A stretch of 64,000 nt of DNA from Apophysomyces variabilis (lineage: Eukaryota; Mucoromycota; Mucoromycetes; Mucorales; Mucoraceae): the NCBI GenBank assembly GCA_002749535.1, contig MZZL01000409.1:1671527-1735526 (forward strand), in the 5' to 3' direction. Shown in pieces: positions 1-64,000 of the stretch. The notes below the pieces were generated by a model. It saw only the letters and a program-made list of their open reading frames with translations, was not told where the DNA came from and did not search any database. Made by a program: the position numbers and the translations under genes. The stretch's first letter is position 1; the number at the start of each line of letters is the position of its first letter.

Positions 1-745
1 CCCGAAGGGTAATCCTACCCAAGGTTAGGGGGCGGCGAGAGAGAGGCATGGCTTCCATGAGCGGCCGGTTTGTGTGTAACGCACTGCAGAGGACTTGAAG
101 CGATGCAACACCTGGCGAGGACTTGGAAGCAGAAGATAATGAATGATACTGTGCATAAACAGACAACATTTCTTCTTCACTTACCTAGTGGAGTGCAGGG
201 AGCTTACTCACACAACCAAGGTGGTTCGGGACAGAGGTCATGCAGGCTAAAGGATATAAAAAAGGGACATCAGTCATTCTGTACATATAATCAATGCGAA
301 GTACATACCGGGGATGTTTTGGAGAACAGAGCCAAAGAGCCAAAAAGATGTTGCCTCTTCGCGTTTAATAGTACGGATTACTGAAACCAAAAATCACAGT
401 CATGTATAAGAAAATCGATGGATGTCTTATGGATGACAACAATTCAGAGATAAGACAATAATTCTCCCAAGTGTAAAAACGGACTCAGTCTGACCGAAAG
501 TCTGGGACAGAATGGAACATCTGTAGAGGAAATATGCCCTCTTCGTTTGTTTCTATATGTCATTGATGCTATCATATCCGTTTCTGTCAGTTATGGTATT
601 AGAAGCTGTCAGGGCAATGTACCCCAATTCCGGTTCTGCTCAATCGTATAGCCTTATATTCCACTTTTATTTTCTCTGAATGTAGCTATGTTCTCCTTTT
701 CTTCTATTATATCTTAAACTTTGTCTATTAGGCAATCACAAAAGA
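1..745. other. left-edge region without a recognisable gene
   Basis: No recognisable coding sequence. A 104-codon plus-strand frame at 70-384 has no familiar motif and odd composition, so I do not call it. Since the transposase fragment begins just to the right, part of this stretch may be the missing 5' half of that element, decayed beyond recognition. Confidence 0.4.
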
Positions 746-1054
746 TTGGATTGCCACGGAATGAACGGTTATTATCTTGTCATGGATAATGCGCCCATCC
801 ATACACCAGTCAAGGTTAAGCAGTTGGTTGAAGAAAGAGGATACAAAAGTCTCTATCTTCCTCTCTATTCCCCCTTTCTCAACTTAATAGAAGAGTTTTG
901 GGCCAAAGTGAAGGCTGGGGTAAGAAGGGAGCCCTTACGAGTTGACGATAACCTTCAAGAGCGTATTGTTCAAGTAGCGCGAAAAGTAAAGCGCCCAGAC
1001 TGTCAAGGATGAATCAGACACTTTGAAAGCTTTTTCATTAGATACAAAAAATAG
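746..1054 (+). pseudogene. DDE superfamily transposase fragment (Tc1/mariner-IS630 type), decayed
   Basis: C-terminal third of a DDE_3-type transposase, which cuts and pastes its own element through a DDE/D triad. The second catalytic Asp sits in MDNAPIH; the strand-turn motif LYLPLYSPFLNLIEEFWAKV carries the third acidic residue. The N-terminal DNA-binding region and the first catalytic Asp are absent. The frame meets TGA at 1010-1012 exactly where the family usually has Trp in a CQGW-I-RH motif; the same frame continues with IRHFESFF to a TAG at 1052-1054. It is therefore truncated at the 5' end and carries a nonsense change. No terminal inverted repeats were found. The family call is firm, the exact subfamily is not. 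Confidence 0.8.
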
Positions 1055-1703
1055 AGAACCACTTCTTTAAATATATTCGTCTTGCTGTGGTTTGAAATAA
1101 ACTATCTCAGTAAATAGTGAACATGGACATCACTGTACGCAAAGAAGGGTAGTCTGGCCGCAAATATTTTCATCCAATCATGCAATAAACATTTATTGGA
1201 TTCCGCAAAAAAAAAAAATAGAAACACGCAGACAAACAGGAAAAACACAGTAAATTCACTCTACACGTAAAAAAGTTCATGTAACTTTTCATTTCACGCT
1301 GACACTCGTTATTCTGAGTTGCAGATCAAAGCATAACATATCTAAAACGATGCAATATTCCTTGTAGAACCCAAGTAAATGCGCCTGTATGCCTTTAGTA
1401 AAGCAGGTTTTCTATAATTCCTAAAGCTTCCAGGAGCCTAGGTTATAAGGGTGATTATTGATTATATCAGTGTCTAACCATGCGGAGATTCACACACATG
1501 GGTACACTCAAGCCCAAAGAGGAAATAGATAGCATTTTCGGTCTCCCACCTGGAACTGGAGGGTAACTCGATGATTACAACATTATGTATCTGTAAAATC
1601 ATCATGTTTAATTAAGCTCTCAAGCTGATACACGTTATTTCGTGTCGGAAATGTTATCTTATTGTTACAATTGATTGAGGTAATACAAATGTTAAAATGC
1701 TAT
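1055..1703. other. intergenic, 3' side of UTP6
   Basis: AT-rich spacer between the transposase relic and the end of UTP6, including an A12 tract near 1207. I see no gene, tRNA or clear repeat. Confidence 0.5.
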
Positions 1704-4362
1704 CTATCTTTCGTCTACTACCTGTTCACCTTGCTTTATCTTTTGGAACTGAATCTCAAATGCATTTTTATCAGGAACTTCTTTCACTGCCTTCCAATAG
1801 ACGTGGTTTGCTTTCTGGAACTTCTTCTTGGAATAAAGATAGGAAAGATAAGAGAGGTAGGTGCCTGGACCAAAAAGTTCGCTTAGACGCCAGGTCACAG
1901 CTGAATTATTATGTAAAAAAAGTCCCCCTTACCTTCTTTGTTGGTATCCATTCTAGTAGCCATTTCATACACATATTCGACGTGATCAGATGAATCTCCA
2001 CCGTGTTCTTGTTCCACAGAGACACACATTCTATAGAACTCGTATGTCGGATACATATTCTGAATGATTTTTTTATACACCGTTCTTGCTGCATCAATTC
2101 CTTCTGCCCTCGCAGCCCATTGAACATAGCTTGAAAGGATCAAGTCCTTGATTTTGTTACGATCATCTGTAGACATCGTAAGAGACGGCAACAGTGATGT
2201 AACTTTCTCGCACGCTTTCTATAGATGTACAAGATGAGCAACCATGTATCATAGAGGACATTTTACCATGTATAAACTGTGCAGATCTTCATTGGAATAT
2301 GCTCCGTCTTTCCATTGATTTACAAGCCATTCATTGTAAGAAAACCACATTGGAAGTGCTTCTGGGTTTGCTTTTAACGCCTGTTCATATAGTCCATATG
2401 CTGGCTCGTCTAAGATACGTCGCGTCAATATTAAAGCTTTTCTTTGCATATCGTTCACCTTTTCCGTCTTCTTTTTGAGCTAATCTAATCCTTGAAATCC
2501 ACAGTTCAACGCACTGAGGGTACATCTTAACGGCTTTCATAGCGATAACTTGAGCTGAAATGAAAATGCCAAAGAGCAAAGTTTGATGAGTACCTATGAA
2601 GGGATCCAGTAGTCCGTACCTTGGGAAGCATTATCTTCATCGCTTAGATATCTAATCCATAATACATATATCCTTTCGGATACACATTCTGCCTTTTGGC
2701 ACGCTTTAAATGCTTTATATGCAAGTTTTGTAAGATACAGTTTCTAATTATTTTGCGCATTAACGTACAGCACGCATTCAAGAGCACACAATAAACGTAC
2801 CAAATTCTCTTCGTTAACGATCTGCTGCCATTGTATAAGAAACTCGATATACAGCTCCCAGATCTTCGACTCTGACAGTTCCTGAAGACATGGTTTAGAT
2901 CATACATCGCAAGGCGTAAATTCAACCAACCTGTACTGCCGCATTAAATTCATCTACGCAAGCTTTCATGGCAGGTACAAATGCGGGGTCTGAAATTGCA
3001 ATATGCTTCTGCTTGGATTGGTCGGCATCCGAAGGCCTGCTACTTGCATCGTCTTCCTGCTTTGCAAAAAGATGTCGCTTTGCAAGATACGCTCGAGCAA
3101 AAGGATCGTCGTTCATATCACGTCTTATGGTGTCAAATACATAAACACGATCTTCTTCGGTATCAGTAAACAGTCCATAATAATCCACAAATTTTGTACG
3201 GAAATCAAGATCATCCGGTATCGCTACAAGAATTAGCTAGTTGAGCCATCATATCAATCATCTGCATCCAATTCGGACTAACCCTGGATGGCGTTGTTGT
3301 AAATAATCTTTGCCAACAATCCTTTTAATATCGGGTTCATGCCTTCCTTGAGTGTTTCTATTGTCTTCTCTTCTAGTTTTTGAACCGTTTTTCTTTCTTC
3401 GGTTTCTTCGTCCCAATTTTCTACTTCCTCTCCCGTAATTGCAGGTAATTTAATAGTGTTTTCATCTTCATGATCCATATCCTCTACTTGTTTCTCTTCC
3501 TTTGCTAACGTCTTCTCGTCAATTCCAAGAATGCGTCGTCGTGCTTTGATCTTTTCTACATAAAGCAATTCAAGTCGAAAATATTCAAGCCATAACGACT
3601 TCTCATGCGGATTTAAGCGTAGCGCACGTTGCATTAGCACTATAAAGAAGATTCTGGTTAAGTTACCAGACAACATCACATTAGAGATTATTCCCACCTC
3701 TTGCTGCACCGATATTAGCGTTTTCCTCGTATTCCCATGAAGCTGCCATGATCCATAAAGGTGCTTTGGTAGGGTGCAATTGAAGCGCTCTAAAAGTTCA
3801 GATAAGCGGTTCCGCTACTACTTGTAGGGATATATCTTACTTGACGAAAATACCGCTTAACAGATTGTTTGCCTCGTTCTTCTTAGCGAATTCGATATAC
3901 TGCATCCACAAAGATAGATCACCCTTAAACTTGTTCAATGCCCTCTGGAACAAGTGATAAATGCGTCGGGTGCCGGCGTAATCAGATATGCTTGTTTTCT
4001 GCGCATTTTCGCTATCTGCTGAAAATTAAATGGGCTGTACTTTCGTTACAAGTGAAAGTGACTTACTGTTATTCATGCGTGCCTTTCTCTTTTTACGCAA
4101 AGTTTCAAGGTTCATTTCGTACTCAATGCAACGTAGATAGTCAATTTTCTTGGCAATACGTCGCTTCAATGCATATTCGAAATTGGTGCGCTTTTTGACG
4201 ATCGCTTTGATCTCGACCTAGTGTTGATGATCAGCAAACATTGAAGGGTACTTCCTTCCGCAAAAACAAGGCTGGTCATACTTTGCTAAAGAACCCTCTC
4301 TTCTCAAGGTCCTCGAGCTCGGGAACCATCCGCTCGAGGTAAAATTGGACCGTATCAGCCAT
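1704..4362 (-). CDS. UTP6: U3 snoRNP/SSU processome component Utp6 (HAT-repeat protein)
   Basis: Utp6 is a HAT-repeat subunit of the UTP-B complex of the nucleolar small-subunit processome, needed for early 18S pre-rRNA cleavage. The start at 4362 gives MADTVQFYLERMVPELEDLE, the family N-terminus; exon 1 (4282-4362) ends in phase 0 and exon 2 continues VEIKAIVKKRTNFEYALKRR, the conserved Utp6 block. Later exons carry HAT motifs such as LWMQYIEFAKKNEANN, SLWLEYFRLELLYVEKI and PMWFSYNEWLVNQW. An acidic, Lys-rich insert lies near 3380-3560. About nine introns are needed; the last (1865-1932, 68 nt) joins MDTNKE to TYLSYLSYLYSKKKFQKAN. The gene ends at 1704. All inspected joins keep frame, so it looks intact. 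It shares strand with FHIP and UTP22 but is over 1 kb from the former. Confidence 0.9.
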
Positions 4363-5493
4363 GATTCCGTGATAATGAGGCTCAACAGCTGCCAAACGTA
4401 GGAAATCGGGGGACTTTTTCCTTTTCCTATAGATGTGACGTTGTTTCCTTTTCACAAGCCGTTCTACAGGAACGGGAGGGACACTCCATCGGGGCACTCC
4501 AGTGCCGCAAAATCCTGAATGGATTGTCTCAGCTGTCTTTAAGAAATACTGTTTACACCCAAATGTAGGAGATGCGGCAGATACATCACAAACCAGTAAG
4601 ATTACGTACCGCCAACATTCCTCTGTCTCCGTTTGCCTTTGTACTATAGGACACTACATTACATAATAACTTAGCCATTTCACTACCACACTCCGCTCAC
4701 TTGAAGGCGATTACAAGATCCTTTATTCAATTTTTTGGCGGGATAGCTTTCATGATATATTTATCACATTGTAGTCCACTTCAGATGTCGGATCAATACA
4801 ATCTCTATTTTGAACTAAAGTTACAGGGTGAATCCTACTTTCTCGTTTACCTTCTTTGTTAAGAGAAAACTTACGTCTATATCGAGACCAGTCAGACGTT
4901 CGCTAAGACTGGCATTGGCTGAAAAATGGAGACCAAGCATAACTGAATAAAGTAACTCAGTTTGGACAAGATCCAGTTGGCTATGTTATATTTCTTTTAC
5001 GAAAAACTATCTCTTAGCATGAAGATACGTGAGTATATCGCAAGTTTCGAAGTAGTGGATATGATAGATCTAAGCTTGTAATGTGTTTACATTACCAATT
5101 TGCTGCACTGGTCAGTCTATTCCTTTTATCGAGTGATAGAAAGGTAGCTATGGAAATTTTTCTTCCTTCTTTTCAACGGCCTTGTATCTCCAATTTTCTC
5201 TTATCATTCCGGCACCTCTATGTATCCCTTTTTGTTTTCTTTCGTCCGGATACAGCCAGGTGTAAAATCAGCCTTTCACAACTCAATAGGAGCGCAACTC
5301 GTTTGCATCTTTGCTATATCCTTCAATCGATCCGGTTTATTACATTCTATCGCACAAGATTTCCATGCCGCAAAACTAAGGAGAGTATATCTATGGTAAC
5401 ATAGATGCTATTGGACAACCGTGAAAATAACTTGCTGCGCAATAAAGGTTAATAAGATCATTTGCGCTTGCTTGGTTTGCTTGTTATTGTTTA
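4363..5493. other. intergenic between UTP6 and FHIP
   Basis: Contains the UTP6 promoter side and the FHIP 3' side. A 107-codon plus-strand frame at 5081-5404 is antisense to nothing known and has no recognisable motif. No repeat or RNA gene seen. Confidence 0.45.
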
Positions 5494-8421
5494 TCATGTT
5501 TGTTCCGCTGTGCAATAGAATATTTCATCAATTCCAAGGCTGCGACGCATTTGCATGATGGCCACCAATTCTTTGATCGCTTCCTCTAGGATAACGACAT
5601 TGTTGAGGAGCATTGACAACGTAATTTCCGTGCTTTTGTCCATTCGACGCGATTGTGATGGATTTGCCTTCGGTGCAAATGTTGCCTCATCATCTTCATC
5701 AAGATCCAAAATGGGTTCTTCCTGTTCGATAAAGGTGGATGGGAACAAAGGCTGAATGCGCATGTTTTGTGTCTTACGAGCATGTACTGCTATAGGTGAA
5801 AGTGGGTTGGCCATGATGGGATTGCTGTTGGTAGTAGCACTGGATGTCGTTGACGTAGCTGCTAATGAAACAAGAGATCCAGCAGCAGCCATTGCAGCCG
5901 CAGTGGTCGACGAGGAGAGTGATTTGGATGGATTAGGAGGTATGACAAAAGGCTGTAGCTTCGTTTGGCCGTTTTGAGTGGAGGTGGAGGTTGATGGACG
6001 CATAGACGGTCGGCGATGGGCCGGATTGGATACCATTGGTGATGACAGATGGGTAGAAGTAGATGCAGAAGGCGCCAAGGCTGTATCTGCTTCACCAAAT
6101 AGTAAACCCTTCCAGCGCTCTTCCAACATTTTGTCAAATCCGTCAACTTCTGAACGGTAATAATCGATCTGTTTAGTCAGGGTACGAAACAGTGTGAAAA
6201 ACGGAGGAAAAGATTTGAATTGCGTTGGCGCTATGATACGTGTAGAATATCGCTCTGTACCGAAATCTATGGAACGGTCATCCTCTTCGTCATTTTCGTC
6301 AATAGCGCTGCAATCAAAATGCGCATAAATATCTTGACTACAGATCCTGTCGGTATCTTCCTCAACACGGATCGCTGTGGTTTTACTGTTGAGTACGAGG
6401 ATATCGTCAGCTGAGGTTCGGTCACTCTCGGAAAAAGTAATCCATCCTTCAAGGCTTCGATATGGGCATATAGCCAAGGCAGATATCACACCTGTTAATG
6501 CTAAATTAAGTTCAGAAGATTGTGCGAAGAAATGACTGAGCAGGTCAAGCAATATATGAAGCAACGGGTCGGCTGATTTAATGCGATGTTTAAACATATG
6601 GGACCTGCATTGGTTTTGTACAGGCTGTTTCTCTCGGGCAATATCCTCAAATCGTTGAGCGTATTTGAAACTTCTTCGCCGCTCACTCTTGGATGTATGA
6701 CTGACCTTGGTATCTATACGATTCATATTTTGATAGCACCAGTCATTCTCAATAAACGCTTCCATGTCCTGTAGATATTCCTCATAACCGGTGGTAAGGA
6801 TATCCTCAGCGTGTGCATCGTCAATAGCAGAGACTAAACCAGAATACAGTTCGATCTCTCGAATATGATGAGATATAGTCATCAAGGATGTCTTTCCGCT
6901 GCCATCTAGCGCATCGCAAGCACTGATGTTTAGCAGTTTCAGTGAATAACGACAATGCCTTGTGATTAGCGTTTTCAGTAGCTTGAGTGTTGCAATGACT
7001 GTTGGTTGTGAATGCGATTTCAGACGACTGAATATCAAGTCTTTCAGCGTGAACCGCTCAGCGGTACAGTATGCGCTTTTTATACGATCGAAACTGATGC
7101 CGTCTAATAACTTGGAAGTGTTACCAGCCATGGGTACATCCGCTGCCGTCTTTCCTCCGTCGTCCTCGTCCATCAAAAAGCCCACAATTACATCTGCCAA
7201 CTCATCATGCTGCAGAGTTTGCAATATCAGGTCGATATAGCTAATCACTGCCACGGATGATCCATCTGCATCAGAGCATTCGAGAACGGTAGGGTATAGA
7301 ATGTTTTCCATGAAAATTGTTCGAATGCTTTGCAGAAGCCTGAAAGATATTTCAACATTTGGGCAGCGTATAAGTACATCCTGACAGAATTCCAGTAACT
7401 TGAGAAAAGTGTCAAGCACCAGTTTAAATTCCTCAGATGTGGAAGCTATTACACCTATACCGGATATGATAGTTCGAGAATCAAAGTCTTGGCCCAATAA
7501 ATAGGAAGATAGATTGGAGTTTAGTTCCATCTCGTCCTTGATAACCAATTTTCGGGGTAATTGAGAATAGAGTGCACCTAAGCCTGCAGCCATTATTGTT
7601 GCAAAGTCTGACTCCAGGATGAAATCGCCCAGCTGATTTTGCGCCATTTCCATTAGAAACAAAAGGCCAGTTCTAGCAAAGTCGCCCGAGCGTCCTTCAC
7701 GGTGGACAAACCGTAAGAGGTACGTAAATAACAGGAATTCATACTCGGGCTTTTTTTGGTTTGTATCGATCTGTGTCTTTTGAGGAGTGGTAAGCCATTG
7801 CTTGTCGTGAAAAAAAATATTCAGAAGCGCCGGAAATCCGTAAATCTTTGAGCATATGATGTACATTAAGTCTACGAGATCTTCATGATAAAAATCGCTC
7901 TGATACTCGTCCAACACGCAGAACCGCAGCAATTTGATTGTAGGCTTATGGATAGCATTGTGTACTAAAAAACAATCGTCCAACAGGTCCACCATACTGG
8001 CAATTGTCCGAATGGCTTCGCCCCGAATTCCTGTCGGATAGTCGGCCTTTTCGGATACGTTGACCAGATACTGTAGTACTCCATTCTTTAAGAAATATTC
8101 CATACACACACCAGTTGTGTTATCTTCTTGTCGTGCTTCCTCATCTACTAGCATATCAACCATTTGACGAAGTTTGCTGGGGATTTCTGTTTGTTCTACA
8201 TGGACATTGGTTTTCCTATCCTCCATTACAAACAAGTTCTACGCAGATTAGACAGTTAACGCTGTGAATATAAAGGCATTTTTTTCCGGCGCCTAGCTTC
8301 AGGTTTTGCAACTTACATGTACATAATCCCAACACTTATGGAACTTGGCTAGTTGCATGGCGCTTGTAGGTTGCGCCTTTGCAGGAACAATCCTTTTCTT
8401 AAATTTAGCAAAATAATCCAT
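5494..8421 (-). CDS. FHF-complex Hook-interacting protein (FHIP / RAI16-like)
   Basis: FHIP proteins (FAM160/RAI16-like) join FTS and Hook in the FHF complex that links early endosomes or other cargo to dynein; fungi use the complex for long-range hyphal endosome transport. Exon 1 (8317-8421, 35 codons) starts MDYFAKFKKRIVPAK; a 78-nt intron (8239-8316, GTAAGT donor) leads in phase 0 to a 914-codon exon. The protein is about 949 aa. Diagnostic blocks are IPSKLRQMVDMLVDEEAR and GVCMEYFLKNGVLQYLV near the N-terminus, an alpha-helical middle, a Ser/Thr/Ala-rich low-complexity linker (about residues 750-860) and the C-terminal MLLNNVVILEEAIKELVAIM helix typical of the family. The long exon also opens in frame at a TTG codon, which I reject as start because the spliced ATG exon restores the family N-terminus. 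Confidence 0.88.
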
Positions 8422-8997
8422 GATGACACATGAACAGTTGCTTAAGTTTCTGATTGTGGCATGGGCCGAAGCAAATAAAACTAAAAGTAAGGGGGAATAT
8501 CAAGGGAAAGTACACGCTCCATGATTACCGTTGATTGGTTGGCGAGTGCCACCCCGCTCTGGGAAATCAAGGGGTCGGAAACAATACATCATCGCACGAT
8601 CCTGTCAAAATAACCTTACAAAGCTATTAAGCACTTTGCTTTCCATCCGCTGTTTTCAACACTTATTCACAAGTATGTATTCTCTTTGTTGGTATTTCTT
8701 AATTTATGCATTGCCTTCAGGGCGGAAAAAGTTCGTGCAAGCTTTGATGCTCTAGCAGGAAAAAATGAAATGCAATATACGGACGGCATGGCAATGTCAC
8801 CGATATTTCTTTTTCCTTCATATTTGCCTCCTAACTCTGCTTGCGTATGTAAATATCAACGACAAACTACCGACTGTGTGGACGTTACTTGCTATCTATT
8901 ATGATTGTCCAAACCGAGATCGCGCGACCCCTTCTTTACTCGCTATCTCCCATAACAAAATTAACGCTTAATTTTTACAATAAAAGGGGTTACATGT
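8422..8997. other. intergenic between FHIP and UTP22
   Basis: FHIP upstream region and UTP22 3' flank. Short plus-strand frames here lack recognisable content. No RNA gene or repeat seen. Confidence 0.45.
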
Positions 8998-11900
8998 CTA
9001 TGCTATTTCAATGCTTTCTACAAGGCCCTCACCAAATCTTTCGATTTCGGAAAGGATGGCTGCAAAGTTGGGTGCTGCTAACTTTAGGATTTCACCAGAT
9101 TCACTGGAAGGTTTCTAATACGAGCAATTAGCATTTTAAAAAACACTCGGAATATACTCACCAAGGTCCCTTTCTTGCTCATATCAACCGGGATGCTGTT
9201 ATACCCTAATCTTAACTTCCATAGCTGTGGTGTGGTCTTGGCCGGATTCCAAACTAGCGCTATCTTATCACCACCATACTTATCGTAAAAGACCAAAAGA
9301 AGATCGCCATAGGTATTCTGACCAGAAGATTTAGTTCATCTCATTACGAAACTACAACTACTCACCTCAATGTCCTTAACAAAATCAGCGACAGGATCAA
9401 ACTGTACGTACACCTTGTCGCCTAGTTCAGAAGTACTCTCTTGAGTTAAAGATAGGTATTTCTGGTTCGGATGCAGATTTTGAAAGTATCGCGTGCATCG
9501 CTCTGGATTAAGTTGAATCACCGCACTGTAGTCTTGCATTGGCGTTACGAAAAGTCGCTATTGCATATTGAGCCCTGTGCAAAACTTGCTACGGCTATCT
9601 ATTACCTTAATATTTTTCTCTTCGCCAGATTGAATAATTTCGTCTAAAACTGTACAAGATGCTCTTGCTAATGCCTGAATACGGCTAGCCACTACTTTAC
9701 AGGGCTTTGAATATGTCCATCGTAACCCATCCAGGTCTTTTGTTGTCGCCACAATGAATGCACCATGTGTAATCTTAGGATTTTGGCTACGTAGACGAGC
9801 AAAGCGTTCCATAATCGTATCACGATCGCTTGCTGTCATCTCGCCTTCGATATCCACAATCAAAGGCGTGTTTTGCCAGTCCCAAGTAGCTAGGAGTCCT
9901 AGAACACGGGCAAATCCAGTAAAAGCATTCACCGCTGGTGCCCATGGATGTGATTCCACAAAAGTGTATGCGCAAATCAGCTCAATTAACTCTTCCGATA
10001 CGTGATTTGTCAAAAGGTGAGCACCAAACCATCGTTTAATAAGTCGCATAGTTGGTGAGAATGCCGTAGATCGCGCACATAGTGCCTGTATGGCGAATGT
10101 ATGTCGCTGCTTATAATGGAAAATGCGCTCATATTTTTCCAAAGCCCGCTGCGCTAACTCTTTCTTGGCCTTGGACTCCGTTTTGCTAGTGATAATCTTT
10201 TCCAACAATTCCTTCTCCTGATCTAAATGGATATGACATCGGAAAACAAATCCACTGTAGTAAACATCAACCCAGCCTCGGATGGCCAATTCATTTTTTT
10301 CCCAGACGTTGTCGACCACAACAGATGCATGACCATATCTTGCCTTTATCTCCTCAGACATCTTTAAGTAAAAAGCATGTTTCACTTTTTGGACTGCAGG
10401 AAGATCGTCAGGCCATTTGCTAGACCTTTCAAGTTGAACAATGACATCGATGGCTTCTATGTAGCGTGCTGAGGTAGGATATAACGTAATATTGTCGAAA
10501 TCGGTCGGGTGAGGTAAGAGAGGAGATGCTTGTCGTAGACTGGAAGAAGCAGGATAAATATTTCCGATAAGAATAGGTAAAGCGTCGTCAACAGAGCGAA
10601 CCAGTTTCGCGAATTCAGTGTAGGCTGTCATGACGGGCTGAAAGCCAGCAATTGCAAGATCTTGACTAAATAAGCTGCTTGGCACTGTTTTGGCATAGTT
10701 GATGTATGGATACAGTTGACCAGCCCAATACTGCACGTTTTCTATCGACACATCCAAATGTAACTGAAGCAAATAAGACACAATCTTTCGAACGATCAAG
10801 GTCCTGTTTTCGTATCCTTTAGTTTCCCAAACGACGCTTTCCAAAATGCTGCCATCCTTAAAGCGACGAAGCTCGGCTTTTTTGCCCCAAAATTCTCTGA
10901 ACTCTTTCGCTTCTTGGACCTGTTGCGCATCCGGTCCCTGATCCACAAGTCGTGCTGCGTTGTCAGAGTTAAGAACAAGCCCAACTGTGACCGTCACGTT
11001 CTCATCAAAGCTAGGAGCTGATTCACTGATTTGCCACGTTGCTGGCGCAGTGTATTGAACAGAAATTAATTCCGCTCGATTGCTAAGACCCCTTTTCATG
11101 ACCTCGCCAAGCTTTTTAGCAAAAAAAGCATGATAGCTGGGATAATCAGCTTCGATTGCGCCATCATACTGTTTGATACGTGAGTTAGGGAGCGATAATC
11201 TACAAATCGAGTTAATTTGAACTAGTAATCATAGAACGGAGTAATAGTATACCTGAAAACGTTGTCAAAACGCATTTTCATGTCGTTAACGTTTTTCAGA
11301 AACAACGGTTCAAATCTGTCAGCCGTATCGTTGAAATATTTCATTGCTAACTTCGCTTCATATTGCACCTAATCCGTTTCCATGAGACAATTATCATTGA
11401 ATATTCTGTACTTCTTTTTTACCTGTAGGATCGTAGATAGATTCACTCTGGCAGCAAGATTAAGAGTACCCGAAGGGTCAACGATAGCAACGTCGTAATT
11501 GGCCATAAATGATTCAGCAGAAAACTGCGGTTTATAAGATATGCGGTATGTCCATGAAACCCCATCATTCACACCTACCTCTTCGTTCTCCGAGCGGCCA
11601 ATGAAAACAGGCTGCTTTGCAAAATCATGGCTAGCTATGTACAGAAACGTTGAGGACCACTACATTCGCACGTAATAATCGCTTACCAATAAAATCAATA
11701 GTTCCCCGTAAAAGTTGATAGGAGCTATGGCTAGGTGATAGTTTCTTTCCTCCGCCTGGTCCACCGCCTTGTAACAGATATCCCATAAGCATAGCAAAAA
11801 GGAATGAACTAAATCCAGATCCTGTCTGCTCTTCTCTTGCTAATCCACGTTGAAATAGCCAAGTTCTTGCCAAAATGATCGCGTCTTTAAATGCCGGGGT

Positions 11901-13233
11901 ATTTTTGCTATGCTGATAGAGAAATGCAAGATTTGCTGTAAAAGTTGAATCAGTGAGGACAGATGCATTATACTGAGGAGTAGGTTTCAGTGCGGTTGCT
12001 TCAGATTCCTCTTTTGGACGGACGTTGTTGCGTCCAGGAGCGAGTCGTTGAACACGAAATACATCATTGGCGATACTTGGTAGAATCCGAATAATACACC
12101 GAGACTTCGTGAAGTCCAACTCAGACTTGTCTACATTCAGCTTAAGTACAAAAGACAAAAATTTTCTATGACTTTACCTCCAGATGGCTTCACTAGTAAT
12201 ACGGGCTTGCGAATGTCTCCATTAAACGTGGAAAATTCCAGATTGAAGCCTGCTTTTGAGTCTTTGATAGCTTTGCCCAGCACAGCCAAATAGCACGATC
12301 GCTTATGAAAGTAACGGTTATTCATGTGATCTTTCTCTTGGAAAATAGACTATTGTTACTGTTAGCCATCTTTTGTACCTATCATGGTTTCCTTACCGAA
12401 GGCATTTCGACAGCAACATCGACGTTAAAGTACCCTTTAGTCTTGGTTACGGACTTTAGAGCATAACTTCCTACAACATGGACTGCGGTTGGCTTCTGAA
12501 ATTTAAATTTATACTGGGCGTCTACAGGTGGATGTGGCCTCAAAAAAGGGATACTGATTTTATCCTTCTTCTCCATTCCCGTCTGCAATGCATTCAACTA
12601 CCCGAACGCGTTAGTTAATCTCATAGGGGGCTTACAAAACCCTACCAAGGACTCTTTCCCATCAGGAATTTTCTCGAAAGTTTCTTTTAGATAATGAAGA
12701 GCCTTTTGCAAAGCCTTATGCTTTTCATAGTTGACATTTACTTCGGCCAGAAGCTCATCAATCTACCGTAGAGCGTCAGTATCAGTAGAAGTCGGGATAT
12801 AAATAGCTAACCTCGAGCTTGAACATATTGGATTTGTACAGCTCAGTTGTTTCTTTGAGACCTTCCAATTCACCACCCATCATTTCCTTCTCATCGCTCT
12901 TGGATTGCGAGTCCTCGGCATCTGCGCCTTCCTCACTGTCTGCATCTTCGTCTGATTGCTCCTCCCAGCCATCGTCGTTCTCTTCGTAATCGCTTCCATA
13001 TTTCCCAGTTCTTGCAGCTTCCATGAGATCTTCGTCATCGTCTCCAATGTAATCGCTCTGCTCATCGCTTTCTTCATTTACTGATCGCTTAATGAGCTCA
13101 TCAGGCTTGGTTTTCGCGATCTGTAAACAAGTAACATAAGAAACAGCTTCTGCAAACCATACTGGGGTAATACCTTGTTTTGCTGCTTCTGCTGCCCGGA
13201 ATGCTTCAACTTTCTTTTCAAAGCTGGTGCCAT
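8998..13233 (-). CDS. UTP22: nucleolar protein Nrap/NOL6 (Utp22)
   Basis: Utp22 (human NOL6) is a large nucleolar protein of the UTP-C module that binds Rrp7 and casein kinase 2 in the SSU processome; its fold is a catalytically dead tandem of poly(A)-polymerase-like domains. Exon 1 (13174-13233) encodes MAPALKRKLKHSGQQKQQNK; exon 2 from 13120 is a very acidic stretch with DDDED and EESDEQSD patches. Nrap-family blocks follow in order: FKLEIDELLAEVNVNYEKHK, GSYALKSVTKTKGYFNVDVA, ILARTWLFQRGLAREEQTGS, a 513-codon exon with KKAELRRFKDGSILESVVWE, and NPAKTTPQLWKLRLGYNSIP. The final exon (AAPNFAAILSEIERFGEGLV) joins in phase 0 and stops at 8998-9000. All inspected splice joins are in frame. Its start lies only 85 bp from the U6-LINE insertion. 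Confidence 0.93.
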
Positions 13234-13317
13234 GCTAGGTCGGGTAACTTGTCAAAAAAGTGGCAGATTCCACATCAAGTACTGAGAGAATTCCGTGACT
13301 GGATTTCCTGGAACATA

Positions 13318-13334
13318 GTCGCATGGCTTATTAC
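13318..13334 (+). repeat. 17-bp target-site duplication, left copy
   Basis: The sequence gtcgcatggcttattac occurs here and again, identically, at 15809-15825. The two copies exactly bracket the LINE 3' end and the U6 5' end, and their outer flanks differ. This is the length and layout of a target-site duplication made by LINE-type target-primed reverse transcription. Confidence 0.88.
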
Positions 13335-13961
13335 GTTTAAAATTTGTTGGTTTTATTTTAAGGTCTCTATTTGAACACAGCGTCTGTGACAGACATATTT
13401 GCTCGAGACAGCTCAAAAAGAAAAAGGTGGAATAAAAACCCTGCGGATGAGGCAGGGAAAAGGTCGAAGGAGTGAGGCAAAAGGAATATGAGGGAATAAA
13501 GGAAAACATATAGTGAATTAGAAAGGAAACTAAAAAGGAAAAAAGAGGGAAGAAGAGGGAGTCAGCTTTGATGTGCCTAGCCTGGTTGAGGAGGGACAGT
13601 ATCGAGCCATTCCAGCAGGGCCTTTCCCGGATCTGGGTCATGGTATTGTCGCAGATTTGATCCCGGATGCTGGTGAGCGTCGAGTTCGGCAAGAATTGTG
13701 CATACAGTAGGCCATAATTTGCGGATCTGTTGGTGACGGGGGGCAGATCTGGGGATCGAATGCGGGAGGAGGTTGAGGCAGAAGGACATTGGATCGGCAG
13801 TCTGTTGGCGGGTAATGCCTAGGCGGTTATGCATACGGAGACAGTCAATGGCGTGTTTCTTGGTGAGGTTCACATAGCCACAGGTAATGCAGGCCTTTTT
13901 CTTGCCACCGGGGAGCCATGCTAGTCGCCAGCGGATACACCTGCTGCGATCTCGTCTCGTC

Positions 13962-14244
13962 ATGGGTAACCACAGAATCGGGTCTATGCATAGCGTGGGT
14001 CGGCATGCTGCTAGGGTCCGTGCGCCAGTAGGGGCCGATATTATCGTCGTATGTGTGTCGCGCAGGTATTGTCTGATTGTCGCTCGGAAAACCTTGGTCG
14101 AGGCTTCTTCTTGTGGTACCGGGATGCTTTGCCAGACGGGTGTGCGGCAGAGTTTGTTCCAGTGGGAGGTCGAGGAAGAGAGAAGTAAGGGCAGAAGTGT
14201 GGTGAGTAAGGCGTCCTCCGGAAGATGTCGGGCACGACGTAGGA
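13962..14244 (+). repeat. 283-bp direct repeat at left edge of N gap
   Basis: This 283-bp stretch recurs at 15021-15303, apparently base for base, on the other side of the N run. Perfect identity right up to both gap edges points to one locus placed twice by scaffolding, not to a biological duplication. Confidence 0.9.
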
Positions 14245-15020
14245 NNNNNNNNNNNNNNNNNNNNNNNNNNNNNNNNNNNNNNNNNNNNNNNNNNNNNNNN
14301 NNNNNNNNNNNNNNNNNNNNNNNNNNNNNNNNNNNNNNNNNNNNNNNNNNNNNNNNNNNNNNNNNNNNNNNNNNNNNNNNNNNNNNNNNNNNNNNNNNNN
14401 NNNNNNNNNNNNNNNNNNNNNNNNNNNNNNNNNNNNNNNNNNNNNNNNNNNNNNNNNNNNNNNNNNNNNNNNNNNNNNNNNNNNNNNNNNNNNNNNNNNN
14501 NNNNNNNNNNNNNNNNNNNNNNNNNNNNNNNNNNNNNNNNNNNNNNNNNNNNNNNNNNNNNNNNNNNNNNNNNNNNNNNNNNNNNNNNNNNNNNNNNNNN
14601 NNNNNNNNNNNNNNNNNNNNNNNNNNNNNNNNNNNNNNNNNNNNNNNNNNNNNNNNNNNNNNNNNNNNNNNNNNNNNNNNNNNNNNNNNNNNNNNNNNNN
14701 NNNNNNNNNNNNNNNNNNNNNNNNNNNNNNNNNNNNNNNNNNNNNNNNNNNNNNNNNNNNNNNNNNNNNNNNNNNNNNNNNNNNNNNNNNNNNNNNNNNN
14801 NNNNNNNNNNNNNNNNNNNNNNNNNNNNNNNNNNNNNNNNNNNNNNNNNNNNNNNNNNNNNNNNNNNNNNNNNNNNNNNNNNNNNNNNNNNNNNNNNNNN
14901 NNNNNNNNNNNNNNNNNNNNNNNNNNNNNNNNNNNNNNNNNNNNNNNNNNNNNNNNNNNNNNNNNNNNNNNNNNNNNNNNNNNNNNNNNNNNNNNNNNNN
15001 NNNNNNNNNNNNNNNNNNNN
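14245..15020. other. assembly gap (776 Ns)
   Basis: A run of Ns inside the LINE. Because its flanks are the same 283 bp, the most economical reading is a false gap between two overlapping contig ends. Confidence 0.97.
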
Positions 15021-15303
15021 ATGGGTAACCACAGAATCGGGTCTATGCATAGCGTGGGTCGGCATGCTGCTAGGGTCCGTGCGCCAGTAGGGGCCGATAT
15101 TATCGTCGTATGTGTGTCGCGCAGGTATTGTCTGATTGTCGCTCGGAAAACCTTGGTCGAGGCTTCTTCTTGTGGTACCGGGATGCTTTGCCAGACGGGT
15201 GTGCGGCAGAGTTTGTTCCAGTGGGAGGTCGAGGAAGAGAGAAGTAAGGGCAGAAGTGTGGTGAGTAAGGCGTCCTCCGGAAGATGTCGGGCACGACGTA
15301 GGA
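15021..15303 (+). repeat. 283-bp direct repeat at right edge of N gap
   Basis: Second copy of the sequence at 13962-14244; it begins at the first base after the gap. The offset between copies is 1059 bp, a multiple of three, which keeps the LINE frame open and hides the problem from ORF callers. Confidence 0.9.
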
Positions 15304-15687
15304 CTTTCGCTTGTAGAATGGCTGTTCGCTCTTGCATGCTAGGTAGCTTGGCCATGTGTCGCATCACTTTGGTTTCGGAGTGGGGATGGGCACCATAGAT
15401 CATACGAATACAAGTGTTCTGAGTACTTTCGAGTTCCTTCAGCTGAGTTTTAGTGAACGAGACAATTGCTAAACCATATTCCAACTTGGGCCGGATGAAT
15501 TGGGCATACAGCCTGCTGGCTAAGAGGTGTGAAAACCCGGAGGGGTTGAGGCCGATGTGGTTGAGAATGCGCATGCTGGTGAGTGCTGATGACGAATTTC
15601 GCGCGATCAATTGTTTAGCATCTAATCGGCCATGGTTGTTAATTGGGACACCAAGGTATGCGAACGAAGAGGCAGCTTGTAGCAAGG

Positions 15688-15751
15688 AAAAAAAAGTTGC
15701 TCCGTAGAGCTGTCCATCTCAGGAGATTAGTGTCATCCTTGTGCAGGGGCC

Positions 15752-15783
<32 letters not shown>

Positions 15784-15808
15784 ATATGTGACAGAGGCCC
15801 GAAGGCTT
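15688..15808 (-). ncRNA. U6 spliceosomal snRNA sequence (retrocopy fused to the LINE)
   Basis: The minus strand reads a nearly full U6 snRNA: the 5' stem-loop (GCCTTCGGGC), the ATTAAAATTGGAACGATAC segment, the ACAGAG box, the U4/U6 stem region GATTAGCATGGCCCCTGC, the AGC triad and the internal stem-loop through AAGGATGACAC. A divergent 3' tail follows and ends in T8 (15688-15695), the normal RNA polymerase III terminator or oligo-U end. The 5' end abuts the 17-bp target-site duplication and the T-tract runs directly into LINE coding sequence in the same orientation. That layout marks it as a reverse-transcribed copy. Whether it is transcribed is unknown: U6 needs upstream or downstream pol III elements, and I could not confirm them. 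The core catalytic bases appear unchanged. Confidence 0.85.
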
Positions 15809-15825
15809 GTCGCATGGCTTATTAC
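15809..15825 (+). repeat. 17-bp target-site duplication, right copy
   Basis: Identical to 13318-13334 (gtcgcatggcttattac). It directly precedes the U6 5' end when read on the minus strand. Confidence 0.88.
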
Positions 15826-16049
15826 TGTTTATTGCATAACAATTTGCTTTGTTTAGAGAAATAGTTTGCGTCAACTGGAAATGATATAGATAAAGGGCTT
15901 GTGAGAACATTGCTTCCCCAGGATAATAATTTCTTACTTACCCAGATTATATGCACAAGAAAAGGTTGGGCAAGGTGAAAAGTCCAGTAGTTAGAAAAAT
16001 GTGAATTTAAAAGTATTGAACTTACCGTTCGAGACGTATAAATCTAAAT

Positions 16050-16087
16050 CCTCGTTACGAGGAAACCACATTCGTAGTGGCGATATC
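16050..16087 (-). other. tandem small hairpins at the end of the Fanzor-like gene
   Basis: The palindrome cctcgttacgagg (16050-16062) spans the stop codon of the Fanzor-like frame. A second short stem, ccac-n7-gtgg (about 16066-16080), and the palindrome cgatatcg follow. TnpB and Fanzor guide RNAs often overlap or follow the 3' end of the nuclease gene and are hairpin-rich, so this is a candidate omega-RNA region. It is only an inference: such small stems also arise by chance in AT-rich DNA. Confidence 0.25.
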
Positions 16088-18735
16088 GTTTTTAGCCGGA
16101 CGGCAGAATTCTATGGGGCGACCTTGTCCGCGCCAAACCGAGTTTGCAATATAGAACATGTTTTTTGCCGAATTAATGTCCCGTTGCCATAGTGTACGGC
16201 AGTGTTTGCAAACTACTACACCATGGTGGGACACAGAATCGGATGTGGTGACTTTCTCCAGCCCTCTCTGAAGGCAGCTGTTGCACACTTGTAGATAAAC
16301 CATGAGGGTACATAGGAAGCAAAAGACAACAAACCTGAGACGTGTAAAATTCATCGACTGTTGTTGCAATCAATTCCCCTTTCCTTTCTCTTCTCTTTAG
16401 CATTTTCCAACAGGTGTTGACTAACGCAGCACGCTTGCCCTTTCTTGACGCATGTCCACTCGCACCAAACATTGCTGATCCGAATACAATTAATGGTATT
16501 TTTTTTGCTTGCTTGAAATGCCTTTGGATGCCATTTCTTTGTGCTTGGGTGCGGTTTATTTTGCGTTGATCTGATTCTAGATTCTTGTGGCCTAGGTTAG
16601 AAGATTTCGTTAATATCACTTATTTCAGTACTTTGCACTTAGTCTCTGACCCTGATCGCCATTTCAGCTTCTTTTGTTCTCGCCGTTTCAGAGTCTTTCT
16701 CTTCCTCTTTCGTCTATTCTTTCGAGTCTTTCTTCGCCGCTGCTTGCAGTACTTTTTTCCACCGTTGACTAACACATTAACGAGCTCTTCACGAGCACGT
16801 TGTACTCCCTGGTAATTGTGGAAACGTTTCTCAGCCATGTCGGGGCAAAGCACTCCACGAACTGATGATATTGCTCTGATGATGCTGTTTTACAACTCTC
16901 TAAACCAGTCTCGATACGAGTGATACCCGCCGCATCCTTCTGTTTTTCGAGTTGCTTCGCTCTCCGCGTAAAGTCAGTCATGGCATAATACTCTTTTGTC
17001 GACACACGGCGTACTTGATGCCTCTGTGAGCCATTACCGTATGCAGCTGTGTATATTTGATTCAACCCCGGATCCACGGCCCACGGTTCGAACCACTGCT
17101 CGACTTCATCAATGGTAAAGTCCTCGAGGTCAATTTCCGTTGCCAGCACCTTTTCCTTTTGTTTTCTTGCGAACACTAGATTTACTGCAAATCCATCAGA
17201 AAGAATTCTGCATGCGAAACGATGATTTCCATTCCCGGTAAAATCTCCCAAGCTGTACGTATATATTAACACAGAGTGAGTGTTTGAAATTAAAGGTAAC
17301 TATCGCTATTTCCCATACTTATTAAATCCGAAACGAGTAAGATCAAGCGCTTCAAAAAATACTCGTGGGTATTCGCTTGGCTGTGTGGGTTCTCGAATGG
17401 ATAACAGACTTGCCAAAAGTTTGGCGTTTATTGAAACAAAACGCCACTTGCAACTTGGTTTTGGTGAAATCGAGAAAAGACGAGGCAGAGTTGTATCACT
17501 AGAACTTTTTTCGGAAGCAGCAACGATCTTATGCTCTTCTTCATAGGAAGACAGGATGTATTTTAACGTTGGAATATACGCGCCAGGAGATGCCGATATG
17601 GCTTGCTGCGTTGCAGGCTTAGGCGTCAGTGCCTCTAAATCATCACAAATCTTATCGACAATAGCCACTAAAGACAAATCCGGTTCAATCAAATTAGGCC
17701 ATTGAGGGGATCCATCAGCGATGCATTCGAAGGCATATTCCCATGCAATATTTTGTATCTCAGTTTTATTCATATTCTATATACGATGAAACTTAGTTCA
17801 GATATAGCAAAACACGATACATACCGGAAACGCTACTGACAGCTTATGTTCAACAAATGAACGCACCCGAGTTTCGAAATTTTCGACTATATTGTTTGAA
17901 TAGCATGTGGCCAGCAATACACAAGCTTCTGACAATACATCAGATGATCTTAGTTGTGTGTTGGGCGCTTGTTGCATCTGAGGGTGCTTGTCACGAAATT
18001 CTCTCCACGAGCTGCTAAGGTCTGTTGGCATTTTATCGTTTTTAGTTGTCATTGACTTGTTGAGCACAAGTTGCGTGACCGAATAGAAGAAATTTTGAGT
18101 GAAACAGATGGGTGGGATTACTTGATGATCAAGTATATACTGGTTGACAAACAGTTGAGTTCTTGCAATCACCTCTCTCGTATATTGTGAAAGCTCTTGA
18201 ACTTTTCTTTGAAGCTGATCTCGATGTGCTTCAACGACAACGGAATGTAGAGGAGCTTTTCGAGTGAATGTTTCGAAACCTTTCCCGAGTTGATCTTCTA
18301 ATATCTCCTCGGTCGACTTAGTGTGTCGCAGGCAACTCTTCGCTCGGGTACTTCTGTGTTCAGTGGAACCACATGCAGGGCATGGATTTGCTATAAAGGC
18401 CGTATGACTGGAACTTGCTTGCTTACTCGCTCGACCCGTTTTCTTTGCTTTTTTGAGCGCCACACTCTGAACTTCTGGCTGGCGCGTCCGCTTAGTACCA
18501 GCTATTGGGCATACTTTAAGCGTGATACACTATATAGCAATGTGCATTGCAAACCTTTGACTTCTCTCATTGGACACAGTTTCGACTTCATGCTTTGATG
18601 CCCCCAGAGTCCACAAGAGTTACACTGAGACTGATTTGCTGAGATTGGTTGCTGTCAGTTAACTTTCTTTTATGAGGATGTGTACGTACCTTTTTTTAAC
18701 CTTTCCTCCTCTTGTAGCTGCTTCTGTAATTCCAT
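16055..18735 (-). pseudogene. Fanzor-type (eukaryotic TnpB-like) RNA-guided nuclease gene, probably broken once
   Basis: Fanzors are eukaryotic relatives of transposon TnpB and use a guide RNA to direct a RuvC-like nuclease. Joined exons show a Lys-rich start (18735), two zinc knuckles (CNSCGLWGHQSMKSKLC and CPACGSTEHRSTRAKSC), and a helical middle. Then come NHRFACRILSDGFAVNLVF, a RuvC-I block VDPGLNQIYTAAYG followed by VRRVSTKEYYAM, a very basic linker, IPLIVFGSAMFG, and VDEFYTS ahead of CNSC...CKHC. The last block is RuvC-III WQRDINSAKNM. Introns at 18639-18689, 18502-18554, 17777-17824 and 17253-17318 all splice in frame. An in-frame TAA at 16620 can be removed by a 48-nt intron with a CTAAC branch site. 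One break remains near 16835-16850: upstream QYHQFVECF and downstream DMAEKRFHNYQGVQRA are in different frames and about 15 residues seem missing. The catalytic Asp residues are present. No terminal repeats of a host transposon were found. Confidence 0.78.
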
Positions 18736-19320
18736 ATCAGCGGCTTTTTTTTTCCTTTTTCTTTTGGATGTAGTCTTTGCCTGTCAAGGCGGTCAGAGAC
18801 AACATGAAAAGAAACCAGATAAGCGAACGCATATAAAACGCAAAATCATCCATGATGGATTCAACTGTTAAAAGAAGAAATAACAAGGAAGAAAAGATGA
18901 TAACGCTCAGGTGTACTAATATTAAAACCATTTTTTTTCTTTGTAATGACAACATTTATCTTACAGGACAGTATAAACTAACAGTCGCCCAAGGACAGGT
19001 TTCACATAAGATTAGCAGATTATCATTGACCTTACCCAAGGCTAAAGTCAGATAAGGAACGATTTGCCCATCGATATGTTCATGATAGTTGTCTGTATAA
19101 TACCGCGCCTTGCATCGAAAGTTATGGATCATCCTCATATACTATTTCATCCATTACTTTTGCTATAGTCCGTTACAATTCATTGAATGTGCAATAGCAA
19201 TGGTTCTATAAGCGTGCTTACAAGCGACTCGCAACAAAATTTTCGATGGGCAATTAAAGTTCGAATTCGCAAGAATAAACGCGGTGCATACCGGAATTAC
19301 ACTGACGAATAGTTACCCAT
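18736..19320. other. upstream flank of the Fanzor-like gene
   Basis: Spacer between the nuclease gene and the MITE. Lys/Arg codons in frame just upstream of 18735 (KTTSKRKRKKKAAD) suggest the Fanzor start could lie further out behind another intron, but no ATG-bearing exon could be joined convincingly. No matching inverted repeat to the other side of the gene was seen. Confidence 0.4.
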
Positions 19321-19597
19321 GTGTTCTTTTAGTGGAGGCCGTAGGCCGATCACTTAACACCATTATCAGAAAATTGTGGATCCAGAGATCGTGTTACCAT
19401 CTTTCCTTATTTATTCGAGAAAAAAATAAAACCATATAGTGCTAAAGGAATAACCGTATCATCTGAAAGGAGAGAATGAGCGGAGAAAGCAAAGAAAGGA
19501 AAAGGAGAAAGGGGGGAGGGAAGGGACAATCTCTGGATCCACTATCCTCAGATAATGGTGTTAAGTGATCGGCCTACGGCCTCCACTAAAAGAACAC
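19321..19597. mobile_element. 277-bp MITE with about 73-bp terminal inverted repeats
   Basis: The first 47 bases (gtgttcttttagtggaggcc onward) are the exact reverse complement of the last 47, and similarity continues, with mismatches, for about 26 more. The centre is A/G-rich with no coding capacity. It is flanked by AT on both sides. Removing the element plus one AT rebuilds a continuous copy of the surrounding repeat, as judged against its relative near 20.4 kb. It must have been mobilised in trans; the superfamily is not clear from the ends. Confidence 0.85.
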
Positions 19598-19598
19598 A

Positions 19599-20447
19599 TG
19601 AATTATATTTCACGCTACTCGAATGAATTTTGCGTCCACTGGAGGATCAAGTTGATGTAAGTAAAATGTACTGCCGGCATAAATCACTCGCTAATGACGC
19701 ATATTGTCTTATCCTTTAGCGCAAACTTGGTTCTTTCATCGACGCAGAATTTGTTTCAAAGTGGCGCAAAATATAATTCAATAAACTGTAGATCCTGAAA
19801 GTGCATCTCTCTGAATACCATGCATACCTAGATATTGCTCGTACAGCGCGTAAACCCTTGGCAGAAGGTAACCTCTTGCTGTACATACAGATATTGGACT
19901 CTATCTAAGTGTAAATATTGCATTGCTTGAAAGTGAAATGCCGCTATTGTGAGAAATCGAATGTTGCATTTTCATCAAAAGTTCGTCATATAAGCTTTGG
20001 CGATTGTCAAGTGACTCGGCGTTTTGTTCCGTGCTTATCAATACTATACTAAGTTCTATAACAAGCATTCAGTCTTTGTATAAAGGCCTAAAAGCCACTA
20101 TTGTCGATGATTTTCATCACTTCACAGTACTGAACAATTAAGCCTGAAGGCTGCTAGTGCGACAAGTACAAAAGAGGATTCACCAAAAACATGAAGAAGG
20201 CTTTTACGGCTACTACTTGGCAAGTGTCAGTAAACTTATCTGCCAATTGAAATTGATGTTTATTGGATAACATTTCGCGCTATTCTGAAATAAATTTTGC
20301 GTCCATCAAAAGATCCAACTTAGCGCTAAAAGAAGTAGATATGCGTCCTTATTATGTACGTTATGCGGGAACTACATTTTAATTAACCTCAACTTGATTC
20401 TCCAGTGGACACAAACTTCATTCGAATAGCTTGAAATATAATTCATG
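19599..20447. repeat. four-copy degenerate foldback repeat cluster
   Basis: A roughly 55-bp unit with core tgaattatatttcacgctac...ttttgcgtccactggagg occurs four times: forward near 19599-19655, inverted near 19735-19790, forward near 20265-20320 and inverted near 20385-20447. The copies differ at many positions, so they are older than the MITE inserted at the edge of the first. Their alternation suggests two decayed foldback elements or one element with subterminal repeats. No transposase is recognisable. Confidence 0.65.
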
Positions 20448-21756
20448 GTTGGTAAGTGGTAATGATATGATATCTTCTTACTTACTCCCGGAGGGTAATT
20501 CCAACACACATGGGTTGGGTACCGCGGCGCACCAAATCCACAGTGGCCAACGGTATTCGATTGTTCAAAAAATACAAGTAAAAACTTGCTAAATGGAAAA
20601 GCCACCAGGAGCTACAAAGCGATATCGTTCATACAGTGTAAGATGGCAGGTAAAAACAGGGAAGCACAGAGAGATACAGCACCAACCCAAACCTGTATGG
20701 AAGAGACAATCTTTCAAGGCCCAGGCACACATATTCACTTGTAGCTTTTATTGATGGGTCGTCAGCAAGGTACTTATAATACAAACATCCATTTGCATAC
20801 ATTGACAGTCTATAGCGCAAAAATGCATTCATATGGAACAGAAGTAGGAAATGGAATAAAAACCGGATATTCTCACTCAAGTATCACTTATCATCGACCA
20901 GCTTATGTATAGCTTAAACCGACGCGGACATCTTCCTCTGCTAATGTAAGTTGCGAAAGTAGAGCAGCAGTGCTCAACCCATCTGTTCTTCTCGTTCTGC
21001 TCCATCGGATTAATATCATCAATAAAGCAATAAGATAATGCTATCCTATTATTATCTTAGACTTGACCAGTGTTTGAACTATGCACAGTAAAAACGGGGT
21101 TTTTTCTTTCAACCTTGAGTATTCTGTTTCCTCAATATTCTAGCGTGGAATTTGTCACTCAGTGCAAAGCTATTATGCTCGCTGGCGCAGATCAACTTGC
21201 AAAATACTGTATTTACCTAGCTTATACGCTTAGTGAGGGGTAACTAGATACGGTGTTGTCAAGGTCTCTGAACAGGTTCGTAGAATTCCGCTTGATCTAT
21301 TGGGATACAGAGCTTGCTCCCTACTGATTTGTCGTACCTAAAATTTCTTAATGAACGATATCCAAAATCAATTATGGGAGCGAACAGTAAATTTACATTC
21401 AATCATTGATTGCTGTGTGAAACAAAGGAAAAGAGGTCTCTGAGGGTCCCTCAAAGTACGGTGTATCTATGCATCGAAGTTAAGACTATCATGTCAGTAT
21501 TGCACCGACGATCACTGTATACTCTTTTGGAACACGTATACATAAAACTTATCCAATATGTCAAAATAGTTATAATTCTGCAAAGAAAATACATCTGATA
21601 TACAGGATACTGTGTTTATTAGATTGGTTGCGTGATTTGCTCTCGTCTTGCGTTCAGTGGAAACCTTGAAAATGTGGTGTACCTAAGGGAACAAAAGGAG
21701 TCAGTTCTTCAATTTTGTGCGGAGTCGTCTTCTCTCGTCTTGCCTTCCATGGAATC
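20448..21756. other. gene-free stretch
   Basis: Short frames on both strands (for example minus 20629-20880) show no recognisable motifs. The right end should contain the promoter of the Ser/Asp-rich gene. No tRNA or clear repeat was seen. Confidence 0.45.
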
Positions 21757-23926
21757 ATGTTAGAGGTACCTGGCGAGCTCGATGTTTCAGGAAACCATCG
21801 GACTGGTTCTCGGAAAGATCTTAAACAACACAGTCTTCAACGTAACTTGTCTTTTAGCATGAGCGCCATTACCTCCGGAGGTAATTAATTGTTAAACAGT
21901 TTGAAGATCGTAAGACGATAAACATCACCTTTTTGCGCGTACATGACATAGGATCACAGAATACTTCTTTTCACTTGCAGCAACCATCGGTAACGATATA
22001 CGGAAATGTGAGAAAACAGTCTAATAGTGACCTTATATCAGGATGCAGTTGAGGACTTAAAAGGTGAAGCTAAGGGACAAAAACGGCGATCGCCAGCATC
22101 TTCCCAAATGCGACTTGACTCTTGGTTTTCTTCATTGGAATATAGCCCAATTGATGTGACAAGGAAGCCAACTAAAAGCAATACTGACTCGGCACGGCGC
22201 AATCTCGATATGTACTCTTACCGAGTGTTTTCTTCGCGCCGTCTTCGCGACGATACAGGCAAAAAATCGGACGTAGATGATCTGCACAAGGACATTTTCA
22301 GTGACCTCACTGAAAAGCGAAGGGGAAAAAAAGCGCAGCCGGAACCGTTTGCACGCCGCATCAGTGCTTTGGATCGAACTAGTTCATCATCTCCCATGGA
22401 CGATATGGACAGTGATACCACACAGGCATATAGCATATACGATGCAGTTACAATACAAAATGAGAAGCGCACCGGCCAAGCAAACCCTCTTGGTTTCCGA
22501 GACGTCGGCAGTAATACGGACGATGACGCGACTCAGCCATATAACACGGATGATACCATCCATACACTAGATGTTAACAGATACGAATCAACGCCTTCCT
22601 ACGAATTCCATGCACGTTCGAGCGACACTCCTTCACGAATTTTACCCTACGCTTATTCGGATTACTCGAATCAATCAGAAATCGAATCGAGCTATGATAG
22701 CCCATCCTTTGGCGGCTCGTTTCCTGATTTTGAAGAAGAGATCACCTCTCTGACTTCCCGGGAATCATTCAACTTACATCCTTCCAGCAAAAGACAGAGA
22801 CAACGGGCTAATGAACGCGATGCGTCAGTAGCTTACAATGAAACCGTTTGCAATCCTGTCGGGACGGCCCTCTTAGGTCCCTATGAGGATAGCGATACTC
22901 TGCCTTATTCGATCAGTGACCCTATTAGTTCTCCCCCAGCGGACTGCATCGCAGCAAACACTATGAATAGCAGCCAACAATTGTACACTCGATATGTTCA
23001 TGCCACATCACAACCAGACGTAGAAAACATAAAGCGATCTAAATTTCCGGATTTTGGTGACCAGCTCAGTGATGATGTATTTTGCAGTCCGCGCTCTCAA
23101 AAAGGGGCTACCGATTTGTCTAGTTTTGACATATCTTCTCAACTATCTCTGGATTTTATGACGGAGAACAATGCGCGTACTCCTCATCATAGTCCAGCCG
23201 CTAACATGTGCATGAAGAAAACTACCTCTAATGATAATGTACCGGCATCATCCCAGATCCGCGATAGTGAAAGTCAATCAGGTATTGTAAAAGGTACGAA
23301 AGGTCGACGGTATGTATTTTATGTTGATTCCTTTCTAGATGTCACTAAGGACGTGGATCGCTGTGAGAAGATCCAGCGCTACATGCTACAGCGCCGCAGC
23401 TATGATGGTTCATTTGATGAAGAAGCCTTTAACTTTGAACATTGGAATCGCTCGCCAACCAACGTGTCATTGATCCAAGATAGTGACTGTGATGAAGACA
23501 TCAATGGTTCTGACAAGGCGCAGCACACTATAAGAAACGACGCGTATTCGGGTTGCAAAAGGAGCCTTTCTGGCGAATCGTTTCTATCTATGAGTTCATG
23601 GCCCAGTGTATCAACTTCGTGTATAAGTTTCGAGGAGGAGGAGACTGGTACACCGCAGGCGATTTCGTGCAGAAGTTCGTCACCGCAATCGGATTCGCCG
23701 TTCACTCTATCTGATGATGAAAGAAAACAGCTCTCTCTATATAGCAGCTCCAAAGGGCAGTCGCTACCTGTGGATTTATCAAAGGTTTGAACTACCAAGG
23801 GTCAAGAAGGAGTTTGCCGGAGATAAGATTATTAAAAGCTTTTTGTTACAGGACATTAACCGGCCTGAAACAGGCTTCAAAGTACGACGAAAACGAAGAT
23901 ATGGACTGCAACGGCCTCGTCATTGA
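21757..23926 (+). CDS. Ser/Asp-rich protein with basic C-terminal tail, family unknown
   Basis: I do not recognise a family. The main exon (to 23784) is one long frame rich in Ser, Asp, Thr and Tyr, hence largely disordered. It carries three spaced acid-Thr-x-x-Tyr units: DSDTTQAYSIYD, DDDATQPYNTDD and EDSDTLPYSISD. A better-ordered patch is RRYVFYVDSFLDVTKDVDRC followed by EKIQRYMLQRRSYDG. A 67-nt intron (23785-23851) adds a final exon KDINRPETGFKVRRKRRYGL ending at 23926, a likely nuclear-localisation tail. At the 5' end I propose ATG 21757 (MLEVPGELDVSGNHRTGSRK), donor at 21881 and acceptor AG at 22026-22027, joining in phase 1; this 147-nt intron is long for the window, so the start is tentative. 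Acidic TQ-type repeats occur in DNA-damage adaptors that bind FHA domains, but that link is only a guess. Confidence 0.7.
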
Positions 23927-24212
23927 TGGTTTCTTACGATCAGTACTTCTGATAATTGGTCTGTCAAACTAAGATAGTTACTTTAATGCTAACCGTCTGG
24001 TCACGGCAGCCCTGTGATTTTGGTATAATGTCGGTGATAGCCGGAATTATTATCGACAACGCCATACCAAAAAAGAGCATACCTCAATCTTTGTTTGTTT
24101 ATATATTCTGAGGCAATCAACAGATCCATTTGTATTTCTTTCTTGCTTTTCGCTGCCTTTCTTCTTCCCGTTCCCTACCTTCCCATCAGTATTCTTCATT
24201 TAATCATTTAAC
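23927..24212. promoter_or_regulatory. short intergenic/promoter region of the amidohydrolase gene
   Basis: 286 bp between two plus-strand genes. A C/T-rich stretch (ttctttcttgc...cctttcttcttcccg) precedes the ATG at 24213, as is common upstream of fungal start sites. No defined factor site was recognised. Confidence 0.4.
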
Positions 24213-25348
24213 ATGTCATCAACTTCAAAATGGTCTGCTTATAAAGAAAATAGTGTAATAACTGTTGACACGGAAGTTTAAGTATTGTAGATGTGCATAC
24301 ACATGTATATCTGGACGAGTATCTTGACATTCTTCGGAAGAGAACAACGGTCCCCCGGGTACTTCCACCATTAGAACCAGGACAGGATGAGCGACTACTT
24401 ATATTACCTGATGAAGATAAGGATGAGTCAACAAGAAACGGGCGAACCATCGGCGCAGCATTTTACGATGTTCGCGAGAAGCTGGCTTTTATGGACAAGC
24501 ATGGGATCGATATATCTGTGGTTAGCTTGGCTAACCCTTGGTTGGATTTCTTGCCAGCAACTTCTGACACTGCTGAATTGGCTTGCCGACTGAATGATAG
24601 CATGGATAGACTATGTCAAGATCCGGTGACACAGGGACGCCTCTACGGGTTTGGGGCTCTTCCGCTTAGTTCGGTCGAGGCATCCATTGAAGAAGTCGCG
24701 CATATTGCCCAGTTAGGGCGTCTGAGGGGAATTATTATGGGTACACAAGGATGCGGACGAGGACTAGACGATCCCGAGCTCATACCGCTATTCGAAGCTA
24801 TTGCTCGAAATGACCTTGTCATATTTCTTCATCCTCACTACGGCCTACAACTCCCCGCTGCCGAAAATGTCGGCCATTCGCTCGCACTAGCGCTCGGCTT
24901 TCCTTTTGAAACAACTCATGCAATTGCACGTTTGATCCTTTCCGGCATTTTCGATCGGATCCCTACACTTAAAATTCTTTTAGCCCACTCTGGCGGAACC
25001 TTGCCATTCCTGGCTGGACGCATTGATTCCTGTGTTGCGCATGATCCGGTAGTTGCAACCAGACTGAAACACCCTCCGTCCTATTACCTCAAAAAACTTT
25101 ATTATGATGCAGTAATCTATCATTCTTCTGCTATCAAAGCTACAGCGGACTTCGTTGATCCGAGCAATATGATGTTTGGGACAGATCATCCCTTTTTCCC
25201 ACCTTTAGACGGCGGTTCTGGACGTTGGAAGTCAGTTGACATGAACCTCTCGGCTATTGCGGAAACCGGATTCAGCGAAGCACTGCAGGAATCCATCCTT
25301 GGTGGTAATGCCTTGAGGATTTTGAATCTTGAAAGACCAAGGCAATGA
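24213..25348 (+). CDS. metal-dependent amidohydrolase of the ACMSD/decarboxylase family
   Basis: Members are zinc-dependent, non-oxidative decarboxylases (aminocarboxymuconate semialdehyde decarboxylase, gamma-resorcylate decarboxylase and relatives) or simple hydrolases. Exon 1 (24213-24232) joins in phase 2 across a 50-nt intron to give MSSTSKCIVDVHTHVYLDEY, which restores the HxH metal motif. Further ligand motifs are FLHPHYG, LLAHSGGTLPFLAGR and FGTDHPFFPP (the catalytic Asp) near residues 180, 225 and 295. Total length is about 361 aa, normal for the family. The substrate cannot be told from sequence; fungal homologues act on hydroxybenzoates or tryptophan-derived semialdehydes. The exon-1 donor GTCTGC is weak, but no other start keeps the HxH. 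Confidence 0.88.
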
Positions 25349-25507
25349 GTAAGCTTTCTTTTCAATGGCTATCAAGAACTTGGCAACACATATCTTTAAG
25401 AAAGAGGATCAATAAAATAATAGATGATATTGCTTCCTTTTCAGATGTGTTGCTCAGTCGTTGTTCGTTACATTCCGTGTGCAACAAAGCTTTTTTATTC
25501 AAAGTCC

Positions 25508-26409
25508 TCAATGAATGGGCTGATAAGCATATTCGGGTGGGCTCATCAGAGCTACTAAAGTGAGTATCACACCAAGAAGGAGACTGAGGCACCAACTGAT
25601 GGTGCAAACAATAAATGAAACACTGTAACGGGTTCCCATGTAAAAGGTACCACTGTAGTTGTACAAGTATGCGATGGCGCCCATCGAAAATGCTTGGGGT
25701 ATTGCTGCATAAATAACGGAGTTAACCGTCGTCCATCCCTTTTTTCTCATAACGCTACTCACCACAAAGAACAAACAATCTGTATTGTTTAGATAAAAAT
25801 CAAGTTAATTCATTTGAAAGCATCTCAGGATCAGCAGCATACCCTGACAAGGTCATCCAAGATCTTGCTCTTTTTCTTTGACTGCTGCACATGGTACCCA
25901 ACAGAGCCAACAGTGTCAATCCACCCAAGATAGCTGCCAGTACCATGGCTGCGGCTGCCGCTCTCCTATACATCGTTTGTTCCCGTCAACTAGGATAATT
26001 CCAAAGCAAGAACAAACCATAATTCGCAGAAACCATCTGCAGATAAGGTTTGTCAAAAAATACAAAACTTGCGAGCCGACAGCTTACCTTCGTTGCAGTC
26101 TCCGTAATCTGCCGAGGGAAATGGTCGGCACTCTCGTGTATAACTACGTAAGGGCATCAATTAATTAAACAAGGTTGACTATATCTGAACGTCTTCTCAC
26201 CTTCTACATAGTTGAAAAAGTCCATAATTTGTTTCGGTATAAAAAGGGACGGGAAGGACGAACACCAGCCTAGAATTTACGTTAGCCATCCATAGCAAGA
26301 TTTTTGCTTCACAATACCATTTCGGCAGCGCCACTGCTGTAATGGTTAAGGCATAATTACAAATGAAGACAAAGAAGGTTATTACGTAGGATAAAAGAGA
26401 AACTGCCAT
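25508..26409 (-). CDS. four-span membrane protein with Cys-rich loop (claudin/PMP22-like architecture)
   Basis: Joined by eye: ATG 26409 gives MAVSLLSYVITFFVFICNYA (TM1). A first intron removes a GTATTG-to-CTAG stretch and restores LPKWLVFVLPVPFYTETNYG. The next joins give LFQLCRSYTRECRPFPSADY and DGFCELWRAAAAAMVLAAIL (loop with five Cys, then TM2). The last coding exon holds two hydrophobic spans around VIYAAIPQAFSMGAIAYLYN and SFIVCTISWCLSLLLGVILT. The tetraspan layout with a paired-Cys first loop is seen in claudin/SUR7-like families, and a FCELW-type motif recurs in fungal relatives from memory. The exact role is unknown; plasma membrane is likely. The join before the last exon is uncertain because more than one acceptor keeps the frame. 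It is convergent with the amidohydrolase gene, 159 bp apart. Confidence 0.7.
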
Positions 26410-26949
26410 GAGAGAATGGGAAGAATGCAAGGAACAGGTGAATGCGAGAAACCTGTTTGCTTTCCAAATATGATGTCATGCGGCAAATCCCAACTCGAGA
26501 AAATGGCTACTTGCACCACATGTATACTAAAGTGCACACATTAATTCAGGTCGTCAGTGGATCCGTTCCCTCAGGTTCCGGTGGAGGCAAAGCATTTATG
26601 CAACCAGATTTCCGTGTAAACGATAACTTGAATAATCAGCACGTTTATGGACATTATCCTGTATTAGATCTGGGATGTTTGGCTGTGTTTGGCCGATTTA
26701 CGCAACAGAAAGAAAATATCAAATTAAATGTTAAGCAACAACGAACAAAACAAATCATAGTGGAAAAACCTTTTGATTCGATTTATGAAAGACGTTATTT
26801 ATACTTATCCTCTAGCTATGAGGTACAGCACTATGCTATTGAAGTAGATACTGCGGTATCTTTGGTGTGAGTACCACTTTTAAGTCTCAGCCAGTTACCG
26901 ATAATTTGTCCGCCACTCTGGAAAGAAACCGTAGGCACCTATCCTGACC
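26410..26949. other. divergent intergenic region, tetraspan gene / PIL1
   Basis: 540 bp shared by two divergent genes, so it must hold both promoters. A 142-codon plus-strand frame at 26442-26870 spans most of it but has no recognisable motif and ends 80 bp before the PIL1 ATG; I treat it as chance. Confidence 0.45.
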
Positions 26950-28478
26950 ATGTTCTCATTTAACCCATTTCATCTGGGCAGCAGTAAATACGCACATTTG
27001 GAAGATAAGAACCTCAATGATCTTCTGGATACCGAGAAAAAAGTCGCGTCCTTGTGGGGGCAGATGGCCGAAGAGCGTCGAGTTTCTGCAAATCATATGA
27101 TGAGATACGGTAGACCACAGGGTCACGACATCTCGGTGAGTTCGCGCGTAAAACTTGATTAGCAAGGCATACTAAGTTAATCGGAATTGAATAGGATGTA
27201 ACCAGCAAACTTTCTGGGTTGCTTATTAGGTGGTCCGAAGTATTAACGCATTTTGCAGGTTTCATCGAGTTTTGCGCATAATATACCTTTGTTAACTTCT
27301 CCGATAGGGAATTATGAGCAGTATCAGACAACAATGAAATCGATCGCTGAGCGTGAAAGCACTCTGTTTGCAAGCCGAGAAAAGAAAAGACGGCTGATGG
27401 AAAGCATTGTCAAGTGGGAAGAGAATCATCCTGGTGCAGTTGACAAGCTGATGGAATTGAAAAGTCAGCTAGCTGAGCTGGAGAAGGCCACCGAAATGGA
27501 CGAGGTAGAAATGAGTAATTTTAAACGAGTTGCTACAAGGGAAGCACTCTATCTTCTTCTAAACGGGATGCATGAAATGGCAAGCAAGACGGATGTCATA
27601 GCATCGTTTGGGAAATATATCGTGGACGAACTAGATGTTACTCCAGTAAAGGTTGGCCAGGAGCGACCCGAGTATAAAGGTAGGATAAGCAAATTAGCAA
27701 GCACGTTATTTAAACGGCAATAGGCGCTCTTCAAACGACACGCATTGTGGATGATGCAACGCGTGCCTTAGACAACTGGAAACCCGACCGGGCAAAAGTT
27801 CGCCGTACGTTGACAGGACACCATGGCCGCAATCCCCTCATCTCTCGGTTGAGAAAGACTGCTGCAATCAATAAAGATCTTCCCCCAGCTCCATCGGCAA
27901 CGGATGAAGGCAAGGAAATCGAAACACAAGCTGCGAGCTCCACGGAAGTATCAACTGGAGGCGATAGCTTGCCAACCGTACCCGAGCTGCCAGTGGAACA
28001 GGAAATTGACCAGATAGATGACGAAGAAGACAAGCATATTCCATCCAACCATATTCACAAGCCCGATGAAGCAGACGCTAGCCAAGCTCCTCAGCTTCAC
28101 TCTAGCCCGTATGCAAATCTTTTCCCCACGCCGGCACCTTCGCCCGGTGGGTTTTCCCATATTTATTTGGGCCTTCCAGATCATCAAAAGTTATACCAAT
28201 TTTACCAACATTATACTCCTCCAAAACCTTATGACGAAATGGCACAGCTCCTAACTCCTAATGCCGTATTCCAACCTTCCCCACTACGCAGCCCTAATTT
28301 AAAACCACGCGTGGATGCAGGAGGCTTCTTTTTACCCAATATACACCCTCAACCATCGATGTCCACTACAAGTGTGCGAAGTCATCATACGTCTCCTCAT
28401 GATACAGACGTAGATGATCAGGAAGACTCAAAGGAACTTGAAGAAAACAAAACGGACACCCCTGATAAAACGGAATAA
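26950..28478 (+). CDS. PIL1: eisosome core protein (Pil1/Lsp1 BAR family)
   Basis: Pil1/Lsp1 proteins form BAR-domain half-shells that build eisosomes, the plasma-membrane furrows that store transporters and sense membrane stress. Four exons: 26950-27135, 27195-27258, 27308-27679 and 27724-28478, all joins in frame, about 458 aa. Family blocks are DTEKKVASLWGQMAEERR, a short exon DVTSKLSGLLIRWSEVLTHF, GNYEQYQTTMKSIAERESTL, the coiled-coil KLMELKSQLAELEKATEMDE, and SFGKYIVDELDVTPVKVGQE followed by ALQTTRIVDDATRALDNW. The last 220 residues form a Pro/Ser/His-rich, acidic tail (SPYANLFPTPAPSPGGF) that is probably disordered and longer than in yeast Pil1. Yeast Pil1 is controlled by Pkh kinases. 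I call the family with confidence; Pil1 versus Lsp1 cannot be separated here. Confidence 0.9.
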
Positions 28479-28551
28479 AGTGTTTTATACCTTTATAGAT
28501 CTGCCCCCCAAAAAAAAACAGCAATCTTCAACTCTCACAAGCAAAGAGCGT

Positions 28552-28806
28552 CTATTTCGCACGGAAAAATGATACTGGCATTATAAAATAGTGATGTATT
28601 GTTGACCATGACCTTTTATTTAGACGACGTCTATGCCAATGGCAGTAAACTATTGAAAGAAAAGTATCTTGGTTTACGACTACTGACATGAAAGTCGTAT
28701 CACCGTAACCAAGACAAAGATCGCCCCTGATCTGTTTTAGATATTCAAGAACCTTTTTTGCCGCTGCCATGTTGAATGACAAAAGGCGAAGAAGGCTGAA
28801 TGGCAA
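28552..28806 (-). pseudogene. possible Ty1/copia polyprotein scrap
   Basis: The minus frame reads FNMAAAKKVLEYLKQIRGDL then CLGYGDTT, resembling the end of the copia reverse transcriptase, where an AAKRVLRYLKGT-like helix precedes the RNase H domain. Nothing else of the element is visible and no LTR was found. It lies 74 bp past the PIL1 stop. The similarity is short, so this is a weak call. Confidence 0.35.
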
Positions 28807-30067
28807 GTAAGGAATCCTGACAACTTCGAGGAGAAGTACTTGAGGTAACTAGATCTAATCGGTAATGTTAGCTTACAGCTGTTGGCTGGTAACATTACGA
28901 GGTGCATTGTCAGCGTGTATCATACGTTTCCTAGCGTAGATGAAAGCACAATCAATGTGATAAATAATCAAATCCCACAGGAGTGGTTTTCTTGCCTGCA
29001 ACTTGGCTCAGCGCCTTTCTTCTAGCTAGTTCGGAAAATCAGCAATTGGAGATTGGCTCTGTAAAATGTTACCGTTATCACATCCAGAAATTACTGGTGA
29101 CACTTAAGGAATTTGATCAGCTTCCCTTTCGTTATCTGTATGTCCTCGTTTTTCTATATGAAGTTAATGTTGCTCTCCTCTACTTCTTCTACACTGTATC
29201 AACGCATTCCTTTCTCAGCTTTCCTTTTGATACAAAGAATACAAAGACCAGGCATTGATATGCTTAGCTGTTTGTCACACATACATCTTAATCAGTGTCT
29301 CGGTCATCGTCCGTATGGCGGGGGACGACTGAGGCTAATCATTGTCGGAAAAGTAACAACAATTCCCGGAACAAACACGAACCTCTCCGTGTTGATTTGG
29401 GAGCAAATCACTGACACGATCTGAATCACCATTCTCCTTGAAAGTTCCAGCTTGACTCCAGACGTATGGATTGCTGATCTTGCATCAAACTCTGCTTTAA
29501 AAGGATTGAATGGCAGGCAGAGGTAGGAATACAGGCACCATGATGGTTCAATAAGATCTTGTTTCTTACCTGATAGAAAGATTGGGTTGAACCTTAAACC
29601 AAGGTTACATAACAATGGCGTTGGAGTTGGCTTTGTTGACGTACTGTCAGCCTGTTTATCGACCTTACCACCCCTCTCTGACAAATATGATGCATATGCA
29701 CTTCAATGCGAGGCCATGTCTGTATCTGTGTACCTCACAATAAGATCAAAGCATGCATAGCAAGATATGCGTTAACCCAAGAAACAATGGTAATAAATCA
29801 CTTGGATAAAGTGACAACGATAACTGAACGTCAACTGACTTATGTTTGTTATGATTGATATCTCAACGCTGAGAAAATCCTCGGAAGACGTGGGAGATCT
29901 TTCCCTGCGGAAATTCCACCGAAACAAATTTGCTTTAGGTTTGCTTATCTGAAGCCGATATCGCTGAAAACACGTGGAGTATACGATGATAGACTAACAG
30001 ATAAATTTCCAATTGAAATAGTACTCAATCAACTTCTCCTTGTTCAGTTTGATATTACTTTTGCAAC
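28807..30067. other. gene-free stretch before the MFS permease
   Basis: The longest frame (minus 29304-29684, 126 codons) has no motif I know. Tail positions contain the MFS promoter. No repeat or RNA gene was recognised. Confidence 0.45.
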
Positions 30068-31937
30068 ATGGAAGAAGCACAAAACTTGAAGCAAGCACCA
30101 GTGGAACGAAAACGTAAAAATTCCGAAATCACCGTCTATGGATCCATGGACTACGATAGTCTTATAGACTACCACAATGATGCCAATATGAAATGGACAG
30201 AAGAGGAAGAAGAAGAAGTTAGAAGAGTGCTTGACCGCAGACTGTTACCTGCTGTTTTACTTATGACCTTTGTCTTGCACATGGATCGAACCAACCTATG
30301 TAAGAACACTGCCTTACTCTACACAATCTGACAGCTCTTTTATTCATCTCTTTTCAGCTAACGCTATATCCGACAATTTTGCTTCCGATCTTGGATTCGA
30401 CAATGACGGGGTTAATGTTGGAATTATGATTTATTTCGTACTATTCACTCTGGGTGCTCTAACATCTAACACGGTTATTAAACGTATTGGAGTTCTACCG
30501 GGAATCCCCATATTAATGACCTCTTGGGCAATCGTTACGTGGGCGCACGCTCTTTTGCAAGTAAGCAACAAAAGAAATTTACATTGTCTTAATCAAGCAC
30601 AGGATTACACGGGTTATATAATACTCCGGGTATTGATTGCTATTACAGAAGCAGGTTTTCTTCCTGCATGTCTCTTCTATATGACTTCTTGGTACAAGAG
30701 TAATGAAATGGGTGCACGGCTGACGTACATGTGGAGCATACAAGGTGTAGCCTCCGCATTTTCCGGTATGATATCCTATGCCATATTCCAGATGCATGGG
30801 TTTTGCGGCTTGCAAGGTTGGAAATGGCTATTTTTGATAGACGGCATTTTCACTCATATCGTTGCCATTTTTATTTTGTAAGTATGATCTCGATTCGCTC
30901 TCCTATGCATTCCTCTTAACAGGTCTTGGAAAATCATCATAGTATGTATTTACCAGTCTCGCCTAGTCAAAGCGTTGCTTGGCTTAGCGAACGGCAAAGA
31001 AGAATTGCTGAGGCCCGTATTATCCGAGACGATATCACAAAGAAGGACCAGCAGAAGCACATTACCTGGAAAGACATCAAATTGGCAATTTCGGATATGA
31101 CCCTTTGGGCCAATCTTTTCCTTGTCACCCTGGGGTAATTGCAGCCACTTGATGAAACAGAAGGGAACTCACTCCATTCCCCTGCAATGAACAATAGGGT
31201 TATGCCAGCTATCCCGTTCTTCAGTTATTTGCCATCTATCATTAAGAGCGGGAACTTTCCAACTACGACTGCTAATGCCCTTACAGTTCCCTTGTATCTC
31301 TTATCCGTCGTAACATCTATCTGGTTTGCCAAGAACTCTGAAAAGCATGGACAGATTCTCCTTCACACCTTCGTGGCTCTAACCTGGAGCTTACTCGGCT
31401 TTGTTATCCTCGAGTTTCTGCCGGATACGGTTGACGGCTGGCGCCTATATATTGTAGTTCTTATTACAGCAACGGCTCCTAATACGTATGGGATACATCT
31501 TGCCCTCTTATCGGCAAACCTTGCCCCGGTAAACTGGATGTTGCGACGATCCTATGTGGCTGACATGCCGTGTTATTCTAGGTTGGAAAGCGGACTTTGG
31601 CCCTTGGCGCTATGATTGCCGCAGGCAACACGGGCGGTGCACTGGGTGCCTTTCTTTACAGTTAAGGCCCATCCTTCCTAGAGCTTCGTTGACTGAATCT
31701 GTTTCCAATTTTGTAGGAGCGGATGATGCACCCAGATTTCATGAGGGTAACAAGGTAAATGTAATTCTAAGAATAGCATGCTTGTCCTTAGTATTGGTAC
31801 TACGAGCGTGGTACGCATCAACTAATGAGTGGCGCGAACGACGATGGCGTCACATGAGTGATACGCAGCGCCAACAGTATCTTCGGACTACCACTGATAT
31901 CGGAAACGATAGCCTTGACTTTCGCTTTTGGCTGTAA
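30068..31937 (+). CDS. MFS permease, anion:cation symporter type (DAL5/TNA1 family)
   Basis: This family imports small organic anions (allantoate, nicotinate, vitamins, phthalate) with protons across the plasma membrane. The N-terminus is acidic (KWTEEEEEEVRRVLDRRLLP) and leads into TM1 VLLMTFVLHMDRTNL. Blocks follow as expected: NAISDNFASDLGF, ILRVLIAITEAGFLPACLFY, MTSWYKSNEMGARLTYMW, SGMISYAIFQMHG, the GLQGWKWLFLIDGIFT turn and, in the second half, APVGKRTLALGAMIAAGNTG. Seven exons join cleanly: CTA T|CT after TM1, CAA|GAT, TT|T ATG, GG|G GTT, CCG|GTT and TAC A|GA. The last exon ends FRFWL at 31937. An apparent stop at 31613 lies outside the spliced frame. About 12 spans are predicted, so the gene looks intact. 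The substrate is unknown. Confidence 0.88.
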
Positions 31938-32196
31938 TAAGATGATCTTAACGCTGCTGAAAAAAGCAAAATGTGGCGTTCCATGCTTTGACGAAAGCAT
32001 TGGAAGCCTGGCACAATGTATATCACCTTTCGTTTTCCTTTTTTCCGGTTACACGTAACAACTTATTTTTTCCTATTTTGGTATTTATCGGTGTTTAAAC
32101 GGCTTCTATTGCCTTTATTCAGTTTAGCAGCAAATTTCATCGATTTCACCTAAAAAAAGAATCAGTTTTCACTTTGTCTTGGCATCAAACAAAGAT

Positions 32197-32644
32197 TTAC
32201 ATACAGCTACATTAGAGAAAAAAGTAGTTAATATATATCTCGGTTGGAAGCGAGCAATTCACTTACCAGCAAATGGCTTCCAAGGCACAGCAACAGCAGA
32301 TGCCTTCCAAGCATCCCTTAACACAACCTCCACCTCTAAGTCTGTTTTGACATCCTTTGTTAGATTTCTGCAGCATACAAATCTAACGAGTTTTGTACCT
32401 CAGCATAGAAGACACAGCTGAATCTAGAATATTTCTTAGCAAAAGAACAGGCTCTTCATAGCTTTTTTACTGTGGCATACATACCATCTTCATTCTGTTG
32501 CTTCTTACAGGAGTGACTGGCTACTTCGGTGTTTGCCATCATAGGTTGAGAAGCACAGTAAGCTTCCTGGATGGGCATCACGGCAGCATCAGTAGGTTGA
32601 ACGGGTTGACTATGCAGATTATTTAGTACTCCTTGTTTGTCCAA
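32197..32644 (-). CDS. small CYSTM-type cysteine-rich membrane protein
   Basis: CYSTM proteins are short tail-anchored peptides with a Cys-packed transmembrane module, linked to stress and metal tolerance in plants and fungi. Exon 1 from 32644 reads MDKQGVLNNLHSQPVQPTDA and is Gln/Pro/Ala-rich. The module exon reads KSNKGCQNRLRGGGCVKGCL then EGICCCCALEAIC, with the typical run of Cys after a Gly-rich lead. I join exon 1 at a GTAAAA donor (phase 0, ending NEDGMYAT) to the acceptor TGCTGCAG. A last small intron gives a CCM ending with a stop at 32197-32199; reading through instead ends at Trp-TAA about 75 bp earlier. The module is clear, but the exon joins are tentative. The protein is under 110 aa. 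Confidence 0.6.
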
Positions 32645-33376
32645 AAAGAATCTTTAGCACTTAATCACCTCATGGTGTGTAACAAGAGATGTATAGGAAA
32701 GAAAAGGGCAACAGTTTTAGTTCCTTAGTACGAATAGCTCAACGTTTTATATGCGGATGGGAGGCTGCTCTCCGAAAAAAAAAAAATTCGCGCTTCCTCA
32801 TTTGGAACGAGGTTTGCAGACCAGCCACAACCTTTCTCCATAGGCGGATGAACGGAGGAAGGACAAAGAATGACTCTTTCTTTAGTAAACAAAAAAAACT
32901 TGCACTGATGACTGATAGTAGATACGCGTCTAAGGTGGTTAAATCCATAGAATACTTTACTCTGTTCCTAGCATATGTCAGAAAAAAAAAGAGCTTGGAT
33001 TGGCTGACGTGATATTGCATAGTGTTACACCATCACCGTTGAGCAACTCTCAAAGCTGAAAAAGAAGCCAGCTCGAGCTTGAAGGCCGATAAAAGACAAA
33101 TGAACTTCATAACGATCATGCCCAACAACATCTGTTAACTCCTACCTGCGATTCGTACACTTAACCATCGTGCAGAGATAGGTGATACTGATACTGTTGT
33201 CGTTGGGTATATTCTTGGCAATTACTTGTCCTATTTTGTTTCCGTTTGGTTAATGTTGCCTAGACACAATCAAGCGTAGTGTGTGTTCCTGCAGGGATCC
33301 GGTAGACATTACACGAATGCAGAAATCATTAAATCTGATATGTTTGGACATACGGTTGATTTGCTGTCTATAGCTA
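32645..33376. other. gene-free stretch with A-tracts
   Basis: CYSTM promoter side. It contains several poly(A) tracts (near 32776 and 32981) and short frames on both strands without motifs. Confidence 0.45.
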
Positions 33377-33550
33377 CTTTATTTCCAAATATTAAAGTCT
33401 CATCTAGCAAATTCATTTGGCGCATTTTGGAAACTGGGCTTGACGCTAACAAAGTATATTAATTGTCGTGTTATAAGAGTTCCAATTGACCACTTCCACT
33501 GGACTGCGACTTGGATTTTCGTAGTTTGTCGAAATTATTTTTCGGAAATA
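33377..33550 (+). repeat. solo copy of the 988-bp element's terminal repeat
   Basis: Starts ctttatttccaaatattaaag after a TA dinucleotide and matches, over about 170 bp, the left terminal repeat of the element at 39214-40201, including ggcgcattttggaaactggg and gttccaattgaccacttcc. No partner repeat lies nearby, so this is a relic or solo end. Confidence 0.75.
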
Positions 33551-33806
33551 CGGACTTTAGTTGCAGCTTGCCGCTCTCACTCTCCTTAAATCTACAATTA
33601 CAGTTTTATCAGTCTAACCCTGACATCATGCAGTGTGTCGTGTATGTCGTGTAACATTAAGTGTATTTATCATGTTGGTATACTTTTTTACACCTGCGGA
33701 TGTTACGGAAAGTGAAGGATTAGGCAGAAAAAATGAGATGCGAAAACAAGATCAACGATATCAGGTTGTTGAAACAGAAATTTAACTTTGTGGAAAGATC
33801 TAGCAA

Positions 33807-35411
33807 TTAATCAATACTACCAATGACAATAGAAAGTGGAGAGTGGACCAACGTATCAAGTTTATACTGGCTGTGGTTCACAAGGCTGTGTAGGTCTTCG
33901 TTTTCTGCTTCTGCAACCGGTTCGTGCATTGATTCTTCGAGTCGGTTGTCTGTGGATCCCTCGTCTTTTGTAATTGTCTGCAGAATGTAAACCTTAACTT
34001 GTAATTCGTGTAGAATTTCGATTGTATCGCGCGTTGATTCTGAAGAAATGGTACACGTGGATTTTTCTGGCACACTCAATACGCTACATAGTTCGAATTG
34101 CATTTTCTTGGACCTGAAAACTTCATCTCGACCCTGACGAAAAAGAGGCTTTGTTTCAAGAACGATGGTGGATTCCACTGGTTCTCCCAGGTGACTTGTC
34201 ATTAAGATCTTTTGCACTAACTCCACGTGGATCGAAACTGCCACAATCGATACCAAGGAATTATTGACGAGTTCAACTTGCAATGGGATAGGTTGACCTT
34301 GTACAAAAGCTTGTCTCGGCAATCTGGCTACAGAACTCAAGTAACCAGATACAGTATCGCTTCCACCCATTATACGTAACCATGAGGAATTTCGGGTATA
34401 GAAGAGACGACTCAGCCATGGTATCCTTATGCATTGATGCCTGTAGTTGATACTCTTTGCATCCTCAGTGCGGTTGGAGATAGTTGCCCGCCAGTTGCAC
34501 TTGGATGCTGGCCAGAAGTTGTTCCACCAAGACGTGTTGCCCACCCGGCAACTAGTCCATATTGTTTGTAGTGGACTCGCGAATCTGAGATCGGCAGAAA
34601 TGCTGACATGTGGCTGCAGTTTGAATGGAATGCTAGTGTATGAGGTCATTTCAATGCCGGTTTGTACGTGTTTGCATAGCATAACCGCCACTACTCGATA
34701 CTGGATAGGGAAATGAGGATGGTCAAAAGTCCCGGGGAGATTCCGCGTGTTTGAAATCCGAAGAGAAAAATTGATTTGATGAGCATTAGAAGGTAAAAGG
34801 AAAGGCGCATCCTTTCCAGCATTTGATAGCATAGCGTGAAATTTGGAATTGTCAGATACATGAGCACCTTCTCCTAGTTCACTATTTGCAATGTCACGGA
34901 TTAAACGCTCCACATTTGTGTTCAAGCGCGCCTTGTGTTTGTCTGTTTTTGAATCTCGCGTCGATTGGGAACCAGCATGCTGTTCTTGCTTCTTCAAGGG
35001 CTGTCGTTGCTGCGAATGCTGTTCTCCTGTGAAGGTCATTGCGTCCAAATTGCTATTATTTCGTTTGGATCCGTCGTTAGCACGTCGGGTAATGCGAAAA
35101 CCGGTGTTAAGGAGCTGCCTGTTCTCCAGGTAATCAAACATGCCGTGTATCAGTGGATGTCCTGGCCGCTCATAGACTTGACAATGGCCGAACAAGGCCA
35201 CTCGAAGGTACAGCACCTCAACTGGATCTTTGACACCTATGCTCAATTGGCCAGCAACATCCTGACCAGGTAGGTAAGATGGAGTGCAATCAGCACAGGT
35301 AGGTGGATCAAGTGAAATCCGTAGATCTGGAGCAATAATAGGACCGTCAGCAGGTACAAGCTCTCTTGTGCTATTGCTTTGTTTGTATTTGTGTTGTGAA
35401 AAAGCGTTCAT
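33807..35411 (-). CDS. alpha-arrestin-like protein (Arrestin_N/Arrestin_C)
   Basis: Fungal alpha-arrestins are adaptors that bring Rsp5-type ubiquitin ligases to plasma-membrane permeases for endocytosis. A single 534-codon frame starts at 35411 (MNAFSQHKYKQSNSTRELVP). Arrestin-N features are SYLPGQDVAGQLSIGVKDPV and VLYLRVALFGHCQVYE (about residues 45-80). A Lys/Gln-rich insert interrupts the domain near residues 110-190, and the N-domain resumes with HQINFSLRISNTRNLPGTFD. The C-domain starts at SSVARLPRQAFVQGQPIPLQ and runs through SIVAVSIHVELVQKILMTS. No PPxY ubiquitin-ligase motif is obvious. The stretch near residues 285-340 (WWNNFWPASK...) has unusual composition and could hide a frame-neutral intron. 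The family call is good; the target permease is unknown. Confidence 0.78.
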   Translation of the reverse strand: MNAFSQHKYKQSNSTRELVPADGPIIAPDLRISLDPPTCADCTPSYLPGQDVAGQLSIGVKDPVEVLYLRVALFGHCQVYERPGHPLIHGMFDYLENRQLLNTGFRITRRANDGSKRNNSNLDAMTFTGEQHSQQRQPLKKQEQHAGSQSTRDSKTDKHKARLNTNVERLIRDIANSELGEGAHVSDNSKFHAMLSNAGKDAPFLLPSNAHQINFSLRISNTRNLPGTFDHPHFPIQYRVVAVMLCKHVQTGIEMTSYTSIPFKLQPHVSISADLRFASPLQTIWTSCRVGNTSWWNNFWPASKCNWRATISNRTEDAKSINYRHQCIRIPWLSRLFYTRNSSWLRIMGGSDTVSGYLSSVARLPRQAFVQGQPIPLQVELVNNSLVSIVAVSIHVELVQKILMTSHLGEPVESTIVLETKPLFRQGRDEVFRSKKMQFELCSVLSVPEKSTCTISSESTRDTIEILHELQVKVYILQTITKDEGSTDNRLEESMHEPVAEAENEDLHSLVNHSQYKLDTLVHSPLSIVIGSID

Positions 35412-36024
35412 GTTATGTGGTAGCTGGTGAGTGCTTTTCTTAGAAATGAAGCGCGAAACAAAAAAAAAACCTGGCTGTTCATATACCGAAAAGAAGCGCC
35501 CCTATTTTACGTTAGGAGTAGCAATGATAAGGAGAGTCTTCCCGTTTACGCACACAGACAATATCTATGCACTATCATTCATAACCAAGAACTGTTTTCA
35601 CACTTACTGTTTATTCACATAAGGAAGATTCTGGGAATTCCTTGATGACGAAGGTATTATCAGTATGATTTCCTTCATGGACTCTGTCATGCGTGACCTT
35701 CCTCTGGGAAAGTTAATTGAGATCTTCACGCAACTCGTGTAACCTCCCTTGCGGTTTGAAATCGTCATACCTATATAAGCAATCGGTTAAACTTCGACCT
35801 ACTGTCATCGTCAAGTTTTGGAACATCAGGAGACCGTGAGGCATGAAAGGAAACATGCTTGCTTTCATTTTTCCTTATGGGTCGTTCCTGTCCTGATAAA
35901 TTTCATCATAAAAAGTCAACCGTTCTCATAAACTTGAAAAAAATTAGGATGTCTAGTAATAGTTTATTGTGTATATGCGAACGGATTATTTGAATTGAAA
36001 TGCATTATAAGAGAGTAATGGATG
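35412..36024. other. intergenic between arrestin and DHA1 transporter
   Basis: Holds the arrestin promoter (A-tract near 35462) and the 3' flank of the transporter gene. Small plus-strand frames here are antisense noise. Nothing else recognised. Confidence 0.45.
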
Positions 36025-37674
36025 TTATTGGGTGCACATTTTGCTGCGGGCACGGATACGGGCGCCGAATTTATAGAATGCAAACGGAATGGGGACGATG
36101 GCAAGACTGATGAAGGCAAGGAGAGTGCTTGCCCATTGATCACCTAGACGATGATACATATAGACGATGAAAAGAGGGAAAGCTCCACCACCACCTGAAC
36201 GGACGACAGTTTTGGCAGCCAGAGCTGAAGTGACATAGCGAGGAAAACAGTCAATGATATAGTTATTGGCCGAGTAATAAATAAGGACCATGCCAAAACC
36301 AAATGGAATGCCAGATGAGCAGGCGCCAATCCAATGGACCCAAGGATAAGCTGTCCATCCGAAAATAAAGAGCGAGACGGGAACAAACGGTGCAGCAAAC
36401 ATCATACCAGGAAGTCGATCTTCTGGAGTAGCCTTTCCGGTAGGACTTGCTTCCATCGCTCTGTTGTATAACTTTTCGAAATAGGGTGTGGCTAACAATG
36501 CGAAGGCGGTACCAATCAATACACCACAGAATGTCAAACCGATTTCACCGTCGTTCATGCCGTAAATTTCACCAAAGACAATTGGATAGGCAAAGAAAAA
36601 GGCGTACAGTAACGCGTAGATGATGGCAATATACATGGACATAAACAAAAGAATTGGCTCGGTCATCAGCATCATAAAGGGACGGACAAGCGTAGACTTG
36701 ACAAGCTCCGACAGAGGTACTGGGAACTCTTCTTCGACAGTGAGGTAGGTTGGGTCGCCTGTTTCAAATCGAATGCGCTTCGCTCGTTTCTTGAGAAGCA
36801 CGGGATGGTATGTTTCAGGCATAATGCATATAATGATCCACATAACACCAGCAAACATCATATTCACCTAATAAAAAAAAGTATGTAAGTATACAAAAGT
36901 CATATTCTGAGTCGATAACCAACTATTTACCCAATATATCCATCGCCAGCTTTGCGTACCAACAGAGATCCAGCCACCAACAATGGGTCCCAGAACAGGG
37001 CCGGCATAAGGAGCAGCTGCAAAGTAGGCAATAGCGTAACCACGATCCTGGGCTGCGAATAAGTCACTAATTGTTCCACCTGCAAGGGTCAAGGCCACAG
37101 AGGCAAAGAAACCAGCAAAGAATCGACAAACAAGCAGTGTTTCGATGTTCTTGGCAACGGCACAGGGAATATTGAAGACCACATAAATACCAAGGGCGAC
37201 GACGTACACCGGTTTTCGGCCGATGACTTCGCTGAGAGGACTCCAAAGAAGAGGACCCGTCATGAATCCAAAAACGACAAGAGAAACTTGGAGAGTTGAA
37301 ATTTCCATTGAGACGCCAAAAGTTTCGACAGGACCTTGGAGTCGACCAGTGACAACAGATGAGCCAAAAGCGGCAGAGACTACTAGACATGCCACGATGA
37401 TAGTGTATACCCATCGATACGTTTTCGACCAATTGTTTGGATTCTCGGGGTCTGAGTCGCCGTCCCATGTGACATAGCGTACGGTTGGCTTTTCTGGATC
37501 CCGGGCAACGCCTGCTAGTTGAGCTTCCAGATCGGTATTCTTCGATCCATAGGGTTGTATAGATATTGTACGGTTCATCTGTGAAATATCCTGTGGATCC
37601 TCCTGTCGGTCATGTATTGTACTTGATGCTGAATGCCCCGATATAGAATGTGTTTCATTCATGGTAGTAGTCAT
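36025..37674 (-). CDS. MFS drug:H+ antiporter (DHA1 family)
   Basis: DHA1 antiporters (Flr1/Tpo-type) export drugs, polyamines or other toxic organics in exchange for protons. Exon 1 starts MTTTMNETHSISGHSASSTI at 37674, with a long hydrophilic N-terminus. Then come DSDPENPNNWSKTYRWVYTI, the motif common before TM1 in this group, TGPLLWSPLSEVIGRKPVYV (MFS motif A) and CRFFAGFFASVALTLAGGTI. Motif C is AAPYAGPVLGPIVGGWIS. One intron after IYWV (GTAAAT donor, about 62 nt) leads to a 280-codon exon with PETYHPVLLKKRAKRIR, then spans 7-12, ending ARIRARSKMCTQ. About 530 aa and 12 spans, intact. The substrate cannot be inferred. It points toward the arrestin gene in the same orientation. Confidence 0.9.
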
Positions 37675-37774
37675 TGTGGATGTGGTAACAGCGGTATTTA
37701 TTGGTACACTGTTGTTGAAGATAATATAATAGATCTAAGGGATTAAGGATACATGTAGCCTGTAAAGCATGGTC

Positions 37775-37782
37775 TTTATATA
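37775..37782 (-). promoter_or_regulatory. TATA-like box of the DHA1 transporter
   Basis: TATATAAA on the minus strand, about 100 bp upstream of the ATG at 37674, a plausible TATA element. Confidence 0.5.
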
Positions 37783-39213
37783 GTTGTTGGAGATTACCAT
37801 TAAGAGTTAACGAAAGATTAATCTGATCCAAAGATCGCCATGTCAACGGACCAGGGTTTATCCGGAACCAAAATTGACCTATCTTCAAAGGCAAGCTGTC
37901 AGCAAACTAGAAGCGGCGAAACAAATACTTCCGTGCATTGGGCCGACCTAATCCGGTAGACGCCAATAGGTTTTGTCCGAATACGTTTGTCATTTGGAAC
38001 CTCTTTAACATAAGGTCCAAAAAAAAGTATGAGATGGCACCTTTGCACTGCCCGTTTGAACACTTGTTTTATTTATCTAGAGCTAATTCACTTATGAAAG
38101 TAGGCACTTTTTTCTACTTTGCTTTTTAATTATCTTGGCCTGAAAGATAGGCTTAGCTTTAGCAGCTTTATAATGGGGAATGTAGGAACCCTTAATACAA
38201 ACTTTTTCTTTGGAAAACATAGAAAGGAGGCTTTATGCAAAATCCCTCTGCATTTTTATGATAGCGGCATCCGAAGCGGAGTGTTACGGCAAAAGGTTAT
38301 TGAGGAGAGTTTGGCCAGCTTCAGTCGTAAGACGGCATGCTGATCTGGCGAGCGATCATTAATAATAAAGAAGTTAATACATCACATAGCTTTGTATATA
38401 GTACGTAAATTATATACAGTTCTCCACAATGATATAATGGTCTTGTGAACATCAGTTTATCGTTTGCGATACGTTTTACAACGAATCTACCCGGTATTCA
38501 ATCCATTGTGCAACGATAGCACCATCAGATAACAAGGCCCGTCACATGTAGTAAGCCGAATTTCGCCTTACAAATATAATGCGTTAAAGCCCACCTGTTT
38601 TTCCATTAAGACATACGTTTTCTGAAGCCTAAGTCATATAGCCGACAACAATTTTGGAAACACAATAGGACCACCCTGGTGAGACCAGAAGATCATCAAC
38701 GTCAAGTAAAGGTAATATGTCTGACAAGCAAATCAACATATCATTCTGGATAAACCATATCTACGCCCCTTTTATTGGACTATGAAAAAGAACAGACATA
38801 TCGTATTAATTTAACCCATCAGTAAGAGTAAGATAGTCTGCGCTGAATAGCCGAAAGAAGCGATATATTTCGATGGTTGTTTAGACAATTTCTCCTACGA
38901 CGCGCTTTACACATCCTGCTTTGTCCTGGTTCGTTACAGCTTAAGATTTTTTGAACATAATGAAATGAGGAAAGAAAAGAAAAAGGTCATTTGGATGTTA
39001 CTGTTCAGTTGACTACTGTTTCCCCAATCTCAATATCTTGGTCATAATTCATTGGATATACATGGTGAACAATGTTCGGACAGTGCTGTCTTGAAATCCC
39101 CTCTAAAACGCTGGTAATTATCATTCGTCTTCTACCGAGTCAAGAGAGTTATTAAGCCTTGAAATTGATTCTGTTGGGGTAATCGATATCATGGATTTCC
39201 ACAGCGCAATGTA
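37783..39213. other. gene-poor stretch left of the TIR element
   Basis: Only short frames without motifs, such as plus 38119-38343 (74 codons). No RNA gene or repeat was recognised. Confidence 0.45.
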
Positions 39214-40201
39214 CTTTATTTCCAAAAATTAAAGTCGCATCTAGCAAATTCACTTGGCGCATTTTGGAAACTGGGCTTGACGCTAACAAAGTACATTAAT
39301 TGTTGTGTTATTAAGAGTTCCAATTGACCACTTCCACTGGACTACGACTTCGATTTCCGTAGTCTGCGAAATTCCTTTTGGGAGATACTGTATATGTTCA
39401 GACATTGATATTCCCTAGCTGATCATGGCTAATTTGGCAATGAAACGAAATTAATTTTACATAGCAAGGTAAACTTGCAGGTTCTCAGCCATCATGCTTC
39501 TGCAGTTTATTAGTATAATACCTGTCAGTTGGACCATAAGATGTTTGCAAATTCATCTAGTTTCGTACGATATGGTGTACTCATCGACGACCACAGTAAT
39601 ACATCTATGTGATCGCCAGTGATGCTTGCGGATATTCAAATCTCATGAAACAGCCGGATTGTTTCGGATACAGACCAAAAGTTTACGCGGACGAGTAGTT
39701 TCAGCTCTTTTACAAAGCTCGAGGCGGGCAAGACCCACCCTATCGGGATGTAGTATGAAGGCATATCTCATGGTAAATTGCTAGCTATAGGTTTTGACTG
39801 ATAACCACCCGTATCTTTTTGCCTATCAGTAACAATGTAGATCCAGTAATTCCCGGTCTATGGGAAGTTAAAAGAAAAGCTGCATGCAAGACAGCAATAA
39901 CCCCAACGTTAGTCATGGCCCAATGTTATTAAAGCAGGATCCAAGTGGACTGTGCTTGTCAAAAAACTGCTCCTATCTTAGTCCTGGCAAAAGTTTATAC
40001 TCGATGCACGTAACATATGTCATACAGTATCTACCAAAAGGAATTTCGCAAACTACGAAAATCGAAGTCGCAGTCCAGTGGAAGTGGTCAATTGGAACTC
40101 TTAATAACACGATAATTAATATACTTTGTTAGCGTCAAGCCCAGTTTCCAAAATGCGCCAAATGAATTTGCTAGATGCGAGTTTAATTTTTGGAAATAAA
40201 G
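39214..40201. mobile_element. 988-bp non-autonomous element with about 185-bp inverted repeats and TA flanks
   Basis: The left end (ctttatttccaaaaattaaa...) and the right end are reverse complements over roughly 185 bp with only scattered mismatches, through gttccaattgaccacttcc to a block near gaaattccttttgg. Both ends are flanked by TA (39212-39213 and 40202-40203), as in Tc1/mariner elements. The interior (about 39400-40015) has no coding sequence I can recognise; an 82-codon frame at 39884-40132 runs into the right repeat. It would need a transposase in trans. Related solo sequence lies at 33377 and a more diverged scrap near 40803. Confidence 0.85.
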
Positions 40202-43114
40202 TACTACATAGTGACAAAGTTTACCGAGAAAGTTTGGCTTCATGATGCACAGTTGCAATGAAAATCCTAGTTACCATTGGTACGTTCCCCATCAAACGTA
40301 TATATGAGGTGCTTCATGGGCAGCAGTTCTGCTGATAGAACAAAGATTGCTGATCTTCAGACGGATCCAGTTCTAGTGAACTCCAGTTTTCATGCCGCGT
40401 CAGCCAATGGTCATTGCGCGCTTCTTTAACCTAAAAACTAACCCGCCGAGCGGCGTACAAGATTTTTGCCACTAACAGATGAGACATGCTCGGACACAAA
40501 GAAAAACATCGGCTGTAAGCAAAAGACCGAATTAGAAGCAGGGATACGAGGGCCACGGAAGGTAAAGCGCGTTGAAGGCATCGACCGTGAGAAGACTATT
40601 ATACATGATGTTGGTTAGTTTACGTTCAAGCTATATGAAACAAAAGAATAACTATTTCAGACACGTTTGTCAAAGAGCTTATTATGTCTCAAAAGACGAC
40701 TACGACGTCTTGGGCAGTACAATTTTGCGGTGTTTTTTATTAGAGTCGTCAAGAATAGAATATCAACAGCACAAAGATGGTTGTGCCAATGTCATTCCAA
40801 AGTAATATCATCTGCGAATTCATTTGGCACGTTTGATAAGCTGAGCTTGACGCTAGCACTTTTGCTATCTCCTTTTCAAGCAAGATTACACGGTCTTTAT
40901 GTATATTGAGTGAACTCCATTTATGAGCACAAATCTACTGTTCTCGCATTACTGTTGGGAGTTGCTTGGGACAAAAACATGTATGTAATATCGATCACTA
41001 CTTTGTATCTCAATTAGAATATACTACATTCCCTAATGCTGCTCCGACAAAACAATGGCTTGTGATATGCAAGAGCCATTGAAGATCATACCAGTTATAC
41101 ATCTCTTGCGTTCCTTATGTGTAATTTTGTGTGTCTTACAGTACTGGCCACGATGGATGCATTCAACGCATATTATGACTAGGTATATTTAAAGCTATCG
41201 TTAATTAATTAAGTTGCTGCTATAAATTTGTTTGTTCCGGCATGAAATTGATATTGAAGCCTTTAGTAAGAGATCGCATATCGTTAATTGTCTAGCTAAA
41301 TAATAGAAAATAGATGGTATCAGCTTGTCTAGCTGTTAAAATCTTCACAGCACAGGAACGCGTTTCCTTTATAAAACCACGCGTGAACGTAGTATGTCCT
41401 GATTGAGATTTAAAGTGGTTATTGGTATCTCAAAATGTTTTTGTCCCAAGCAATTTCCTTACCAGTTCCGTACCCATCTTAAGTCTATAAATTATTTCAT
41501 GGTAACTCGGAAACTAATCATGAAATTGGCAAGTATACAACATGATCTTTATTGACGGTATTGTTCTATTGATTTGTTCGTATGAGCCCACAGTAATTGA
41601 AAAATGTCCACTCGGATCAGCTCGACCCTGCTGGATGGAGAATAACACACAAGAGCCCTTTCACCTTTTTGCAAGTGGGTCATTTTCGATGACTTGCGGC
41701 GAGTTTCGCATTTCGAGCCCTCTCCCGGGGAATTGCATTTTGCTTACGCGATAGATGGGTAAGACAATATTGGTAAGTTATTATCTTAGTCTGCATCGCA
41801 TGAAGACACCTTATGGAGGCTTTTTATCTTCCCAGCTATTGGGGAAGCGCACGACATGAGATGTCATTCGCCGCGATATTTAGTTTCCATAGCCAGCCAC
41901 ATCGATCCTTGTTCTATCACAAATATTGAAACTGATTATTTACCAAACATATAAACAAATACATATGTTATATTCTAAATCTGCATCAAATATCTCAGGC
42001 GAAAAACACGCGACATTCAACAGCCACAAAATGGTTTGGAAAAGCGAAAGTATTTCCATTCTTGCAGTTGATGATTCCATTGGTTGCCGTACTATAATCA
42101 CCGTTCTACGGAGTCGAAAAAATTGCAAGCGGAGAATGTAGATGATAAGTTTCTTTTTTTCCAAATCTTTGGAAAGACAGCATTGTTCTACAAGAAGGAC
42201 AATCTATTGGATAACGAAAGAAGTTCTTTTTGAATGGCCGAGAATTTCATGTTGTACCATGTAGCCTAGGTTTGAGATTTGGCCCGCGCGCAGTTATTCA
42301 TTTATTTCAAGACGAATCAATAGAGATAAGCCTGCTGTCCTGTTCCTGTGACTTTAGAGTGATAAAGAATAGAGGCACATGCATCAACCCTATGACTGAT
42401 CTATATAGAGCCAAGAAAAAATAGAAAAAACTATGGTGTTTTAGTAACCCTTTTCTTTGTATGTTACGTGGTTATGTATCTATCGGCGTCGGATAGAATG
42501 ACTTTTGTGAATGCAACCTGATATTATCCCGGGTTGGCGGGAATGATGCAATATCTTTTTATAAAATGGAAACGGAAACTGAAATTCACCCGGCGTGCAC
42601 CTCAACCGAGACCGAAGATATGGAAAGAACCCCGTTTCGTCTTTCTTTTCCCTTTTCTCTTTCTTCTGAATGGTAATGGAATTCATTGTCGCCACTTAAA
42701 CAAACTATTATTTTTTTATTAATGTACGAGACCTTTGTTTGATTGAATTTTAAGCATATTGAATGAATGGGATGAAGAAAGCAATCAATGAATCCAGTGT
42801 TACCATTATTGGAACTGAGTTAAACCGACATTGACGTATGTATCATCATGAATCTGAAACCTTACAAATAGTAACCATGAAAATTAATCAGGAAACGTGT
42901 TCCTCTTTTTTCCCTACCCCATCTTTTTTTTTCCATTGTTATTTTCAGTCCCTTTTTTTTTTCTTTTAAAACGTGGCAAATCTAAAACCTTACCTTTTTT
43001 TTTCTTTTCCTTTCTTTCATTTATCGCTCACTTTATTGTTCGTTTCTCTTTTACGTCTCTACGTCCTTCTCTCCCCTTTTCCTACCTTAAGGCATCCTTT
43101 TTAATACCTTCCTT
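40202..43114. other. gene-poor stretch
   Basis: About 2.9 kb without a supported gene. A diverged scrap of the TIR element repeat sits at about 40803-40862 (aattcatttggcacgtttg, gcttgacgctagc). Frames at 41542-41754 and 42534-42722 lack motifs. From 42890 the plus strand is strongly C/T-rich, which fits the 5' leader of the next gene. Confidence 0.5.
40803..40862 (+). repeat. diverged fragment of the TIR element repeat
   Basis: Shares aattcatttggc, gcttgacgcta and their spacing with the terminal repeat at 39214, with several substitutions. An older relic beside the intact element. Confidence 0.5.
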
Positions 43115-43511
43115 ATGCCCAACTCCTTTGTAATCCGTAAGTACCCATGATAACCGAACTTCGTAATCCTACATGTTCAAAACTAAACAAATTTTATTTT
43201 CTCTTTTTTTTAACATAGTGAGCAAACCCGCAAAGAAGATCTCCTTGGAGCATCAAACACATCCATGTCCTCGTTGTAAAAGCCCAAGATCGGTTCAACT
43301 TATGAGATCAGAAAACCAATGGATCGTCCTGAACAAACGTGTTTCTGACAGTACTAAAGTCCGCTACGAATGTGCTCGCTGCCAGTGGAAAAACGAAGAA
43401 CTACCCTATGATACGTCAGCCGATCTCCAACAATACCTATCTGATGACTACTACTCATCCTCAACAAACACTTCTCCTTCCACTTCCACACACGGTTCGA
43501 CATACTACTGA
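43115..43511 (+). CDS. small zinc-ribbon protein, function unknown
   Basis: Exon 1 is only 22 nt (43115-43136: MPNSFVI). An 82-nt intron (43137-43218) joins in phase 1 to SKPAKKISLEHQTHPCPRCK. Two CxxC pairs (CPRC and CARC, about 37 residues apart) form a likely zinc ribbon, with SPRSVQLMRSENQWIVLNKR and VRYECARCQWKNEELPYD between and after them. The C-terminal tail is Ser/Thr-rich and disordered. The protein is about 104 aa. I do not know a named family, though the arrangement looks conserved and specific, not random. The long C/T-rich leader upstream suggests a well-expressed gene. Confidence 0.72.
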
Positions 43512-44278
43512 AACCTACATCATCCAAAAACTACCCAATTCCTCCCTTTTTTTTTATTTTCATTTCTTTTTAGACTTGTATATCCAACCTTATAGACATT
43601 TACCATACACTAAAAACCCTCCCCATATGCTGTATAGACTCACAAAAATTATTATGTAGACAAAATCCCATGGCATCTTTTTTCATTTTCTAAGATATTC
43701 TCTCACTCCCCATATCTCAGCTTAGAACTTTTTTTTCTTTTCTTTTTTATTATAGACTTAAACACAGAGCATTATATAAAAGTGATACGCTAGCCCGTAA
43801 CCTACTATATTTAGCATGAAATCAATATCAGTCTTGACCACAGTTCCTTTCTCTCTGACGAAACCTCCCTGCTTTTCAAAAACCCATACCAAACTGCATC
43901 CTCAATTAAAGAATAGATCATACTTCACCGCAAACTAGCCATATTGGCTCTATGTGATGAATAAGGGTGATCGCTAATTAAGCAGAACCACTGCATTGTT
44001 AAGATATACAGTGGACAAAAAGTCACTTCATTACTCACTTTAAGAAAAAAAAAGCCTATTTTCGGCATCCAGCAATATCATAGATGCAGCCTTTCATTGA
44101 TAATGGAGGAACGAAGATAAACCTGTCTTCAAAAGGCAGTTCTGTTATTTCAACACGGTACAAGTTGTTGTTTCAAGAAACAAAACAAAACAAAGGTCGA
44201 TTGTGCTTTTGCTTTTCTTTTTCTTTTTCTTTTTTCTCTTTGTCAAATAGCAGGATGAGCTTACGCACTACAGTTGTA
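43512..44278. other. convergent intergenic region
   Basis: Between the zinc-ribbon gene and the 3' end of GLN4, which converge. AT-rich with T-tracts fitting the 3' end of the upstream gene. No further gene seen. Confidence 0.5.
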
Positions 44279-46864
44279 TTATGCTTTGCCTGCATCTTCC
44301 TTCAATGTAACAGTGCGGTTCACCACGATACGTCCCAGACCCTCCTTCACTTTACCCTCCTTGATCTTTTCAACATCCATCACTGTGTCCAAGTCGAGAC
44401 AGAAGTAACCGCTTCGGACAAACTGCCATCGCATGCTTTCCTTATCCTTGCCCCCGGTCTTCTTCACCCAATCTGCAATCTGATCGTAGATACCAACATT
44501 AGTAATAGCACCCTTGACAATTTGCAAAGATTCAGGGTTAATGTCACTCAAGAATCCGCCTTCCACATCCTCAGGGTTGGGGTGCATGAAAAGAGGGTTG
44601 TACAAACGAACTTCGTCCAAAGCAACGGGCGAGTTGTGCTTAGCTGATGCTGCAATCCAATGAATGTATGTCTTGGGTTTCTTGAATTCGCCTTGGTTCT
44701 CATATTCACAGACAAGTTCCTGGATTTCGCCATTTTCATTCTTCTTTACTTCAACACAGCGGATGGGATATTTCAAATGCAAAAGCCCAACAGACTTTCC
44801 AGGGGCCAAGCGGTAATAATCCTTGGAGTCTTGTTCACGGAAATCGGAGGCATCGATGTACAACACCTTGGTGAATGGAACCTTGTGTTCACCCATACTA
44901 GGATCTCTGGGCTTATTGGGTACCATCACCTCTTCTTCATAATCATCAGGTAAGTTCTTCAGAACCACCTTGATAGGATCCAAAATAGCCATCAATCGTG
45001 GCGTGACTTTATCCAAATATTCCCTCGTCTTAGCGTCGAAGCGAACTACATCGATCGTTGACTGCGATGTGGTAACACCCAATTCAAGAACAAAGTTGTT
45101 GATAGCTTCTGGAGGCACACCACGTCGACGGATACCCATCAAAGTGTACAATCTCGGATCATCCCTACCATCCTCTGCTAAATACCCAATTCCCATCCAA
45201 ATCTGCTTGCACAAGCACACTTACCAATCATTCACGTAGCCGTTATTGACCATCTTAAGAATCTTACGCTTGGACATGATAGTCCCTGTCACGTTCAAGC
45301 GTCCATATTCCCACTGTACTGGCTTGTACACCTCTACCATATCGACCAACCAGTAGTAACTTTCGCGAGACTGTCTGAATTCGGTTGTGCACAATGAATG
45401 AGTGATGTTTTCCAGCGAATCAACCAGACAATGAGTGAAATCGTAAGTCGGGTAAATGCACCATTCAGATCCAGTGCGATGATGAGGCGTGTAGAGGACA
45501 CGATAGGCAATCAGATCCCAGAATTGAGGGTTACCATCTTCCAAATTCATCTTCATACGCAAGGTGATCTCTCCTTCCTTGTAACGACCTTCTTTCATCT
45601 TCTGGAACTGTTCCAATGTCTCCTCAATGGGACGGTCACGGTGGACACAGGCGGTACGTGCTCCACCATCATCGCCACCACGATGAGCATGAATCTCCTC
45701 TCCAGTACATTGACAAGTGTAAGCCTTGCCCACCTTGATCAGCTTGACAGCCAGATCATACAACTCATGGAAGTAATCACTCGAATAAGTGATCTTATAT
45801 GGCTCGAAACCAAGCCATCGTACCGTATCCAGGATGGACACAAAGTACTTCTCTTCTTCGGCCTCTGGGTTCGTGTCGTCATAACGTAGGTAGCAAATGC
45901 CATTGTGGGCCTTGGCATAACCGAAATTGACGTTGATAGCTTTTGCATGACCAATGTGCAAGTATCCATTGGGTTCCGGAGGAAATCGTGTGACAACCTT
46001 ACCCCCAGTAGCCTTGAGATGCTCCTCCATCAACTCTGGTTTGATCTGCTTGTTTCCTCCAGGTTTGTGAAGCTTGGCTAATTCACCCTCAAAGAACATA
46101 TTAGCCACATTGGGTTTCTCTGCTTCTTCTTCTGCCTTTTTAACCGAGGCCTTCGCAGCCTTAGGTTCCTTCTTCTTTTTCTGCGGTGCGTCGCGTTCGT
46201 CCTTAGGACCAAGCAATGCCAAATAGAGAGCTTCCACTTCGTTCTTCACTGCTACACCATCTGCCCATCGTAGCTCAGGCAGTTTTCGGGCATTGGCAAG
46301 GGTGGGTCCAAGCGTCCTATAACGGTTTTGGACAATGTTTTCTTCGTTCGCTTTGATGTAGTTGTTGAGAGCCGCTTTGATTTGCTCTGGTGTAACAATC
46401 ACACCTGTCATCATAAACAAATAACGTTTTCAGCCTTTCTACGTTCTCTGCCGTTCCTTGTATTTTTGCTGATTTCTTACCGACACCCGTAGCTTCATTA
46501 AAAGCATCCTCTGGAATGGGTGCTTGATGATCCTCAGCAAACTTGATAGCAGCTACCCAATCCAAAGATGAGTCTGACGTTGTGGAGTAATAGGAATCAT
46601 ACCCGAGACTTGGTCTACTGTTTTCAAATCGCCCTTGACAATCTTGTTTACGATGAATGTACGATGAGGCTGAGCATCCTTTGTGATGGTAGTTGCGAGA
46701 TTGTACAGAAGATTGCCGACTTCTTTATCACAACCTGATTCGTGCGCGTTTGCTTCACGAATGACAGCTTCGAGAGTGGGAGCGAGCTTCTTGTTTTTTG
46801 CGGTATCCTTAGCCTTCTGCTCAGAAAGGCCAATTTTAACAAAGATAGGAACGAGTTCTTCCAT
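44279..46864 (-). CDS. GLN4: cytosolic glutaminyl-tRNA synthetase
   Basis: Charges tRNA-Gln in the cytosol. Four exons, 46603-46864, 46481-46552, 45225-46404 and 45164-44279, total 2400 nt (799 aa plus stop), the usual size. The N-terminal domain (MEELVPIFVKIGLSEQKAKD) is the eukaryote-specific tRNA-binding appendage, followed by a charged Lys linker (APQKKKKEPKAAK). The class I catalytic core has FPPEPNGYLHIGHAKAINV (HIGH motif) and GTIMSKRKILKMV (KMSKS equivalent). GMIRRRGVPPEAINNF-like text appears as GIRRRGVPPEAINNFVLELG before the anticodon-binding beta-barrels. The 50-nt first intron joins DQVS to AAIKFAEDHQ. No mitochondrial presequence is seen. A long plus-strand frame at 44084-44647 is its antisense shadow. 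Confidence 0.96.
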
Positions 46865-49800
46865 AGCAGCCTTTGGAAAAAATAAAGAGGTATTCAAAAA
46901 GTCAAAATAATCCCACTGAAACACGGGCCCTTTTTTTTTCTTTGTTACGACTCGATACTGTCTGCAAGTGAAAATTGTGACTCATTTTGACTGCGGATTT
47001 TTGGCGCAAACGAAAGTCCAAGCCCAAAAAAAAAAAAGAACGTCGAATTTGCTGGGCCGAGTCCAATGTCCGGGCATGTGGTTCGACGATGTTTCCGGTT
47101 ACTACGCCCCGCTCTCAGGTACCTCAAGTCGTCCCCAAAGTGCGAGAGGTCAGGATCTCTTCGAAAATGGATCATCATTAAATGCTTCTCAAATCGATCA
47201 TGATTGCTATGGGAAAGTCCAGGCTTGTATCGAACCGTGAACAAGGTATATTTGGCCGCCTATGCTCCATCTCTGATCTGCCCTCTTTATTAGCAAAGAA
47301 TGGAAAAAACAAGGAGCAAATTTAGTTTTCATAAGGAAAAAGGAAGATAGTAGAGACTTCCCTTACGAAATAATTCTGTCTCAGTATCCACATCTTTCCA
47401 CTCTTGTTACATGGAGCTCGTTTGCGTCATATCAAATGCATTGTAATGATTAAGACTTATCCTATTGCTAAATAACTTTTTTTTTCTTCTTGTTAAGACT
47501 ATCCCACTCTACTGTCTTTTTCTCTGCAAGTTCATGTGAAGCTGTTAATGTTAGTGCTGCCTTCCATTTTGATATCTTACCAATAACCCTTTTTTGGTAT
47601 TGTTTACCAATAAACTGCTTTTAGTGTATTTTCATTTTTGGCAAGGCGATATACAACAGAGATGAATTATCATGTTACAAACGATGAAATAGGCAGAACT
47701 ACTCTCATATAAATGAATTATGTTTATATATGATGCTTTTCTCCATCAATGTAGGATAAGGCAAGTTCCAATTGTGGAAAGCAACGACTCTTGCAACACT
47801 GGCTCAAGCTGCAAATGGGAAGGAATAAGCTTTGTTTGGACATTGTTGCGTTGCTGATAAACCAAGGTTTTGGCTTGTGTTGTCATAAACTCAAAGACAG
47901 TGCTATCCTTGTTACCTAAAGTCGTGTTGCACATCACGGGATAAATTACTCCGGGCTTCAGAGCCATGCGGATGCAGATTTCATATGACTTACTTAAATA
48001 CTTGCCTCGGGGAAAAACATATAGGAGGCCGTAGATACACTGCAGTCAAATACCACTGTATAACATTGATTTTATAGTTCCTGTTAGATACAAGGTTTTG
48101 TGATCCAGATCAACGAACATAAAAATCTGAGCTTGTCTGAAGTGAAGGAATGTATGTATCTACAGCCGTTCATGGAATTTCTAAGCAGTGCAAATTTACT
48201 AATTGTTCAAGCGAATAATGCGATCGCGGTAATAGCAATTTAACTAAAATAGAGAGAAAAAAAGAGAGGCCAGAAAGGGAAAAGTACGGGAAATCCTGCA
48301 GCAAATATTTGTCATCCGCTCCATGTGGATCCATTGTTTCCCCCTTTGTCTTTTTGTCCCTGCTGTGACGTAACCTATCCAGTAAGGAGCAGGTCATTGA
48401 TATGTCTTATTTCAATGTTAGTTGCTTTTTTTTTCACTCAATGTTGAAACAGTGCTTTGATTTATTAGGATGAATGAAATAGGATCGACACAAGTCACAG
48501 AGTGTGTGTATAGAGTGAAATGACGAGAGGGCCTTGGTGGGGGGATATTGTATTACATAGGTTGTTGATAAGTAAACGTAATCTTATCTGACCGGGTAAT
48601 GGTGCGCGCAATTATGTTTCGGCTGTAATCAGTAGGAACGTTTTCCTTCTCTTTCAAACCTTGTTTTTTTTTTGCACGGATACAACAAAGTTTTGTGGCA
48701 CTCTGTAAAGTCCCTATGTATCACCATCCTATATGTTTGGTGTTTTTCCTTATATTGTTTCAGTTCTTTTTTTATAAACGGGAACAAGTAAAAGTATAAT
48801 ATCCGATATGGATCTTGTATAGACATAGGAGAGAAAAGAGAAGGAAGATACGTGTCACCGGGAATAAATGAGACCAACAAAAGCGACGATGAATCTGATT
48901 TTTTTTGTTTGGTCAGATCGATTGGTTCAGGTTCACTTAGAAAAAAACCAGGTTTGCCCTTCAATGGGAAAACACCGAAAAAGGGACCAACGGCACCTCC
49001 ACCGATCTAAAGAGAAAAGAAAAGAAAAGAAAAACAGGGATATAATACAGCTATACTCTCTCTCTCTTTCTCCTTGATTAACCTTTTCTTTACAGAATGT
49101 GTGCACTGATCAAGTGACTGACACGGATTCCCGCATTCTCCTTATTATGATGATCATCCTCGTCATCTTTTCTTACAAATCTTGTGTCTTCTGTAGGACA
49201 AAATAAAACCCAATGCATCTCACACTATCAATCGACGGCTATATGTTATATTCTCCGTTAGACAGATCTCCCAACGAATCTTTTTCCTTTTTGCACATCT
49301 ATGTCAGTTCCAAATTGCCCAATGAAATACCCAAATTTGCCTTCTTTCTTTTTTTCCATATCCACGCGTGTCCTTTTCATTCATGCGAAAAGAAAAAAAG
49401 ACCCTAGTCCCCTCATGCGTTTCATACCAAAAATAACAAACTTTGTTTTCTTTTAAATCTTGGGTATCCACTACCTCATACCATCCAATGCCAGTTCAGT
49501 CGAGTCCCACTCTAATGCTAGATAGGATGATGGGGTTTTCATATCAAGGTCACATGGAAGAAAAGCGACCAAATGGGTTCCAGATATAAAAAAAGAAAAA
49601 CCGAAATCTGTGTAGCTTCATTGGCGGAGTATGAAAATACATAGACTTCGCTTTTTCTTTTCCGGTTTCTCGAAACTTTTTCTTTTTTACTTCGATCAGT
49701 GACGTGTCGTTTTACTTTGTGTTAAGCACATGGGATCCATTTCTATCTTCTCTGGGTCAAGAAACTAAAAAATTTTAGGGCTCCCCGTTCTGAACCCTGA

Positions 49801-50342
49801 TCCTCCACTTTCTTTGTCGGTCTCTGAAATCAATTTCACACGCATGATTCCGTTAGAGTCAAAAATGGATCGATTACTCTCCATTCCTGACAAGGACTCC
49901 CTCTCACCATCGTCGTACAACTTTTCCCTCAGTAGTTCCCTTTTATATCCATATTCTCGGACATTACCATTTAAGTCAATTACTAAATTAGACCAGAAAC
50001 AACCGAACATATCAATAGAAATAAGAAAGAAGAAGGCAAGTACGCGTTTCTTTGTTGAAAATCTATTAAGGGGCATGGGTATATACATTGAAAGGCATGT
50101 TGGTGTTGCTGTAGATCACACAATAGTAACTATATAACAAAAAAAAAAAAGAAAAAACAGAGCAAGATAAGAGAGAAAGAGAGAGAGAGACAGAGAAAAA
50201 GAAAAGAAAAACATAGAGAAAGCAGAAAAGAAAAGAAAGAGACAGAAAAAGAAAAAAAAAGGGAGATGCATGTAATATGTATGGATGCAATTATGTATAG
50301 GAAGGGAAGGAATGGAAAGAGCAGTAATAAGCTTGGGATTTT
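46865..50342. other. long gene-free region between GLN4 and the zinc-finger gene
   Basis: About 3.5 kb. The GLN4 promoter is at the left. The rest is AT-rich with C/T and A/G tracts. Frames of 107 codons overlap on both strands at 49765-50137 and one of 111 codons lies at 48629-48964 (minus), all without recognisable motifs. The right part may be the long 3' UTR of the zinc-finger gene. No tRNA recognised. Confidence 0.45.
50158..50263 (+). repeat. A/G-rich simple sequence
   Basis: A purine-only run built of agaga and gaaaa units just past the zinc-finger gene's stop. It would be a C/U-rich tract in the gene's 3' UTR if transcribed. Confidence 0.7.
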
Positions 50343-51167
50343 TTACGCGATATGGTGATTGATTCCTAAAATACTACCGCACCCGTTTTCGACTTTAAGA
50401 TGACGGTTAAGAGCATCATGTCTGGCAAAGGACTTGTCACAGTTTTGACAGACGAAAGGCTTGATCCCTAGATGTAGTTTTTCATGGCGATTTCGATCAT
50501 GTTGACGTGCAAATTTCCTGTCACAATGAGAGCATGCGAACGGTCGTTCTGAGGTATGGGTGCGCATATGTGATGTAAGGTTGTAAGGCCGACTAAAGGT
50601 CTTCCCACAGCCGGGATGTTGGCAATTGTATGTTGTTGGAACCACCTTCTTCTCCTTCAACTTTTTGGTTCGTCCGACTTTCTTGGTAGATGTATGGTTC
50701 TGGTTACTACAGCTGGATTTCTTCTTCTTCGAGATAATGGGTGATGCACTGGGTTCTGGACTCTGCTCCGGTGTTTGGATACCCAGTGAAGGAGTGGATT
50801 CTCGTAACATATCATACCATGACTGCGTGCTAGTAGCTTGATCGCATACAGCTTCATGTTGTGCAATAAATTGATCTACGTATTCGAATCGTGCAGGTTT
50901 CAGCATGGTCGGCATGGATGGTTCCATGTAGAGCGGTGCAACCATCACTTGATCTACATCGCAAGGATGTATTGTCACATTTGTACAGGGCAAAGGCGAG
51001 GCCTCTGGACTTGGATAGAAGGCTGGAGGAACCATAGCCAATTCCATTGCCGTATCCAATTGTTGGTTTAGAAAAGAAGAAAAATAACCCTCAACAGGTA
51101 CATCAAGAGAAGAAGACCATGTATGTGTCCAAGGACCTGTTATATCCCGTTGCTGTGGCTGGTACAT
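50343..51167 (-). CDS. Crz1-like C2H2 zinc-finger transcription factor
   Basis: Single exon, 274 aa. Three tandem C2H2 fingers end the protein: [40 protein letters not shown] and [20 protein letters not shown]. The finger sequence and linkers resemble Crz1, the calcineurin-controlled factor that enters the nucleus on calcium signalling. The N-terminal 170 residues are Pro/Ser-rich with Gln and acidic spots (activation-type), followed by a Lys-rich stretch ([22 protein letters not shown]) that may act as a nuclear signal. A PxIxIT calcineurin-docking site is not obvious, so the calcineurin link is only by similarity of the fingers. A TATA-like box lies about 85 bp upstream. Confidence 0.85.
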
Positions 51168-51251
51168 TTGAATTTCTTTTTTATAAGTAAAAGAAGAGTA
51201 AGGAAGAGATAAATCAAAAAAAAAAACGCATAATGCTGAGAAGGCATTTCA

Positions 51252-51259
51252 CTTTTATA
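51252..51259 (-). promoter_or_regulatory. TATA box of the zinc-finger gene
   Basis: TATAAAAG on the minus strand, about 85 bp before the ATG at 51167. Confidence 0.55.
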
Positions 51260-54151
51260 CTCCTCTGCTGGGATATTTTTAGAGGTTGTTTAGGTGACAC
51301 ATCCATATTTCATGTGATATGCTTTGTACTACCATGTCTTCTTTGCAAACAGCTGTAGGATGGGGGGAGAAGGGGACAGAGAGAGTGAGAGAGAGAGAGG
51401 TGGACATCGAATGCAACTAAAAATAAAACAAACTATCCGATCCCTTTCATCTATTCCTAATCCTTAATAACTGGTCAGGTAAGAGTAAACGAATCATCTC
51501 TCGTAACACTTCTCAAGATTAAAAGATCTATACTACCATTTAACGGAGAAAAAAAAAAGCACACTTGTCATGGCTGTCTGGGAGAGACTCTTTTTTATAC
51601 ATATATGTATCTCGTTGCTGGGTTATTCAGCACCAGCCATTACCCGCCTCAATATTCCTATAAAATCAGCGAATCAGCAATAACATCAAGGTTTCTCATG
51701 CATCTGTATGCAACTATTGGATGACCGCCCACGTTTGACAGTCTCCATTATCCGAGGTTGGATTCCTGGGAAAAAAGAACTTTATCTCTGTCATTGAACA
51801 CGAGCTATCAAAGCAGATAAAATGTGTTAACATAGTCTGGTAGTATACATAGACGATGAAGGACATATTTTTTGTTGTGGCGTCATACAAAGCGTTTTGT
51901 TTCATTTTTGGTAGTTCGTGTTCAACAACAGGATCACACGACGCAAAGAGGCGCAGGCGATGTGCCACCTTTTTTTATAGAGTTGGTGATTGGCTATTCT
52001 ATTTAGCTTTCAAAACAAAAAGGATTACGTTGGCCTTGGCGACAAAGCAATGAAGCATAATGTCTAAGATGACTTTTGGCTTCACCTAAAAATACATTTT
52101 ACCACACTTGTGTCTTTGCACTTTGTGGTAGATGCAAGTATGTCAACATCATTGCATTCATCAAAACACATATACCATCATTGGGGGGAAAAGAACGTCG
52201 GGAAGTTCGGAAGACAATAATCCCTACAGAATTCCTAATAAGCTATCGGACACTGAGCGGGGACACCGTTGGGGAAGCCTTGAGTAGCTTACTCAGACCT
52301 CTTTAAACAAATGGGATGAGTTTTTGTATCAATGATAATCTCTGCAAACAAACACCCTTGATTGCCGAATTAAGTACTTAGGTCTGTTCTTATCATATTC
52401 TGGAAAATCTACGTCTTCTCACACAGCATAATGAAAAATTTTGTTGGCTATGGGGAATGATAGGCTTTGTTTGAGTTTCTAATTTTTTTATTCTTTGCTT
52501 GCACTCCCCCCAAAGTCTCTAACTCTGTATGATTTGGCCTTTGGGGTTTAAACGTTGACTACAATAGTTCCATAGCTTTTGAACCATTCCAGTCGCTCGG
52601 AGATACTACACCAGAATTTTGCCGCTAGTCCTAGTTATCGGCCTAATTTTTCCGAGCCCAGGCAGGTCATCAACAGAAATCATCGCTTCACAGACGTAGC
52701 CGGTATGTAATATGGAAGAATTTTGTATAAGACACTAAAGACAGAAGGATCATTTTATGTGGACTTGTTGCATTCAACACGTACAATGAACAGAATATAA
52801 CAGATCCGCCGGAAGTTTATCTCCTACCGTGCCAAACTGAGAACGGCTATTTGCTCTCCGAATCATTTCCAAATTGAGCGCAGTGCGATTTCTTTGTCAG
52901 TTAGGTCATATCACTTGATTTGCAATGCTGCAAGTATCTACTCTACAAACCTGTCCATTTATATATGCTGTATTGCCTACATCAACATACCAATGCCCTC
53001 TACAAACCCATCTTGCAAAGGGCTGATATCTACAAGGAGAACGGCAGCTTGCCTTGAGAACGACCTTCAAAATCGTACAAATACCTTAGTATCGTGTCAT
53101 CAGCGCAAATAATTCTGGGTATGTTTGAGATATCAGATGGCTAGACGTCTGGCTTCCTACTAAAAGTATAACCTTAATTGCGTTGTAACAGTAAAAAGGG
53201 GTGGAGAGATAATGACTTAACCAAACGAGGTTACTTTTAGTAAGGTGGCTATTGTAGGCAAGATAGAGGGAAAAGTGGCCGCCCGGGCACAATTAAACAA
53301 ATTAAGGCGTGAAATCACCGTGAACGCGTTAGTTGGAAGGTTACCCGAAGATACTTGTTCAAGCTACAGGTCAGACACAGATAATTTCAAACAATATTTG
53401 CGATTGAATGGGCGACACGAACCATGGCACATGTGTCACTGATGAATACTATGAGTATATCGAAAGTTGTAGTATGCTCTTTTCCTAAACTTAAGAAGCT
53501 ATGCAGCAAGTCCTGTTAAATGAACATCTTCCGTGACCAATAGTTTCTGTTTACTAGTTGAAGTATTCTTAAAGACAAGTAACATCGGGTCCGTATTAGA
53601 TCGTCCATGACACGGTCCGTTGCAAAAGCTGAGCTAATGGAAATTCCAGTAAAGCGCAAACAGATCTAACTATAGACTTCTTGGTTATTTCTTGTCCTCA
53701 GCATCTATTCAGTAGCGTCTTTTTCTATAGATGAGAAAATAACAAAGTTGCTCTGATCTTATTCGACGCTATTTTAGATGCGCAGGCAGCCCTCACCCGA
53801 ACCGGATCCCTACTTGTCTAACTTGACGCTCAGTAAAAACTCGGATATCTTTCATTGGCGTGCTGAATAATTGAGCTATCAACGAAGGCCATGATTAGTT
53901 CGCATCGATCCACGTGCGGCAAGGGCAAAACCTCGTTGAAAATTCACACACGTACGTATTCTATATATATACCACCTCACTCGTTTATACGATAGCTTAT
54001 CAAAGCAAAATATGCACCCATTGATTATAATAGGAAAATGAAACGTATCATTAAATAGTCTAGCCAACTAGTTAACGAAAAGAGGTACAGATCAGATCTC
54101 AAAGGATATAACTTACAGATGCTTTTTTACATAACTCTTGTGATTTAATTG
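51260..54151. other. gene-free stretch
   Basis: Nearly 2.9 kb with no supported gene. It includes an A/G-rich run near 51365-51402 and short frames on both strands without motifs. No tRNA, CRISPR or inverted repeat recognised. Confidence 0.45.
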
Positions 54152-55595
54152 TTAATAATGGTTATTATACGAATGATTAGGTTGATATGCACTGTAAGGA
54201 GAGTTGTGTTGCTGATAGAATCTTGGGTCTTGAGCATAAGATGGTTGAGGACTGGGGGCTGAATAGGGTGATCCCCCGTAATATTGTGGCGCGTTGTTAT
54301 AATATGGCTGGTTACCAGACCACGGCTGTGCTTGGGAATTTTTTATCAGACCAATTTGATCACTGCTAAGTGAAGATTCGCTATTACGACGATGAAACTG
54401 TGAGGCCATCACGCTGGGTGCATGCTCTGGTGGATATGGATGATAATTGGCTCGTGGACCTGGAGGGTGATAGGTTGGCTTGCTCAGATCGTCCATATCC
54501 ACATTTGGCAACGTCGGCTTCGGTAGCGCCTTCATTTCAATCATATCCTTCTTTCCTTTGATCTTGCCCTGTGCAGCTTGCTGATTTCGCGCTACCCTTT
54601 TACGTGCCTGCTTCTTCAAAATCTCGGAAATTCTTGGAAGTCTAGTCAGTACCTCCCTACTTCAAGTCAAAACACGTTCATTTACCTCTTGTCAACTTTG
54701 TGACAGCAATACTCCTTTAAATTTCCTTGTATGTGGCAAAGCAATGGGATATACATTACAGCGGCAATGCAGACAAGGATAAACGAAATACCAAAGACGA
54801 TGACTGAGAAGGCCATGGTTCCTGTCATGACCTTTTGCATTGGCTCATATCCACGAGTAACATCATTGAATCCAGAAATCTGACCGTTGCTCACTTTGAT
54901 CCACTTTTGGATGAGCGCTTTCAAGGTCATGACGTTGATGACTTGGCGAGGTGCTTCAGCCAGCAATAACCGTTTCCAACCTAAAGTATAATATCCATGT
55001 TTTAGTTATAAGCTTGCTTTAGGCTTGATCGACCTTTGAGCGTAAAAAATACGAAAAAAGCAAAATCATCGATTGTCTTCCGAGATTTGTTGATTCTGCA
55101 GAACAGACAATAATATTTATAGTCTTTGATTGAGTAGTATCGACTGGCGGCAACGTTGGTGAAGGCGTATGAAATATCACGAGAAGCGATGATGTTGCGA
55201 GCCTTACGTATATCCCAGAATAACAGTAGGAACGAAACAAGAATGGCACCCAAAAAGATCCATTTAGTTACGTCTGTCGAGATAGCAGATTCGTTATTAA
55301 TGTTATTGATAGGATCTTGGGAATGATCAACAACGAGAAGAGATACTGATCTATCTGTCAGTTTCTTTTTCTTTTGGAAACGAAAAAAAAGCCATATTCT
55401 GATTTTACCTCCAGAATACATATCGGCAGCATACACCAATATCGACTTTAGTGCCAGCACATATACAAAAATATACCCAAAGCGAGTAGAACATGATCCA
55501 TCGTAGAACTCGTCGAGATCGACGTAATCAAAGCTGTGTTCCTGCACGACTTCGCGCTTCCATTTGGGACCGTTCCTACTGCCACCGCACTTCAT
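54152..55595 (-). CDS. Kch1/Prm6-type low-affinity potassium transporter
   Basis: Kch1 and Prm6 are fungal plasma-membrane proteins that mediate K+ entry and so sustain calcium signalling during pheromone response. Exon 1 from 55595 reads MKCGGSRNGPKWKREVVQEH then SFDYVDLDEFYDGSCSTRF, the conserved cytosolic start, and TM1 around GYIFVYVLALKSILVYAADM. Joins GGA G|AT, AAA G|GT and AG|A keep frame and add TM2 (KWIFLGAILVSFLLLFWDIR), the conserved SRDISYAFTNVAASRYYSIK block, and TM3 FSVIVFGISFILVCIAAVMY ahead of HIQGNLKEYCCHKVDKR. The last exon encodes a cytosolic tail rich in Tyr, Pro, Gln and Ser (QPYYNNAPQYYGGSPYSAP) to the stop at 54152. Intact. Confidence 0.85.
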
Positions 55596-58269
55596 AATCG
55601 AAATATTGAGATCGCCAAATAAATTTAGTTTTCAAGTCATTACCATGAAGTGAATATAAGGATCGGGATGAGTAAGTAAGATAAACTAGTATATGCATAT
55701 GGAAAAGTTACTACAACTAGCAATAGAATGAAATGATAAAGGAGCCTTACAGGAGTGAATGAGGAAAAAAAGAAGTGGACAAGCACATACAAAGATGACC
55801 CTCCTGTTTTTCAGTTTTTTTGAAATTCAGACAAACCCTAAAAAAGAGGACAAGAATAAGACGTTAGGAGAAGAGAGTAAAAAAAAAGAGGTGGGCAACA
55901 TAACAAACAGAACATAAATAAGTCTTATTCTATGACGATTTTTGATGTCGTGCATGCTTAAGCACTATCACTAAATGGTGCTTTTGCAAGCAGTAAGTCT
56001 ATCAGGGTTCAAGTGAACGTTGGAGCAATTTTAGTGCCATTGCTTCGGGCCGTTCCTTTGTGTCACGGTAGCAAAATGTATCTATTTTTAAATTAATTGG
56101 CTTTTATAGGCGACCACTCGCCACACACTCCATAGCTGACTTTAAAGTGTAGTCCCCCAACAAGTAATTCTCTTAATGAGGTCACACTGGACTATACGAA
56201 GTGTAATCTTTTGTTATGAGAATCTATATGAGAATATTTGCAACATAGTACTACCTAGAATTCCATTGTGAATCGTTTGAATCATCTCAGTTGTTCCGAA
56301 CAGCGAGCCCTTTGAAGAAAAGGATAGCACATCGGCCGGCTGAACGGAACCGGATTGATAAGTAAAAACTTTGTTATTCACAAACCTTACTTTCTAAACT
56401 ATCGTACCTTGATTTCTTTATGATTGAAACCTCGTTCCTGCTAGAGGAAGAAAAACGCCACCTCATTGCCCCCTCACGACAGGGTTGGTTTCACTCTGTA
56501 ATTTAACACACCTGAAACAACAACAATCGTATGCGAGTCCCACGTAAATTTGATTCGCCTAGAATGGCCCTTACATTTCATACAACTTGGGAAAAGTCGC
56601 GTCCTGCTGATAAATTGCGATATAACTGCAGCGTATTGACGACAAGCAAACAATAGAAAACAATCACATTTCTTTCGATAAAGCCTCCTATAATTGCAAA
56701 CATTCAAACAGTTTAAGCTACGAATACCATTCATATATATTTCTTATATTCTAGGAATATATACAGCGTTAATGCTTATGGATATCCGAGTATGTTGAAA
56801 GGAGAAATTACTTGGACGGTAGCTAACGCCAATTATACGCAAAGTACCATCTTTCATAAGGCTGAACACGAACACCGGAAACAGGAGGGCTTTCCGAAAG
56901 CCAGCGTGTCCATTGTATTCTTCGTTATTGTGCGAGTAAAACGTTACGAGTAAGCGAAGACATAACGAAGATGAACCAAGAAGGCTTCTTCGCCAATTAA
57001 TGCAAATTACTGTTTTACTGAGCGCTCGTTGCTTTAAGTGAATATCTGTTAAGATAGGAACCTTTTTCAGAAGTGTTTTCAGCAATTGCGGCGGATTTCC
57101 AGTACTGCAATTAAGGTTGATGGCTACCTTTTAATATCTGAAATGCATACTCGTTCCAAGTCTATGGAAATTTGCCATGAGGCGTGAACTTATTCGTCCC
57201 ACTGTGGCATACTATTTCTTGATGCAAAGCTCTCTCTGTGGAGAGTTATGAACAAGCCTATGAACATGGCATGGAAAAGGGAGCTGAAAGTAAAAGCCTA
57301 AAATAATGAATATCCTTTCATCGTTCTTTGCAACCTGTGAATGTTAAACTGGAAAGCCACTGATAATTAGAGCGGTCTGACCGGTATCTCTACAGGTTTT
57401 TTGTAACGTACCAGGCTGAAGAAGCCCTTCTGTATGATACTGGCAACCACCTTGCAAACGTTCTCTTTATCTGTTTGTGTTGAATACGAATGTAGACAAT
57501 AGGGAAATAGACCAGTAATTAATCAGACTAAAAGGTATCGATCAACTTTATTTCCATTGAAGCTTATTTATACTAAATGTGAGACACTTTTTTCAATGAG
57601 ATCGTAAAACTTTCCATGATGCTTATTCATGATAACGGATAATCAAGTACTTAGGATGAATCGGGTGTCCCTAATATGACAATAGTCGCCAAGGAACAAT
57701 AACAGATCAGATCAATTGGTTATATGTACCTGAAACCTAGTTACATAGTAATAATAATTGGTACGTTCGGTAAACCTGAGTTTGAATAGCTTATTGTATT
57801 CCGATCAGTTGTCTCAAGGTGACAAGCTGTAGTCGAATAATTGACAGTTGTTGTTTCATACTTGACTGATAGTTAATCCATAGGGTATGAGTACAACAGT
57901 CTCTTGCACAAATCACTTGCTACCGGACTTGAGAATCAAAGCATGCAATCTTTGATCAGTAGGCTATCTTCCCAAAATCATTCTGTTATCGTGTTCTCCT
58001 TGTTCTTCGGAGATGCCTCGTCTCTACATGTCCAACAGCAAAATGTTTCATGAAAAATCGCTGGATGGCCGAGTCCTTTGCAATAGCGTTTGTGGATATA
58101 TTTACCCCTATCACAATCTAACCAGAATGTAAAATCTTTTGTGCCATTGAAAGCACACACTCTTTCTAAATTTAAAGTGCAAGCGTGTAAGAGTTACTTG
58201 TCTGGTTTGCTTTCTATATCTCCAAAGTTTTCAGTCTATCTTGGGAATACACCTTTGTTATTTGTTTCT
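55596..58269. other. gene-poor stretch
   Basis: About 2.7 kb. Two adjacent minus-strand frames, 56744-57085 and 56474-56734, are longer than expected but have no motif I recognise, and no splice join improves them. A minus frame at 57978-58160 contains a Cys/His cluster (DCDRGKYIHKRYCKGLGH) faintly like the N-terminal domain of MULE-type transposases; too short to call. Confidence 0.4.
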
Positions 58270-59451
58270 ATCAAGATACAGGGTCCACAAAGAATGGGTA
58301 TCATGCGAACAAGCTGTCAATTACAGTCCCTTCAGCGAAGAACAATTTATATCTTCACTGCGGCAAATTTTGCTGTAATCATAATGACTGGAGCACTAAT
58401 TCACCAACTTAAACTCGCTTGGGTTAAAGCCCTTAATAGCTTCAAAGAGCCATCGGAACACAAGTCGATTGGTAAAGTATTGTTATCATTATTATACATC
58501 GCTGGTAATCTTCCATTCTCCTTTAGTTTCAATGTTATTGAAGAAGCACAAGCCTCGAAGCTAACCGCGGTTGCCATACCCTCACAACTTATATACGTGG
58601 ATAGCCAGCATCGCAACAGCTATCATTCGACCGCTGCTGGACATGACATTCCTACCAGCTTCATCACCACTTGTTTCTTCACGAACGTTTAGCATGGCTT
58701 CATTCTACCATTTAAACCCTCTGTTGCCTCGTCTTTGTCTCCATTACCGTTTTAGCACGGTAGTCTGCAACGCATTAGAGTCACATGCTAAACCGTCTTT
58801 TTCTCCCTACGTGTCAAGATAATCTTTTAATATATGCCTCTAAATAATCTGTCTAAACTAGCCATGCGACACCGTCGCACTGTGCTTAGTTGATACGTTA
58901 AGAATGATATTTCATGGAAGGCTTCTTTTGTGACGTCTCAACGTTTTTTAATAGCAGTAAGCAAACTTTGGCGAAGAAATTCATACCATATCAATTTCGA
59001 AAGAGCTTTCTTTCTACTTGGAATTTTTAGGCAAATAGAGTTTTCTATGCGACGAATTACCGTAATGCACATGTGCAGTGTTCTAATTTGCATGGCTTGG
59101 ACACAATCACGCCAGATTCACCATATTCGTACTACTAAGAAAAGTAGAGTTATACAAAGGTTTACAACAAACAGAAATCCCGTGCTGAATTTATCTTTCC
59201 GCAGTGTTAGCGTAACAGCAGCAACTTCCGATTGCTTATGTGAACTATTGATACACGTTTTTTTGTTCATTTCTTCGGTCTGTATACGATTTAAACCAAT
59301 TCAGATGTCTGTGAATAGCCAATGTGACATTGCAAAGAGGACTAATAAACACAGAGCTGATCGCGTTCAAACAGATAGAAATGCATTGCTACACAATCTA
59401 TTGCTTCTGTTTTTATTCGTACAAATGCTGCAGAATTATAGAAAAAGCTAA
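58270..59451 (+). CDS. possible multi-span membrane protein, unrecognised
   Basis: From about 58292 the frame reads MGIMRTSCQLQSLQRRTIYI followed by two good hydrophobic spans, FTAANFAVIIMTGALIHQL and VLLSLLYIAGNLPFSFSFNV, with a charged loop KEPSEHKSIG between. A further hydrophobic stretch (WIASIATAIIRPLLDMTFLP) lies in another frame from 58598, reachable by splicing. A downstream frame at 58930-59451 carries more spans (CELLIHVFLFISSVCIRF). I could not find a set of joins covering all parts, so this may be a decayed or partly mis-read gene. No family recognised. The stop overlaps the convergent CAP gene's stop. Confidence 0.35.
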
Positions 59452-60022
59452 TTCTTTTTGGAATTTTTAGGAGGAAGGACATTCTCAATAAAGTAGCCAT
59501 TATCATCCGAAACGATGTTACCGAATTCCAGATAGCTACATGTGTATAATTTTGCTCCGTTTAAGTTAGCACATGTTTTGACACCACAGCCGATTTCTGT
59601 GGTTGATTTCCACACGAGTTGAGTGAAATGGCCAGTTTTGCCGGAAAAACCAGGATTAGAATAATCATAGTCCTTGACTTCATTGTACCACGCGGAAATA
59701 GCACTTCCCCAGTTAGGATAACCATATGCAAGGTTTTCACCATAGTCGCCCTAAGAGAAGAAATCATGCGTTTAATTCAATCATTTTTTTTCCAAAGGAC
59801 TGTATTTACTTTGCTATGTTTGAACTGGCAGCGATTAGACCATTTTTGGGCGTAGGTAGCCAAGGTACTATTCCATCTCAAAGGAGGAGCTTGATGTTTT
59901 GCGCGATATTTGTTATGGACGCGTAGAATGTTTTTGGCAGCAGCAGCAGAAGTTGCAGCTGTCAACTGCACAACGGCAAGAAGCACCAAGAGAGGAAAAG
60001 TAAGGAAAGTAAAGGAGACCAT
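59448..60022 (-). CDS. secreted CAP-domain protein (PR-1/SCP/Pry-like)
   Basis: CAP proteins are secreted, and fungal members (Pry) bind sterols and fatty acids. Exon 1 (59810-60022) begins MVSFTFLTFPLLVLLAVVQL, a clear signal peptide cut near TAATSA, then AKNILRVHNKYRAKHQAPPL, LRWNSTLATYAQKWSNRCQF and HSK. A 59-nt intron joins in phase 0 to exon 2: GDYGENLAYGYPNWGSAISA, WYNEVKDYDYSNPG, the signature GHFTQLVWKSTTEIGCGV and CSYLEFGNIV. The His, Glu and Cys residues of the CAP pocket are present. The protein is 171 aa, minimal for the family with no Ser-rich or repeat extension. A TATA-like TATATAAA lies 62 bp upstream. Confidence 0.92.
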
Positions 60023-60083
60023 ACCAGATGGCAGATGAAGCTAGATCAAAGATAGAGTTTCTTTTTCGGATCCCAGAGGTTGG

Positions 60084-60091
60084 TTTATATA
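60084..60091 (-). promoter_or_regulatory. TATA box of the CAP gene
   Basis: TATATAAA on the minus strand, about 62 bp upstream of the ATG at 60022. Confidence 0.55.
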
Positions 60092-60393
60092 TCCTAACCT
60101 ACTCTTTTATTTTGTCAATCGTATTCGGTTTCGTACTGCACAAATAAATGGCTAATTATTACGGTAACACGTAACAGCACTAAAGAAGCCAAAGAGTTCT
60201 AAGAACACGAGGGTAATGACGGGAGGCCTGTGATGATTTGATCGGACTATTCCCGCAAACCTTAATTTTTGTTCGCGATCGCTTCCCATTACATCACCCG
60301 CTGATCCTTCTCTTATTCCCTTTTCAAAGCTTTCCTTAATTGTGCTCGTTTCATCTGAATAAGCAACCCAACAGCTGCTTTCAAGATAAGGCC

Positions 60394-60964
60394 CTATTCA
60401 TTATTTTGGTTTGGTTTATCAGTGGCACGGACCTTCAGACTGGAGAAAAAAACCCTTACCATTGTGATAAATCCATTGATAATTAGCGGAAATGCATAGA
60501 TTGAAACAATGAATAGTCCAGAATCATCGAAATAATTGGCGGACGAAAACTTTTCCCAATGTTCTGCACCAAGATTGTTCAATGGGCGTGTAAGACCAGC
60601 TAAAGCCACTGCATAAAATTCAACATGTCAATTAAACCGTAAAGCATGATCACATAAAGAGAAACCTACCTAACACAAAAAAGTAAATAGATAGTGCAGA
60701 ATGATGATTACGCAATAAAAATGCTAGGATAAAGCAGGCAACATGAAACCCGAGTAGACATTGTAGCCATGGCTGTGACCAATCAATCTATCACTTTGCG
60801 ATCAACACCACTAGTTCACAGGCATTATGGAAAGCACTCACTGCATCAAGGAACTGGATCGTCTCTTGCGAAAACTTCTCAAACAATGATTCTTGGCCCG
60901 AAGCAGACGAGTCGGTTTGCAATGGCTTCAGATATTCTTGGAGCAGGTCGCTGAGGGATGCCAT
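60394..60964 (-). CDS. TMEM18 homologue
   Basis: TMEM18 is a small nuclear-envelope membrane protein; the human gene is linked to body weight, but the molecular role is unsettled. Three exons, 60842-60964, 60670-60772 and 60394-60608, total 441 nt (146 aa), matching the usual length. Exon 1 reads MASLSDLLQEYLKPLQTDSS; exon 2 gives PWLQCLLGFHVACFILAFLL and RNHHSALSIYFFVL; exon 3 starts VALAGLTRPLNNLGAEHWEK and contains NYFDDSGLFIVSIYAFPLII, the family hallmark. Three spans are predicted, and the tail is Lys/Arg-containing as expected. A GTAAGG...TTTCTCCAG string inside exon 3 is only 20 nt and is read as coding. It is divergent from DNAJC3. Confidence 0.9.
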
Positions 60965-61146
60965 AGGTGTTGTCAATCTAAGCAACTCTGGCGGGATCAA
61001 ATATTAGCCGCACAAACCAGTATCATCTGTCATGAACCAATGAGAAAAAACCACGATCCAATAGATTCTGCAAGAAGGCACAAGGATAAAGTGAACTGTG
61101 GACTAACTGCGTTTTCTACGAATTATTTGTTATCCTTTGAAACGAA
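60965..61146. promoter_or_regulatory. 182-bp shared promoter of TMEM18 and DNAJC3
   Basis: The two start codons face away from each other with 182 bp between them, so the region must serve both genes. No TATA box or unfolded-protein-response element was clear by eye. Confidence 0.6.
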
Positions 61147-63003
61147 ATGAAGCACTCACACTTCCTCGCTTGCGTGCTTCCTTTCCTTTTTCCGATTACA
61201 ATAGCAGCGGATGTTCAAAGCTACTTACAGAAAGGCAACGAATTCCTGTTGACAGGCCAGCTGAATTCAGCATTGCTTAATTTCGATGCCGCCATTCGTA
61301 AGTTATATCCATAATTACTAATTGTCTTTAACGAAAGATAAAACATTAACACATTGATTAGAGGAGGAGCCCGATAATTATCTGGCATACTACAAACGGG
61401 CAACAGCGTACTTGTCCCTCGGACGTAACCAAAATGCTCTTACCGATTTCACAAAGATCCTTGCTTTGAAACCCGACTTTGATCAAGTTCTGATCCAACG
61501 CGCACGTCTATATGCCAAAGAAGGTGAATTTAAACTGGCGAAAGTAGATTTACAAAACTATCTGAAGACTCGCTCCAATGACAAAGATGCCGTGCAACTG
61601 GTAATCATGAGTGTGTTTCGACAGCCTTGTGTATACTTAAACAACACATGATTCTAGCGGGATTCGATTGAAAATGCAGAGACAGCTATATCCCGTGCGG
61701 AAGAAGCACTTACTCTTGGCCACTTTGACGACTGTCTACGAGAGGTTGCTAGTGCTCGCATGACTGCACCGAGATTACCGCGGTTACGGTTGCTTGCTGC
61801 TGAATGTCATATGGCACAGGGAGACATGGAAAGCGCTGCAGAAGATTTGACGTAAGTTATTCCTCAATTGATGAAAGCAATGGCGGTCTTATCAATATGC
61901 AAATAGCCGGGCTTCGCAACTTATGCCATCTGATGCTGATTTATTGATCAAACTGGCAAAGATCAATTTCTACTCTTTATACGAGACACAAGGTGCCATT
62001 TCTCCTGCTAAACAGTGTCTTCACTATGATCCTGAACAAAAACAATGCAAACAACTATATCGATTACTCAAGAAGCTGGATAAGGAATTAAAGGGGATTC
62101 AAGACGACCTGGAAGCGAAAAAGTACGCGACGGCCGCCAACAAATTGATTGGCACTGCCAGCAAAAAGGGACTGATCGCAACTATTGATGAACAGTTCGA
62201 CGAATTCCATAAATCACTGACAAGTCATCCTATTCCCAAGCGGCTGCACTTAGCATGCTACGAACTTGCCTGCAGGATATATGGGCAACAAAAGTCCAAG
62301 GACGAAGCAAAGATTGATAAATGGTGCTCAGCGACATTGGAACTCCAGGAAGATAATGTGGATGCACTTACTTATCGAGGTGAAATACGATTGCAAGCAC
62401 ACGAATATGAAGCAGCTGCCAAAGACTTTCAACGTGCAGACGAGGCATCTGAGGGACAAAATCGTCGTGTCCGGCATTTATTACAACGTGCTCAGCAAAT
62501 GTTACGGCAAAGCAAGCGACGGGATTATTATAAAATATTAGGTAATTATCACGCTTTTTCTTGCTGAACGCAAAACGGAAAAGTGAATATCTTTTGAATA
62601 GGTGTTGCACGCGATGCTGATGCTCGAACTATCAAGAAGGCATACCGTCTGAAGGCACAAGAGTGGCATCCGGACAAGTACAGTGGTGACTTGAGCAAAG
62701 AGGAGGTGGAAAAAAAGATGGCTGATATTAATCAAGCGTATGAAGTTTTGAGTGATGAAGGTATGTTCCTTTTCATTCTTGTAATTACACGGAATTTTTC
62801 TCATGTGTGTTGCTACAGACAAACGAAGGCAATTCGATAACGGCTTCGATCCATATGAACCGGAAAATGGACAAGCTGGTGGCCCTGGTGGTCATCCATT
62901 CCATGGCCAGAATCCTTTTGCTCATTTCCAAGGAGGATTTCCTTTTAATGGTGGTGGTTTCCCAGGTGGAGGCCAACCATTCACTTTCAAGATGCAATTT
63001 TAA
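61147..63003 (+). CDS. ER co-chaperone DNAJC3/p58IPK homologue (TPR + J domain)
   Basis: DNAJC3 sits in the ER lumen, binds unfolded clients with TPR repeats and delivers them to BiP through its J domain. The start at 61147 gives MKHSHFLACVLPFLFPITIA, a signal peptide, then DVQSYLQKGNEFLLTGQLNS. TPR units include LAYYKRATAYLSLGRNQNAL and LIQRARLYAKEGEFKLAKVD; later exons have RLRLLAAECHMAQGDMESAA and VDALTYRGEIRLQAHEYEAA. The J domain reads KRRDYYKILG, VARDADARTIKKAYRLKAQE, the WHPDKYS motif with intact HPD, and MADINQAYEVLSDE. A Gly/Phe-rich tail (PFNGGGFPGGGQPF) ends the protein at 63003, like other DNAJC3s. Six short introns all join in frame. No C-terminal KDEL-type signal is present. About 510 aa and intact. 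Confidence 0.93.
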
Positions 63004-63901
63004 AATGCCCATATATGTACCGTACACCCAGAAAAACCTCTGAAATCAGTAGGTAATGTCATCTTTCCCTTCCCACCACAGTTTCCGAACATTCAAATAC
63101 ACAAAAGTAAAAATCGATGAATCTAACAAAAAATAATGTCTCCTGATGATAGCAGTGTCGTTTAATATCCTTATTAGTTTCGGCACGTTCGTACTTCACG
63201 CACGCGAGATTAGTTCACAATAGCCTAAAAAGACATTTAGTAAAACAATAGCAGTTAATCGATCGAATTATCCGTCACTATAGCAATGCTATGACACTTT
63301 GTTACCTCCTTACCGTAGATACAGACACGCAGTACAACATCCATCCACCTGGTTTTCAGCTTGTGCAGTTTTATTGTACCTAATGGATTTGATAGATCAT
63401 GAATTAGTTTTGTTATTGTTGGCAGTGAATCACAGGACGTTCATGTTCCAAATAGTGACCAACTTCACAAGAAATATCACGTTACATTATGCTTAGACAG
63501 CATGATATCCGGAAAATGAAGGATGAACGTCGGTGTGACAGGGAGCACGACAAAAAAGATGTTGATGATCAAAGAAGGCATACACGTACCCACTGCCAAT
63601 ATGCTGTAAAATATGATATAATGATGTACACTGAGCCTGTTACAGCTGGGGAGAATTTAATGTAGGATGCGCTGGAGGGTTATAATGCAGATGCATAATT
63701 CTCATAGACAGAATATCGATTTGTTTTCCAATGTTTCTCTATCTTGTGCAGCAGTAATGTAATAGTGACGCATTCCCCAGGGGATATGTCGAGTTTGAAA
63801 ATGGCTGGCCCAAAAAAAACGAATCGATGTGTGCCAATGCCTCTTTATAACTTTCGCTCTTCTAATCCAAACCCCTCCCCAAGTTCATTTACCTTTTGTA
63901 A
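63004..63901. other. intergenic, right end
   Basis: DNAJC3 3' flank and, at the right, a C-rich stretch (ccaaacccctccccaag) just before the ATG of the next gene. Frames at 63299-63496 and 63744-63947 have no motif. Confidence 0.45.
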
Positions 63902-64000
63902 ATGTCAACTTCATCACCAGAAGCACCTCCAAAGCTTGCCATTTTAACTCAACAGAACTCTTCACTCGGGATCAGTCAGGCATTATATGCAGAAGGCAAT
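63902..64000 (+). CDS. 5' end of an unidentified gene (partial, cut by the window)
   Basis: ATG at 63902 opens a frame that stays open for 33 codons to the window edge (MSTSSPEAPPKLAILTQQNS onward). A pyrimidine-rich leader precedes it, as for other genes here. Too short to identify. Confidence 0.45.
   Translation, partial: MSTSSPEAPPKLAILTQQNSSLGISQALYAEGN

Follow-up and report, generated by a model that had tools for sequence, protein, structure and literature searches.

Organization of the locus

The window, by which we mean the whole 64,000-nucleotide stretch of DNA analyzed here, carries a copy of the U6 snRNA and a truncated LINE that lie together between two short direct repeats. A DNA transposon, which we call X, adjoins this insertion on one side, and a Nrap/UTP22-like gene lies on the other. 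The features are as follows.

9558-13233, minus strand: Nrap/UTP22-like gene (Nrap_D3, D4 and D5 in the scanned ORF, 9558-11228)
13318-13334, minus strand: 3′ target-site duplication, identical to the 5′ copy
13335-15676, minus strand: 5′-truncated LINE (end of the RT region, C-terminal part and 3′ UTR; true length about 1283 bp with the gap collapsed)
13335-13416, minus strand: LINE 3′ tail of about 83 nt, common to SINE copies
14245-15020, no strand: 776 N between identical 283-bp ends (13962-14244 and 15021-15303)
15677-15687, minus strand: 11-nt filler, CCTTGCTACAA, between the U6 T8 and the LINE
15688-15811, minus strand: full-length U6 snRNA retrocopy, ending in T8 and lacking PSE/TATA-like elements upstream
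15809-15825, minus strand: 5′ target-site duplication (GTAATAAGCCATGCGAC on the minus strand)
15825-19788, minus strand: DNA transposon X, about 4 kb, whose 3′ terminal repeat abuts the insertion
about 19788-19760: left terminal repeat of X, its left boundary read by eye

On the minus strand the order is thus a 17-bp repeat, U6, 11 nt, the 5′-truncated LINE and the same 17 bp. An initial annotation had described this segment as a U6–LINE chimeric retrocopy with an intact target-site duplication, and its coordinates (13318-15825) proved correct. The two direct repeats (13318-13334 and 15809-15825) are identical at 17 of 17 positions and occupy the element's two outer ends, the LINE ending at 13335, right beside the second copy, as had been proposed. 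With up to three mismatches allowed, the 17-mer occurs at just these two sites in the window; in the shuffle control the mean was 0.09 matches, and one of 100 shuffles also gave two. The two copies belong to no larger repeat; membership in one was what the annotation had regarded as fatal to its reading. The bases GAC are shared, being both the first three of U6 and the last three of the duplication.

A run of 776 N lies inside the LINE. Once this gap is collapsed, 1,283 bp of LINE remain, and they align with the C20 copy of the same LINE at 96.8% identity (1,286 aligned positions). Because of this fit and the identical 283-bp ends, the N run is probably an unmerged assembly overlap, and thus a spurious gap. 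It could be argued that the scaffold gap joins unrelated contigs and that either the duplication or the chimera is false, given that the N run lies inside the LINE and the 17-bp repeats on opposite sides of it. However, the U6–LINE junction falls within gap-free sequence (15825-15021), both sides have the 283 identical bases and a copy of the 17-bp repeat, and collapsing the gap gives a length in keeping with another copy. We therefore regard such an artefact as extremely improbable. Elsewhere, a LINE copy (L052, C30:166658-168142) is repeated around a single N near position 7304, perhaps through the same kind of assembly artefact.

The domains of the Nrap/UTP22-like gene come from a scan of ORF 9558-11228, and the extent of the gene and its putative ATG (13233-13231) were set by eye. 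The insertion ends 84 bp upstream of this ATG (13231-13317) and may affect the promoter of the gene.

The U6 copy and other U6 loci

U6 is the sole RNA above the Rfam gathering thresholds in the window. The match to RF00026 (15811-15691, minus strand; 80.3 bits, E 8.8e-19) spans model positions 1-105 of 105 and the T run is a T8 at 15695-15688, bearing out the description of a full U6 down to its terminal T8.

Three U6 loci were found in the 38.7-Mb genome: the one in the window, L002 (C95:19969) and L003 (C116:298002). The search scored 48 of 3570 candidates and confirmed all three loci; very short or diverged fragments could escape it. In the alignment of U6 paralogues, which the initial annotation had proposed as a check, the U6 body plus T8 in the window (124 nt) was identical to L002 at 124 of 124 positions and 98% identical to L003. 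Upstream of both L002 and L003 we found ACCACAAGTTG and CTTTATAAA, which we take to be PSE-like and TATA-like elements, and neither is present upstream of the U6 in the window. On the strength of these common elements, L002 and L003 are probably the genuine U6 genes. Neither of them has the 17 bp upstream or LINE sequence downstream; a genuine U6 with such neighbors was the other circumstance named in advance as fatal to the template-switch model.

Since the promoter-like elements of L002 and L003 are absent from it, the U6 in the window is best regarded as a retrocopy. That it might be a third functional gene is disfavored by the lack of the shared elements and by the duplications on both sides. 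The recommended search for further U6–LINE joins found none besides the window locus. With a U6 devoid of promoter-like elements and one pair of duplications around both parts, the interpretation as a chimeric retrocopy is supported.

The U6–LINE junction

The U6 had been thought to run directly into LINE sequence of the same orientation. The orientation was confirmed, whereas the direct join was not, the 11-nt filler standing between the two. On the LINE side the breakpoint is sharp: three other copies, L005 (C20), L006 (C83) and L009 (C77), diverge from the window exactly at 15676 and continue in the 5′ direction as LINE. In a fourth copy, L012, the alignment starts slightly further in. The filler (15687-15677) is absent from all four of these copies and has no match in the 3′ flanks of L002 and L003, and the exact 11-mer occurs at the window locus only among the sequences fetched. 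Two candidate sources, a 9-nt match further 5′ in the LINE (TTCCTTGCT) and a 10-nt match in L088, were rejected as near chance by our estimate.

The identical 17-bp repeats lie outside both parts and none was found between the U6 and the LINE, which argues for a single event. An alternative is two successive insertions at one transposon end, a U6 retrocopy followed by a LINE. Such sites are indeed used repeatedly (see below), but two insertions are hard to reconcile with a single repeat pair located at the outer ends, or with the absence of U6 sequence at the LINE 3′ end; we consider this course of events highly improbable. In our best reading, a single event of target-primed reverse transcription, in which the enzyme switched templates to the 3′ end of U6, took place at the end of X, and we regard this account as a whole as probable.

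The initial annotation had offered two routes to the chimera, a jump of the reverse transcriptase to U6 or the copying of a ligated RNA. In the second, U6 RNA and a piece of LINE RNA would have been ligated end to end ahead of insertion, the product serving as a single template, as in the RtcB model for mammalian U6/L1. According to PMC13174262, the same gross product is expected by that route, namely a full U6, a 5′-truncated LINE in the same orientation and one pair of duplications. Ligation of two pieces predicts a direct join, yet 11 nt intervene; an additional piece of RNA might have taken part in the ligation. The filler slightly favors the jump over two-piece ligation, and we judge ligation unlikely.

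The LINE family and its SINE partner

The LINE protein has an RVT_1 domain, and its C-terminal part has a CCHC-like motif, read by eye. All LINE copies examined are 5′-truncated, the longest being about 1.7 to 1.9 kb, and no full-length copy of the family was seen among them, so its endonuclease is known from relatives only. LINE relatives in the same genome, at about 55% identity, have an APE-type endonuclease domain together with an RT (L087 and L088), and for the L087 RT the PDB gave a match to human LINE-1 ORF2p (E 3.8e-14). Among proteins (7999 candidates scored), the best named relatives within the best 120 of 240 belong to Rhizopus, Lichtheimia, Parasitella, Absidia and Circinella, all of which are Mucorales. 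This lends indirect support to the initial annotation's mention of an early-diverging fungus.

Two further observations concern these relatives. In L088 (3700-4900), the related LINE adjoins a truncated second copy, whose GTAGTG end is similar, in the manner of a tandem insertion. Four predicted Rhizopus proteins among the 120 best (P0046, P0091, P0101 and P0111) join a transposase domain, DDE_3, to the RT of a related LINE. We considered these RVT_1 and DDE_3 combinations as a sign of the same targeting, but they are a weak lead because the fusion junctions lie at differing points.

The last ~83 nt of the LINE are also carried by a SINE of about 340 nt (L089-L106), whose copies lie mostly beside transposon-terminus motifs. 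This common tail suggests that these ~83 nt may be the recognition element. The fold z-scores of the tail RNA (-2.3 in the window, -0.8 in the SINE, and +1.6 in L088, where the stretch overran the tail) were not counted as evidence. By eye, the SINE head contains a B-box-like GGTTCGATTCG. An origin of the head from a tRNA or another known RNA found no support in the four loci searched, where ARAGORN reported no genes and Rfam gave only two matches, both at chance level.

Transposon X

The insertion point is the exact 3′ end of X, which had escaped the initial annotation, as had the spurious gap. Matches to X in the genome comprise 42 rows, 24 of them with at least 84% identity. X has the look of an inverted-repeat transposon: TA at both ends, together with the left repeat, was found in the three copies for which both ends were read by eye (window, C88 and C78). 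When five other left ends were searched, the left repeat was present in two and absent from three (L084, L085 and L086). The three ORFs of X yielded no Pfam families and NCBIfam matches only far below cut-off; since no DDE transposase is recognizable in them, X was not placed in Tc1/mariner.

X also contains a Cys-rich motif, CPACGSTEHRSTRAKSCLRH, and its left ends vary between copies. Inside the left part of X there is a 75-nt inverted repeat (19318-19392 and 19526-19600) with 93% complementarity.

We rejected the possibility that X and the LINE form one element, as differing duplications separate them. The possibility that X is itself a retroelement using the same nick was also set aside, there being no third 17-mer at its left end in the window at up to three mismatches.

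Insertions at transposon ends

We read 24 ends of X, taken from the 42 match rows: 20 fetched 3′ ends and those of the window, L036, L037 and L046. All 24 have a form of AATAAACA-GTA, after which the sequences differ. In 8 of the 24 (7 of 23 without L046, a more distant X that entered through the LINE search only) an insert is present at the same base. Six of the inserts are LINEs (window, L069, L079, L036, L037 and L046) and two are SINEs (L064 and L074), each beginning one duplication beyond the X end. L036 and L037 are X–LINE units that have the same 5′ duplication and different downstream sequences; given the common duplication, they may represent one event, or one may have been copied from the other. 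By our arithmetic (about 40 insertions, 24 ends, 38.7 Mb, both strands), the chance expectation for such inserts at X ends is about 1e-5.

The association was also scored from the side of the inserts, using 83 bases around each 5′ junction and four forms of the terminus motif; a junction passed if it scored above all 200 shuffles. These counts are partly circular, as forms Y and a were derived from insertion sites, whereas X and Xleft were defined without reference to insertions. For form a, the site lies inside its repeat, since the bases after GTA are conserved too. The LINE sample consisted of 25 copies from match lists that included one of 43 rows, in which SINE tails and pieces of one copy accounted for many entries. 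The motif was detected at 16 of these 25 junctions, counting L055, where the boundary was hand-set near the motif and the duplication matches poorly, and L057, where about 37 bp separate the motif from the junction. The nine that failed are L051, L032, L059, L035, L043, L042, L053, L058 and L052.

Of 18 SINE loci fetched, 17 were scored (L105 was left out) and 15 had a readable head. Fourteen of the 15 passed, L095 being the exception; among the SINE loci, L090 and L091 seem to be duplicates of a single copy, L098 has its motif away from the junction, L089 and L095 are without matching duplications, and the inserts of L094 and L104 are those already listed as L074 and L064. The two loci without a readable head are L100 and L101, the latter with a Y-type end by eye. 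When the window was scanned on both strands in 40-base steps, scores of at least 26 were obtained at four sites, two of which are the ends of X itself.

Could the nearness of the LINE and SINE to X reflect passive nesting in repeat-rich regions, with no choice of target? Repeats often nest, and 9 of the 25 LINE junctions are without a terminus motif. Against this, the insert starts at the very same base in 8 of 24 X ends, mostly with different duplications, and we find passive nesting very unlikely. Instead, we infer from these sequence comparisons that the LINE and SINE act as a pair, homing to the ends of DNA transposons and rebuilding these ends, with the U6–LINE chimera as one product. In the window, GTA in the 5′ duplication consists of the last base of X followed by TA. 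Because the duplication begins with these bases, the end of X is rebuilt exactly: the insertion restores it. The restored end would be expected to keep X mobile.

Recurrence at one sequence with a fixed offset, as seen at these 8 of 24 X ends, is what characterizes target-specific LINEs such as Tx1L, which resides in the Xenopus transposon Tx1D; the likeness lies in repeated insertion at one sequence within a multicopy target. What sets the LINE of the window apart is that its target, a motif resembling a terminus, belongs to more than one repeat family and is rebuilt by the duplication. The Tx1 and R1 clades are given as the main target-specific groups in PMC4640811, and PMC8869645 refers in a general way to LINEs that target "other TEs".

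Discussion

The single-event account can be laid out as a series of steps. First, the LINE endonuclease would recognize a DNA transposon by its terminal repeat and nick it on the bottom strand, one base in from the end (the opposite strand reads ...AATAAACA^GTA). The exposed 3′ end, ...TAC, could then pair with the 3′ end of the LINE RNA, ...GUA, and prime cDNA synthesis; in the DNA, the LINE ends in ...AAATTTTAAAC, followed by the GTA of the duplication. After about 1.28 kb the enzyme would quit the LINE RNA, add or copy 11 nt, resume at the 3′ oligo(U) end of U6 RNA and run to the U6 5′ end. A top-strand cut would follow 17 nt downstream, within ordinary host DNA, and the cDNA end would be joined there, with a 3-nt match of GAC. 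Repair would leave the duplication, whose first base plus TA would restore the transposon end. The same machinery may move the SINE, which has the tail of the LINE, to the same kind of site.

In a more general form, the proposal is that a fungal LINE and SINE home to the ends of several DNA transposon families, nick one base inside the end, duplicate that base and leave the host transposon intact and mobile. U6 could at times be captured onto the LINE tail, and the chimera would then be a snapshot of how a SINE headed by a Pol III RNA could be born. We lean towards this proposal with some reserve.

How does the locus compare with known chimeras? It resembles mammalian U6/L1 (PMC13174262 and PMC4476161) in having a full-length U6 at the 5′ side, a 5′-truncated LINE in the same orientation and a target-site duplication. 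In contrast to the mammalian chimeras, the fungal LINE has a defined non-poly(A) 3′ tail, an 11-nt filler lies at the join, and the insertion is at a transposon end and not at the L1 TT/AAAA site. Short untemplated junction sequences are mentioned for mRNA chimeras in PMC13174262.

The MINE chimeras of Magnaporthe grisea (WEIRD-MGL, WEIRD-MgSINE and tripartite forms), as described in PMC2104539, are likewise from a fungus, combine a full-length RNA copy with a 5′-truncated LINE and have duplications of 10-20 bp. Their 5′ partner, however, is WEIRD, which has no homology to U6 according to unpublished data cited there (PMC2104539). The consensus switch site given there for MINE is GCC^A/U (PMC2104539), compared with CACCG^GCTGCC in other copies of the window LINE. 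MgSINE and MGL (PMC2104539) also provide a parallel for a SINE with a LINE 3′ end, which is ~83 nt long in the window system; unlike what is described for that pair, the LINE and SINE studied here also have the transposon-end insertion site in common. The nearest kin of the locus are the mammalian U6/L1 (PMC4476161) and the Magnaporthe WEIRD-MGL (PMC2104539) chimeras.

Among the matches listed for titles and abstract openings in the open-licence literature, we found neither a U6–LINE chimera in a fungus nor a LINE homing to inverted-repeat ends. The presence of such a chimera in what is probably a Mucorales fungus suggests that U6 is a favored acceptor for LINE reverse transcriptases more widely. 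If the homing of the LINE/SINE pair to transposon ends is true, it would make target recognition easy to test, since each duplication is composed partly of the transposon end and partly of arbitrary host DNA. It would also amount to a safe-harbor strategy, with a target that exists in many dispersed copies and that each insertion rebuilds.
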